DNA from: Mucilaginibacter sp.
Lineage (GTDB): Bacteria; Bacteroidota; Bacteroidia; Sphingobacteriales; Sphingobacteriaceae
Assembly: GCA_028287975.1 (NCBI GenBank)
Contig: JAQBOP010000168.1
Location: 1-43,991 of the forward strand
Length of the DNA stretch: 43,991 nt
Reading direction: 5' to 3'
Of this stretch, positions 1 through 43,991 are shown piece by piece. The notes beneath the pieces were generated by a model. It did no database searches. It saw nothing but the letters and a program-made list of their open reading frames with translations, and was not told the origin of the DNA. Position numbers and translations under genes: made by a program. The first letter of the stretch is position 1; each line of letters begins with the position of its first letter.

Positions 1-888
1 ATGTTCCACCTGCAAACGGGTATTCATTTCAAGGAAATAAAAGTTGAGCTGCTCATCCATAATAAACTCGACCGTACCTGCGCCTGTATAATTTACAGAA
101 CGCGCCACATCAACGGCGCATTTACCCATGGCCCGGCGGATCTCAGGAGTTAATATGGACGACGGCGCTTCTTCAATTACCTTTTGATGCCGGCGCTGTA
201 CAGAGCAATCGCGCTCAAACAGGTGGACTAAATTGCCGTGCGTATCTCCCAGCACCTGGATCTCGATATGTTTAGGCGATGATACATACCGCTCAATAAA
301 AACAGAACCATCGCCAAAGGCTGATGTTGCTTCTGAAACAGCCAATTGCATTTGTTCCTCAAAATCGGCCGCGACATCAACAATACGCATGCCTTTACCG
401 CCGCCGCCTGCTGCAGCTTTTATCAGGATGGGAAAACCGACCTCTACTGCTCGTTTTTTTGCTTCATTTACATCGGTGATCGCTTCTTCAGTGCCCGGCA
501 CCATGGGGATATTGTACTTCATAGCGGCGGCTTTGGCCGACAGCTTATTACCCATGGTCTCCATCGCCTCGGGCGAAGGGCCAATCAGTATTAAGCCAGC
601 CTCGCGCACCTGGCGGGCAAAAGCGGCGTTCTCACTTAAAAAACCATAACCGGGATGGATGCCTTCCGCGCCGGTTTGGCGGCAGGCATCAATGATCTTG
701 TCGCCAACTAAATAGGATTGATTAGACGGGGCCTCGCCTATGTATACAGCCTCGTCGGCATAGCGTACATGAAGTGCGTCCCTGTCAGCAGCCGAATAAA
801 CCGCTACCGTTTTAATTCCCATCTCACGCGCCGAACGCATTACTCTTAAAGCGATCTCACCCCTGTTGGCGATCAGTATTTTTTGCAT
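1..888 (-). CDS. accC: Biotin carboxylase subunit of acetyl/propionyl-CoA carboxylase (3' part missing)
   Basis: ATP-dependent carboxylation of biotin, the first half-reaction of acyl-CoA carboxylases; cytoplasmic. The reverse strand reads from ATG at 888 as MQKILIANRGEIALRVMRSA and stays open for 296 codons to the window edge. Visible in order: the N-terminal biotin-carboxylase domain with HPGYGFLSEN, the ATP-grasp glycine loop AAAGGGGKGMRI near residue 165, the ERDCSVQRRHQK segment, and EMNTRLQVEH at the truncation. Full-length relatives have roughly 450-500 residues, so about a third lies outside the window. A TAnnTTTG box at 895-902 lies only 6 nt before the ATG, which supports this start and a very short leader. 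Whether the partner takes acetyl- or propionyl-CoA cannot be told from this fragment. Confidence 0.93.
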   Translation of the reverse strand, partial: MQKILIANRGEIALRVMRSAREMGIKTVAVYSAADRDALHVRYADEAVYIGEAPSNQSYLVGDKIIDACRQTGAEGIHPGYGFLSENAAFARQVREAGLILIGPSPEAMETMGNKLSAKAAAMKYNIPMVPGTEEAITDVNEAKKRAVEVGFPILIKAAAGGGGKGMRIVDVAADFEEQMQLAVSEATSAFGDGSVFIERYVSSPKHIEIQVLGDTHGNLVHLFERDCSVQRRHQKVIEEAPSSILTPEIRRAMGKCAVDVARSVNYTGAGTVEFIMDEQLNFYFLEMNTRLQVEH

Positions 889-894
889 AACTAA

Positions 895-902
895 CAAATG
901 TA
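895..902 (-). promoter_or_regulatory. Bacteroidota -7 promoter box for accC
   Basis: On the reverse strand this reads TACATTTG, a full match to TAnnTTTG. A TTTG that could act as the -33 element lies 18 nt further upstream. Only 6 nt separate the box from the accC ATG, so the transcript should have almost no leader. Confidence 0.6.
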
Positions 903-930
903 GCAGATTTGTTTAAACGACAAACAAAAA

Positions 931-957
931 AGCCCTCTGATAGAAAATCAGAAGGCT
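931..957 (-). terminator. Rho-independent terminator of the cytochrome gene
   Basis: Eleven-base arms at 931-941 and 947-957 pair with one mismatch around a 5-nt loop. Read on the reverse strand the hairpin is followed by a T-rich run (complement of the A run at 925-930). It lies 22 nt past the stop of the di-haem cytochrome gene. Confidence 0.8.
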
Positions 958-978
958 TTATATCTTTAAGCTTAAAAA

Positions 979-1503
979 TTAGCGACCGCCTTGTGGCTTT
1001 GGTTGACCGGCAGGGCCGCCCGTGCCCGGCGCACCCGGAGGCGGCATACCCGGGCCATTACCCGGTTTTGGCCAGGTGGCGTCTTCTAAATGTGCTACAC
1101 CATTGTGGCATGTATAACAATTTACACTACCCAATTTGGCCACGCCGATCGAATCCTTATCGCCTGATTTAAAATATTTTTTATTGATCTTGGTTGCCAT
1201 TAAATACATTTCGCGGGCCATTTTTTTCTCTGGCTTAGCGTCACTGGCAAAATCCATTTTTTTGGTTTCGTCATTACGGGCATGGCAAAAATTACATTTT
1301 ACACCCAATGATGAAGCCCATTGTTTCATTACTTTTTCAAGATCTTTATGAGATATGTTCTTAGGCAATACTTTTAAGTTAACCGCTTTTTCGTCTTCTT
1401 CTTTTGGTGTTTGTTGTATCAAAGTCATTGAAGCCAAAAGCATTACCACAGAAAATAAGCATATCGGAACTAATAGTTTTTTATTAAAATACATGTTTGT
1501 CAT
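979..1503 (-). CDS. Exported di-haem cytochrome c (photosynthetic reaction centre cytochrome c-like family)
   Basis: 174 residues. An N-terminal hydrophobic segment (about residues 9-28) is a signal peptide or anchor, so the protein should act in the periplasm or at the membrane. Two CxxCH haem-binding motifs are visible, CNFCH (C70-H74) and CYTCH (C129-H133), separated by the conserved-looking KMAREMYLMATKIN helix. This spacing resembles the cytochrome subunit family of photosynthetic reaction centres (Pfam cytoC_RC), which is common in non-phototrophic Bacteroidota and Acidobacteria. The C-terminus is Pro/Gly-rich low complexity. No photosynthesis gene is nearby, so a role as a small electron carrier is inference. 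A second in-frame ATG three codons downstream is an equally possible start. Confidence 0.85.
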   Translation of the reverse strand: MTNMYFNKKLLVPICLFSVVMLLASMTLIQQTPKEEDEKAVNLKVLPKNISHKDLEKVMKQWASSLGVKCNFCHARNDETKKMDFASDAKPEKKMAREMYLMATKINKKYFKSGDKDSIGVAKLGSVNCYTCHNGVAHLEDATWPKPGNGPGMPPPGAPGTGGPAGQPKPQGGR

Positions 1504-1569
1504 ATTTAAGTCACTAAAATAGCTGATTCTTTTTAATGTTCCAACAATTATTTAATTGTATTGTGTTTA

Positions 1570-2412
1570 TTACACATCAAAATTTTCAACCAGTTCTTCG
1601 CTTAATTCCCATAGCCGGTTACGTGCATCAATATCGTTGGCAACAGCGGCGGGGTTAGCCGCTTTCTTTTTAATAAAATATTGCCCGCTTTTGCTATCCA
1701 GTTTACTTTCGGTCGCCAAATAAACAGAGGTTTCAGCACCTTTTTCGGCAGTGATCATAAATGGCGTGGCCAGCGAAAATAATAGCTTTAAACACCCGGT
1801 AAGTTTTGAGTTAAATTGAGTTTTAACTACACCGGGATGTAAAGCATAAGCGGTAACACCTTTTTTGGCATATCGCTCGGCTAACGATTTTGTGAAATAG
1901 ATATTAAATAACTTACTGTTTCCATAAGCCTTCATGGCCGAATAACTATCCGGGTTTTGCAATTGGTCAAACCCGGGCTTGCCTATTTTATGCATATCAG
2001 AGCTTACATTAATAATGCGCGCGTGGCCCCGCTCTAACAATGGCATTAAACGCTTGGTCAGCAAAAAATGCCCCAGGTGGTTTAAAGCGAAGGTCATTTC
2101 AAAACCATTCTTGCTCTGTATAAAATCATTAAACATACCGCCCGCATTATTTATGAGCACGTTAATGTTAAATAACTTTCCATGCAATTCGTCAGCTGCG
2201 TTTGTGACACTCTGCAGATCGGCAAGATCACAATAGATTATAAATATATTCTTATTACCGGTTTGTTTTATGATCTCTTGCCTAAGGACATTGCCTTTTT
2301 GTACATCCCTTACTAACAGATACAGCGTATGCCCTTTTTCTGCCAAAGCAAAGGCGGTAGCCTCGCCTATCCCTGATGTAGCACCTGTTAATACGGTGGT
2401 TGTTATTGCCAT
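1570..2412 (-). CDS. SDR-family oxidoreductase
   Basis: 280 residues, a classical-length NAD(P)-dependent short-chain dehydrogenase/reductase. Seen: the Rossmann cofactor motif TGATSGIG (residues 9-16), the NNAGG motif (88-92), the Ser of NVSS (about 137) and the catalytic Y163-x3-K167 of YGNSK. The substrate-loop region and the HPGVVKTQF segment recall retinol-dehydrogenase-like or WW-domain oxidoreductase-like members, but the substrate cannot be named. The gene is divergent from the BlaI regulator with about 100 nt between starts, so the two promoters share that gap. Confidence 0.9.
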   Translation of the reverse strand: MAITTTVLTGATSGIGEATAFALAEKGHTLYLLVRDVQKGNVLRQEIIKQTGNKNIFIIYCDLADLQSVTNAADELHGKLFNINVLINNAGGMFNDFIQSKNGFEMTFALNHLGHFLLTKRLMPLLERGHARIINVSSDMHKIGKPGFDQLQNPDSYSAMKAYGNSKLFNIYFTKSLAERYAKKGVTAYALHPGVVKTQFNSKLTGCLKLLFSLATPFMITAEKGAETSVYLATESKLDSKSGQYFIKKKAANPAAVANDIDARNRLWELSEELVENFDV

Positions 2413-2465
2413 GATGTTAAATTATGTTAAAAAGACGGATAAAATGTTAAAATACTTAAAATAAA

Positions 2466-2499
2466 TTTGAAGAGTTACGAATGGTTCGTAGATTTACGA
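2466..2499 (+). promoter_or_regulatory. Promoter with overlapping dyad operator of the blaI-M56 pair
   Basis: TTTG at 2466-2469 and TAGATTTA at 2489-2496 are 19 nt apart, close to the Bacteroidota pattern TTTG-N19-TAnnTTTG. Between and over them lie three TACGAA-type half sites in alternating orientation: TACGAA (2476-2481), TTCGTA (2485-2490) and TACGA (2495-2499). They make two overlapping dyads, a 6+6 with a 3-nt spacer and a 5+5 with a 4-nt spacer. A repressor there would cover the -7 box; the adjacent BlaI-like gene is the obvious candidate (autoregulation). Confidence 0.65.
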
Positions 2500-2515
2500 G
2501 ACAATCGAAAAAGCT

Positions 2516-2878
2516 ATGGAGAAATTATCAGTACATGAAGAAGAAGCAATGCAGGCGGTATGGCAATTAGGCGAGGGATTTATCAAAGATTTTCTTGACA
2601 TAATGCCCGAACCGAAACCACCTTACACTACCCTCGCATCAACTATTAAAAACCTGGAGCGCAAAGAATTTTTATCAGCGGAAAAAATGGGGAATTCGTT
2701 CCGGTACAAAGCAACTATAAAAGAAGAAGAATATAAAAAGCGCTTTATGAGTGGCTTTGTAAGCGACTATTTTGAAAACTCATACAAAGACCTGGTTACC
2801 TTTTTCGCCAAAAATAAAAAAATAAGCGCCAGCGAATTAAAAGAGATCATAAACCTTATTGAAAACCCTAAACCTTAA
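2516..2878 (+). CDS. BlaI/MecI-family transcriptional repressor
   Basis: 120 residues, the normal size for BlaI/MecI winged-helix repressors. The N-terminal half carries the winged-helix signature (HEEEAMQAVWQLGEGFIKDF ... YTTLASTIKNLERKEFL), and the C-terminal half is the helical dimerisation region, including SDYFENSYKDLVTFF. It is followed 5 nt later by an M56 peptidase, the standard partner whose proteolytic activity relieves repression in the Staphylococcus bla/mec systems. No beta-lactamase is present, so the inducer and regulon are unknown. The dyads at 2476-2499 are its probable binding sites. Confidence 0.9.
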   Translation: MEKLSVHEEEAMQAVWQLGEGFIKDFLDIMPEPKPPYTTLASTIKNLERKEFLSAEKMGNSFRYKATIKEEEYKKRFMSGFVSDYFENSYKDLVTFFAKNKKISASELKEIINLIENPKP

Positions 2879-2883
2879 AAACC

Positions 2884-4470
2884 ATGCCTGCATTATTTGT
2901 TTTTTTACTAAAAGTAAATATAGCGCTACTGATATTTTGCCTGGGTTATTACCTTGTATTGCGCAAGCTTACTTTTTACACGCTCAACCGGGTGTACCTG
3001 GTTTTAGCAATAGCTATATCATCGGTTTATCCGGTTATTAATATCAATGATTTTGTGCAACGGCACCGGCAACTGGTGGCGCCTGTGCAAAAGGTTGCTT
3101 TAAACTGGCAGCTGCCTGTCGCGCAGCTTACAGAACAACCGGCTTACTGGCATTGGGCCGGCATTGTATTCTGGCTGGGCGTTATTGTTTTTGCTACGCG
3201 ATTAGCCATGCAGTTACTCTCATTGTATAGGTTATATCTAAACTCAAAACCCGGCAATATAAAGGAGCACGAGGTCAGGATTACCGAGGCTAACATAAGT
3301 CCCTTCTCTTTTTGGCAAAACATTTATATCAACCCCAATAATGTTGACGACAAAGATCTCAAAAGCATTTTACAGCACGAGCAAGTGCATGTGACCGAAT
3401 GGCATACGCTGGATATTTTACTGGCCGAGATCAGCGTGATATTTTATTGGTTTAACCCCGGCGTATGGCTTATGAAAAAGGCCGTTCGCGAAAACATAGA
3501 ATTTATTACCGACCGAAAGATCCTGCAAAAAGGCATGGATAGCAAAGCATATCAATATAGCCTGCTTAACGTAAGCGTAGCAGCAACTGCTTCGGCAGGA
3601 ATTACCAATCACTTCAATTTTTCAACTCTTAAAAAACGCATTAAAATGATGAACGCTAAAAGATCTTCCAACGTAACATTAACGCGCTACGCGTTTTTAT
3701 TACCTACTGTTTTAATATGCCTGTTTGTTTTCAGCGTATCCAAAGCAGAATTAATTAAAAATGGCAAAGTTGCCTATAAAAATATCGCTGCGTCTGTAAA
3801 TAGCCTTGTGGCGATACCAGGTCTTAAACCAACAGCTGTCGATGTAGAATCTGTTAATGAACATATCGACACCAACAAAAAACCTATCAAAGTTGTGACC
3901 GTCCGCTTTAAAAGGGATTCAGACCTCGACAAAAACTTTAGCTACACCATATCAAGCGGCGGCCATGGTGATACAACTGCTTATTATATTAATGGCGAAA
4001 AGGTTTCTGAAGAAGAGTTTAAAAAATTAAAAACAAACGAGCCGGAAGAAATACGCCTGGATGATAATCCTGACGGAGCTGCTACTACCGAATATTCCAT
4101 ACGCACTACGACAGCAGACTCAACAAAACCAGCCACGGTTTTGTATTTGGCACCCGCCATTAAACTTAGTCAAGTCGGCGGATATCAAAGAGTTACATTA
4201 ACACCAAGTGGCCGGGCTGTAAATGCAACGTATACCGCAATGGTTACAAATCCAAAGCCCACGAAAATTTATTTTACGGACAAGGTTATCCTGATTGACG
4301 GGAAAGAAGCAGACGTAAAGTCATTGAGAAAACTTTCGCCATTAGATATTGAAAGTATCACTCCTGTCGATGTGGAAAATTACACCGGTGACGTGGATGA
4401 TTATATTACAAAGTACGGTGAAAAAGCACAAAATGGAATGATATACATCGTCACCAAAAGGAACAAATAA
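2884..4470 (+). CDS. BlaR1-like M56 membrane metallopeptidase with TonB-plug-like C-terminal segments
   Basis: 528 residues. Membrane segments near 5-25, 38-52, 92-115 and 268-287 frame a cytoplasmic M56 zinc-protease domain with HEQVH at 165-169 and the downstream ENIEFITDRK acidic motif. In BlaR1/MecR1 this domain triggers inactivation of the paired repressor. The C-terminal half is extracytoplasmic and is not a penicillin-binding domain. It carries two degenerate copies of a motif seen in TonB-dependent-receptor plugs: YYINGEKVSEEEFKKL ... EEI (about 365-395) and VILIDGKEADVKSLRKLSP ... IESI, ending in a YGEKAQNGMIYIVTKR-type tail. Translation is probably coupled to the upstream repressor (5-nt gap). 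Sensing through the plug-like part is inference. Confidence 0.88.
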   Translation: MPALFVFLLKVNIALLIFCLGYYLVLRKLTFYTLNRVYLVLAIAISSVYPVININDFVQRHRQLVAPVQKVALNWQLPVAQLTEQPAYWHWAGIVFWLGVIVFATRLAMQLLSLYRLYLNSKPGNIKEHEVRITEANISPFSFWQNIYINPNNVDDKDLKSILQHEQVHVTEWHTLDILLAEISVIFYWFNPGVWLMKKAVRENIEFITDRKILQKGMDSKAYQYSLLNVSVAATASAGITNHFNFSTLKKRIKMMNAKRSSNVTLTRYAFLLPTVLICLFVFSVSKAELIKNGKVAYKNIAASVNSLVAIPGLKPTAVDVESVNEHIDTNKKPIKVVTVRFKRDSDLDKNFSYTISSGGHGDTTAYYINGEKVSEEEFKKLKTNEPEEIRLDDNPDGAATTEYSIRTTTADSTKPATVLYLAPAIKLSQVGGYQRVTLTPSGRAVNATYTAMVTNPKPTKIYFTDKVILIDGKEADVKSLRKLSPLDIESITPVDVENYTGDVDDYITKYGEKAQNGMIYIVTKRNK

Positions 4471-4493
4471 TTTAGTTAGTTAATTGTAATGCA

Positions 4494-4523
4494 GCCATGC
4501 CGGATACCCGGTATGGCTTTTTT
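4494..4523 (+). terminator. Rho-independent terminator of the blaI-M56 operon
   Basis: Ten-base-pair stem (4494-4503 with 4508-4517, one G-T pair), ATAC loop, then six T residues. It lies 23 nt after the M56 stop codon. Confidence 0.92.
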
Positions 4524-4532
4524 GTTAGATTT

Positions 4533-5618
4533 TCAACTCGCTTCTGCCAGTTTTTCTTTATCCAATATTTCTAGTAATGCCTTTTCGGCAATATTCAGTT
4601 CGGCTGCCTTTACATCTTTATCCTCGTCCAGATCTTTGATATAGTTAAATAGCGTACCTTCTTCGTAGCTTTTAATTACCGTTGGGTGTACATAATATTT
4701 TTTGCAAACAGTACGCGTATTGCCAAGGTTAATAGCCACTTCATCCAGTACGCTTACTATCTTCTTTTTACATTCGGTTACGGTTTCAAATTCGCCGGCC
4801 TCTTTAAAAGCATACAAAGCGCTCACACTGCCTGCCCATGTCCTGAAATCCTTGGCAGTAAAATCTTCGCCCGTAATATCTTTTAAATAAGTGTTAATAT
4901 CACCCGATCCGATAGAGCAGCGTGTGCCTTCAGCATTGTAATATTGAAACAACTCTTTACCCGGAATGTCCCGGCATTGTTTCACCAGTTTGGCCAGCTT
5001 GCGGCTTTGTAATGACACCTTATGAAAAACACCTTTCTTTCCCTTAAACTCAAATTTCAGACCGGTGCCGTCTATTTTAACATGCCTGTCTTGCAGGGTA
5101 GTTAAGCCAAATGAACCGTACAATTTTTTATAGGATTCATTGCCTACCCTTATGCTGGTTAACTCCATCAGGCGGACCACCAACGCCACTACTTTTTCAT
5201 GATCCAAATTATGTCGTGCTAAATCTTTATCTACCTGCCTGCGGATCTCCGGCAAATGCGCCGCAAATGTTTGCAGGCGGTGATACTTTGACTGATTGCG
5301 GATCTTGTTCCAGTCGGCATGGTAGCGGTATTGCTTACGCCCGGCGGCATCAGTACCTGTAAACTGTAAATGCCCGTTATTATAAGGCGAGATCCAGACT
5401 TTGGTATAAGCCGGCGGTATCACCAGTTTATTGAACCTGTTGATCAACTCTTTATCCTTAACAGTTTTGCCATCGGCATCCAGGTAGCTCCAGCCCTCGC
5501 CTGTTTTTTGACGTGTATAACCCGGGCTTGAATCTGCTACATAACGCAGGCCCACAGCCTTAGCGGTTATTTTAGGGTCGCGGCCAATCTTTTCGAGCTT
5601 TTTTACCAGTCTGTCCAT
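4533..5618 (-). CDS. DNA topoisomerase IB (poxvirus type)
   Basis: 361 residues; relaxes supercoiled DNA through a 3'-phosphotyrosyl intermediate, no ATP needed. Order of motifs: N-terminal domain ending around QYRYHADWN, then the catalytic domain with LTSIRVGNESY (first catalytic Arg), the FKGKKG Lys, the KDFRTWAG Arg, LGNTRTVCKKYY, and the nucleophilic Tyr within KKYYVHPTVIKSY. The open frame runs 42 codons further upstream to 5744, but that extension is Cys/Arg-rich and lies over an intergenic hairpin repeat (5677-5747), so the ATG at 5618 starting MDRLVKKLEKIGRD is chosen. Bacteroidota commonly carry this enzyme in addition to type IA topoisomerase. Confidence 0.93.
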   Translation of the reverse strand: MDRLVKKLEKIGRDPKITAKAVGLRYVADSSPGYTRQKTGEGWSYLDADGKTVKDKELINRFNKLVIPPAYTKVWISPYNNGHLQFTGTDAAGRKQYRYHADWNKIRNQSKYHRLQTFAAHLPEIRRQVDKDLARHNLDHEKVVALVVRLMELTSIRVGNESYKKLYGSFGLTTLQDRHVKIDGTGLKFEFKGKKGVFHKVSLQSRKLAKLVKQCRDIPGKELFQYYNAEGTRCSIGSGDINTYLKDITGEDFTAKDFRTWAGSVSALYAFKEAGEFETVTECKKKIVSVLDEVAINLGNTRTVCKKYYVHPTVIKSYEEGTLFNYIKDLDEDKDVKAAELNIAEKALLEILDKEKLAEAS

Positions 5619-5676
5619 TGTAGCACAACGAATGTCGATGTGATAAGTTTGAAGTAAATTGGTGTCCTTTTTAAAG

Positions 5677-5747
5677 TTCCCCTCTTGAGAGGGGGCGCGT
5701 CGGGCAGGGCGACAGCAGGGGTGTGTTATGCGAGAAGAACACATCCC
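5677..5747. repeat. Palindromic intergenic repeat between topIB and aldo/keto reductase
   Basis: Contains the hairpin CCCCTCTTGAGAGGGG (5679-5694) and a second inverted pair, GGGGTGTGTT at 5718-5727 with AACACATCCC at 5738-5747. It has higher GC than its surroundings and no credible coding content. The look is that of a dispersed intergenic repeat; copy number cannot be judged from one window. Confidence 0.6.
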
Positions 5748-5862
5748 ATTGCTCGGCGCATCAACAAACCTGCTTTATTTCAAACTTGACCCTCCCCTGA
5801 CCATTTTATTTAAACACAATAGCCAATTTTATGGTTTAACTCACAACAAACCAATCAACCTT

Positions 5863-6894
5863 ATGAAATACAATTTTTTAGGAAATACCGGCGTGCTGGT
5901 ATCCGAGATCTGTTTTGGCACCATGACCTTCGGCGGCAGCGAAGATGGTATTTGGGGCAATATAGGCCGCGTACAACAGCAAGAAGTTAACCAAATGATG
6001 AAAACCGTTGTAGACGCGGGCATCAATTTTATCGATACGGCTAACGTTTACTCGTACGGAAAATCTGAAGAGCTGCTGGGGCAATCCATTATCGACCTTG
6101 GGCTTAACCGTAACAACCTGCTGATAGCCACCAAACTGCGCGGCCGCATGAGCCCTGACGTTAACGACGTCGGCCTGAGCCGTTTTAATATTTTCCGCTG
6201 TGTAGACGATAGCCTGAAACGCTTGCAACTTGATCATATAGATATCTTATATGTACATGGTGTGGACGTTATGACACCTGTGGAAGAAACCGTGCGCGCT
6301 TTAAATGATATTGTACTAACCGGCAAAGTGCGTTACATAGCTATTTGTAACTGGCCTGCCTGGATGGTAGTGAAGGCGCAGGGCATTATAGAAAAACATG
6401 GTTGGAATAAATTTGTAGGCCTGCAGTATTTTTATTCCCTGTCGGGACGTGATATTGAGCGCGAGATAGTGCCGATGGCCGAAGATCAAAACATGGCTAT
6501 ATTCCCGTGGAGCCCGCTGGCCGGTGGTTTCCTGTCTGGAAAATATACCCGTAATAACGAAACAGCCGGCGATTCGCGCCGCGATAAATTTGATTTCCCG
6601 CCGATAAATAAAGACAGGGCTTATGACATTATTGACGTACTTGCCGATATTGGCAAACAACGCAATGTTTCTGTAGCGCAGCTCGCCTTGGCCTGGGTTC
6701 GCCTGCAAAAAGGCATTACCAGCACCATTATCGGCGCCAAAACTATCGACCAGTTAAATGATAATTTAAAATCTGTCGATATCGAATTAACGGCAGACGA
6801 GCTGAAAAGAATTGACGATGTAAGCGCCCTGCCAAAAGAATATCCCGGATGGATGGTTGAAAGGCAGATGAGTGACAGATTGTTGAAAAAGTAG
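5863..6894 (+). CDS. Aldo/keto reductase
   Basis: 343 residues, a TIM-barrel NADPH-dependent carbonyl reductase of the AKR superfamily. The catalytic tetrad is visible: Asp and Tyr in IDTANVYSYGKSEELLGQS, Lys in LLIATKLRG, and His in DILYVHGVD. The C-terminal NADPH-binding segment TIIGAKTIDQLNDNL is also present. The sequence resembles the YajO/Tas-like branch acting on small aldehydes, but the substrate is not known. An upstream in-frame ATG at 5728 lies inside the palindromic repeat; the start at 5863 (MKYNFLGNTGVLVSEICFG) matches the family's N-terminus. The stop at 6892-6894 is followed within 2 nt by an inverted word repeat. Confidence 0.93.
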   Translation: MKYNFLGNTGVLVSEICFGTMTFGGSEDGIWGNIGRVQQQEVNQMMKTVVDAGINFIDTANVYSYGKSEELLGQSIIDLGLNRNNLLIATKLRGRMSPDVNDVGLSRFNIFRCVDDSLKRLQLDHIDILYVHGVDVMTPVEETVRALNDIVLTGKVRYIAICNWPAWMVVKAQGIIEKHGWNKFVGLQYFYSLSGRDIEREIVPMAEDQNMAIFPWSPLAGGFLSGKYTRNNETAGDSRRDKFDFPPINKDRAYDIIDVLADIGKQRNVSVAQLALAWVRLQKGITSTIIGAKTIDQLNDNLKSVDIELTADELKRIDDVSALPKEYPGWMVERQMSDRLLKK

Positions 6895-6896
6895 TC

Positions 6897-6970
6897 CTAA
6901 GTTTTGAGTCTGGAGTCCTAAGTCTTGATTATTTTAAGACTTAGGACTTAGAACTCCGAACTCAAAACTT
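6897..6970. repeat. Inverted 'agtcctaagt' word repeat between convergent genes
   Basis: The left half (6897-6926) contains two copies of GTCCTAAGT with TTTTGAGT between them. The right half (6935-6970) is an imperfect inverted copy containing ACTTAGGACTTAG and ACTCAAAACTT. It starts 2 nt after the aldo/keto reductase stop and covers the last codons and stop of the convergent threonine aldolase gene (6948). It can form a long imperfect hairpin and may act as a bidirectional terminator. Confidence 0.75.
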
Positions 6971-7967
6971 TAACTACATGCTCCACCTGCTCCGGGTGCA
7001 CATCCAAATGCAATACAAAGCGGATGCGGTGTTTATCTGTTGACATGGCATGAATACCATGTTCCGCTAATTTTTCCAGGATTAAAGCAGCCGGTTCAAC
7101 GGTATCGAATAAAACAATATTGGTTTCCGCAGGCAATACATTAGCTACGGCTGCCGATTTTGTTAACGCTTCGGCCAGGATCTGCGCGTGGGCATGGTCT
7201 ATCTTTAGGCGTTCTACATGATGATCTAACGCGTAAATACCTGCTGCTGCCAAAAAACCTGCCTGGCGCATACCGCCGCCCAACACCTTGCGGATCCGCC
7301 GCGCGTATTTGATAGTATCCTTATCCGCCAACAAAACTGAGCCTACCGGCGCGCCTAATCCTTTAGATAAACAAACCGAGATCCCGTCGAAATATTTGCC
7401 GTATTCGATCGCTTTATCACCAGTGTAAGCCAACGCGTTAAAAATGCGTGCACCATCCAAATGCAGTTTAAGGCCTTTTTCTTTACAAAGCGCGGCAATA
7501 GGCTTTATCTGTTCGAGGGTATAGCAGCTGCCACCGCCTTTATTTACCGTATTCTCTAAAACAACCAGGCTGGTATGCGGGTAATGAATATTTTCAGCAT
7601 TGATCTCCGGCTCGATCATTTCAGGAGTCAAGATCCCCCGATAACCATTTAACAAACGGGTTGACACGCCCGAATTAAACGCGATGCCCCCACCCTCATA
7701 ACGGTAAACATGCGCGGTTTGGTCGGCTATCAATTCATCCAGCGGATGGGTAAAACATTTAATGGCTATCTGGTTGGTCATGGTGCCGGATGGGCAATAC
7801 AGGCCCGCTTCCATACCGAACATCGCGGCCGCTTTTTCTTCCAGTTCGTTAACAGTTTCGTCTTCGCCAAAAACGTCATCGCCTATCCGGGCGTTAAACA
7901 TCGCCTCAAGCATGCCGGCGGTGGGTTTGGTAACGGTATCGCTGCGTAAATCAACTTTTAATTGCAT
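6948..7967 (-). CDS. ltaE: Low-specificity L-threonine aldolase
   Basis: 339 residues. PLP-dependent cleavage of L-threonine/allo-threonine to glycine and acetaldehyde. The fold-type I aldolase pattern is clear: VDLRSDTVTKPT at the N-terminus, GDDVFGEDETVNELEEKAA, HLDGARIFNA with the PLP-contacting Asp, and the Schiff-base Lys in VCLSKGLGAPVGSVL. The start at 7967 (MQLKVDLRSDT) is the family start; 14 extra in-frame upstream codons overlap the divergent exported-protein gene. The last residues (VLSSEF) and stop are encoded inside the inverted word repeat 6897-6970, so the native C-terminus may have been altered by the repeat. Confidence 0.93.
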   Translation of the reverse strand: MQLKVDLRSDTVTKPTAGMLEAMFNARIGDDVFGEDETVNELEEKAAAMFGMEAGLYCPSGTMTNQIAIKCFTHPLDELIADQTAHVYRYEGGGIAFNSGVSTRLLNGYRGILTPEMIEPEINAENIHYPHTSLVVLENTVNKGGGSCYTLEQIKPIAALCKEKGLKLHLDGARIFNALAYTGDKAIEYGKYFDGISVCLSKGLGAPVGSVLLADKDTIKYARRIRKVLGGGMRQAGFLAAAGIYALDHHVERLKIDHAHAQILAEALTKSAAVANVLPAETNIVLFDTVEPAALILEKLAEHGIHAMSTDKHRIRFVLHLDVHPEQVEHVVKVLSSEF

Positions 7968-7988
7968 AATTATTGCTATTTTAGCTGT

Positions 7989-7996
7989 CAAATCTA
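7989..7996 (-). promoter_or_regulatory. -7 box for ltaE
   Basis: The reverse strand reads TAGATTTG, a full TAnnTTTG match, 21 nt before the ltaE ATG. Only 34 nt separate the divergent starts at 7967 and 8002, so any promoter for either gene overlaps the other's 5' end. No convincing -33 element is seen. Confidence 0.45.
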
Positions 7997-8001
7997 AACA
8001 T

Positions 8002-8691
8002 ATGCGCACAATTTTATTGTCTTTCTTTTTACTGGTAACTATATCAACACAGGCACAAATTTTTAAAACTTATAGGGATGGTTATTATTATACCACTTCC
8101 GGCGAGAAAATATCAGGCCTTATATTTCGTGACGTTTACGAAGATTACTTTAAATTTAAAACTGATAAAGAGGCAAGTGCGGTTACTATAAAAATCAGCG
8201 GAATAAAATCGCTGGTAGCTATGGAGTTTGTCGGCCCGGGCCAACTTCAGCCTGATACACTCTTAGCTTTATCTGAAAATGGTGACCTTAAAAAAACTTA
8301 TTTTGGAAAATTGCTTTTTGCAACCCCCACGGCAAAACTTTATTATAAATTCAAACCCGCCCCGGGTGGTGGCGGCAGTATGACACCCGGTACATCAGTT
8401 ACGCCAAATATGGGATCAACAGGTTCGCAACCCGCGTTTACAAGCAACCTTGTATTCAGGCAATCCGGTAGCCGTTCAAGTACACATAACAGCAACATAG
8501 TTATGTATGAAAAAGAGGGTACAACCTTTGAAGTTGATAAAAAGAATTTTAAGGCCATATTAAGTAACGCTTTTGCCGAGGATGCCGACCTATCTTCACG
8601 AATACTTAATGAGGAATATAAATTTAAACAGGTGTGGGAAATAGTAGGTTATTATCAAGATTATCTGGATAGCAAGTCCGGTAAACAATAA
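8002..8691 (+). CDS. Exported protein of unknown function, first of two tandem paralogues
   Basis: 229 residues with a signal peptide MRTILLSFFLLVTISTQAQ and cleavage probably after AQ. The start at 8002 is chosen over an upstream in-frame ATG at 7762 because the signal peptide begins here and the extension lies antisense inside ltaE. The mature part begins with GYYYTTSGEKISGLIFRD, then a segment ending ISGIKSLVAMEFVG. A Gly/Ser/Thr-rich linker (about residues 118-140) follows, and then a C-terminal domain (VYEKEGTTFEVDKKNFKAIL). The downstream gene repeats this plan: G-Y-(Y/F)-Y ... K-x-x-G-L-I, a Gly-rich middle, and a C-terminal helical segment. I recognise no family. Confidence 0.75.
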   Translation: MRTILLSFFLLVTISTQAQIFKTYRDGYYYTTSGEKISGLIFRDVYEDYFKFKTDKEASAVTIKISGIKSLVAMEFVGPGQLQPDTLLALSENGDLKKTYFGKLLFATPTAKLYYKFKPAPGGGGSMTPGTSVTPNMGSTGSQPAFTSNLVFRQSGSRSSTHNSNIVMYEKEGTTFEVDKKNFKAILSNAFAEDADLSSRILNEEYKFKQVWEIVGYYQDYLDSKSGKQ

Positions 8692-8720
8692 AACACCGTT
8701 TAACAGAGTTACTTAGTAAC

Positions 8721-9416
8721 ATGAACAAGATTTTTATTTTTACTATACTTATGCTGGCCTTTACAAGCACGTATGGGCAATCATGGCTGCCCGGTTATTT
8801 TTATGATGTTAAAGGAACAAAAAATCCGGGACTTATACGTGTGGACCCGCGCGGAAAAGGCCCCATAAAAGGCGAAGGTTATATTGAATATAAAGAAAAC
8901 GCGAAAGCCGAATCTATCAAACTAAGCGCCAGTGATCTGCGATCATTTGTTGCCGGTAAAGACAGTTTTATCGTGGCAGCTGCGCCAAGGCAGGGCTGGG
9001 CAAAATACGATCTTGATTTTGTGCAGGTAGCGGTTGACGGCCCATTAAGATTATTTGAAGCACAGGGTGGCGCGGGCGGTGGTGGCGGTGGCTTTAGTCC
9101 CGGTTTGAGCGTTGGCGCGGGTGGCGGCACAGGCGGCTATGGCGGTGGTGGTTTCGGCGGCGGAGTGAGCGGCGGTGTATCCATCCCTATTTTCGGCGGT
9201 GGCGGCGGTGGCCGGGGCAGCGGCAAAACGGCTTATTTTTACGGCGCCAACACTGCCGAAATGCAACCCATCACCAACGAGAACTTTATCGATGTAATGA
9301 GCGAGATCATGGGCGACGAACCTGAAGTGGTCGAAAAGATCCAAACCAAAAAATTTGGACCCAATAATATGGAGAAGCTGATTGCTTATTTTAAGCAGGT
9401 GCAGGCGGGGCATTAG
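8721..9416 (+). CDS. Exported glycine-rich protein, second tandem paralogue
   Basis: 231 residues; signal peptide MNKIFIFTILMLAFTSTYGQ. The mature N-terminus WLPGYFYDVKGTKNPGLI matches the pattern of the preceding protein, followed by IEYKENAKAESIKLSASDLRS, which parallels the neighbour's VTIKISGIKS. Residues about 115-170 are almost pure Gly with occasional Ala, Phe and Ser (GGAGGGGGG, GGYGGGGFGGG). The C-terminal segment (ITNENFIDVMSEIMGD ... MEKLIAYFKQVQ) corresponds to the neighbour's C-terminal domain. The gap to the upstream gene is 29 nt, so co-transcription is likely; a terminator follows at 9467-9503. Function unknown. Confidence 0.75.
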   Translation: MNKIFIFTILMLAFTSTYGQSWLPGYFYDVKGTKNPGLIRVDPRGKGPIKGEGYIEYKENAKAESIKLSASDLRSFVAGKDSFIVAAAPRQGWAKYDLDFVQVAVDGPLRLFEAQGGAGGGGGGFSPGLSVGAGGGTGGYGGGGFGGGVSGGVSIPIFGGGGGGRGSGKTAYFYGANTAEMQPITNENFIDVMSEIMGDEPEVVEKIQTKKFGPNNMEKLIAYFKQVQAGH

Positions 9417-9420
9417 CAGT

Positions 9421-9530
9421 GATTAGAGATTAGTTAATTAGAGATTAGGCCTGTCAGTGGCAAAATAAAAAAGGCGATTAGTTTCAATACGTATCGCCTT
9501 TTTAGTAACTTGTATATATCTCTAATCTCT
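9421..9530. repeat. 'gattagagattag' word repeats flanking a terminator
   Basis: Two GATTAGAGATTAG-like words lie at 9421-9448, starting 4 nt after the stop codon. An inverted copy, ATCTCTAATCTCT, is at 9518-9530. The terminator hairpin sits between them. The same words recur at 19838-19872. Confidence 0.7.
9467..9503 (+). terminator. Rho-independent terminator after the glycine-rich gene
   Basis: AAAAAAGGCGAT at 9467-9478 pairs with ATCGCCTTTTT at 9493-9503 across a 14-nt loop, ending in five T residues. The A-run on the 5' side lets it work in both directions. Confidence 0.8.
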
Positions 9531-9572
9531 TACAATTAAAAACTTATGATATTTTAGACGCAATAAAATCTC

Positions 9573-11540
9573 ATGAAATACCTGTTTATCTTCTTAACAT
9601 CGCTTCTTTTCATTGATCCCGTACTTGCGCATGAACCTCAAACAACCTATCCGTTCGGGAAGGATCTTTCGCAAACCATGACCTATAAAATCATGCTGCG
9701 TTGTGCAACTGCCGACCAGGTGTCTAATTTAGATCTGGGCGCGGTATTAAAATATATTAAGCAAATAGATAATATAACACGGGGATTACCCAAGGTGGTT
9801 ATTCTTGGCGGTTACCAACAAGATGGCCACGATCATCAATATCCGTGGTGGACTCCGGCAGATAATACACTGTTTGCGCCCGGTGGCTTAAAAGGACAGC
9901 CTGCTCTTAATTGGTTGATAAAAGAGGCCATAAAATACCATACCCATTGCACATTTCACGTAAACCCGTTTGACGCTTACATGGAAAGCCCCAAATGGAA
10001 TTATTACGCAGGTAAAGATCTGATATGCAAAGAAACAGACGGAACCTATGTAAAAGGCAACAAGTGGTGGGGAAGGCAAAGCTATTTTGTAGACCTTGTA
10101 AACGAATGGAGATCGGGCGTTACAAAAGAGCGGATTGATGATCTGATCACTACTTTTCCTCAATTAAAAGAAACGGGCGTTTTGTATTTTGATAATATAA
10201 CGCAATACCCGGCGAGCCCTTTCCATAATCAAACAAGCGACGACCAGCGAAATACCATAAAGAAAATTGCGCTATACCTGAAACAGAAATATGGCATTCA
10301 GTTAATTGGCGAATATGGTGACAAAAAACTATATGGATATCTTTCACAAGGAATTACCTGGGATTGGGGCGAATACTCATTAGGTATTGATCAAATGGAG
10401 GTCCCACCCTACCTGATGTGCGGTGGACGGGACATTGCCCATGATAAATTATTAAATCAACGGCTCGATATAAAGCCTGCATTACAGGTATTTGGCAGCA
10501 GCGTTCAGTTTGAAGACATTCAATTTCAACATTTTCCTGATCGGGCACAGCGCGAGTTTGCACACCACACGCTTACCTATTTTAACCTGAACCGTTTATT
10601 GCGCGAAAGATACACTGCGAACAATAACAGCTATACTTTAAATTTATCAGAAAACACAGTCAGCAGTTATAAAGATGGTTTACAGACAATAACCCGGGAT
10701 GGTAACCTTATCAAATCAGGCTATGAAGTTTTTATGCCTGTTTACTGGCTCGACCATTTAGAAACAATGTATTATTCGCTGGACGGGAACACCCACACAT
10801 GGGTGTTCCCAAAAACCTGGAACAGAATTAAATCAGCAGATCTTTATCTAATTACTCCTGATACCATAACGATAAAAAAAGCCAACAGAGATATTACAGA
10901 TCATTCGATAACTTTAGCATTGAAAGCCGGCGAATGTGTGAGCATTGTTCCGCATGGTACCGAAGTGCGTCGTATCCGTACGATATACGAACTTCCGGCA
11001 ACCGGAGTTGTTTCTCTCAATGGGCGAGATCGAAATACAAAAGGCAACTGGGTTAGCATATATGGTAAATCGGGCTATGCTATTATTGGGGGTAAGCGTG
11101 ATCTGCCCTCTTCAATAAACTTAAACTACATTGCAAACAAGTCAGAAATATGGGATTCAAATTCGACAGATGTACGTGCGCCATATAGGTCTTCTAAAAA
11201 AGACGGGCGCGTTGCTGCGGGTAATACAGCAGTGCTCCATGAAATAATTGATGTAGAATTAAAAGATCGCTTAAAGAAAAAAGCATCATTTTATTTTCTT
11301 GACTGGCAGCACCATCATAGGCAAATATTGGTGGATGTGATAGATGCAAACACAAAAAAGGTATTGCAGTCAAATGTAATATCCAATTTTGATGATGGTA
11401 TCTATCTAAATTACTCCGTGACAGGGCATGTGCAATTTCGCCTGACACGTTTTTTTATGATGATTACCGCGACCCTAATTACCCAACCTTTTCCGGTGTT
11501 TTCTTCGACTGATAGTTACCAATCTTTAACCTTCAATTAA
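9573..11540 (+). CDS. Exported TIM-barrel glycoside hydrolase, GH101-like (endo-alpha-N-acetylgalactosaminidase-like)
   Basis: 655 residues; signal peptide MKYLFIFLTSLLFIDPVLA. The N-terminal half looks like a (beta/alpha)8 glycosidase. LPKVVILGGYQQDGHDHQYP (residues 72-91) and CTFHVNPFDAYMESPKW (126-142) resemble the substrate-binding loops of GH101 enzymes. VLYFDNITQYP offers D207 as candidate nucleophile, and IQLIGEYGD offers E247 as candidate acid. The C-terminal half is beta-rich with no clear assignment. GH101 releases core-1 O-glycans from mucin-type glycoproteins, but this sequence is shorter than classical members, so the specificity is uncertain. Its stop codon overlaps the stop of the convergent GT87-like gene by 4 nt, leaving no room for a terminator. 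Confidence 0.55.
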   Translation: MKYLFIFLTSLLFIDPVLAHEPQTTYPFGKDLSQTMTYKIMLRCATADQVSNLDLGAVLKYIKQIDNITRGLPKVVILGGYQQDGHDHQYPWWTPADNTLFAPGGLKGQPALNWLIKEAIKYHTHCTFHVNPFDAYMESPKWNYYAGKDLICKETDGTYVKGNKWWGRQSYFVDLVNEWRSGVTKERIDDLITTFPQLKETGVLYFDNITQYPASPFHNQTSDDQRNTIKKIALYLKQKYGIQLIGEYGDKKLYGYLSQGITWDWGEYSLGIDQMEVPPYLMCGGRDIAHDKLLNQRLDIKPALQVFGSSVQFEDIQFQHFPDRAQREFAHHTLTYFNLNRLLRERYTANNNSYTLNLSENTVSSYKDGLQTITRDGNLIKSGYEVFMPVYWLDHLETMYYSLDGNTHTWVFPKTWNRIKSADLYLITPDTITIKKANRDITDHSITLALKAGECVSIVPHGTEVRRIRTIYELPATGVVSLNGRDRNTKGNWVSIYGKSGYAIIGGKRDLPSSINLNYIANKSEIWDSNSTDVRAPYRSSKKDGRVAAGNTAVLHEIIDVELKDRLKKKASFYFLDWQHHHRQILVDVIDANTKKVLQSNVISNFDDGIYLNYSVTGHVQFRLTRFFMMITATLITQPFPVFSSTDSYQSLTFN

Positions 11541-12754
11541 CTAATCTTTATAAGCCAATCTTTGTTCTTTAGCCTTTCATATTGCTGATCGATCTTTGAA
11601 TTTTGGGCTACGAAATCTTTAAACAGCAACTCGTAAACTATTTTTGCCCAGATAACGATCACCGGCCAGGCTTTCATAGAGTAGCGGGCGATGTAGGGCT
11701 GCCGTATAAATTTAGGCACCGCATCAGTTAACCCTAACCCGGTTAGCACCAACACCAATACCAGGAAGATAATATTTACGGTAGTGTAAGGCTTATCCTG
11801 GATCAGCATCCATATAAATACACCCGTTACAGCAATAATATAGGTTGGATGCTCGGCACCTGTACTGAATATCACGATAAATATTAATGCTGATGCCAAT
11901 ACCTGTATGCGGTACATAAATGATTTATACTGACTAAAGCGCAATAACGGCAGCAGGAAGAGTACAGCCCCGGCAATGATAAATGGCAGATTAGGTATAT
12001 TAATATTTCCTGTGATACGCCTCACCACCCCCATCACACAAATATCCTGCGGTGAATCAAAATATGCGTTAAGGCCAACCTTCCTGTGTAAGTTGGCAAA
12101 CCATTCATGGTATGAATTGAGCACAAAGGATGGACTGCTCAACACCATCGGCAAAGCAAAAAATATTACCAGCCATATTGCCGACCATAGTACGAATTTA
12201 CCTTTGTTCCTGGAAAACAGGAAAAATGTAAGCCCTATTACCGGGTAAAGCTTGATCAGGAAACCTAATATGATAAACAGCGTCGCCCACTGGTCTTTAC
12301 CACGCTCCACCAGGATAAAGCTAAGCAGGATCATGGCTGTTATGGCCGGGTTAAACTGCATATAAAAAACCGAGTTAGCGTACTCGATAGCACAGAGCAA
12401 GAGTAATTGATTCTTTTGCCGGACGGTAAAGGGAAGCAAATGTATGGCAAGCAAAATGGCTATCGCGTTAGCAACTTCCCACAATAAAAAACCCCAGGCA
12501 TGCGGCAGCAAAGCCGACGGCGCGATCACTGCGGTAAACACCGGGCCGTAAAAATATTCGTCACCGTACTCGTTGGGGTAAAACCCGTACAGCGTCTTTT
12601 CTTCGCGGGCATGGTAGTATGAAGCGCGGAAGATCTTGTAATTATTATCGATATGCCGGGTATATTTAAACAGGCAGGTATAAGCCGCAACAGCAATATA
12701 TAATACCCAAAGCCATTGATAGCCGCTTAAATAAAGAACCCGTTTGTTGCTCAT
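11537..12754 (-). CDS. Multi-pass membrane glycosyltransferase, GT87/DUF2029 type
   Basis: 405 residues with about ten hydrophobic segments spread over the whole length. The family is suggested by the polyprenol-sugar transferase layout. There is an N-terminal TM, then a loop rich in Asp/Tyr (NNYKIFRASYYHAREEKTLYGFYPNEYGDEYFYGPVF), then repeated TM helices such as FNPAITAMILLSFILVERG and FLIKLYPVIGL. GT87 enzymes use polyprenyl-phosphate mannose at the outer face of the inner membrane. Acceptor and sugar are not known here. The C-terminus overlaps the convergent hydrolase's stop by 4 nt. Confidence 0.75.
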   Translation of the reverse strand: MSNKRVLYLSGYQWLWVLYIAVAAYTCLFKYTRHIDNNYKIFRASYYHAREEKTLYGFYPNEYGDEYFYGPVFTAVIAPSALLPHAWGFLLWEVANAIAILLAIHLLPFTVRQKNQLLLLCAIEYANSVFYMQFNPAITAMILLSFILVERGKDQWATLFIILGFLIKLYPVIGLTFFLFSRNKGKFVLWSAIWLVIFFALPMVLSSPSFVLNSYHEWFANLHRKVGLNAYFDSPQDICVMGVVRRITGNINIPNLPFIIAGAVLFLLPLLRFSQYKSFMYRIQVLASALIFIVIFSTGAEHPTYIIAVTGVFIWMLIQDKPYTTVNIIFLVLVLVLTGLGLTDAVPKFIRQPYIARYSMKAWPVIVIWAKIVYELLFKDFVAQNSKIDQQYERLKNKDWLIKIS

Positions 12755-12786
12755 ATCGGCAAATATAATAGTTAGCGGTGAATTGT

Positions 12787-12977
12787 GTGGTGAGGTTTGA
12801 GTGGCGGGTGACGAGGGACGGGTGAAGAGTTTGGGTGGCGGGTGGTGAGGTTTGAGTGGCGGGGTTTGAGTTAGCAGTTAATAGTATTGGTGAGTAAATT
12901 ATTAGGCAACAAACAAATCATTGCTTAATCATACCTCAACACTCGGCCCTTCGTCACCCGCCACTCGAACCCCACCA
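12787..12977. repeat. GC-rich 'gtgaggtttgagtggcggg' direct and inverted repeats
   Basis: The same 22-nt unit occurs at 12787-12808 and 12842-12863. An imperfect inverted copy of the first 43 nt lies at 12933-12977, ending 1 nt before the stop codon of the flavoprotein gene. The array fills most of the 224-nt gap between two reverse-strand genes. The middle (12870-12930) is ordinary AT-rich sequence. No coding signal. Confidence 0.8.
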
Positions 12978-12978
12978 C

Positions 12979-14193
12979 TTATATATTTTGCGCTATCACA
13001 AACCCGCTGGCCCATGCCCACTGAAAATTATAGCCGCCCAGCCAGCCGGTAACATCAACACACTCGCCGCCAAAAAACAGGCCGGGTACTTTTTTTGCTT
13101 CCAGCGATTTTGACGACAGTTCATCTGTCGATACGCCGCCGCGCATCACTTCAGCCTTATCATAACCCTTATCGCCGGCAGGCTTAACCTTAAAATTATG
13201 GATCAGATTATCTATGGCTTCAAAGTCAGTTTTGCTTAATGATGCCAGGTTCTTATCAACCGGCAAATAACCTTTTAAAGCCTCTGCAAACTTACGGGTA
13301 TAGATGCCGGACAGGTAATTAAGCAATGTTTTCCTGCCGTTTATTTCCCGTTCTTCCTGTATCAACGCTGTGATGTTTTCGTTAGGTAACAGGTCTATAT
13401 AAATAAATTCGCCCGCTTTCCAGTAGGATGAGATCTGCAAAATAGCCGGGCCGCTTAGCCCCCAATGCGTAAACAAAATATTTTCTTCAAAACTGGCCCT
13501 GTCGTTCCACACCCTGCAAAAAATACTATTGCCTGATAATTGCTCATACCATTGCTGGTCTTTACCCGTAATGGTAAGCGGCACCAATGCAGGGGCTGTA
13601 TCGATAATTTTCAGATCGAATTTGCGGGCTACGCGCAGGCCAAAATCGGTCGCACCCATTTTTTGTATGGGCAGGCCGCCGGCTGCTATTACTATTTTTG
13701 CCGTTGATAAACGTGTCTCGCGTCCATTCTTCTCATACACCACTTCAAATCCGTTGGCCGTTTGTTCAACGCTTTTAACATCGGCTTCGCAGCGGATCTC
13801 CTGGCCCAGGTCATGACATAGATCTGTAAAAACTTGTATAATATCTTTAGCCTTGTCACTAACCGGAAACAACTGGCCCAGTGTTTTTTCTTTACCCACA
13901 ATACCGTAAATTTCAAAAAAGCTAATGGTATCGTCCACCGTCCACTGCGCAAAGGCCGACTTGCTAAAATGTTCATTTTGTGAGATAAACTGCTTCGGCG
14001 AAGCGTACAGATTGGTATAATTGCACCGGCCGCCGCCGCTGATCAGGATCTTGGCGCCTACTTTATCGTTCTTCTCTAAGATCAGCGTACGCTTCCCTAA
14101 AAAACCTGCCTGCACGGCACACATCAATCCGCAGGCACCGCCGCCAATAATTATAGCATCAAAATCTTTTTGTTTTGTTAAATTTGCCAACAT
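12979..14193 (-). CDS. FAD/NAD(P)-dependent oxidoreductase, HI0933/YhiN flavoprotein family
   Basis: 404 residues. N-terminal FAD-binding GGGACGLMCAVQAG (about 17-30), then GGGRCNYTN, and the C-terminal signature GGECVDVTGWLGGYNFQWAWASG define the HI0933-like (BaiN/RdsA) flavoprotein family, whose length is about 400. Family members have varied or unknown reactions, so no substrate is assigned. Its ATG (14191-14193 on the reverse strand) shares the CATG palindrome with the ATG of nuoA on the other strand; each gene's promoter must therefore lie in the other's coding region. A near-match -7 box (GATATTTG) lies at 14207-14214, inside nuoA. Confidence 0.9.
   Translation of the reverse strand: MLANLTKQKDFDAIIIGGGACGLMCAVQAGFLGKRTLILEKNDKVGAKILISGGGRCNYTNLYASPKQFISQNEHFSKSAFAQWTVDDTISFFEIYGIVGKEKTLGQLFPVSDKAKDIIQVFTDLCHDLGQEIRCEADVKSVEQTANGFEVVYEKNGRETRLSTAKIVIAAGGLPIQKMGATDFGLRVARKFDLKIIDTAPALVPLTITGKDQQWYEQLSGNSIFCRVWNDRASFEENILFTHWGLSGPAILQISSYWKAGEFIYIDLLPNENITALIQEEREINGRKTLLNYLSGIYTRKFAEALKGYLPVDKNLASLSKTDFEAIDNLIHNFKVKPAGDKGYDKAEVMRGGVSTDELSSKSLEAKKVPGLFFGGECVDVTGWLGGYNFQWAWASGFVIAQNI
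14179..14186 (+). promoter_or_regulatory. -7 box for nuoA
   Basis: TAAATTTG, a full TAnnTTTG match, ending 5 nt before the nuoA ATG and lying inside the first codons of the divergent flavoprotein gene. It predicts a leaderless or near-leaderless nuoA transcript. No TTG is seen at the -33 distance. Confidence 0.55.
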
Positions 14194-14800
14194 GGTTGAA
14201 GTTTCACAAATATCAGAATTTGGAAAGATACTTATCTTTTTAATAACAGGAATTATTGCTGTCGGCCTGATGTTTTTTTTGAACCGCTTAATAGCACCAA
14301 GGAACCCGACTGCCGAGAAGCTAACATCCTACGAATGCGGCGAGGAACCCACCGGCAATGCATGGTTGCCCTTTAACTCGCGCTTTTATGTAATTGCACT
14401 TATATTTTTATTATTTGATGTGGAGATGGTATTCATTTTTCCGTGGGCCACGGTATTTGGTAGTCACGAAATTATTGCTGCCGACGCGCGCTGGGGATGG
14501 TTCTCATTAGTAGAAATGTTTATTTTCCTGGGGATCCTGATACTGGGCCTGGTGTACGTGTGGTGCAAAGGCGACCTGGAATGGATAAAACCAAAACCGG
14601 CCGTGCCTACTACCAACGCCAACATCCCTGCATCGTTATATGACCAATTAAATATTGAACAAGGCATATTTAAAGTAAGAGTATTTACGTTAGAACCTGT
14701 ACTAACAGCCACAACGGCTCCCGTAGCAGTTACCACAGAACAGGCGCCTGTACGCAAACCCATGTTTAAACCCACCTTTAAAAAACCAGCCGATGAGTAA
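14192..14800 (+). CDS. nuoA: NADH-quinone oxidoreductase subunit A, with long C-terminal extension
   Basis: 202 residues. A membrane-arm subunit of complex I with three TM helices (about 10-32, 70-92 and 108-130). The hallmark loop [19 protein letters not shown] (about 44-63) with its conserved Cys, and [15 protein letters not shown], are both present. Typical NuoA is about 120-130 residues. Here some 70 further residues follow the third helix, ending in a Pro/Thr/Lys-rich tail ([18 protein letters not shown]), an unusual extension of unknown role. The start at 14192 is chosen because it begins the family N-terminus and has a -7 box just before it; an upstream in-frame ATG lies antisense in the flavoprotein gene. 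It overlaps nuoB by 8 nt. Confidence 0.94.
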
Positions 14801-15275
14801 CGATATCAACAGCGAAGGTGGCGGCGTAGTTGTCACCAAATTAAATGACTTGCTAAACTGGTCGAGATTATCATCGCTATGGCCAATGGGTTTTGGTATT
14901 GCCTGCTGCGCGATAGAAATGATGGGATCATACGCGTCAACTTATGATATGGACCGGTTGGGTGTTTTCCCGCGGCCGTCAGCCCGGCAATCGGATGTGA
15001 TCATTATTGCGGGAACAGTAACCTTTAAAATGGCCGAACGCATTAAACGCCTTTACGAACAAATGCCCGAGCCAAAATATGTGATCTCTATGGGCTCATG
15101 CTCTAATTGCGGGGGCCCTTACTGGCAACATGGCTACCATGTAGTTAAGGGGGTCGACCGGGTTATACCCGTTGATGTGTATGTTCAAGGCTGCCCGCCG
15201 CGCCCTGAAGCGTTGATAGGCGCTATTTTAGAACTACAGAAAAAAATAGAGGGCGAAAGTTTGATAAATAGCTGA
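14793..15275 (+). CDS. nuoB: NADH-quinone oxidoreductase subunit B
   Basis: 160 residues; carries iron-sulfur cluster N2 at the quinone end of complex I. The cluster ligands are visible: the tandem Cys of [10 protein letters not shown], the Cys of MGSCSNCGG and that of [10 protein letters not shown]. An extra Cys ([10 protein letters not shown]) lies next to the third ligand. The start overlaps nuoA by 8 nt, so translation is probably coupled. nuoC and nuoD do not follow directly but lie about 5.9 kb downstream on the same strand. Confidence 0.96.
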
Positions 15276-15279
15276 TAGC

Positions 15280-15831
15280 ATGAATAAGGCTTTTGGATTT
15301 TGCGAACTTTTTACCGAACGGCTTGCATTGCGAAAATTAAAAGCCGGCGATGCTTATGTCTTATTTGCATTAAGAACCAATAACGAGGTTAATCTATACC
15401 TGGATCGTCCTGAAACCACCGATATTAGCCAGGTTTTTGATTTCATTAATAAAATCCACATTAGCGTAGATAGCGGCGAATCGTTTTATTGGGCTATTAC
15501 ATTGCCCGGCGATGATAAACTGATCGGTACAATTTGTTTCTGGAATTTAAGTGACGACAAAACGGAGGCTGAAATAGGTTATGAGCTAAACCCTAATTTC
15601 CAGGGAAAAGGATTAATGCAGGAAGCTATATCAAAAGTTATTGCCTTTGGATTTAATGATCTCGGATTTAAAACAATTACAGCTTTCCCCCATAAAAAAA
15701 ATGAGCGTTCTTTAAAGCTATTGGAGAGAAACAATTTCAAGATCGATACTGAGCTTACGGATAAGAACAAAAACAACGAAGAGTTTGATAATTTACTTTG
15801 CTATTCGTTTTTTAATAATTCGAACAAATGA
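15280..15831 (+). CDS. GNAT-family N-acetyltransferase, RimJ/RimL-like
   Basis: 183 residues. TERLALRKLKAGDAYVLFAL at the N-terminus and EIGYELNPNFQGKGLMQEAI (acetyl-CoA-binding Q/R-x-x-G-x-G/A motif as QGKGLM) define a RimJ/RimL-type GNAT, followed by the usual FNDLGFKTITAFPHKKNERSL segment. Substrate may be an N-terminal amine or a small molecule; not decidable. It begins 4 nt after nuoB, so it is probably in the same transcript, although it has no known role in complex I. Confidence 0.88.
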   Translation: MNKAFGFCELFTERLALRKLKAGDAYVLFALRTNNEVNLYLDRPETTDISQVFDFINKIHISVDSGESFYWAITLPGDDKLIGTICFWNLSDDKTEAEIGYELNPNFQGKGLMQEAISKVIAFGFNDLGFKTITAFPHKKNERSLKLLERNNFKIDTELTDKNKNNEEFDNLLCYSFFNNSNK

Positions 15832-15858
15832 TACCGCTGTTCAGTAATTCATACCGCC

Positions 15859-16323
15859 ATGCCAAAACCTGCTAATAACAAAACAACAACATTATTAACA
15901 ATCCTTTGGCTAAGCCTGTTAACCGGCACACTGGATGGCGCTGCCGCCATATTGCTTAATTTAAGTTTGGGGCCCGAAACCATTTTCAGATATATAGCAA
16001 GCGGCATATTTGGCAGAGCAGCATTTGAAGGCGGCCCTGAAATGGTTGTTTCCGGTGTGATCTTTCATTATTTGATCGCGATTTTATTTACAACGGTATT
16101 TTACCGGCTGTACCCTATGTTTAACACAGTATTTAAAAACAAGTACATAGTAGCGATAGTATTTGGCGCGTTGGCTTGGGTGGTCATGAATATTATAGTA
16201 GTACCGTTAAGCAAAATAGGGTCGCACCCTATTAAAATAGAAGACGTTTTGACCGGGTTGTTCGCATTGATCTTATGTTTGGGATTACCTGTGGCTACGG
16301 TGGCGGATAAGCGGAATAAATAA
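15859..16323 (+). CDS. Small four-helix membrane protein, function unknown
   Basis: 154 residues with four hydrophobic segments (about 12-35, 66-82, 95-118 and 126-147). The short loop between the first two contains FGRAAFEGGPEMVVSG. It resembles small bacterial inner-membrane proteins of the YagU/DUF1440 kind in size and layout, but I cannot assign a family firmly. It starts 27 nt after the GNAT gene; its stop is separated by one base from the start of the REP-associated transposase. Confidence 0.7.
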   Translation: MPKPANNKTTTLLTILWLSLLTGTLDGAAAILLNLSLGPETIFRYIASGIFGRAAFEGGPEMVVSGVIFHYLIAILFTTVFYRLYPMFNTVFKNKYIVAIVFGALAWVVMNIIVVPLSKIGSHPIKIEDVLTGLFALILCLGLPVATVADKRNK

Positions 16324-16324
16324 C

Positions 16325-16786
16325 ATGGCGAATACTTATACCCAGATACATATTCAATGCGTAATAGCCGTAAAATTCCGCCAATCGCTTATTGAATCAG
16401 TATGGAAAGAACGACTTCATCAATACATCACCGGGATAATACAAAACTATGGACATAAAATGATTGCCATAAACAGCATGCCTGACCATATGCATATTTT
16501 CTTAGGATTTAGGCCTAATCAATCATTATCAGATTTGATGAGAATTGTAAAAGGAGAGTCTTCTGAATGGATAAATAAAGAGCGTTTAAATAAAAGCGTA
16601 TTTAGATGGCAGGAAGGTTATGGTGCGTTTTCTTATTCGCGTTCACAAATAAAAACGGTTGCGGCGTATATTGAAAATCAGGAAGATCATCATCGTAAAA
16701 CCACGTTCTTAGAGGAATACAAACAATTTTTGGAGCATTTTGAAGTGGAATTTGATGAGCAGTATATATTTAAACCGTTAGAATAG
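16325..16786 (+). CDS. REP-associated tyrosine transposase, IS200/IS605 Y1 HUH family
   Basis: 153 residues, a complete small Y1 transposase. The HUH motif is H55-M-H57 in MPDHMHIF and the catalytic Tyr is Y115 in VAAYIENQEDHH, both intact. Such single-strand-acting enzymes recognise hairpins; REP-associated members (RAYTs) are usually domesticated and sit beside the REP palindromes they may spread. Here REP-like hairpins occur directly downstream (16802-16982) and no second ORF (tnpB) is present. It begins one base after the membrane-protein stop, which suggests read-through transcription from the nuo promoter. Confidence 0.9.
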   Translation: MANTYTQIHIQCVIAVKFRQSLIESVWKERLHQYITGIIQNYGHKMIAINSMPDHMHIFLGFRPNQSLSDLMRIVKGESSEWINKERLNKSVFRWQEGYGAFSYSRSQIKTVAAYIENQEDHHRKTTFLEEYKQFLEHFEVEFDEQYIFKPLE

Positions 16787-16801
16787 GCGCTTCGTTAAGT
16801 A

Positions 16802-16982
16802 TTGCCCCTACAGGGCAAATGTTTTTTTCTTTTATTTTTCTACCGACGTTTTGCTCCTATGGAGCAAACTATAGGTTATATCAATAAAATTCACAACGAG
16901 ATATGTATAATGTGATTGCTCCGTAGGAGCAAAAGGTCGGTAGAACAAAAAATAACACATCCCTTCGTGCCGTAGGTACGAA
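16802..16982. repeat. Cluster of four REP-like hairpins (BIME-like) downstream of the RAYT gene
   Basis: Four short stems with CTA/GTA in or beside the loop: TTGCCC..GGGCAA (16802-16818), TTTGCTCC-TAT-GGAGCAAA (16850-16868), TTGCTCC-GTA-GGAGCAA (16916-16932) and TTCGTGCC-GTA-GGTACGAA (16964-16982). The second and third are arranged head to head: arms 16838-16857 and 16926-16945 are inverted copies matching at 19 of 20 positions, including CTACCGAC / GTCGGTAG feet. The fourth is followed by a related TTACCGAC (16986-16993). The layout is that of bacterial REP/BIME elements mobilised by a RAYT. Confidence 0.85.
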
Positions 16983-17033
16983 ACTTTACCGACTGTCATA
17001 TTTATACATCCTATAAAACCAAAATCCTTCATC

Positions 17034-17041
17034 TATCTTTG
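17034..17041 (+). promoter_or_regulatory. -7 box for purK
   Basis: TATCTTTG, a full TAnnTTTG match, 29 nt before the purK ATG. It gives purK a promoter of its own downstream of the REP cluster. No clear -33 TTTG is seen. Confidence 0.5.
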
Positions 17042-17070
17042 AAATATTTGGGGTAAATTTGCTGCTGGAA

Positions 17071-18213
17071 ATGAAAGCATTTTACGGAGATCTTAAACTT
17101 GGAATTTTAGGCGGCGGGCAACTTGGCCGCATGTTGATACAGCAAGCCATTAACTATAACGTAACCGTTAAGGTGCTCGACCCCGACCGCGAGGCCCCCT
17201 GCCGCAAATTATGCGACGAATTTACCGTTGGTTCGCTGGGCGATTATGAAACCGTTTACAAATTAGGTAAAAAGGTTGACCTGCTTACCATCGAGATAGA
17301 AAAGGTAAATGTAGACGCACTGGAGCAATTAGAAAAAGAAGGCGTGTTGGTTTACCCCCAACCAAGGATCATTCGCCTTATCCAGGATAAGGGCCTGCAA
17401 AAGCAGTTTTTTAAGCAGAACGATATCCCTACTGCCGGGTTTAAGGTAATTTCATCCATTGATGACCTTAAACAGCAAACTGATATCCCCTACCCATACA
17501 TACAAAAGTTAAGACGCGATGGTTATGACGGCCGTGGTGTTTACAAAGTTGTTGACGAAACTTACCTAACTAACGCCTTTAAAGAACCCAGCCTGATAGA
17601 ACGTCTAATTGATTTTGAAAAAGAGATCGGCGTTATTGTAGCCCGCAATGAAAGCGGCGAGGTAAGTACGTTCCCACTGGTGGAGATGGAGTTTAACCCC
17701 GATGTTAACTTAGTCGAGTTTTTGATATCGCCGTCTACCCTTTCGTTTGAGATCCAGCAGGAAGCCGAACGCATCGCAAAAAAAATAGCCGAAGATCTGA
17801 AAATTGTTGGTTTACTGGCTGTTGAAATGTTTTTAACTAAAGACGGGCAGATCCTGGTGAACGAACTGGCTCCCCGCCCGCATAACAGCGGCCACCAGAG
17901 CATAGAAGGAAATGTGGTATCGCAATTCGAGCAGCATTTAAGGGCGATATTTAACCAGCCACTTGGCGATACAGCCTGCTTAGGCAACGCGGTTATGATA
18001 AACGTTTTAGGCGAACCCGGCTTTGAGGGCCCTGCTGTTTACCAGGGGATTGAAAAGATCTTGAAATGCCCTGGCGTATATGTACATTTATATGGTAAAG
18101 CGCTAACCAAACCGTTCCGCAAAATGGGCCATGTTACCGTGGTAGATAATGACCGCGAAAAAGCTATAGAAAAGGCCCGCTTTGTGCAGAAAACGCTGAA
18201 GGTTATTGCGTGA
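17071..18213 (+). CDS. purK: 5-(carboxyamino)imidazole ribonucleotide synthase
   Basis: 380 residues. ATP- and bicarbonate-dependent carboxylation of AIR to N5-CAIR in de novo purine synthesis. ATP-grasp layout: N-terminal LGILGGGQLGRMLIQQA, PYIQKLRRDGYDGRGVYKV in the ATP-binding loop, EKEIGVIVARN, and NELAPRPHNSGHQSIEG with the metal/phosphate ligands. The start at ATG 17071 (MKAFYGDLKLGIL) is preferred over a TTG four codons upstream. The product is used by PurE, encoded about 700 nt downstream on the same strand with one gene between. Confidence 0.96.
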   Translation: MKAFYGDLKLGILGGGQLGRMLIQQAINYNVTVKVLDPDREAPCRKLCDEFTVGSLGDYETVYKLGKKVDLLTIEIEKVNVDALEQLEKEGVLVYPQPRIIRLIQDKGLQKQFFKQNDIPTAGFKVISSIDDLKQQTDIPYPYIQKLRRDGYDGRGVYKVVDETYLTNAFKEPSLIERLIDFEKEIGVIVARNESGEVSTFPLVEMEFNPDVNLVEFLISPSTLSFEIQQEAERIAKKIAEDLKIVGLLAVEMFLTKDGQILVNELAPRPHNSGHQSIEGNVVSQFEQHLRAIFNQPLGDTACLGNAVMINVLGEPGFEGPAVYQGIEKILKCPGVYVHLYGKALTKPFRKMGHVTVVDNDREKAIEKARFVQKTLKVIA

Positions 18214-18223
18214 TAAAGTGTAA

Positions 18224-18877
18224 ATGAAAAAAAAGATAGTTTCCGTCTTGCTAATTTGCCTTTTTTCATTACCGGCATTTTGCCAGCTAACCTATACGCA
18301 AAACCTAAAGAAAATAGCTCAAATAAAATTCCCGGGGCAACCTGTTGTTAAGGAATTGCCTGATGGGATAACGATGTACTATCTTAAAGTCAATAGCGAG
18401 ATCTATTTTGCCCAGATCGCTGTTTATAAAAAATCGTTAAGCCAACTTTTCACCAACAATGTAAATCAAAAAATTTATGATGATTACATTAACGGCAATG
18501 TAAAAACGGCCAAAGGCAAGCTTTTGTACAAGAAAAATATTTCAATAGCCAACCTTGACGGGGTAGAATACGTTTACACATCTACCCTTCCCAAAAGAGA
18601 ACTTTATTCGTACAGCCGGTTAGTTTTTTTGAATGATACGCTGCTTAATTTTTCGCTGCTGTCAAGGGATCCCTTGCTAAACACTGATCCCAAATTTAAT
18701 GATTACTTTAAATCGTTAAAAATAACCGTACCTGTTAATAAAATTGTTTCAAGTAATATTGATGAATTAGCAAACCGTTTTGGTTATATCGGAGTAATAT
18801 TATTAATCCTGATATTGCTGGTAGTCGGCTATATATTCATTATAAAAAGATCAGCTTACACAAAAAACAACACTTAG
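18224..18877 (+). CDS. Exported or membrane-anchored protein of unknown function between purK and purE
   Basis: 217 residues. Signal peptide MKKKIVSVLLICLFSLPAFCQ at the N-terminus and a single C-terminal TM helix (about 190-210, VILLILILLVVGYIFII) with a short basic tail, so the middle 170 residues should face the periplasm. The core reads like a small mixed alpha/beta domain (ELPDGITMYYLKVNSEIYFAQ ... YFKSLKI) with no catalytic motif I recognise. It starts 10 nt after purK and 45 nt before purE and is probably co-transcribed, but a link to purine synthesis is not indicated by its sequence. Confidence 0.78.
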   Translation: MKKKIVSVLLICLFSLPAFCQLTYTQNLKKIAQIKFPGQPVVKELPDGITMYYLKVNSEIYFAQIAVYKKSLSQLFTNNVNQKIYDDYINGNVKTAKGKLLYKKNISIANLDGVEYVYTSTLPKRELYSYSRLVFLNDTLLNFSLLSRDPLLNTDPKFNDYFKSLKITVPVNKIVSSNIDELANRFGYIGVILLILILLVVGYIFIIKRSAYTKNNT

Positions 18878-18922
18878 CATTGGCATTTAGCCTGTAAGTG
18901 TATTATCTTCACCTAATAAATT

Positions 18923-19420
18923 ATGAATTCTCCAAAAATAGGTATAATCATGGGCAGCAAATCGGATCTTCCGGTTATGCAGGATGCCGCTGACGTTTTA
19001 ACAGAACTGGGTGTAGCCTACGAAATAACCGTGGTATCGGCACACCGCACGCCCGACCGTATGTTTACTTACGCCCGCGAAGCGGCAGGCCGTGGTATCA
19101 AGGTAATTATTGCCGGTGCCGGTGGCGCAGCGCATTTGCCGGGTATGGTGGCCTCGTTAACGCATTTACCCGTTATTGGCGTGCCTGTTAAGTCAAGCAA
19201 CTCTATTGATGGCTGGGATTCTATCCTGTCTATCCTGCAAATGCCAAATGGTATCCCGGTCGCGACGGTAGCATTAAACGCCGCTAAAAACGCGGGCATC
19301 CTTGCTGCGCAAATCATATCAACAGCGGACGAAACCATTGTTAAAAACCTGATCGACTTTAAAGAAAATCTGAAGAAAAAGGTCGAGGAATCGGCAGAAG
19401 AAATGAAAGCAGGAAACTAA
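18923..19420 (+). CDS. purE: N5-carboxyaminoimidazole ribonucleotide mutase
   Basis: 165 residues. Class I PurE, converts N5-CAIR made by PurK to CAIR. The signature segments are intact: [35 protein letters not shown] with the catalytic His, and [25 protein letters not shown]. Class I pairs with a PurK, consistent with the neighbouring gene. Its stop overlaps by 4 nt the stop of a convergent lipoprotein gene, leaving no intergenic terminator. Confidence 0.96.
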
Positions 19421-19833
19421 TCAAAAGCTATAGTATCTACTCCTGATATCTTACCGACATGACAATTACACCCGCCGGATAATTTTAGCGTTACGGCTTT
19501 AGTTTGATTGGTAGCCGGGTCGGTTGCAGATACCAGTACATCGTCACCCTCAGTTGATAATTGCGGGCGCATACTATCATCCGTAACCACATAATACCCA
19601 ACATTGTCAATTCCGGTAACAGGGTGCACCGGTGTTACGCTTAGGTGAGTCCGTTGATCTATCGCGGTAAAATTGTTTACTACAATTGCATTACCGTTTT
19701 TATCTGTGAAATGTATCCCTACACTTACAAAAATATCGGTACATACTTGTGTGCCGCAACCGGCCTTTTGTTGATTTTTGTGGCACCCCAAACAAATGCC
19801 AATAACAGACAGGATCAAAAGTCTCTTAACCAT
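19417..19833 (-). CDS. Small lipoprotein of unknown function
   Basis: 138 residues. [20 protein letters not shown] carries a lipobox (CLGC), so it should be lipid-anchored. The mature part has four more Cys (CGTQVC and GGCNCHVG), which could form disulfides. The remainder looks beta-rich with an [10 protein letters not shown]-like Ig or immunoglobulin-type strand pattern (seen: [16 protein letters not shown]). No family recognised. It is convergent with purE (4-nt overlap of stop codons) and lies upstream of nothing on its own strand; yqgE, 35 nt away on the same strand, precedes it. Confidence 0.72.
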
Positions 19834-19837
19834 AATA

Positions 19838-19872
19838 ACTAATCTCTAATCTCCAATTAACTAATCTCTTAA
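19838..19872. repeat. 'ctaatctctaat' word repeat at the yqgE stop
   Basis: Three CTAATCTCT words with an AATTAA spacer. The yqgE stop codon (19869-19871) lies within the array. The same words, inverted, occur at 9421-9448 and directly at 9518-9530, about 10 kb away. Confidence 0.7.
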
Positions 19873-20432
19873 TTCAACTGCGGATTTTCAGGGAAATTAG
19901 CGATGTGCGCATACCTGCTGCCCAGGCTAATTACTACTTCCTTCCACATGTTTTGTTCTGAAACGTTAAATATGGTATTAGCGCTACACTTCTCGGCAAC
20001 TATCCAGCTGTTTTCTTTCAGCTCGCCGTCAAGCTGGGCGGGTGTCCAGCCTGAGTATCCCATAAAAAGCTTTATTTCCGATTCGTTTAATTGGTAACCG
20101 GCTATCTGTTCTTTAACCGATTCAAAATCGCCGCCCCAGTATATTCCCGGGCAGATCTCAATGCCGCCTTCTATCTTATCGGGCACGCAATGGATAAAAT
20201 GCAGCGTATTGGCAGCTACCGGCCCGCCGATATAAACCGGGAGCTCAGAATATGAAGTATCAGGCAAAACATCGCCCAGTAAATAGTCACTTTGATGGTT
20301 AAGAATAAAGCCCATAGCCCCGCTATCGGCATATTCTGTTAACAGAATAACTGATCTTTTAAAATTCGGATCTGTCATAAAGGGTTCCGAAATTAATAAA
20401 CGACCTGCTGCGGCTGCGATTGAATTTAACAT
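19869..20432 (-). CDS. YqgE/AlgH family protein
   Basis: 187 residues, the usual family length. GRLLISEPFMTDPNFKRSVILLTEY, GAMGFILNHQ, YIGGPVAANTLHFIH and LFMGYSGWTPAQLDGELKENSW are the conserved blocks of UPF0301/YqgE. The fold is known but the biochemical role is not settled; AlgH was linked to alginate regulation in Pseudomonas. It is divergent from pdxH with 117 nt between starts. The stop codon falls in a word-repeat array. Confidence 0.92.
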   Translation of the reverse strand: MLNSIAAAAGRLLISEPFMTDPNFKRSVILLTEYADSGAMGFILNHQSDYLLGDVLPDTSYSELPVYIGGPVAANTLHFIHCVPDKIEGGIEICPGIYWGGDFESVKEQIAGYQLNESEIKLFMGYSGWTPAQLDGELKENSWIVAEKCSANTIFNVSEQNMWKEVVISLGSRYAHIANFPENPQLN

Positions 20433-20536
20433 AAACGTTGTTTATAATACAAATTAGATTAACAAGATAACGTAAAATATGTTCAAACCGTTAACATTGA
20501 AATGCAATAATAACTATTTACGGTATATTTAATTTG

Positions 20537-20544
20537 TAAGTTTG
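20537..20544 (+). promoter_or_regulatory. -7 box for pdxH-nuoC
   Basis: TAAGTTTG, a full TAnnTTTG match, ending 5 nt before the pdxH ATG at 20550. It predicts a leaderless or near-leaderless transcript that would continue into nuoC. No -33 TTTG at the expected distance. Confidence 0.55.
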
Positions 20545-20549
20545 CACAA

Positions 20550-21197
20550 ATGAATAAAGAAGAATTACAAAACTTAAGACAGGATTACAGCGCTGCTACC
20601 CTATCAGAAACCAGCATAAATGCAAACCCGATTAAACAGTTTGATACATGGTTTAATGAGGCGCTCGAAGCCAAAATTCACGAACCAAATGCCATGACCC
20701 TGGCAACCGCTACTACAGACGGCCGTCCGTCAGCCCGGATAGTTTTACTAAAAGGATTTGACGCTAACGGCTTTGCTTTTTACACCAATTATTTAAGCCG
20801 CAAGGGCAAAGAGCTGACAAAAAACCCAAACGCAGCCATCGTATTTTTTTGGGGGAGGTTAGAGCGCCAGGTGCGTATTGAAGGCACTATTGAAAAGTTA
20901 AGTAAGGAGCAGTCTGAGCGGTATTTTCATTCGCGCCCTAAACTGAGCCAGATAGGTGCGCTGGCATCGCCGCAAAGCCAGGAAATTGCCGGACGTGATG
21001 AGCTTGAAGCAAAAATGAGCCAATTAGAAGGCGAATATGCAGATAAGGAAGTACCAAAGCCGTCATTCTGGGGTGGATATATTTTAAAGCCACGCCTGGT
21101 TGAATTCTGGCAAGGCCGCAGCAGCCGCATGCATGATCGTATTGTATATAAAAAGATAGATAATAAAACCTGGAAAAAAGTACGGCTTGCACCATGA
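20550..21197 (+). CDS. pdxH: Pyridoxamine/pyridoxine 5'-phosphate oxidase
   Basis: 215 residues. FMN-dependent oxidation of PNP/PMP to pyridoxal 5'-phosphate. Conserved blocks are present: PNAMTLATATTDGRPSARIVLLKGFDANGFAFYTNY, SRKGKEL, FFWGRLERQVRIEG, and the C-terminal dimerisation/active-site segment PRLVEFWQGRSSRMHDR. The gene ends in an ATGA overlap with nuoC, so a PLP biosynthesis gene leads the nuoCD segment, an odd operon partner for complex I. Confidence 0.95.
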   Translation: MNKEELQNLRQDYSAATLSETSINANPIKQFDTWFNEALEAKIHEPNAMTLATATTDGRPSARIVLLKGFDANGFAFYTNYLSRKGKELTKNPNAAIVFFWGRLERQVRIEGTIEKLSKEQSERYFHSRPKLSQIGALASPQSQEIAGRDELEAKMSQLEGEYADKEVPKPSFWGGYILKPRLVEFWQGRSSRMHDRIVYKKIDNKTWKKVRLAP

Positions 21198-21691
21198 GTT
21201 TTGAGGATATTAAATTATTGCTGATCGATAGATTCGGCGCGGATGTTATTGAGGGCGAAGAAACCGGTGGTTTACAACCGGCGTTATTCATCGCGCCCGA
21301 CCTGATCGCCGATGTTTGCCTTGAGTTGCGCAATAATTCAAAAACCTACTTTGATTTTCTTTCATGCCTTACCGGGGTTGATTATGGCGTTGAAGCCGGT
21401 CGTTTTGGTGTGGTTTATCATTTGGCATCTATCCCTTACAAATTACAGTTAACATTAAAGATCAGCAAGGAACATGACCGCGCCACCGGCGAACCTGTTT
21501 TTAAAAGCATTACATCCGTTTATCGCACTGCCGACTGGCATGAGCGTGAAGCGTACGATCTGGTAGGTATTTTTTTTGAAGACCACCCGGATCTGAGGCG
21601 CATTTTGTTGCCTGATGATTGGGAAGGATATCCGTTACGTAAGGATTATCAAACAGCAGAATTTTATAAAGGGATTAAGATTGACTATTGA
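21194..21691 (+). CDS. nuoC: NADH-quinone oxidoreductase subunit C
   Basis: 165 residues; peripheral-arm 30-kDa subunit of complex I. The C-terminal signature TADWHEREAYDLVGIFFEDHPDLRRILLPDDWEGYPLRKDY is unmistakable in parts (HEREAYDLVGIFF, DWEGYPLRKDY). Start overlaps the pdxH stop (ATGA). It is a separate NuoC, not the NuoCD fusion. The stop codon (21689-21691) is followed after 3 nt by the left 26-nt arm of an inverted repeat enclosing a broken four-helix-bundle gene. Confidence 0.95.
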   Translation: MSFEDIKLLLIDRFGADVIEGEETGGLQPALFIAPDLIADVCLELRNNSKTYFDFLSCLTGVDYGVEAGRFGVVYHLASIPYKLQLTLKISKEHDRATGEPVFKSITSVYRTADWHEREAYDLVGIFFEDHPDLRRILLPDDWEGYPLRKDYQTAEFYKGIKIDY

Positions 21692-21694
21692 TAT

Positions 21695-22157
21695 CGAATT
21701 TCGAATGTTCAATTTCGAATGTTTTACTGTCCGACCGGCTAAATTTTTTAATTAAAATGGATAAAACAGAATTAAAGCGAAGGGCGCAAAAATTTGCTGT
21801 CGATACAATCAAATTTACCGGAACATTGCCTAATAACCGTCCGCTCAATGTATTAGTCAATCAGGTTTTAAGGAGTTCGACATCAGTAGGAGCTAATTAC
21901 AGGGCGGCTTGCAAAGGAAAATCTACCGCCGACTTTATTAATAAAATCGTAATTTGTGAAGAAGAAGCTATGAGTCAATTTATTGGTTCGATTTAATGAT
22001 TGAAGCAGAATTAGTGCCCCAAACAGTAATTGTTCCTTTTAAAAAAAGAAGCGACCGAACTAACGGCTATATTTACAGCTATCGGTAAAACAGCGAAAGA
22101 AAATCAGAAAATTAAAAACCAAAAAAAATAAATTCGAAATTGAACATTCGAAATTCG
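21695..22157. mobile_element. Candidate element: perfect 26-bp inverted repeats enclosing a four-helix-bundle gene
   Basis: Arms at 21695-21720 and 22132-22157 are perfect inverted copies, 26 of 26. Each arm is built from repeated TTCGAA words around a GTTCAA/TTGAAC core, and the similarity extends a few bases further (ATAT at both outer ends). The interior holds only the frameshifted four-helix-bundle gene. The outer edges touch the nuoC stop on one side and contain the nuoD start codon on the other. No transposase is inside, so it would be non-autonomous, or an expanded repeat; whether it moves is unknown. Confidence 0.6.
21757..22131 (+). pseudogene. Four-helix-bundle protein (23S rRNA IVS/S23-type), broken by two compensating frameshifts
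   Basis: The frame from ATG 21757 gives MDKTELKRRAQKFAVDTIKF ... VLRSSTSVGANYRAACKGKS ... VICEEEA, the N-terminal two thirds of the four-helix-bundle family (TIGR02436 type), then stops at 21996 after 79 residues. Around 21970 one base is missing: the +1 frame continues as ESIYWFDLMIEAELV, the next expected block. Near the A-run at 22041-22047 the original frame returns with [23 protein letters not shown] and stops at 22131. The restored length, about 124 residues, fits the family (about 115-125). So a -1 and a +1 shift have disabled it, unless both are sequencing errors. Homologues occur as insertions in 23S rRNA genes and as avd in retroelements; role here unknown. Confidence 0.8.
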
Positions 22158-23345
22158 AAATATAACGACGCTTTACAAGCTTACAACGACAAAATTGCCG
22201 CTGCCAGCGTTGAGGACATGGTGCTGAACATGGGGCCGCAGCATCCGTCTACGCATGGGGTTTTGCGGCTGGAGCTGATCACCGATGGAGAGATCGTTAA
22301 GGAGGTTATCCCGCACATGGGTTACCTGCACCGCTGTTTTGAAAAACATGGCGAGTCCCTTACCTATCAACAAACCATCCCGTTTACCGACCGGTTGGAT
22401 TACCTGGCATCCATGAATAACAGCCATGCCTGGGTAATGGGTGTTGAGCGGATGTTGGGTATCGATAAAGACATCCCGAAGCGGATTGAATATATCCGCG
22501 TGCTGGTATGCGAAATGAACCGTATTGCGTCGCACCTCATAGCTATCGGTACTTATGGTATCGATATCGGTGCTTTTACCCCTTTTCTGTGGTTATTTAA
22601 AGATCGCGAACATATTATGGGGATGCTTGAATGGGCGTCGGGTTCGCGAATGCTGTATAACTATATTTGGGTAGGTGGTTTGTTTTACGACCTGCCGGTT
22701 GGTTTTGAGGAGCGCGCCCGCGAGTTTATCAACTACTTCAGGCCCAAAATGGTCGAGCTGAATCAATTATTGACCGATAACCAGATCTTCATCAGCCGCA
22801 CCGCCAATATAGGTGTGCTACCACGTGATGTAGCCATTAACTACGGCTGCTCAGGCCCTATGCTGCGTGGTTCGGGTTTAAAATGGGATCTGCGCCGGAT
22901 AGATAATTATTCGGTTTACCCGGAAATAGATTTTGACGTCCCTGTAGGTAAAGGCGAAATGGGTACCCTTGGCGATTGCTGGGACCGATATAAAGTTAGG
23001 GTTGATGAGATTGAACAATCACTAAGGATCATGGAGCAATGCCTTGACCGTTTACAAAACGAGCTAAAACGCACTGCCGACTTCGACCCGCGCGCTAAAC
23101 TGCCCCGCAAGCTCACCCCAAAACCGCAGGACTATTATGTAAGATGCGAGGGCGCCAAAGGCGAATTAGGGTTTTACTTTATGCATACCGACGCAAGGTC
23201 TGAAATACCGTTCCGCGCTAAAGTGCGTTCACCCAGTTTTAATAATTTATCTGTACTGCCAGAGATTACCAAAGGCGTTATGATTGCCGATTTGATAGCT
23301 ATTTTTGGCTCTATTGATATTGTATTGGGGGAAGTGGACAGGTAA
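22140..23345 (+). CDS. nuoD: NADH-quinone oxidoreductase subunit D
   Basis: 401 residues; 49-kDa subunit of complex I, forming the quinone site with NuoB. Conserved blocks: [48 protein letters not shown], and the C-terminal [17 protein letters not shown] ... DIVLGEVDR. The ATG at 22140 lies inside the right arm of the inverted repeat (22132-22157), so the first residues (MNIRNSKYN) are encoded by the repeat. The next in-frame Met is in VEDMVLNMG, just before the core, so the repeat appears to supply the working start codon. No nuoE follows; the rest of complex I must be elsewhere. Confidence 0.95.
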
Positions 23346-23433
23346 AAGTCTGAACTATGATTCTATAGTCGGCAATTTAAAATGTTAACTTAAACACTAT
23401 CTTTATGTTGACATTTTAATCCGCCGATTATAT

Positions 23434-26247
23434 ATGCGCCTAAACAGATTATTTTATTTCTTTGCTTTGCTGTTGGTTTTACCTGTGTATGGCTTTGGGC
23501 AAACTGTTCCTGTGGCGCCAAATATGTTATTAGATATTGGCGGGTTGGGTGCTAATGTCATCTCAACTAATTTGAAGTTTGATGCTCAGGGCAATATTTA
23601 TGTCACGGGCAATTATGTCGATAATAAAAATGCAATTGATTTTGATCCTTCGGCAGGCGTAACTAACCTGGGATCAAACGGTAATAGTTGTTTTATAGCT
23701 AAATATAGCGCCGCTGGCGCCCTTGTTTGGGTAAAGTCATTTGGGGAGGATGGGCGTGTTGCTAATGGCCTTGACATCGACCGTAATGGTAACATCACCG
23801 TGATTGGCTCGAGACCTTCTAAAAAACAGAAAGAGCCCTACGATATAAATATTTATGAGGATGCTTTTATTTTGCATCTTGACAACAGTGGAAACGTGTT
23901 GTGGGAAAAATTAATAGAAAGCGGCAGTAAAATTATACCCATAGACCCCTACGGAAATTATAAATATGATGATATACAAACAGGATATAAAGTGGCCAGC
24001 GACGACGACGGAAATTTGATCGCTGTTTTTTCGTTTGATGGATCACCTGACGTTGACGGGAAGGTAACAGCCAAAGGAATTACTGATGGTTTGGTGGTAA
24101 AGTACGATACTAACGGTAATGTGATATGGAAATTTAGCCTTGGGGCAACAGGCAATTATAGTAATTCAGTGTTACAAGCATTAGTCGACAAAGACAATAA
24201 CATTATTATTGCAGGTTATATCAACGGTACAGTTAACTATAATCCTTTGGGTACGCCGGTTAATGTTAACGGATATTATATGTTTTTAGCCAAGTATTCG
24301 CCGGCCGGCATATTGCAATGGATCAAGATCATTGATGGTTATCTGATTAATGACAACATGAGGTTGGCTTTAGATGACCAGGATAACATTTATATAAATG
24401 GCGCATTTTACAGCCGGGTAGATTTCGGCGTAGCGCCAACGCTAACGCCAACGTCTATCGGATCTCAGGATATATTTATTGCAAAATACTCATCGGGCGG
24501 TAATTTGTTGTATCATAAAAGTATTGGTGGTACAAAATCTTCTATGCTTAACGGTGGCATGGTGGTAGGGCCCGATAACGGTTTATACCTTACCGGCAAT
24601 TTTACGGGGAAAGTCGATGTTGATCCCTCCTCATCTGTAGCCGAACTCACTTCTAAAGGGGCGATTGATATGTTTTTGGCTAAATATGATGATAATGGCA
24701 ACTATCAATGGGCATTTGGCGTAGCAGGTATTAAGTCTTATGGTAACATGCCTAGCCCTAAACCTGGCTCTGACGATGAGTTATTTAAAATTGGCGCCCA
24801 ATATATAAATGTAAACAACAGTAATGAAATATTTGTAACCGGTGGGTTTGACTCATCTGTTAATTTTGACGCTACGGGATGTGGGGTTAGTAACATGACT
24901 GCCAAAAGCGCTGGTGGGCTAAATGATATGTTTATTGTACGTTACACGCCTACAACAGAAAAACCGGTTACTAATAACACGGTAACAGCACCTGTTGTAA
25001 CCGCTATTTGCCCCGGCGATGATCCCGGCCTTATTACCGGAAGCACACCAATTGGTAATAACTACACTTACCAATGGCAGCAGTCTTTGGATAATATAAC
25101 GTTTACAGACATTCCCGGCGCAGTATCAAAAGATTTTGCCCCGCCGGCAATAACCGAAACAACCTATTACCGCCGCAGGCTCCCCTCATCGGTATGTGAA
25201 GCGCCAAATATCAGCAATGTAGTTACACTAACCCTTTCAAAATCTGCAACAGATAATACCATTACCGCTCCGGCTGTCAACATTTTTTGTAACGCCGGCG
25301 ATGCAGGTTTAATTAGTGGCTCTGTGCCGCAAGTCGTTGGTAATGTTGATTACCAGTGGCAGCAATCAACAGACAATATTACCTTCACAGATATCAGCGG
25401 AGCCACAGCAAAAGAATATGATCCGCCGCCGGTTAGTGTCACCACCTATTACAGGCGCCTGATTAATAATGCACCCTGCAGTATTGCTATACCGGGTAAT
25501 ACGGTTACCATTACCGTTACCCGGTTAACAGTATCAGCCGAACAAACCATTTGTATTGGTAACAGCGTTACGCTAAATGCTACCGGTGGTTCGCGGTATT
25601 TATGGTCGCCGGCTATAGGCTTATCATCAGCCGACGGTGCTTCGCCGGTAGCTACCCCCGGTGTTACCACTACTTATAGAGTTACTATCTACAATGGTGA
25701 TTGTAGTACCACGCTACAGGTTAAAGTAAATGTAGTAAGCCGGCCAACGGTTGACGCCGGCGCCGACAAGGACGTTTTAAGTGGTGACAGGGTACAGCTA
25801 AATCCCCAGGTCAGCGTTGCAGAGGGTGCTACATACAGTTGGGCACCCATCACCTATCTTGATAACCCTAACATTGCCAACCCAACCACAAGCCCATTAA
25901 AAAACATCACCTACCGCCTTACAGTTACAACTGCGCAGGGCTGCTTTATCGTGAGCGATGAGGTAGCTATCAAAGTGCACGAAAAAATAATCGTCCCCAA
26001 TACTTTTACACCTAATGGCGACGGTATTAATGATATATTAACCATTGACGGCTTAGACTACTATAAACAAAGCCTATTGACAATTTTTGACCGCAACGGC
26101 CAACAAGTATTCAAAAGCGTGGCGTATCCAAAACCCTGGGATGGCACGCGTAACGGTAAGCCTATACCAATGGGTACGTATTACTATGTAATTGATCTTA
26201 AAAATGGATCAAAGGTATTATCAGGCTGGGTCACAATTGTTAAGTAA
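23434..26247 (+). CDS. Large type IX-secreted surface protein with propeller-like repeats, Ig-like repeats and CHU-type C-terminal domain
   Basis: 937 residues. Signal peptide MRLNRLFYFFALLLVLPVYG. Residues about 40-510 hold at least six repeats of the kind 'N-I-Y-V-T-G ... VDFDPS ... D-x-F-I-A-K-Y ... G-x-x-x-W', an SBBP-like beta-propeller pattern. Two copies of an Ig-like repeat follow: ICPGDDPGLITGS ... YQWQQSLDNITFTDIPGA and the matching FCNAGDAGLISGS ... YQWQQSTDNITFTDISGA. Next comes a Cys-containing PKD/Ig-like stretch. The C-terminus (IVPNTFTPNGDGINDILTI ... PWDGTRNGKPIPMGTYYYVI) is the gliding-motility/type B T9SS sorting domain, so the protein should be exported and attached at the surface. 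Ligand unknown. Confidence 0.92.
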   Translation: MRLNRLFYFFALLLVLPVYGFGQTVPVAPNMLLDIGGLGANVISTNLKFDAQGNIYVTGNYVDNKNAIDFDPSAGVTNLGSNGNSCFIAKYSAAGALVWVKSFGEDGRVANGLDIDRNGNITVIGSRPSKKQKEPYDINIYEDAFILHLDNSGNVLWEKLIESGSKIIPIDPYGNYKYDDIQTGYKVASDDDGNLIAVFSFDGSPDVDGKVTAKGITDGLVVKYDTNGNVIWKFSLGATGNYSNSVLQALVDKDNNIIIAGYINGTVNYNPLGTPVNVNGYYMFLAKYSPAGILQWIKIIDGYLINDNMRLALDDQDNIYINGAFYSRVDFGVAPTLTPTSIGSQDIFIAKYSSGGNLLYHKSIGGTKSSMLNGGMVVGPDNGLYLTGNFTGKVDVDPSSSVAELTSKGAIDMFLAKYDDNGNYQWAFGVAGIKSYGNMPSPKPGSDDELFKIGAQYINVNNSNEIFVTGGFDSSVNFDATGCGVSNMTAKSAGGLNDMFIVRYTPTTEKPVTNNTVTAPVVTAICPGDDPGLITGSTPIGNNYTYQWQQSLDNITFTDIPGAVSKDFAPPAITETTYYRRRLPSSVCEAPNISNVVTLTLSKSATDNTITAPAVNIFCNAGDAGLISGSVPQVVGNVDYQWQQSTDNITFTDISGATAKEYDPPPVSVTTYYRRLINNAPCSIAIPGNTVTITVTRLTVSAEQTICIGNSVTLNATGGSRYLWSPAIGLSSADGASPVATPGVTTTYRVTIYNGDCSTTLQVKVNVVSRPTVDAGADKDVLSGDRVQLNPQVSVAEGATYSWAPITYLDNPNIANPTTSPLKNITYRLTVTTAQGCFIVSDEVAIKVHEKIIVPNTFTPNGDGINDILTIDGLDYYKQSLLTIFDRNGQQVFKSVAYPKPWDGTRNGKPIPMGTYYYVIDLKNGSKVLSGWVTIVK

Positions 26248-26348
26248 TATTTAAAATGTGGTCGACTATAATTCTTAGGATTAATGGATTATAAGATAAT
26301 TGCTTTGAATCCTATAATATTTCAATCTTAAAAATCTAAGTTAAACAA

Positions 26349-26372
26349 GAAAGGCGCCTTACAGCGCCTTTC
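26349..26372 (-). terminator. Terminator-like hairpin after the protease gene
   Basis: GAAAGGCGC at 26349-26357 pairs perfectly with GCGCCTTTC at 26364-26372 across a 6-nt loop. On the reverse strand a T-containing run (TTGTTT) follows. It lies 28 nt past the stop of the membrane protease gene. Confidence 0.7.
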
Positions 26373-26399
26373 CCCGTCCATAGGTAAATGGAGCATTTA

Positions 26400-27509
26400 T
26401 CAGTTATAAACTTTAACCATAAATACAAAGCTCTTGGTCTTTTCTATTTTCTGCGCGTCGCTTAAGCCGGCCAGGGTATTCTTTTTGTTAAGGATAACCT
26501 TTTTACTTAACGAGTCTGCAGGGATATTTTTAATGGCATTTAACAGGTATCTTGATTTGATAGCAAAATGTTCGCCTTCCGCCTGCGATTGCTTGGCATC
26601 TGTAATACCGATGATATTACCTTTGCTATCCCATAACGGGCCACCGCTGTTACCAGGATTAATAGGTATGGTAACCTTGTAGTGTACACTATCACCATTC
26701 TGGCCTACCAATGATGATAATGATCCCGGACTATAAGTCGGATAACCCTCGGGATAACCGTAAGTTGAGATCTCTTCAGCTATATTACTTTCGGCACGTT
26801 TGAAAGTATATGGCACAGCATCCAGTCCCTCAAAGGTTTTATCAACTATTTTAAGAATAGCAATGTCATGTTGTGGCTCGGCATATAATACTTCTGCCTT
26901 GTAGCTGTCGCCTTGTGCATTTTGTACCGACACCGCGTTGGCACCAACTACAACGTGGTAGTTGGTAGCAATTAAACCATCGGCAGTAATAGCAAAACCA
27001 GTTCCGGTTTCGCTATATTTATCAATAACAGGTTTGCTTTTTCCTGATTTATCTGATTTAATGGCATTGATAGAACGGCTTAAGTTGGTATTTGATTTAT
27101 CCAACCTGTCCACCTTATTTTTCAACTCGATAATGTTCGAATTATCGCTGTTATTCATTTTACCTGTAAACAACAATACGCTTAGCACGGTAAATATAGC
27201 AACCGATGCGGCAACCGATATTTTTGAATGATGGTTACGCCATAACTGAACGATCCATAATGGGTGCACCATCAGGTTTTCTTTCAGCGTATGCACATCG
27301 ATCTCATCGTGAATTGCGTTAAGGCGGCTTTCCAGTTCAACACGTTCGCCGTACTGCTTTAAAAGACTTATAAAAAGTTTATGTTCAACAACCTTTCCAT
27401 CCACCTCTGCATTTTCCTTGCGCAGTAATTCAAATTTCTTACGCTCGTCCGGTTTCATTTCACCGTTAAGGTAACGTTCAATTACTTCTAAAAGCTGGTC
27501 ATCACTCAT
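26400..27509 (-). CDS. Membrane-anchored trypsin-like serine protease with anti-sigma-like cytoplasmic N-terminus
   Basis: 369 residues. Residues 1-75 (LLEVIERYLNGEMKPDERKKFELLRKENAEVDGKV) look like the N-terminal part of Bacteroidota anti-sigma factors. A single TM helix follows at about 97-115, then a coiled coil (125-150), then a trypsin-like domain in the periplasm. The catalytic triad is visible: H185 in NYHVV, D215 in HDIAIL and S288 in PGNSGGP. No PDZ domain follows, unlike DegP/HtrA. The start at 27509 (MSDDQLLEVIERYL) is chosen because upstream in-frame codons overlap the sigma-factor gene that ends 14 nt before. Operon and layout suggest it controls the adjacent ECF sigma factor, possibly by proteolysis; this is inference. 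Confidence 0.85.
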   Translation of the reverse strand: MSDDQLLEVIERYLNGEMKPDERKKFELLRKENAEVDGKVVEHKLFISLLKQYGERVELESRLNAIHDEIDVHTLKENLMVHPLWIVQLWRNHHSKISVAASVAIFTVLSVLLFTGKMNNSDNSNIIELKNKVDRLDKSNTNLSRSINAIKSDKSGKSKPVIDKYSETGTGFAITADGLIATNYHVVVGANAVSVQNAQGDSYKAEVLYAEPQHDIAILKIVDKTFEGLDAVPYTFKRAESNIAEEISTYGYPEGYPTYSPGSLSSLVGQNGDSVHYKVTIPINPGNSGGPLWDSKGNIIGITDAKQSQAEGEHFAIKSRYLLNAIKNIPADSLSKKVILNKKNTLAGLSDAQKIEKTKSFVFMVKVYN

Positions 27510-27523
27510 TTTCTTACTCCTTC

Positions 27524-28096
27524 TTATTTTTGCTGAAAAAAAAGTTTTTTCAGCCTTTGCAGGCACTTATATTTTTGCGTTTTGGCATTGTCTGCATTGG
27601 TATAACCAAAACGTTCGCAGATATCCTGCATTGATTTATTGTGGATATAAAAATCCTCCATAATAGTTTTACAGGGTTCGCCTAATAACCGGAGCGCACT
27701 TTCCATTTTATTAAACTGGATATCCCGGTCGCTATGCTGCTCAACATCCTCTTCTTCAATAGGCAGAAATTCCTGGAAATCCCTGATGTCCCCACCGTAG
27801 CGGTTAAGCTGGCTCAGCCTTTTTAACCAAAGCCTGCGACAAATTGAATAAATGTAAGTTTTAAGCTTACTGCTTAATTCAAAATCGCCGGCCTTAACCT
27901 TATTATAAAGAACAATTATCGCTTCCTGGTATATATCCTTAGCATCATCTTCATCGCCGCTGTTATTAATGATTAACTGTAATACCATCGGAAAATACGC
28001 TGTATAAAGCTTTTTTAATGCGCTTTCCGAATTATTTAGTATCCCAAGAATAACCTCGCTGTCTGTTGGCGTTGAATCTTTTAACTGTTTATTCAC
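27524..28096 (-). CDS. ECF-type RNA polymerase sigma factor
   Basis: 190 residues. Region 2 is seen in LKKLYTAYFPMVLQLI ... DEDDAKDIYQEAIIVLYNKV ... LKTYIYSICRRLWLKRL. Region 4 appears as LRLLGEPCKTIMEDFYIHNKSMQDICERFGYTNADNAKTQKYKCL, a helix-turn-helix. It directs transcription of an unknown regulon. The gene is followed after 14 nt by a membrane protease with an anti-sigma-like N-terminus, the position normally held by the anti-sigma factor. Confidence 0.92.
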   Translation of the reverse strand: MNKQLKDSTPTDSEVILGILNNSESALKKLYTAYFPMVLQLIINNSGDEDDAKDIYQEAIIVLYNKVKAGDFELSSKLKTYIYSICRRLWLKRLSQLNRYGGDIRDFQEFLPIEEEDVEQHSDRDIQFNKMESALRLLGEPCKTIMEDFYIHNKSMQDICERFGYTNADNAKTQKYKCLQRLKKLFFQQK

Positions 28097-28322
28097 TACT
28101 TAATACTATTTATACAAAATTGTAACCCATTGCCGGTAAGAAAAATCTAAATTAAATAAATATTGCGTTCGGCCTTTCAATATTTTACCCTGATTATGGC
28201 CCAAGGTACTAACATTATCATTTGCAAACAGTTAAATAAGGGTAACAAATTGGTTTGGCATGTTTAATGTGTAATGTTTTTAACTTTTGTTAAACAAATT
28301 GTACTTATTTAAACGCACAACT

Positions 28323-28574
28323 ATGAAAACCACATTAAAAAACGGCCTGTTGGCCTTAGTTATTGCCGCCTCTTTTGCCGCCTGTAAAGGCAAAGGGTCT
28401 GCTTCTTCTGCAGATTCTGTAAAGACCGACTCATCAAGTGTTACCAGCGTAACAGATTCAGTTAAAAAAGATACCAGCTCTGCCGTGCCAGATTCATTGA
28501 AAAAGGATACTGCCATCAGCACACAAAAAACAGAGGTAAAAACAAAAACAACCGAAACTCATAAGAAGAAATAA
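28323..28574 (+). CDS. Small Ser/Lys/Thr-rich lipoprotein, first of three tandem paralogues
   Basis: 83 residues. MKTTLKNGLLALVIAASFAACKG has a signal peptide with lipobox (FAAC). The mature part is low complexity with DSVKTDSSS, TDSVKKDTSS and PDSLKKDT repeats and a Lys-rich end, so it is probably disordered. The next two genes on the strand have the same layout (MK-x-(S/T)LK-x-x-x-LAL, lipobox, D-(S/T)-x-K-x-D-T repeats). The ATG at 28323 starts the signal peptide; 12 upstream in-frame codons lack one. Followed by a strong terminator at 28596-28632. Function unknown. Confidence 0.8.
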   Translation: MKTTLKNGLLALVIAASFAACKGKGSASSADSVKTDSSSVTSVTDSVKKDTSSAVPDSLKKDTAISTQKTEVKTKTTETHKKK

Positions 28575-28595
28575 GTTCTTTGTAAATTGAAAGAT

Positions 28596-28632
28596 AAAAA
28601 GGTAAGCCGCTTAAAGTGGTTTACCTTTTTTT
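28596..28632 (+). terminator. Rho-independent terminator of the first small lipoprotein gene
   Basis: AAAAAGGTAA (28596-28605) pairs with TTACCTTTTT (28621-28630), and the inner bases extend the stem to about 15 pairs with wobble pairs. T run at the 3' end. Confidence 0.88.
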
Positions 28633-28680
28633 ATTATAATACTATCTGCAAGTATTTAAGGCGGGTTTAAACAATAGGGT

Positions 28681-28688
28681 TACCTTTG
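28681..28688 (+). promoter_or_regulatory. -7 box for the second small lipoprotein gene
   Basis: TACCTTTG, a full TAnnTTTG match, 36 nt before the ATG at 28725. Gives an ordinary-length leader of about 30 nt. Confidence 0.5.
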
Positions 28689-28724
28689 CTATTTAAATGT
28701 ATTAAACCAACTAAACCGTCACGC

Positions 28725-28982
28725 ATGAAAAATTCTTTAAAAGCTGTAGCGTTAGCATTAGCCATTTCAACTTCGCTGTATGCCTGTAGCAGCAACGCTT
28801 CAAAAAATATCGGCGATACGGTTAAAGCAATTAAAGGAGACACTATTACCGTAGACTCGGCCGTGCACGGCGAAACTTCTACTACAACTACTAAAACGGA
28901 AACCTCTATAACTGTCGATCCTGGTACAAACGATAGTACCATCGTTACAAAAACTGTTATAAAACATGCTGTTAAAAAATAA
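28725..28982 (+). CDS. Small Thr-rich lipoprotein, second tandem paralogue
   Basis: 85 residues. MKNSLKAVALALAISTSLYACSS carries a lipobox (LYAC). The mature part repeats short Thr/Val/Asp segments (DTVKAIKGDTITVDS, TTTTKTETSITVD, DSTIVTKTVIKH). The first nine residues nearly match those of the third paralogue (MKNSLK). It has its own promoter box upstream and terminator hairpin downstream, so the three lipoprotein genes look like separate transcription units. Function unknown; such proteins are often abundant in the envelope of related bacteria, but that is not shown here. Confidence 0.78.
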   Translation: MKNSLKAVALALAISTSLYACSSNASKNIGDTVKAIKGDTITVDSAVHGETSTTTTKTETSITVDPGTNDSTIVTKTVIKHAVKK

Positions 28983-29019
28983 ATTTAACAACTTTTATAC
29001 CTGATTATTAGTTTTTTAT

Positions 29020-29062
29020 CAAAAGGTAGCACATTATTTTACAAATAGTGGGTTACCTTTTG
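29020..29062 (+). terminator. Long hairpin terminator after the second small lipoprotein gene
   Basis: CAAAAGGTA (29020-29028) pairs with TACCTTTTG (29054-29062), and inner segments TATTT/AAATA (29035-29039 with 29043-29047) also pair, giving a stem of about 20 pairs with a 3-nt loop. The outer stem has the same AAAGGTA/TACCTTT core as the terminator at 28596-28632. Confidence 0.75.
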
Positions 29063-29114
29063 TGTTTTGCAGTATTAACATGAAAACTATATAGTCACTT
29101 TTAAAAAAATTAAC

Positions 29115-29297
29115 ATGAAAAATTCATTAAAAATCGCTGCTTTAGCTCTTGTTGTAGCTTCTTTCGCAGCTTGTAAAGGTTCTAGCTCAACTACTACTAC
29201 TGATTCAGTAAAAACTGACACTACTAAAGTTGATACAGCTAAAAAAGACACAGCTAAAGCTGACACTGCTAAAAAAGATACAGCTAAAAAAATGTAA
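29115..29297 (+). CDS. Small DTAKK-repeat lipoprotein, third tandem paralogue
   Basis: 60 residues. MKNSLKIAALALVVASFAACKGS has a lipobox (FAAC) almost identical to that of the first paralogue. After a Ser/Thr tract it consists of repeats of the tetrapeptide D-T-A/T-K, often followed by Lys (VDTAKKDTAKADTAKKDTAKK). The DNA shows the matching 12- to 15-nt tandem repeat of gacacagctaaa-like units, so copy number may vary by slippage. Ends with a strong terminator. Function unknown; the mature part is a highly basic/acidic alternating, probably extended chain. Confidence 0.78.
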   Translation: MKNSLKIAALALVVASFAACKGSSSTTTTDSVKTDTTKVDTAKKDTAKADTAKKDTAKKM

Positions 29298-29315
29298 TCT
29301 TTGTTAGTAACAAAC

Positions 29316-29352
29316 AAAAAAACCTCCTGATCTTTATCATGGAGGTTTTTTT
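29316..29352 (+). terminator. Rho-independent terminator of the third lipoprotein gene, bidirectional
   Basis: AAAAAAACCTCC at 29316-29327 pairs with GGAGGTTTTTTT at 29341-29352; inner TGA/TCA also pair. A runs and T runs on both sides allow it to serve the reverse-strand gene ending at 29375. Confidence 0.9.
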
Positions 29353-29374
29353 GTTGCAATTAACTTTATGTTGA

Positions 29375-29836
29375 TTAATGTTCAATTACAGAGTCGCGCA
29401 GGGCTTTGATCTCATCATGCGACTGATCTAAAATAGCTTTCTGATCATTCAGGATATCCCTGATATAAGCCGGTAAATGATCTTCGTTTAAGGCCGACTG
29501 GTAAGCTTTTTTAATAGCATCCTCGCCGAACTCGCAATCTTCTAAAATACTTTTTTCGCTATGGCCGGTAAAAGCGGCCTTAACTTCAAGCCAGGTACGG
29601 TGTATAGCGCCGCTAACGGTTGTGGCGTTTTCAACATCGGCACCTAATACCTGGATCTCTTCGGCAAGGGTTGATTTTAACTGCTGGCTCTCTAATATCT
29701 TGTTGTTAAAAACAGATACCAGGTTGTCGTCATTATCCCTTGTTTCTTTTATGGCATTTTCATACCCTTTGATCCGGTCGTTGTTAATTTGAACAAGGTC
29801 GTTCAAAGTTTCGATGGTTGCTCTATTGTTTTCCAT
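29375..29836 (-). CDS. PA2169-type four-helix-bundle protein (DUF2383)
   Basis: 153 residues. IETLNDLVQINNDRIKGYENAIKE at the start and HRTWLEVKAAFTGHSEKSILEDCEFGEDAIKKAYQSAL further on match the ferritin-like four-helix PA2169/DUF2383 family, whose function is not known and which often sits with stress genes. The start is placed at 29836 (MENNRATIETLND), where the family begins; 12 upstream in-frame codons lack resemblance. It is followed upstream on the same strand by a 56-residue lipoprotein gene and may share a transcript with it. Confidence 0.85.
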   Translation of the reverse strand: MENNRATIETLNDLVQINNDRIKGYENAIKETRDNDDNLVSVFNNKILESQQLKSTLAEEIQVLGADVENATTVSGAIHRTWLEVKAAFTGHSEKSILEDCEFGEDAIKKAYQSALNEDHLPAYIRDILNDQKAILDQSHDEIKALRDSVIEH

Positions 29837-29922
29837 GATTTTAGTTATTTTATTTACTAAGGACACAACCAAAAGCTTGCCAATAATTAACTTTTGAATA
29901 ATTTAATATCAAAAAAGTAAAA

Positions 29923-30093
29923 CTACTTACCGCCACCCATAAACAGGGAGAAGATCCAGATAATAATCGCTATCACTATAACAATAGCTAAGATGCCTAC
30001 AAAAACGCCGGCTTTAAAAATACCGGTTATAACAGAACAGCCGCTAAGGGCGATCATAGCCAATACTAACAGAGAAATGTTTAATTTTTTCAT
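29923..30093 (-). CDS. 56-residue lipoprotein with one transmembrane segment
   Basis: A short gene on the reverse strand from ATG at 30093 to TAG at 29923. The protein starts MKKLNISLLVLAMIALSGCS, a signal peptide with lipobox (LSGC). A very hydrophobic stretch VFVGILAIVIVIAIIIWIF (about residues 31-49) follows, ending in GGGK. Such tiny Lys/Gly-tailed membrane lipoproteins are common next to stress proteins in this group. It lies 86 nt before the PA2169-type gene on the same strand. Function unknown. Confidence 0.75.
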   Translation of the reverse strand: MKKLNISLLVLAMIALSGCSVITGIFKAGVFVGILAIVIVIAIIIWIFSLFMGGGK

Positions 30094-30285
30094 GGTTTAA
30101 ATTGTTTAAAATCTATATGCAATAACTAAGCCTATCGGATAAATGTTCAAAATAGCTTAGTCCCTGCAATTTATCTTATATATAATGTATAGCAATAGCT
30201 ACACCCCTATCCATTATTTAGAAAATTGCTCAATTATGGCTTGATAAATTGGGCTTTTTACCGCAGATGCCTAATTTTACAGGCT

Positions 30286-31791
30286 ATGGCATCTCCTATC
30301 TTCTCAGCACATAACATAACCGTACGGTTTTTAAATAACGTATTGTTTGATCACTTAAACTTCAGCATCAATAAAGGCGAAAACTGGGCATTGGTAGGCG
30401 AAAGCGGGTCTGGAAAAAGCGCCTTGCTGCAAACCATAGTGGGTAATTTTAATGTAACGGGCGGCGAAATACGTTATCATTTTTTTGAAGATTATTTGAA
30501 TAGTCATCCCGGCAATCCTGAAAATTTAACGCACCATAAACTGGTGGCCATTGTTGAGGCCAAGCATCATTTTAAAAACCTGTCGAACACCGGCGATTTT
30601 TATTATCAGCAGCGCTATAACTCGTCTGACAGTGAGGATGCCCTGACCGTTAGCGAATACCTGCATACCATAAAACCGGCACCACAACCTGATATTTACT
30701 GGGGTTTTGACAAGATCATCGCCACCTTAAAATTAGACCGGCTGAGCAGCAAACAGCTGATCAAACTATCCAACGGCGAAACAAAACGCCTGCGCATAGC
30801 CGCGGCCTTGTTAAAAAACCCGGTGCTGCTGTTGCTGGATAGCCCGCTGACGGGCCTGGATGTGCAAACCCGCCAGGAATTTAATACCATTATCAATGAG
30901 ATAACCGCTTCAGGCATTACCGTTGTGATGGCCACATCGCCCTATGAGATCCCGGATGCCATTACTAACGTAGCGGTACTGAAAAATGGCGCGATAACCC
31001 ACTCGGTTACCAAAGCCGATTTTACACCGAAACTGGTAGAACTGCAACAAACCGATAATATCGACAAGGATGAACTGAGATCACTTTTAAATACCAACGC
31101 CTCTGCTGCCGATTATCAAAAGATCATCAGCATGAATAAAGTGCATGTTAAGTATGGCGAGAACGTGATATTAAACGATGTGGACTGGCAGGTTAACCCC
31201 GGCGACCGCTGGGCGCTGCTCGGCCATAATGGCGCCGGTAAATCAACCCTGTTGAGTTTAATCAACGGCGATAACCCACAGGCTTATGCCAATGACATTG
31301 TTTTATTTGATAAAAAACGCGGCAGCGGCGAAAGTATCTGGGACATTAAAAAGAAGATCGGTTTTGTATCTCCCGAATTGCACCAATACTTTCCTACAGA
31401 TAACAGTTGTTTGCAGGTGATCGAATCCGGTTATTATGATACGCTGGGCTTGTTCAGGCCCAGCAGCAAAGAACGTGCGGAAGTAGCATTACGCTGGATG
31501 AAAGCTTTAGAGATTGACAAATACGCGCGGACGTTATTAAAAAACATCCCCGCCAGCGCGCAGCGTTTATGCCTGCTGGCCCGGGCGTTGATCAAAAACC
31601 CTCCCCTGCTTATTTTCGACGAACCCTGCCAGGGCATGGACACGCACCAGCAGCAACATTTTAAAAGCCTGGTGGATACAATTTGTGGGCTAAGTAAAGT
31701 TACACTGATCTATGTAACACATTACCAGCATGAGATACCCGAAAGCGTGGATAAGGTTTTGAAATTGGAGAAGGGGAATGTGGTGGAATAG
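30286..31791 (+). CDS. Soluble double-ATPase ABC protein, ModF/PhrA-like
   Basis: 501 residues with two nucleotide-binding domains and no TM segment, as in E. coli ModF. Domain 1: Walker A GESGSGKS (38-45), signature LSNGE (161-165), Walker B LLLLDSP (181-187), where the usual catalytic Glu is Ser. Domain 2: Walker A GHNGAGKS (313-320), degenerate signature PASAQ, Walker B LLIFDEP. The two sites are thus unlike: domain 1 has a good signature but no catalytic Glu, domain 2 the reverse. ModF-like proteins are linked to molybdate or to photorepair, but the substrate is unknown. ATG 30286 follows TAATTTTA; 20 upstream in-frame codons carry no ABC sequence. Confidence 0.88.
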   Translation: MASPIFSAHNITVRFLNNVLFDHLNFSINKGENWALVGESGSGKSALLQTIVGNFNVTGGEIRYHFFEDYLNSHPGNPENLTHHKLVAIVEAKHHFKNLSNTGDFYYQQRYNSSDSEDALTVSEYLHTIKPAPQPDIYWGFDKIIATLKLDRLSSKQLIKLSNGETKRLRIAAALLKNPVLLLLDSPLTGLDVQTRQEFNTIINEITASGITVVMATSPYEIPDAITNVAVLKNGAITHSVTKADFTPKLVELQQTDNIDKDELRSLLNTNASAADYQKIISMNKVHVKYGENVILNDVDWQVNPGDRWALLGHNGAGKSTLLSLINGDNPQAYANDIVLFDKKRGSGESIWDIKKKIGFVSPELHQYFPTDNSCLQVIESGYYDTLGLFRPSSKERAEVALRWMKALEIDKYARTLLKNIPASAQRLCLLARALIKNPPLLIFDEPCQGMDTHQQQHFKSLVDTICGLSKVTLIYVTHYQHEIPESVDKVLKLEKGNVVE

Positions 31792-31800
31792 GCCCACGTA

Positions 31801-31833
31801 AAACTTACGAAATTTTTAAAATTTCATAAGTTT
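31801..31833 (+). terminator. Hairpin after the ABC gene
   Basis: AAACTTA/TAAGTTT outer arms (31801-31807 with 31827-31833) and GAAAT/ATTTC inner arms pair with one mismatch. It begins 9 nt past the stop codon. No long T run follows, so terminator function is only probable. Confidence 0.5.
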
Positions 31834-31967
31834 GTGTATGTTTAGCATAGATACTATCCTAAACTAATCGCATAAACTAAGACTACGTTACAAATATTAA
31901 ATTTTACATTATTTTTAATTTGGCGTACTAAAACCTTCGTTACACAAACTGCTAACCTCCCTTATCA

Positions 31968-32852
31968 ATGAAACAAATTTTTAGTGCGGCAATATTGATT
32001 TTTTGTTTTATGTCATGCAAAGTATCACACACACAGAAGGCCGGATCAGAAGGAAAGTTGCTCGAAAAAGCATATCAAGAACATTCGTCGGCAAAACTAG
32101 AATCTTTTTTCAAACGATGGCAGCGAAACGAACCTACGCTAAGCTCATCCGAACTTGATAAATTGGATGATACTGAAAAAAAAATTTATCAGCTTTTTAC
32201 TGCGCTTTATGAACCCAACACACTTTCAATTGCCCATAATTTCGATGCACAAAAGTCAAATATTAAAGCGTCTCAATATCTTATTTCTCAATCCTCGATT
32301 CGATACTGCCAGGCAGATAAAGTATATTATTCGCCGGAAGAGGCGGATAGTTGCGTAATTAAAAATATGGAAATGACAATTAAACCCGGGTCTTACTTAG
32401 AATCATTACTTTGGAATTATCGACATGGAAAAATGCCAAAATTTGTTCGTTTGTATGGGCCCTACGGAAACATACGTTCAGCGCAAATGGATACAAGCCA
32501 AAGTAAAGTTATTACCGACTTTAGGCCGGAGATACGATTTAACAATAAACAAGTACTATATCTTACTAAAAAGTACGATACCTTGCTTAGAGCTTTTCTA
32601 AACAAAGAAGATTATAGCTGGTTTTCTAAGCACCCACGTGCGCAATTTTTAGATAAGTTTATTAAACTTGAGAGATGGAATGATTATTGGGATATAAAGT
32701 TCTATCCGGTAATAACAAAAATTATATTTGATAAAAACTTCCAGTACGCGATGGTGTACATTCAAGGTGCAAAAGAGACCGCAGAAACAATGCTAAAGAA
32801 TGATAGCGGAAAATGGCGGGTGATATCAGCCATTCATACAGGGTACGATTAA
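31968..32852 (+). CDS. Lipoprotein of unknown function, AT-rich gene
   Basis: 294 residues. MKQIFSAAILIFCFMSCKVS has a lipobox (FMSC). The mature protein is Lys/Tyr/Ser-rich with no recognised domain; noticeable segments are YRHGKMPKFVRLYGPYGNIR and the C-terminal AMVYIQGAKETAETMLKNDSGKWRVISAIHTGYD, whose ending resembles lumazine/DUF-type secreted domains with a final strand pair 'KWRVI'. Base composition is clearly more A/T than the flanking genes, and it is flanked by a 176-nt gap upstream and a 730-nt gap downstream, so recent acquisition is possible. Confidence 0.75.
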   Translation: MKQIFSAAILIFCFMSCKVSHTQKAGSEGKLLEKAYQEHSSAKLESFFKRWQRNEPTLSSSELDKLDDTEKKIYQLFTALYEPNTLSIAHNFDAQKSNIKASQYLISQSSIRYCQADKVYYSPEEADSCVIKNMEMTIKPGSYLESLLWNYRHGKMPKFVRLYGPYGNIRSAQMDTSQSKVITDFRPEIRFNNKQVLYLTKKYDTLLRAFLNKEDYSWFSKHPRAQFLDKFIKLERWNDYWDIKFYPVITKIIFDKNFQYAMVYIQGAKETAETMLKNDSGKWRVISAIHTGYD

Positions 32853-32936
32853 GTACTTCTTTTTAAAGATCAACAAACCCGCTGTCCGATTTCTATGACT
32901 TCGGACGACTATGTAATGAAATGATAATAAACCAAA

Positions 32937-32960
32937 CCCAGCCACACGGTTGGGCTTTTC
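32937..32960 (+). terminator. Rho-independent terminator of the AT-rich lipoprotein gene
   Basis: CCCAGCC (32937-32943) pairs with GGTTGGG (32948-32954) with one wobble across an ACAC loop, then CTTTTC and a T-rich tail. Confidence 0.65.
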
Positions 32961-33570
32961 TATTTCTTAGTTTTTGTTTACTCTATAACGTCAATCATAG
33001 TATCTGTAATGACTATTGTTGTTATAAATTGTTTTTTACTGCAATTAATTGACGAATAATGGCGGAAATGGCCTGATTTCGTTATGTTCTGCTCCAGTTG
33101 GCACAGTTTGCCGCGGCAGCCATAGCGTGGTGTACTTGCACCTATACATGTGCTCTAACACGAACACCTATCGCTCATTTTGTTGGTGACAACACACAAC
33201 AAAGGCGGCCACAAATCTTCTTTAATACTGAATCAAAAATCTTATTTCATCCCCACAAAAATTAACATTTCACAATCATCTGATTATCAGTACATAAAAG
33301 CATAATTACACATAAATTTACTGACTTATCCTTTGTTACATTTTGTTTCACTGGTTTTTTGTAAAATATTGATTAACAAAATATTAACTCAAGATCTTGT
33401 TTCACTTGTTTCATCTGTTTCATACTTTCGTGAAACAAAACATCGCTTCACGCCGCATCCCTGCGCCGGCCTTTGGGGTAATTACACGTTGATCTTTGTT
33501 AGCCTGCGGTAAAGTTTTTTGATAAAACACCTTTTACCTTTCTGCGTTCACCTTTCACCTTACTACTTTG
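32960..33570. other. Gene-free stretch of about 600 nt with GTTTCA repeats
   Basis: No start-to-stop frame of credible length or codon use on either strand. The middle (about 33050-33220) is GC-richer and the rest AT-rich. At 33399-33425 there are three consecutive 9-nt units beginning GTTTCA (GTTTCACTT, GTTTCATCT, GTTTCATAC), with an inverted GTGAAAC at 33430-33436 and another GTTTCAC at 33345-33351. The last unit and the inverted copy form a GTTTCA-N8-TGAAAC dyad. This may be an operator array, a decayed mobile element or a small RNA locus. Confidence 0.5.
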
Positions 33571-33578
33571 TATATTTG
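33571..33578 (+). promoter_or_regulatory. -7 box for mqnC
   Basis: TATATTTG, a full TAnnTTTG match, ending 4 nt before the ATG at 33583. A possible TTG start at 33568 lies upstream of and within the box, so it cannot be used; this decides the start. No TTTG at the -33 distance. Confidence 0.6.
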
Positions 33579-33582
33579 CCTT

Positions 33583-34707
33583 ATGAATACTGCCGATCTG
33601 TTACAGCGTGCTTCGCGGTTTGAATTTTTGAGTATTGAGGAAGGGGTCTACCTGCACTATAACGCGTCTACCGCCGACCTGATGTATGTGGCTAACGAGC
33701 TGCGTAAAAAGCAGGTGCCGCATGGCAAGGTAACCTGGCAGATTGACCGGAATGTTAACACCACCAACGTTTGTATTGCCAACTGCAAGTTTTGTAATTT
33801 CTTCCGTCGCCCCGGCCACGAGGATAGCTATATCACCGATATTGAAACCTATAAACAAAAGATAGAAGAAACGTTCCGCCTGGGCGGCGACCAGTTGCTG
33901 CTGCAAGGCGGCCATCACCCCGACCTGGGCTTGAGTTTCTATACCGACCTGTTTAAACAACTCAAAGAATTATATCCAACGCTTAAACTCCACTCGTTAG
34001 GCCCGCCTGAAATAGCGCACGTGGCAAAGCTGGAGAACATGAGCCATATTGATGTGCTTCGTGCCATGAAAGAATCAGGTTTGGATTCGCTGCCCGGAGC
34101 AGGTGCCGAAATACTGAACGACCGTGTGCGCCGCCTGATCTCGAAGGGTAAATGCGGCGGTAAAGAATGGCTGGATGTTATGCGCGCCGCGCACCAGTTG
34201 AACCTGCCAAGCTCGGCTACCATGATGTTTGGCCATGTTGAAACTATAGAAGAGCGTTTTGAGCACCTGGTTTGGATCCGCGAGGTACAGTCAGAAAAAC
34301 CTGAAGGCCATCATGGTTTTATCGCGTTCATCCCCTGGCCGTTCCAGGATGATGGTACCTTACTACGTAAAGTACGCGGCATCACCAATAACGTTACAGG
34401 CGATGAATATATCCGCATGATTGCGCTGAGTCGCATTATGCTGCCGAACATTAAAAACATACAGGCTTCATGGTTAACGGTAGGCAAGCAGGTAGCACAG
34501 ATCTGTTTAAATGCAGGCGCTAATGATTTTGGGTCGATCATGATCGAAGAGAATGTAGTATCAGCCGCAGGCGCGCCACATCGTTTCACGGCTAAAGGTA
34601 TCCAGGATTCTATCATAGCAGCAGGGTTTGAGCCACAGCTCCGCAACCAAAAATATGATTGGCGCGAAACGCCTGCACAGTTGGAAGAACAGGTGATCAA
34701 TTATTAG
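33583..34707 (+). CDS. mqnC: Cyclic dehypoxanthinyl futalosine synthase (radical SAM)
   Basis: 374 residues. Radical SAM enzyme of the futalosine route to menaquinone, forming cyclic DHFL from dehypoxanthine futalosine. The [4Fe-4S] ligands are C64, C68 and C71 in VCIANCKFCNFF. Family blocks follow: LLLQGGHHPDLGLSFY, SLPGAGAEILNDRVR, SATMMFGHVET, GFIAFIPWPFQDDGT, and the C-terminal SWLTVGKQVAQICLNAGANDFGSIMIEENVV. MqnC rather than MqnE is preferred on the MMFGHVET and GANDFGS blocks. The rest of the pathway is not in the window. The stop is followed directly by 'agtcataagtc' words. Confidence 0.93.
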   Translation: MNTADLLQRASRFEFLSIEEGVYLHYNASTADLMYVANELRKKQVPHGKVTWQIDRNVNTTNVCIANCKFCNFFRRPGHEDSYITDIETYKQKIEETFRLGGDQLLLQGGHHPDLGLSFYTDLFKQLKELYPTLKLHSLGPPEIAHVAKLENMSHIDVLRAMKESGLDSLPGAGAEILNDRVRRLISKGKCGGKEWLDVMRAAHQLNLPSSATMMFGHVETIEERFEHLVWIREVQSEKPEGHHGFIAFIPWPFQDDGTLLRKVRGITNNVTGDEYIRMIALSRIMLPNIKNIQASWLTVGKQVAQICLNAGANDFGSIMIEENVVSAAGAPHRFTAKGIQDSIIAAGFEPQLRNQKYDWRETPAQLEEQVINY

Positions 34708-34776
34708 TCATAAGTCGGTAGTCTTTAGTACGAAGCCATTAGTACGCGAACCAATGACGTAATGACCAATGACAAT
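34708..34776. repeat. Word-repeat spacer between convergent mqnC and GH26-like genes
   Basis: Words of the kind AAGTCGGTAGTC, TTAGTACGAAGC, TTAGTACGCGAA, and ACCAATGAC twice (34750-34758 and 34765-34773, 6 nt apart). It starts right after the mqnC stop and runs to the stop of the convergent gene at 34778. No terminator of normal shape is seen. Confidence 0.6.
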
Positions 34777-34777
34777 C

Positions 34778-35785
34778 CTAATCCAAACCACCCTTTGCAG
34801 CCCTTGCTTTTAAGCGCTTAAGTGACAATGGGGTTTGGTCTAACGTCTGGCCCACACCCCCGTCGGGTAAATTAAAATAGCAAACATAGCGACAACCGTA
34901 TTTGCAGGTTTTTATCCAATCGTAGACCGCGTCAATATATTGCGGGCAATCTCCAACGCCATGTAATTCATTTGGTTTAGTTCCTTTCGGGGAGACATTG
35001 CCAAATTCACCGATACAGGTTGGCTTTTTATGCTGATTGGCAAACTCAGCCTGCCACTGCAACATATATTCGCCTTTGGTTATCCTGTCCAGCATTTGCT
35101 GTTGGGTTGGGTCTTTGTCACCCCAGATCATACCGTAAGTATCTGACCCGATAACATCTACCACATCATTCCCCGGGTAAAACGGAACAGGATCAGGCGT
35201 CCCGGCATTTACACACCATACTATATTAATTACCTGCCCGTTAACAGCGGCCACGTTAAAACCTTGCCTGATCAAAGGTACCGCCCTGCGCCAGGCCGCG
35301 ATAAACAGATCAGGTGTTTGCCGCATGGGGTTCATATTAAATTCCCACCATAAACGGGCGTAAACGGTTTTCGGGCCATATTTGGCCAGGCATTTGCCAA
35401 GGGAAATGAAGGTGCTATCCTGTAGTCCCGAAATGATCTCTTTTAAATAGCCGTTGTAATCAGTACCCTGATCGGTAGGTATCAATGGCACGCCCACATC
35501 AATCGGACGGTCGAAATGGTTTGCCTTCCAGTCAGGAACGCCGCTTTCTTTAGCCCACATCCAATTGCCATCGGCAATATCTTTCCAGTTAGACCGTCCC
35601 ATCCAGGTACCCATTATTTCCTGTTTAATGCCATACTGCTCTATACTTTTGCCGCTGTTACCGGTTAGGGTCCTGACGTGTTTATAAGTTGGCGTATCAA
35701 TCTGTGGAATTGCGAATACTGTATCGCCTTTAAATAATATTAAGAATATCACCAGGCATCGCAAACAGAAAATTGATCTTATCAT
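34778..35785 (-). CDS. Exported glycoside hydrolase, GH26-like (beta-mannanase-type clan GH-A)
   Basis: 335 residues; signal peptide MIRSIFCLRCLVIFLILFKG ending about residue 25. The TIM-barrel GH26 pattern: MGTWMGRSNW early, the acid/base Glu E148 in VYARLWWEFNMNPMR, a substrate-loop DVIGSDTYGMIWGD, and the nucleophile E260 in KPTCIGEFGNVSP. The C-terminal segment CRYVCYFNLPDGG closes the barrel. GH26 cleaves mannans, some xylans or glucans; the substrate is not decidable. The frame extends 27 codons further upstream, but that part crosses a strong terminator of the upstream gene (35851-35880), so ATG 35785 is chosen. Confidence 0.8.
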   Translation of the reverse strand: MIRSIFCLRCLVIFLILFKGDTVFAIPQIDTPTYKHVRTLTGNSGKSIEQYGIKQEIMGTWMGRSNWKDIADGNWMWAKESGVPDWKANHFDRPIDVGVPLIPTDQGTDYNGYLKEIISGLQDSTFISLGKCLAKYGPKTVYARLWWEFNMNPMRQTPDLFIAAWRRAVPLIRQGFNVAAVNGQVINIVWCVNAGTPDPVPFYPGNDVVDVIGSDTYGMIWGDKDPTQQQMLDRITKGEYMLQWQAEFANQHKKPTCIGEFGNVSPKGTKPNELHGVGDCPQYIDAVYDWIKTCKYGCRYVCYFNLPDGGVGQTLDQTPLSLKRLKARAAKGGLD

Positions 35786-35850
35786 ATCGTTCTTATATAA
35801 CCATATAAAAATGCGATTTAAATCCGGATGTAGGTAATCTGCAAAAAGCA

Positions 35851-35880
35851 AAAAACGCCCCGGCAAGCCGGGGCGTTTTT
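35851..35880 (-). terminator. Rho-independent terminator of the ferritin-like gene pair
   Basis: Perfect 13-bp stem (35851-35863 with 35868-35880) with a CAAG loop and GC core ACGCCCCGG; five T residues on the reverse strand close it. It is 19 nt past the stop of the ferritin-like gene. Confidence 0.93.
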
Positions 35881-35898
35881 AAACATAGGTATTTAATA

Positions 35899-36738
35899 TT
35901 ATTTCACACCAAAAGGTGCTACTAAAGCAACAACTTGTGCCGAAGTTAACGGCTCGTCGAAACTTGCTGTCGCTGCTGCGCTTGATACGTTACCACTTAC
36001 ACCTGCAAGACTGGTAATGGTTACTCCGCCCTGACTGATGTTATCTTCGCCTGCATAGTTGCCATCAACGGCGGCTATACCAGTATCGTTAGCACCAACT
36101 ATCCATGGTTTGGTAGTTGTTGCGCCTCTTGTTCTGCGGATCTGGCGAATAGCCGAAGCGTGACGCGCTTCAACAGAGTGAATGTTCAATGCCGGGGTTA
36201 AAGCGCCATTGTTTCCTAATAAGAAACCAGCCTGGCCTTTATACGCACGTACACCTGTATCTTCAAATGCTTGCGCTACCGCGAAGAAGGTATCTAAGTT
36301 TGTTAATACAGTTGGGAAAGTTCCACCTGCTGTAAAATCATAAACACCGGCAGTACCTTGAGTACTTTGAGCAACTGCTGCCGAACCTAATACACCTTGT
36401 AAAAACTTAACGTGCGCATTTTCATGGCCCTGGATAAGCGTGATATACCCTTTTTCTGCTGTAGAGAAGCCTAATGAAGAAGCTGCACCGGCATTGTAAA
36501 ATGCTGATTCAAGATATTCTAATTTCAATGCATAATTCAACACATCAGTTACAGATGGTGTAGCAGCCTGGCCATAAGCCTTTTTAAACAATGTGCTAAA
36601 AGCAAATGGCATAGCAGCAATTGCTACTTTTGAACCAAAGCTGGTGATATTTTTTATCGCTGCGCGACGTGGACTGATCCTGTCCTGAAACTCGGGATCT
36701 GCTTTTTCAATTTCTTCTATTATTCCAAATAAATTCAT
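35899..36738 (-). CDS. Ferritin-like domain protein with Tat-like N-terminus
   Basis: 279 residues. N-terminal SPRRAAIKNITSFGSKVAIAAMPFAFS resembles a twin-arginine export signal (R-R with a hydrophobic run) though preceded by 23 residues. The ferritin-like four-helix part shows two E-x6-Y/H-type metal motifs: LKLEYLESAFYNAG and GHENAHVKFL, then AFEDTGVRAYKGQAG and HSVEARHASAIRQIR. This matches the Ferritin_2 family (Pfam PF13668), whose function is uncertain. It follows its paralogue by 13 nt; the pair is one operon with a terminator downstream. Confidence 0.87.
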   Translation of the reverse strand: MNLFGIIEEIEKADPEFQDRISPRRAAIKNITSFGSKVAIAAMPFAFSTLFKKAYGQAATPSVTDVLNYALKLEYLESAFYNAGAASSLGFSTAEKGYITLIQGHENAHVKFLQGVLGSAAVAQSTQGTAGVYDFTAGGTFPTVLTNLDTFFAVAQAFEDTGVRAYKGQAGFLLGNNGALTPALNIHSVEARHASAIRQIRRTRGATTTKPWIVGANDTGIAAVDGNYAGEDNISQGGVTITSLAGVSGNVSSAAATASFDEPLTSAQVVALVAPFGVK

Positions 36739-36751
36739 GACTTTTCTATTT

Positions 36752-37453
36752 TTAAGATGCTACATAACCATAATTAGATGCACTCACTTTAGTAGTAAGG
36801 TAGGTATTTGCTATAGGCAATACCTGTGCAATGGTTTGTTGTTTATCCATACCATTAGCATCAAGTATTGTAGTATCAGCAAAACTGCCCGGACTAACTA
36901 AATTGCGGATGTATGAAGCGTGACGCGCCTCAACAGATACAATTTTTCCCGCAATTAACAAGTAGTCAGCGTTTTGAATTAAATAACCTGCGCCGTTGTA
37001 AGCGCTTACGCCGGTATCCTCAAACGCTTTCGCAGCAGCTAATACGCTATCGCGTTTTGAAAAGTCAATGGCACTGAAATTTGGCGTTAATGATTTAATA
37101 GCGTGGGTGCCTAAAGCCGCTTTAAAAAATTCACGGTGCGCAACTTCGTGATCACGAATATCTGTTAATAAAGCAATCTCATCAGCTGTTGCACCTGTAT
37201 ACATGTGGGCCGCCACATTAATGTAAAATGCAGCTTCTAGTTGCTCCAGTGCGTAAGCGTAGTTAAGTATTGCCAGATCGCCCTTAGCGCCAATGTCAAC
37301 ACCTGTTGAAATAGAGGGGCCCGGGTTTTTGTCTTTATGACATGAGGCTGCTGCCAATACGCCTACTGCGGCGGCACCAGCTCCGGCATAACGTAAAAAC
37401 GACCTCCTGGCCATGTTTACATCAGCTTTCTCAAATAATTTTTCTGTTTCCAT
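36752..37453 (-). CDS. Ferritin-like domain lipoprotein, first gene of the pair
   Basis: 233 residues. MARRSFLRYAGAGAAAVGVLAAASCHK inside the N-terminus is a twin-arginine signal ending in a lipobox (AASC), so the protein should be folded before export and lipid-anchored. The four-helix core has the same metal motifs as the next gene: YALEQLEAAFY, DHEVAHREFFKAAL, AFEDTGVSAYNGAGY and SVEARHASYIRNL. So the operon encodes two divergent Ferritin_2 paralogues. The 344-nt region upstream holds its promoter, but I see no full TAnnTTTG there. Confidence 0.87.
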   Translation of the reverse strand: METEKLFEKADVNMARRSFLRYAGAGAAAVGVLAAASCHKDKNPGPSISTGVDIGAKGDLAILNYAYALEQLEAAFYINVAAHMYTGATADEIALLTDIRDHEVAHREFFKAALGTHAIKSLTPNFSAIDFSKRDSVLAAAKAFEDTGVSAYNGAGYLIQNADYLLIAGKIVSVEARHASYIRNLVSPGSFADTTILDANGMDKQQTIAQVLPIANTYLTTKVSASNYGYVAS

Positions 37454-37717
37454 GAGTGAATTGTTGAATTTGATGTTTTAGTATATTTAAGTAATAATTT
37501 CCTGGTTGTCTTTTTAACCTACGTGTAATGAAATGGATGCGGTTTTCATATTTTCAATAGATTGTTATTCCTGTCAGGAATTATTAAGTTTTTATTAAAA
37601 AAACTATTCAATATTGAAATATTCATAATTTCGATTGTGCTCCCGCATAATTAAAAGCATCTCAGTATCATGTTAAAATCATGTCCGGAGTTAATTTCCA
37701 TGTAAGAAGTCTATATT

Positions 37718-37750
37718 GCGTATAGCTAAAGCTATACGCTGGCCTTTTTT
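37718..37750 (+). terminator. Orphan terminator-like hairpin upstream of scpB
   Basis: Perfect 9-bp stem GCGTATAGC/GCTATACGC (37718-37726 and 37731-37739) with TAAA loop, then TGGCC and six T. It points along the forward strand, yet the only gene upstream (37453) runs the other way. It may end a small RNA or a leader transcript from the 37454-37717 region; the rest of that 344-nt gap is AT-rich with no ORF. Confidence 0.6.
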
Positions 37751-37797
37751 CATTTAAAACTTGTTACACATGCCAGGAATACTAATTTTACTGAATA

Positions 37798-38358
37798 ATG
37801 GAGAATCCTGAATTGTATATAGAGGCGCTTGTTTTTGCTTCAGAACAAAGCATTCGTGCTGAGGAAATAATATACTGTTTGCAGGCTGCCTTTGAACGCG
37901 ACTTTACAACCGAGGAAGTAAATACGAGCATTGCAAACATTACAAACAAATATGTGGCAGATAGTTTTGCCATTGAACTGGTTCATGTAAATAACGGTTA
38001 CCAGTTTCTTACAAAGAAAACTTATCATCCTGTTATCAGCTTGCTGCAACTACAGCGGTCGAAAAAGAAATTAAGCCAGGCCGCTTTAGAAACCCTTGCA
38101 ATCATTGCCTACAAACAACCCGTAACCAAAACTGAGGTAGAGCAAATACGCGGTGTTAATTGTGACTATTCAATACAAAAGTTGCTGGAAAAGGAGTTGA
38201 TCGCAATAAATGGGAAGTCTGAGGCGCTTGGAAAACCAATTTTATATGGCACAAGCTCGCTTTTTATGGACTATTTTGGAATAAATAACATTGAAGAATT
38301 ACCTCATATAAAAGAACTTACAGATGGTTCAAGTTCAATTGGCGAGCAACAGGAATAA
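37798..38358 (+). CDS. scpB: SMC-Scp complex subunit ScpB
   Basis: 186 residues. ScpB is a kleisin-binding winged-helix protein that works with SMC and ScpA in chromosome segregation. Two winged-helix domains are visible: IEALVFASEQSIRAEEIIYCLQAAF ... GYQFLTKKTYHPVI, then LSQAALETLAIIAYKQPVTKTEVEQIRGVNCDYSIQKLLEKELI, ending with YGTSSLFMDYFGINNIEELP, all typical. The TAATTTTA sequence before the ATG is a near match to TAnnTTTG. ScpA and SMC are not in the window. Confidence 0.93.
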   Translation: MENPELYIEALVFASEQSIRAEEIIYCLQAAFERDFTTEEVNTSIANITNKYVADSFAIELVHVNNGYQFLTKKTYHPVISLLQLQRSKKKLSQAALETLAIIAYKQPVTKTEVEQIRGVNCDYSIQKLLEKELIAINGKSEALGKPILYGTSSLFMDYFGINNIEELPHIKELTDGSSSIGEQQE

Positions 38359-38488
38359 ATTTTAAATGTTTTTTTTTTCAAATTGATTTTTCGTTATTTT
38401 TACTAATAATAACAAACACATTATTTAAGGAAGATTTTATAAATTATTAAGCTTATCCTAATTTTAATTTTATAATAAATATCACCCC

Positions 38489-38674
38489 ATGGGAACGCCA
38501 AAAAAAAATACTGACAAGAACATTCCTAAAAACTCGGATGCAGAAGATGATGATGACGACTTGGAAACGACACCAAAGAAAAAAGTAGTTGACGAGGACG
38601 ACGACTTTGATGGGCCTTTGGACGACTTGGGCTTTGAAGAGTTTGGTGATGATGACGACGACGACGATTATTAA
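38489..38674 (+). CDS. 61-residue Asp/Glu-rich disordered microprotein
   Basis: Starts ATG 38489 (MGTPKKNTDKN). About 45% of the residues are Asp or Glu, with DDDDD runs in the middle and a DDDDDDDY end, separated by two KKxx patches; only the hydrophobic LDDLGFEEF breaks it. No signal peptide, so it should be cytoplasmic; proteins like this can act as DNA mimics, acidic tails or metal/RNA-chaperone partners, but nothing shows which. It is a separate unit after scpB (130-nt gap), with its own terminator at 38701-38733. The exact function is unknown. Confidence 0.72.
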   Translation: MGTPKKNTDKNIPKNSDAEDDDDDLETTPKKKVVDEDDDFDGPLDDLGFEEFGDDDDDDDY

Positions 38675-38700
38675 TAACTATATTAGCTAACGTATTTTAA

Positions 38701-38733
38701 AGCATTCAGAATACCTCTCTGGATGCTTTTTTT
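38701..38733 (+). terminator. Rho-independent terminator of the Asp-rich microprotein gene
   Basis: AGCATTCAGA (38701-38710) pairs with TCTGGATGCT (38718-38727), one G-T pair, 7-nt loop, then seven T. Confidence 0.88.
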
Positions 38734-38750
38734 ATATTTAAAGTTTCTGC

Positions 38751-39869
38751 ATGACCGTAATTGAAGTTAAAGATAAAGCCACAAAAAAAGCGTTCTTAGA
38801 TACCGCCCGGATCATTTATAAAAATGATGATAACTGGGTTTGCCCGCTTGATAATGATATCGAGGCTGTTTTTGATCCGCTTAAAAACAACTTTCATAAA
38901 GATGGCAAGTGCACCCGATGGATCTTAAAAAATGATAAAGGCGATCTGGTTGGGCGGGTAGCAGCATTTATCAATAATAAGAAAGCCTATCATTACGAAC
39001 AGCCTACCGGTGGGATGGGATTTTTTGAGTGTATTAACGACGAAAAAGCTGCTTTCCTGCTGTTTGACACTGCAAAAAACTGGTTAAAAGAAAACGGCAT
39101 GCAGGCTATGGACGGGCCCATTAATTTTGGCGAGAATGATACCTTTTGGGGATTGTTGGTTGAAGGTTTTTCGCCGCCGTCGTACGGCATGAACTATAAT
39201 CCGCCTTACTATAAAGCGTTTTTTGATAATTATGGCTTTAAAAAAATGTACGAGCAGATAACCAATCACCTGGATATACATAAGCCATTTCCCGAGCGTT
39301 TTTATAAAATAGCAAAGTGGGTTAGCCAAAAACCCGGCTATGAATTTAAACACCTGGAAACAAAACAGATTGAAAAATTCGCGACCGATTTTATTGAAAT
39401 ATATAACGATGCATGGGCCGGTTTTGAAAACTTTGTACCGATAAATTACAATACCATATTAGAAAGCTTTAATAAAATGAAGCCCATTATGGACGAAAAT
39501 TTAATCCTGTTTGCCTATGTAAATGGCGAACCTGCATCATTCAACATAGTTTTACCGGATGCCAACCAAATGCTAAAGCCGCTAAACGGTAAGCTTAACC
39601 TAATAGGTAAACTAAAGTTTTTATATTATAAATGGAAAGGTGTAAAGCGCATGCGGGCCATAGTAATGGGTACTAAGCAAAAGTTTCAAAATCATGGTTT
39701 AGAATCCGCATTGTTTATTAAATTGGGAGAGTATGTGCTACCACTTAACCAGTATGATGTATTAGAATTATCATGGGTGGGCGATTTTAATGAAAAAATG
39801 GTAGCACTACACGCCTCAATGGGAGCCACTTTTGCCAACAAGCATTTAACTATGCGTTATATTTTCTGA
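38751..39869 (+). CDS. GNAT-like acyltransferase-fold protein (YghO-like)
   Basis: 372 residues. The N-terminal part (FLDTARIIYKNDDNWVCPL, GDLVGRVAAFINN, GGMGFFECINDEKAAFLLFDTAKNWLKENGM) and the C-terminal part (FAYVNGEPASFNIVLPD, GTKQKFQNHGLESALFIKLGE, DVLELSWVGDFNEKMVALHASMGA) both look like degenerate GNAT domains. Overall length and pattern are those of the YghO-like family, conserved but of unsettled activity. It starts 18 nt after a terminator T run; TATATTTA is a weak -7 box. A convergent XRE regulator lies beyond a strong shared terminator at 39895-39937. Confidence 0.78.
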   Translation: MTVIEVKDKATKKAFLDTARIIYKNDDNWVCPLDNDIEAVFDPLKNNFHKDGKCTRWILKNDKGDLVGRVAAFINNKKAYHYEQPTGGMGFFECINDEKAAFLLFDTAKNWLKENGMQAMDGPINFGENDTFWGLLVEGFSPPSYGMNYNPPYYKAFFDNYGFKKMYEQITNHLDIHKPFPERFYKIAKWVSQKPGYEFKHLETKQIEKFATDFIEIYNDAWAGFENFVPINYNTILESFNKMKPIMDENLILFAYVNGEPASFNIVLPDANQMLKPLNGKLNLIGKLKFLYYKWKGVKRMRAIVMGTKQKFQNHGLESALFIKLGEYVLPLNQYDVLELSWVGDFNEKMVALHASMGATFANKHLTMRYIF

Positions 39870-39894
39870 TCCAGCCGAAAACAGGCCAAAGCAA

Positions 39895-39937
39895 AAAAGG
39901 CTTATATGCACATATTTCATGTGTATATAAGCCTTTT
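39895..39937. terminator. Bidirectional terminator between convergent genes
   Basis: AAAAGGCTTATAT (39895-39907) pairs with ATATAAGCCTTTT (39925-39937) and CACAT with ATGTG inside, with one mismatch between. The A/T tails on both sides make it functional for both strands. Confidence 0.9.
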
Positions 39938-39964
39938 AATTTATAATAATAACCTAAGTTAAAC

Positions 39965-40306
39965 TCAGGCTGTTATTTTATTGTGTCGTAATTCTTCAAA
40001 AAGTTCAATAACTTTTTTTTGCAGCTCTATTATTTCTATTTCCCTGTCAGTTAATTTCTTACTAACAATATCTAACTCATTAACAAATTTTTGCTCTTGC
40101 TCCAAATCGTTAAAAGTAAGTAATTGAACTACCGACATTTCAAACAAATTTGATATTTGCTCAAGCCGGGACAGGTTGATATCAGTAATACCGGTTTCTA
40201 TTTTAGAAAAAGCAGGAATAGAAATATCTAACCTTTTTGCTACGTCTTCCTGGCTCCACGCCTTTTGATGACGTAATAGTCTGATTTTTTTTCCTAGTGA
40301 TTTCAT
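39965..40306 (-). CDS. XRE-family helix-turn-helix regulator with C-terminal coiled coil
   Basis: 113 residues. HTH_XRE core: LGKKIRLLRHQKAWSQEDVAKRLDISIPAFSKIETGITDINLSRLEQISNLF, then a Glu/Lys/Leu coiled coil (EQKFVNELDIVSKKLTDREIEIIELQKKVIELFEEL) that should mediate dimerisation. It lies 65 nt downstream of mpl on the same strand, possibly with its own promoter. No phage or toxin gene is near, so the target is unknown. Confidence 0.9.
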   Translation of the reverse strand: MKSLGKKIRLLRHQKAWSQEDVAKRLDISIPAFSKIETGITDINLSRLEQISNLFEMSVVQLLTFNDLEQEQKFVNELDIVSKKLTDREIEIIELQKKVIELFEELRHNKITA

Positions 40307-40371
40307 TTCGGGGATAAGGGTTTCTCAATAGTTAATAAAGTTACTGATTATTTTTTATTTACAACAATTTA

Positions 40372-41727
40372 TTAAATTATTTTATTTTTAAGGTCAACCA
40401 GGTCTATCCCGCCAAAATTTCCGGAGCTCATCATCAGCAGATTGGCATTAACTAATTTTATTTTTTGCAACTGGGTTAACAGCAATTGCGGGTCATTAAA
40501 AAACCCCAGATCGTTCTTTAAAAATGCCTCTTTTACAGTTTCGGCAGGATAGGGTTCCATCTTTTTTTGTTCGAAAGTTTTCTTGTCAATAAAAATTATT
40601 GCCTCGTCTGCCTCATCCATAGTGCCTGCGTATTGCGCTAAAAAGTCCTTATTTAAACTACTAAAGGTATGCAGCTCAATACAGGCAATCAACTTCCTGT
40701 CAGGAAACTGTGTTTTGACTGCGTGAATGGTGGCTTCTAACTTTGACGGCGAATGCGCAAAATCTTTAAAAACTGTCGCGTTATCACTTTTACCAACCAA
40801 CTCTAACCTGCGTGCCGCACCCTTAAAGGTTGTGATACGGCCATAAAAATCAGCTTTGGTAATGCCCAAGCCTTCGCAAACCAATCGCGCGGCCTGCATA
40901 TTAAGCAGGTTATGTTCGCCAAATACTTCTAACGGGTATTTCTCGCCGTCAGACAAAATGGTGGTAACCCCATTTTCAATACTATATTCGGGTAAAGCGT
41001 AAGGTTGTTTGGTCACAGCCGAAGTATCTTCGGCAACAACCTCATCTAAAACACTGTCTGTTTTACTGTAGATCAGCGTTCCGCCGGGTTGTATCGTCTC
41101 AATAAATATTTCAAACTGATCAATATAACTTTTGAACGTCGGGAACACATTGATGTGATCCCAGGCTATCCCGCTGATCACGCCGATATTAGCTTTGTAT
41201 AAATGAAACTTAGGCCGCCTGTCAGTCGGCGAAGCCAGGTATTCGTCGCCTTCTATCACAATGATTGGGGCTTCTTTGGTTAGCTTAACCATTGTTTCAA
41301 AACCTTCCAGCTGCGCGCCTACCAGGTAATCAAAGTCTTTGCCGGCCGCCTGCAGCACATGCAATATCATGGAAGTGATGGTTGTTTTACCGTGGCTTCC
41401 CCCTATCACAACCCTTAACTTATCTTTTGATTGCTCATAAATATATTCGGGATATGAATATACTTTTATACCCAGCTCCTGTGCCTTTAACAACTCGGGG
41501 TTATCAATGCGCGCGTGCATCCCAAGGATTATTGCATCGAGATCTTTAGTGATCTTCTCGGGGTGCCAGCCATTTTCTTTAGGTAAGATGCCATACTTTG
41601 CCAGGCGTGAAACCGATGGCTCAAATAACACATCGTCAGAACCCGTTACCTCAAATCCTTTTTTATGTAAAGCAATGGCAAGATTGTGCATGGCACTGCC
41701 GCCTATAGCTATAAAATGTACCCTCAT
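40372..41727 (-). CDS. mpl: UDP-N-acetylmuramate:L-alanyl-gamma-D-glutamyl-meso-diaminopimelate ligase
   Basis: 451 residues. A Mur ligase that attaches recycled tripeptide to UDP-MurNAc. N-terminal MRVHFIAIGGSAMHNLAIAL, the ATP loop VIGGSHGKTTITSMI, the lid/central-domain part IVIEGDEYLASPTDRRPKFHLY, and the C-terminal DFAHSPSKLEAT. Length and the EGDEY...HLY segment favour Mpl over MurC, as in Bacteroidota annotated as 'peptidoglycan synthetase'. Some doubt remains since Mpl and MurC are close. The 163-nt gap upstream holds an inverted GC-rich repeat. Confidence 0.85.
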   Translation of the reverse strand: MRVHFIAIGGSAMHNLAIALHKKGFEVTGSDDVLFEPSVSRLAKYGILPKENGWHPEKITKDLDAIILGMHARIDNPELLKAQELGIKVYSYPEYIYEQSKDKLRVVIGGSHGKTTITSMILHVLQAAGKDFDYLVGAQLEGFETMVKLTKEAPIIVIEGDEYLASPTDRRPKFHLYKANIGVISGIAWDHINVFPTFKSYIDQFEIFIETIQPGGTLIYSKTDSVLDEVVAEDTSAVTKQPYALPEYSIENGVTTILSDGEKYPLEVFGEHNLLNMQAARLVCEGLGITKADFYGRITTFKGAARRLELVGKSDNATVFKDFAHSPSKLEATIHAVKTQFPDRKLIACIELHTFSSLNKDFLAQYAGTMDEADEAIIFIDKKTFEQKKMEPYPAETVKEAFLKNDLGFFNDPQLLLTQLQKIKLVNANLLMMSSGNFGGIDLVDLKNKII

Positions 41728-41799
41728 ATAATTTAGCAGATGCTTTTATGAGCTGCAAATAAACACAAAAACGCTTGGCTTAACAAACGTTATCACTTA

Positions 41800-41885
41800 A
41801 GCCCCTCCCAAACCCTCCCCGGTAGGGAGGGCTTTGATTAGCCTGTCTCAAAGTCTCCCCTCCCGGGGGAGATTTAGAGGGGCTG
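41800..41885. repeat. Large GC-rich inverted repeat between uspA-like and mpl genes
   Basis: AAGCCCCTCCC ... GGGAGGGCTTTGA (41799-41836) is answered by CTCAAAGTCTCCCC ... AGAGGGGCT (41848-41884) in inverted order with about three quarters matching. Inner palindromes TCCCCGGTAGGGA and CTCCCCTCCCGGGGGAG occur in each half. No coding content. It has the look of a dispersed Bacteroidota intergenic repeat. Confidence 0.75.
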
Positions 41886-41890
41886 CCTTA

Positions 41891-42739
41891 TCATTTCAAT
41901 AACAATACGGGCACGGCGGCGCTTTCTGCCAGTTGCTGCGATACGCTATCATGTAAAAGCGATTGGAAAAAGCTATACTTATGCGGCAATGCAATCACCA
42001 GTTGCGCGTCATTATCTGTAGCAAAATGAAGTATGCCGTTTATAACATCGGTATCGTTTACGTAGCTGTACTTGGGATGATAGGGTGATAACATGTGGTG
42101 TAAGGCGGTTTCTTCTGCCCTACGTTCGGCATCACCTGATAGGTGTCGTGAATCCTTATCAATATTTACCACCAGCAGTTCAAATTTCTTCTTATCCAGC
42201 AAGCGTTTCAACGATTCGAGCGGAACGGTTTCTTTAACCTTATCAAAATCACAGGCCACTACAACGCGTTTAATGTTTTTATAATCGTATAGTGGTGGTA
42301 CAACAATTACAGGCACAGGGCTGGCCTTTGATATTTTAATAACGTGACCACCTACTTGCGAGTCGTTTTTACTGGTGTTACCCTTGCTGCCTAAAATTAC
42401 CAGGTCGGCATTTTTAGCAGCTACATTTTCAATAACCGCACGTAACAGGTGCGACCGGTTTAGATGGGTAGTTATCTGTACTCCCTCCCTAACCAATTTG
42501 CTTAATTTATGCTTTAAGTGTTCCAGGTTTTTTATCCTGTCTGCGGCATTTTGTTCTATCTCTTCCTCTCGTAACTGCACCATATCCGGATTGGGCAGCA
42601 TTGTCTCTAATGGCGAAACGTAATAAGCATTTAATAATACGATGCGCTCAACATTGGTTTGTTTACTTAATTCGGCGGCAAATTCTGCAGCGTGTACTGA
42701 TGCGCTCGAAAAATCGATAGGTACAAGATAGGTTTTCAT
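41891..42739 (-). CDS. Universal stress protein with two Usp domains
   Basis: 282 residues, two tandem UspA folds. Domain 1: TYLVPIDFSSASVHAAEFAAELSK ... ADLVILGSKGNTSKNDSQVGGHVIKISKASPVPVIVVP, with a G-x2-G-x9-G-like ATP-binding pattern. Domain 2: IKRVVVACDFDKVKETV ... LVIALPHKYSFFQSLLHDSVSQQLAESAAVPVLLLK, with that glycine pattern degenerate, so only domain 1 may bind nucleotide. Stress-related role is inferred from family. Its promoter region has TAATTTCA just before the ATG, a weak -7 box. Confidence 0.88.
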   Translation of the reverse strand: MKTYLVPIDFSSASVHAAEFAAELSKQTNVERIVLLNAYYVSPLETMLPNPDMVQLREEEIEQNAADRIKNLEHLKHKLSKLVREGVQITTHLNRSHLLRAVIENVAAKNADLVILGSKGNTSKNDSQVGGHVIKISKASPVPVIVVPPLYDYKNIKRVVVACDFDKVKETVPLESLKRLLDKKKFELLVVNIDKDSRHLSGDAERRAEETALHHMLSPYHPKYSYVNDTDVINGILHFATDNDAQLVIALPHKYSFFQSLLHDSVSQQLAESAAVPVLLLK

Positions 42740-42872
42740 TACAGTTGAAATTAGATATATATCTTTTTGACTATTTAGGTCTAAAAGTTAGCGCAAAGTT
42801 AATTGGTATACAGTTGGTCTTTGTCAAATAAAACACATAAATATAAATAGAGTTTCCAGAAATAAATAAGGA

Positions 42873-42953
42873 TGTCACCCTGAGGCTCTCGAAGCCTTGC
42901 CTGCCGGCAGGCAGGGGTGAGCGAAGGCCTTTCCCACATGCTTCGGGGCTCAG
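42873..42953. repeat. 'gtcaccctgagg' intergenic repeat with a palindromic centre
   Basis: A unit with GTCACCCTGAGGCTCTCGAAG at its left end, a palindrome CCTGCCGGCAGG in the middle (42899-42910, extended on both sides) and GCTTCGGGGCTCAG at the right end as a degenerate inverted copy of the left. Found 28 nt past the prmA stop. It resembles widespread Bacteroidota intergenic repeats; copy number not testable here. Confidence 0.7.
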
Positions 42954-42980
42954 TAAAACGACGCTCGTTTTGGTAATAAA

Positions 42981-43817
42981 CTACTTAATAAACTTAGCGG
43001 CCACCCATTCCTTATCTTTTTTGTGGATGATATATTTCAATCCGTATTTGCGGGCTTCGTCGGTAATGATATCCAGGTCGGGCATTTCATAAAAGCCACT
43101 GAAATAGATCTCGCCATCAGGTTTCAAAGCTTCCGCGTAGCGCGACATCTGATCGATCAATATATTGCGGTTAATATTAGCCAGGATAATATCGTATTGC
43201 TCGCCAGGAATGGCCTCTTTTGATCCGCAGAGCGCAGTAATATTTTCAATATCGTTCAGCTGTGCGTTCTCGATAGTGCTGTCGTAACAAACAGGGTCAT
43301 AGTCAATAGCTACTACGCGCGCGGCATCCAGCTTGGCAGCCATAATAGCCAGGATCCCCGTACCGCAACCCATATCCAAAACCTCTTTTCCGGCAAAATC
43401 ATTCTCCAGCATTAATTGCAGCATCATGGCTGTAGTTTGGTGATGGCCGGTACCAAAGGCCATTTTAGGGTCTATCACTATCTCATATTTAAACTCCGGC
43501 CTTGGCTCATGGAAAGTTGCCCGCACAAATACCTGGTCGCCAATGCTTATGGGTTCAAAATTACTTTCCCATACTTCGTTCCAGTTTTTTTGTGGAATAA
43601 GCATTACCTCGTAGCTAAATGTAAACAGGTCCCGGTAAGGCAGCAACGTTTCACGCATAAGTCCTTCGTTAAAATCGTCCGACGGAATATATGCCTTAAA
43701 ACCCAGGTCAACTTCCTCAAACGTGTCAAAACCTATTTCGCCCAGGGCATTGATCAAAAGGTCCTGCTGGTAATCCTCGGTGGTTATGGTAGTAAAAAGG
43801 AGTTCGTAGTAATTCAT
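42981..43817 (-). CDS. prmA: Ribosomal protein L11 methyltransferase
   Basis: 278 residues. SAM-dependent trimethylation of ribosomal protein L11. The N-terminal substrate domain YYELLFTTITTEDYQQDLLINALGEIGFDTFEE, linker, then the SAM-binding motif KEVLDMGCGTGILAIMAAKLDA, DYDPVCYDSTIENAQ, and the catalytic LANINRNILIDQM are seen. FGTGHHQTTAMML is also typical. It overlaps the upstream membrane-protein gene by ATGA. Confidence 0.95.
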   Translation of the reverse strand: MNYYELLFTTITTEDYQQDLLINALGEIGFDTFEEVDLGFKAYIPSDDFNEGLMRETLLPYRDLFTFSYEVMLIPQKNWNEVWESNFEPISIGDQVFVRATFHEPRPEFKYEIVIDPKMAFGTGHHQTTAMMLQLMLENDFAGKEVLDMGCGTGILAIMAAKLDAARVVAIDYDPVCYDSTIENAQLNDIENITALCGSKEAIPGEQYDIILANINRNILIDQMSRYAEALKPDGEIYFSGFYEMPDLDIITDEARKYGLKYIIHKKDKEWVAAKFIK

Positions 43818-43991
43818 GATTCGTTATCAGTTTCGTCGACAGGCTTGGCTTTTCTAAATGCTTTCCAGTCTAACAGGTAGAGTAATAAAAAGTTGATCAC
43901 CCAATAAAACAGCTGCACACCCGTCATAAACCAGCCGATATCAATAAAGCGGCTCTTTTTTGTTTCAGGATCCCAGATCAAATAGGCCAAT
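43814..43991 (-). CDS. Membrane protein of unknown function (5' part missing)
   Basis: 59 codons are visible before the stop (complement of 43814-43816), which overlaps the prmA start as ATGA. The fragment reads LAYLIWDPETKKSRFIDIGW, then one hydrophobic helix (FMTGVQLFYWVINFLLLYLL), then a short charged C-terminus (DWKAFRKAKPVDETDNES). It looks like the end of a small multi-pass membrane protein. Co-transcribed with prmA. Confidence 0.7.
   Translation of the reverse strand, partial: LAYLIWDPETKKSRFIDIGWFMTGVQLFYWVINFLLLYLLDWKAFRKAKPVDETDNES

Follow-up and report, generated by a model that had tools for sequence, protein, structure and literature searches.

Genetic Organization of the Locus

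The analysed window is a 43,991-nucleotide stretch of contig JAQBOP010000168.1 from the Mucilaginibacter sp. assembly GCA_028287975.1. Its minus strand carries an ECF sigma factor gene (P0002; positions 27,524 to 28,096; 190 amino acids with a GTG start, as read from the translation) and, 14 nt past the sigma stop codon, the gene for an anti-sigma-like membrane protease (P0001; 26,400 to 27,509). In the list of open reading frames the protease appears as a 388-amino-acid entry opening at a GTG within the sigma gene; the start compatible with the orthologues is the ATG at 27,509, giving a protein of 369 amino acids to which the residue numbers H185, D215 and S288 refer. Translations, Pfam and TIGR02937 agree with the preliminary description of positions 26,400 to 28,096 as a pair of an ECF sigma factor and a membrane protease, both in the coordinates and in the presence of the two genes. 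The functional unit is larger than these coordinates, because a promoter motif and divergent lipoprotein genes (28,100 to 29,297) belong to it as well.

The sigma protein scores 70.5 bits with the ECF-type sigma-70 model TIGR02937, whose cut-off is 42.9, and 36.4 with Pfam Sigma70_r2, whose cut-off is 24. Pfam gives no sigma4 match in this protein; in the structural model of a relative that is 90% identical (locus L040), sigma residues 123-191 align to region 4 of SigL (3hug_K; Z 10.0, rmsd 2.1 over 68). As modelled, the protein comprises only a sigma2 and a sigma4 domain, the layout that defines ECF sigma factors.

The sigma gene lies directly upstream of the protease gene at all 114 uncut orthologue loci, which represent 101 distinct proteases; separation of the two genes, which the preliminary description had named as evidence against its reading, is thus not seen. 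The survey across Bacteroidota that it had proposed shows the pair to be core in the genus Mucilaginibacter (87 of 90 genomes) and in the family, at which level 185 of 201 fall below 1e-60, and places it in nine other families. At loci from further families the sigma gene is found upstream in 19 of 20 cases, and the twentieth is cut by a contig end.

Architecture of the Membrane-Bound Protease

An N-terminal segment, a single transmembrane helix, a coiled coil and a trypsin-like domain without PDZ had been described for the protease from the sequence, and this layout was confirmed by hydropathy, Pfam and AlphaFold2 (mean pLDDT 86.0, pTM 0.57). The AlphaFold2 model places helices at residues 3-14, 20-32, 34-69 and 72-78, which make up a putative sigma-binding four-helix domain in the cytoplasm (residues 1-80; 27,270 to 27,509, minus strand, as are all features of this protein). 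A long helix (residues 84-118) includes the transmembrane segment (residues 97-116; 27,162 to 27,221; hydropathy peak at 97-115) and is followed by a coiled-coil helix (residues 124-152; 27,054 to 27,140) that is modelled with ten-residue mean pLDDT values of 48-71 and contains L129, conserved to 99%. The DegS/HtrA-type serine protease domain spans residues 165-330 (26,520 to 27,017), with the trypsin barrel beginning at residue 167. It leads into a C-terminal tail (residues 331-369; 26,403 to 26,519) that is conserved in the orthologue alignment, had been absent from the preliminary description, and is modelled as a helix (351-361) and a strand (362-368) with a pLDDT of about 95. The part of the profile covering this tail (profile 157-363) also matches proteases that lack the N-terminal domain. 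The whole polypeptide is free of cysteines.

The protease domain is recognized by Pfam as Trypsin_2 (residues 169-302, E 7.8e-26). Its top fold match is DegS delta-PDZ (E 5.4e-13), which in the form of 2qf0_G superposes on it with a Z of 20.5 and an rmsd of 2.1 over 164. Of the hallmarks of S1C/HtrA proteases it has the trypsin-like fold with the His-Asp-Ser triad and lacks the C-terminal PDZ domain: Pfam matches no PDZ in the protein, and only about 40 residues, forming one helix and one strand, follow the barrel. The score against the DegS equivalog TIGR02038 (51.5 bits) lies far below the cut-off of 422.95. The source genome encodes further proteins whose protease domain is similar (G000:C181 and G000:C216). 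The complete triad H185, D215 and S288 of the preliminary description is borne out, since each of these residues is present in 100% of the 101 distinct orthologues and is invariant as well in a 55-row set that extends to other families. As the triad never varies, the tethered protease domain is probably active at this site.

The N-Terminal Domain as a Putative Anti-Sigma Factor

The four-helix domain is modelled with ten-residue mean pLDDT values of 84-97 up to residue 70 and of 58 for residues 71-80. It shares two features with ASDI (Class I anti-sigma) domains, namely its build as a bundle of some four helices at the cytoplasmic N-terminus and its co-encoding with an ECF sigma factor. A profile of this domain also recovers proteins with other ectodomains, and all 20 of the non-trypsin matches that were examined are encoded behind an ECF sigma gene. 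Weak matches to zf-HC2, the best of them at E 3e-4, recur in 14 of 32 members, and this is the sole Pfam family matched by more than two of them.

These findings bear on the alternative that the N-terminal segment is a helical anchor or a positive co-factor and that the two genes adjoin through co-regulation only. It might be argued for this alternative that the N-terminus of the window protein matches no Pfam family above the cut-off, known anti-sigma families included, and is itself not among the zf-HC2 matches, and that a PDB sequence search with the N-terminal profile returned no significant anti-sigma structure, the best rows being unrelated nuclear receptors at an E of about 0.1. RslA (3hug_B), at E 2.1 among unrelated rows, carries no weight as evidence. 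The position of the relatives with other ectodomains behind ECF sigma genes and the recurrent zf-HC2 matches speak against such an anchor, as does a combined model of sigma factor and N-terminus, so that we regard it as very improbable. This model, the structure prediction that the preliminary description had called for, was built on the natural read-through of locus L040 (292 amino acids). The two parts form one body with a mean pLDDT of 86.9 and a whole-chain pTM of 0.82, values obtained with no control run and from a model that comes without inter-domain errors or contacts. In structural comparisons it was the sigma chains that were matched; the sigma2/sigma4 arrangement is close to that of no solved complex, with a lowest whole-sigma rmsd of 8.1 over 136 (6dxo_A).

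The distances between sigma factors track those of the N-terminal domain (r 0.90) more closely than those of the protease domain in the same chain (0.75; partial correlations 0.84 and 0.55). Among distant pairs they follow the protease domain slightly better (0.685 versus 0.630). The correlation is hence mild support for a coupling between the sigma factor and the N-terminus, as it holds overall but not in distant pairs.

We consider it very likely that the N-terminal four-helix domain is an anti-sigma domain. The segment does not turn out to be a different fold, nor the gene pair to be unlinked, since the pair is conserved, the 20 relatives lie behind sigma genes, and sigma factor and N-terminus fold together in the model. 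The preliminary interpretation of an anti-sigma-like N-terminus that binds the sigma factor is in this way partly supported, through pair conservation, the relatives and the uncontrolled model. Where that interpretation has the protease replacing a normal anti-sigma factor, the protein is better seen as an anti-sigma factor from a wider Bacteroidota family, one that carries a protease as its ectodomain. Across many Bacteroidia, a membrane protein with a clamp-like end inside and an intact DegS-like protease outside seems to hold a stress-type sigma factor.

The Transmembrane Motif and a Probable Route of Sigma Factor Release

Within the transmembrane helix, residues 99-101 (27,207 to 27,215) read VAA, a candidate ClpXP degron that would be bared by an RseP-type cut. 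In a 55-row alignment A100 and A101 are found in every row, and residue 99 is V or I in 53 of the 55. An XAA motif of this kind has a precedent in RsgI, according to the excerpted text of PMC12203970. The invariant alanine pair suggests an RseP/ClpXP-type release, a step that we hold to be likely. Like RseA-type substrates of regulated intramembrane proteolysis, the protein combines an XAA motif in the transmembrane helix with a site-2 protease (S2P) gene in the genome, here a Peptidase_M50 (G000:C409); the presence of this gene says little, because Peptidase_M50 is near-universal and occurs in 14 of 14 control genomes as well.

Intramembrane cleavage normally requires a prior site-1 cut of the ectodomain. 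It is plausible that the protein cleaves itself, and the chances that self-cleavage provides the site-1 step appear to us evenly balanced. The linker between membrane and protease is weakly conserved (residues 138-166 are only 3-51% identical among the 101 distinct orthologues, with the exception of L143 at 68%), so that no conserved cleavage site favours autoproteolysis. Moreover, there are relatives that have the same N-terminal domain and often, as judged by eye, the same transmembrane motif without a protease. The protease domain is therefore not needed for release as such, and a separate site-1 protease can exist.

Both the unconserved linker and the relatives that manage with other ectodomains fit a different reading, in which an anti-sigma factor carries its protease as a sensor or effector that makes no cut in its own chain. 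Such a protease would sense or degrade envelope proteins that have misfolded, or small lipoproteins in excess, and release of the sigma factor would follow from substrate binding or from a site-1 cut, if there is one, by another protease; similar protease domains elsewhere in the genome agree with this as well. We judge it rather unlikely: the [VI]AA motif points to intramembrane cleavage and hence to a preceding site-1 cut, and the invariant triad to a probably active protease that is already tethered there.

A Promoter Motif and Neighbouring Lipoprotein Genes

A promoter motif, GGGTTAC-N15-GTATTAA, lies ahead of the sigma gene (28,100 to 28,128, minus strand), with its -10 element immediately before the GTG start, and is kept in the orthologues. 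Three small lipoprotein genes are encoded divergently on the plus strand: the first (28,323 to 28,574; 83 amino acids) and the second (28,725 to 28,982; 85 amino acids) have lipoboxes, FAAC and LYAC, that were identified by eye, and the third (29,115 to 29,297; 60 amino acids) carries DTAKK-type repeats. Exact motif sites precede the second (28,677 to 28,705) and the third (29,050 to 29,078), and this placement ahead of the sigma gene and two of three lipoprotein genes is conserved across families. No good motif was found upstream of the first gene; a weak promoter-like stretch (GGGTAAC at 28,240), noticed by eye, is not claimed as its promoter, as it deviates from the motif at four positions and is missed by a three-mismatch scan.

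The 4.64 Mb draft genome contains three exact sites, every one of them at this locus. Within the genus there are 226 exact sites in 73 genomes, 69 of which have at least one, against three for the reversed control over 120 genomes; of the 150 motif sites listed, 126 are no more than 5 kb away from the protease gene and 24 are elsewhere. The exact motif is present in none of 47 genomes of other genera, where only variants occur, though at least five of these genomes carry the pair. With up to one mismatch, motif and reversed control each give five matches in the source genome, with no excess, and a three-mismatch scan gives seven against 5.9 expected by chance; since the latter is no better than chance, only exact sites are informative.

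Across the fetched loci, 98 distinct proteins of the DTAKK-repeat type lie behind the motif. A divergent low-complexity lipoprotein gene is present at 66 of 69 loci of the genus, 16 of 20 of the family and 13 of 16 of other families and at none of 20 control sigma loci, counts that come from a filter defined after the first matches had been seen. We claim no family for the three lipoproteins, because all Pfam and NCBIfam matches remain below cut-off, among them the PG1828 family (19.0 versus 50 bits), the MXKDX repeat family (21 versus 41) and Lpp/OprI (NF040598; 19.4 versus 43 bits for protein 3, with proteins 1 and 2 not listed). An Lpp-like heptad was abandoned as well, as successive Asp residues are spaced by five positions (243 cases) more often than by six (119) or seven (70). 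The lipoproteins are secreted and repetitive, and they are likely to be unfolded.

We infer that the motif is recognised by the sigma factor of the locus, and that this unit has a dedicated promoter and lipoprotein output is highly probable. The sigma switch seems to act chiefly on itself and on a handful of very small, repetitive surface lipoproteins encoded alongside, and therefore the whole signalling circuit could be tested at one locus. For the lipoproteins, whose position is conserved but which match none of the named families above cut-off, this would supply a regulator and an initial clue to a role in the envelope.

As main predicted targets conserved beside the protease, and as proteins that in principle make good clients, the lipoproteins might also be its substrates. 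In such a negative feedback the protease domain would degrade them, and its overload by lipoproteins or other clients would release the sigma factor. Nothing indicates, however, that the lipoproteins meet the protease, and proteins with a lipobox may sit in the outer membrane, beyond the reach of an inner-membrane enzyme; we consider this feedback unlikely.

Proposed Mechanism

Drawing on the gene pair, the catalytic residues, the transmembrane motif, the promoter motif and the conserved divergent lipoproteins, a one-locus envelope-signalling circuit can be envisioned, which as a whole we hold to be somewhat probable. The four-helix domain would tether the ECF sigma factor to the inner membrane, a binding predicted by the model, and the periplasmic DegS-like domain would combine the roles of sensor and site-1 protease. 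Once activated by an envelope signal, perhaps unfolded protein or an altered state of the small lipoproteins, this domain would sever the stalk that ties it to the membrane, probably with adjacent chains of an oligomer cutting each other. RseP would next cleave the transmembrane helix at [VI]AA, and ClpXP would clear the released N-terminal domain through the [VI]AA degron. The freed sigma factor would transcribe its own operon, so restoring its inhibitor, along with the divergent lipoproteins, from GGGTTAC-N15-GTATTAA promoters. The complete version of this proposal, with sigma clamp, RseP/ClpXP-type degron and active DegS-like site-1 protease in a single self-cleaving chain, an almost single-locus lipoprotein regulon and conservation across at least ten families of the class Bacteroidia, is possible, with chances that we put slightly short of even.

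Comparison with Known Systems

The sigma-E response of E. coli proceeds through the RseA/DegS/RseP/ClpXP pathway. The Mucilaginibacter locus shares with it an ECF sigma factor, an N-in membrane anti-sigma factor, a DegS-type protease domain, an S2P gene and an XAA-type transmembrane motif. It differs in that anti-sigma domain and protease are on one polypeptide, without PDZ and with a conserved C-terminal tail of helix and strand, and in that the predicted targets are mainly its own operon and small repetitive lipoproteins. Should self-cleavage prove true, the site-1 protease of a sigma-E-type cascade would here be part of the anti-sigma factor itself.

RsgI proteins, as described in the excerpted text of PMC12203970, are released by RseP and ClpXP via XAA motifs in the transmembrane helix, and their sensor domains include, in a figure legend, an S1C peptidase-like domain that we take to be that of RsgI9 of Clostridium thermocellum. 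RsgI9 resembles the protein studied here in being a membrane anti-sigma factor whose C-terminal domain is homologous to proteases. According to the same excerpts, however, RsgI proteins pair with sigma factors of the SigI type rather than ECF, no sigma partner is identified for RsgI9, whose protease-like domain is said to bind polysaccharides, and RsgI autocleavage is located in a separate periplasmic domain. The window protein lacks the RsgI-type N-terminal domain and its partner scores as ECF type. FecR domains are likewise absent: up to E 1, the Pfam matches listed for the protein include neither a FecR nor an RsgI model.

HtrAw of Brevibacillus sp. WF146 has an HtrA-type protease behind a transmembrane-containing N-terminal domain, which it removes intermolecularly upon substrate induction (PMC5359297, abstract). 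Unlike the protein studied here, HtrAw has a PDZ domain, and that abstract mentions no sigma/anti-sigma role for it. The Dma anti-sigma factors are also Bacteroidota-specific, modular and mostly encoded beside an ECF sigma gene; they have ECF21 partners and a C-terminal outer-membrane beta-barrel on a disordered tether, whereas the C-terminal part here is a DegS-like protease.

In the listed titles and abstract starts of open-licence PMC texts, neither a fusion of an ECF anti-sigma domain with a trypsin/HtrA protease in Bacteroidota nor the GGGTTAC-N15-GTATTAA promoter is described; groups of the ECF re-classification (10.1093/nar/gkaa1229) could contain the pair. For the control of ECF sigma factors in Bacteroidota, this deeply conserved locus shows all parts together, namely sigma factor, inhibitor, protease, transmembrane degron motif, promoter and predicted targets.

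There is also a likeness to the ASDI proteins, which in the excerpted text of PMC7406223 have a helical N-terminal domain, often one transmembrane helix and a C-terminal domain that varies yet is conserved within a group, and are co-encoded with an ECF gene. There, ASDIs are reported to adjoin only 6% of Bacteroidetes ECF genes, compared with 32% on average. As Pfam anti-sigma models match the present domain weakly if at all, the family may have been largely missed by that survey, and the locus suggests a broader family of anti-sigma factors whose ectodomains are interchangeable.

Genetic organization and conservation of the sigma factor/protease pair

The window corresponds to contig G000:C12 of a draft, Mucilaginibacter-like genome (423 contigs, 89% complete), in which the gene for an ECF sigma factor of 190 amino acids (27524-28096, minus strand) is followed, 14 nucleotides further on, by that of a membrane-bound protease of 369 amino acids (26400-27509, minus strand); translation of both intervals confirms the gene boundaries and the numbering of the catalytic residues in the preliminary description. 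The best named match of the protease, in a scan from which near-identical records may be absent, stems from M. corticis (93% identity). Convergent to the protease gene lies a gene (23434-26247) for a predicted secreted protein of 937 amino acids that, judged by eye, contains repeats and a gliding/sorting-type C-terminal end.

Orthologues of the protease (E <1e-100) are present in 87 of the 90 genomes of the genus, the source genome included, and the three genomes without one have a completeness of 70-71%. Within the family, 185 of 201 genomes possess a match below 1e-60; the remaining 16, ten of which belong to genera g61, g64 and g76, yield weaker matches or none. In a survey of the fusion across the class, counting profile matches that start at or before position 43 and run to the profile end, 59 of 395 genomes carry the full-length type, 15 from the same family and 44 from nine other families. 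The proposed catalytic triad (H185, D215, S288) is found in all 101 distinct orthologues and is likewise invariant in a 55-row alignment that includes other families.

Among 131 loci tested (some genomes counted twice, through two collections; 101 distinct proteases), 114 have the sigma gene immediately upstream and in the same orientation, including two (L010, L035) in which only its end is visible because the contig stops there. The other 17 comprise two orthologues cut by a contig end (L041, L085) and 15 trypsin-only or other protease matches that are not orthologues. In 20 further loci from other families the sigma gene is upstream in 19, and the twentieth (L218) is cut. The pairing on which the preliminary description built is thus evolutionarily conserved.

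Domain architecture and fold of the protease

Pfam assigns residues 169-302 of the window protein to Trypsin_2 (E 7.8e-26) and detects no PDZ domain in it, in agreement with the earlier reading. An AlphaFold2 model built from 55 aligned rows (mean pLDDT 86.0, pTM 0.57) comprises four N-terminal helices (3-14, 20-32, 34-69, 72-78), a helix (84-118) that includes the hydrophobic stretch 97-115 seen by hydropathy, a coiled-coil helix of lower confidence (124-152), and a protease barrel that starts at residue 167; its last elements are a helix and a strand (351-368). The model thereby reproduces the proposed order of one TM helix, coiled coil and protease domain. The top Foldseek matches are DegS structures without the PDZ domain (2qf0, E 5.4e-13), and VIA-align places HtrA1 (3tjn_B, Z 21.0, rmsd 5.4 over 172) and DegS (2qf0_G, Z 20.5, rmsd 2.1 over 164) in a tie. 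The window protease is not DegS itself, since it lacks a PDZ domain and its NCBI equivalog score is 51.5, with a cut-off of 422.95. The same conserved C-terminal tail and protease domain (profile positions ~157-363) also occur in other proteins of ~340-770 amino acids to which the N-terminal anti-sigma-like domain has no match (in genomes G397, G574, G369, G489 and others).

The N-terminal domain and its predicted sigma factor partner

A profile of residues 1-120 (A1), searched in 295 genomes of the class, also matches proteins without a protease domain. Twenty of the better-scoring ones were picked by hand (L192-L211), and an ECF sigma gene is positioned directly in front of every one of them. 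Most of these relatives consist of 198-308 amino acids, five of 640-960 and one of 122. Pfam scans of ten of these proteins found TPR-type repeats at or above the cut-off in L192, L195, L197 and L206 and below it in L193, L205 and L211, a cytochrome c domain above the cut-off in L202 (residues 341-430, E 2.1e-7), and no family above the cut-off in L196 and L198. The long proteins that carry this N-terminal domain behind ECF sigma genes are L198, L200, L202, L204 and L210; with its cytochrome c domain, L202 could conceivably be a redox-sensing anti-sigma factor. The only Pfam family matching more than two of 32 N-terminal sequences is zf-HC2 (14 of 32, best E 3e-4), a zinc-finger family of anti-sigma factors; the window protein has no Pfam match to it and contains no cysteines.

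Sigma factor binding by the N-terminus, as supposed in the preliminary description, was modeled on the relative L040, whose two genes lie in one frame, with the stop codon read as Q (292 amino acids; 94 alignment rows, of which 24 were joined likewise, with 35 loci entered as separate sigma and N-terminal rows). The prediction, which covers the cognate pair only and provides scores rather than contacts, has a mean pLDDT of 86.9, a pTM of 0.82 and values of 90-96 for the N-terminal domain; the joint fold is thus favorable to the supposition, but its sigma2/sigma4 arrangement has no close match in any solved complex. Sigma factor distances track those of the N-terminal domain (r 0.90) above those of the protease domain (0.75; partial 0.84 versus 0.55; 118 pairs), an order that flips in 4170 distant comparisons (0.630 versus 0.685).

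Promoter motif and divergent lipoprotein genes

Aligned upstream regions contain the motif GGGTTAC-N15-GTATTAA immediately before the start codon of the sigma gene. If GTAT[TA]AA and spacers of 14-17 bases are allowed, 100 of 119 distinct loci carry it; the spacer measures 15 bp in 95 of the 100, and the start codon comes 2-3 nucleotides past the -10 element in 75. The GTG of the window is spaced likewise (28094-28106), and the sigma mRNA is therefore predicted to have little or no leader. The source genome has three exact copies of the motif, all of them at this locus: before the sigma gene (28100-28128, minus strand) and before two (28677-28705 and 29050-29078, plus strand) of three divergent genes for small lipoproteins (28323-28574, 28725-28982, 29115-29297, plus strand). 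At least one exact site is found in 69 of 73 genomes of the genus (226 sites in total); a reversed-motif control gave three sites over the 120 genomes searched. The exact motif is absent from the 47 genomes of other genera, at least five of which (G100, G105, G116, G124, G129) carry the gene pair; other families possess variants, e.g., GTATAAA.

The upstream region contains a divergently oriented gene for a low-complexity lipoprotein in 66 of 69 loci of the genus, 16 of 20 from other genera of the family and 13 of 16 from other families, and in none of 20 control loci (the sigma genes of L192-L211); the filter was devised after the first matches were known, loci with less than 600 nucleotides of upstream sequence are omitted, and the control regions are somewhat shorter (603-1029 versus up to 1200 nucleotides). 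Nine other-family loci were omitted in this way: six contain a lipoprotein ORF (L213, L214, L215, L220, L228, L230), and none is seen in the other three (L078, L222, L229). In its relaxed form, the motif is found before the sigma gene in 68/69, 17/20, 14/16 and 1/20 loci of these groups, respectively, and within 110 nucleotides before the lipoprotein gene in 48/69, 16/20, 10/16 and 0/20; at least three loci without it before the sigma gene (L116, L120, L129) show it with an alternative start codon. The 98 distinct lipoproteins behind the motif have a median length of 68 amino acids and a high content of T, K, A, S and D; the most frequent spacing of Asp is five residues, and the last residue is K in 45 of the 98 and M in 36.

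The protease gene is no more than 5 kb away from 126 of the 150 listed motif sites; the 24 that lie elsewhere include two in G058, a genome in which no orthologue was found. Off-locus sites at L239 (G067) and L249 (G063) precede small membrane-anchored proteins of ~130 amino acids, alike by eye, which may be additional targets in some species. A near-identical off-locus site is common to three genomes (G031:C1:305631, G013:C1:4737392, G017:C25:16141); the one inspected (L243) has no clear gene downstream.

Proposed release mechanism and comparison with known systems

Within residues 1-171, A100 and A101 of the TM helix are the only invariant columns of the 55-row alignment, with V or I at residue 99 in 53 of the rows. 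RseA has a VAA end. For C. thermocellum RsgI anti-sigma factors, XAA motifs are described in the TM helix, where ClpXP recognizes the fragment left by RseP (PMC12203970). The source genome has one Peptidase_M50 match above the cut-off, as do 14 of 14 control genomes. We regard the [VI]AA motif as the best pointer to release via intramembrane proteolysis.

Family context and the model suggest that the N-terminal domain would hold the sigma factor at the membrane until an envelope cue switches on the DegS-like domain. PDZ domains are the usual switch of HtrA proteases; in their absence, this role may fall to the coiled coil or the conserved tail. For the site-1 cut we favor the DegS-like domain itself, with self-cleavage having about an even chance of being this step; HtrAw offers a precedent, in which substrate induces the removal of an N-terminal membrane anchor from one molecule by another (PMC5359297). 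RseP and then ClpXP would probably act at [VI]AA, and the output would very likely be the operon itself, the inhibitor thereby being renewed, together with the lipoproteins.

No prior description of this sigma factor/protease system was found among the open-licence PMC texts listed. Its working mode would resemble that of RseA and DegS, here merged in one chain. RsgI9 provides a precedent for a protease-homologous ectodomain on an anti-sigma factor; that domain, however, is described as a polysaccharide binder, the sigma factors concerned are of another type, and RsgI9 itself has no assigned sigma partner. The Dma proteins represent a different Bacteroidota route to such sensors.
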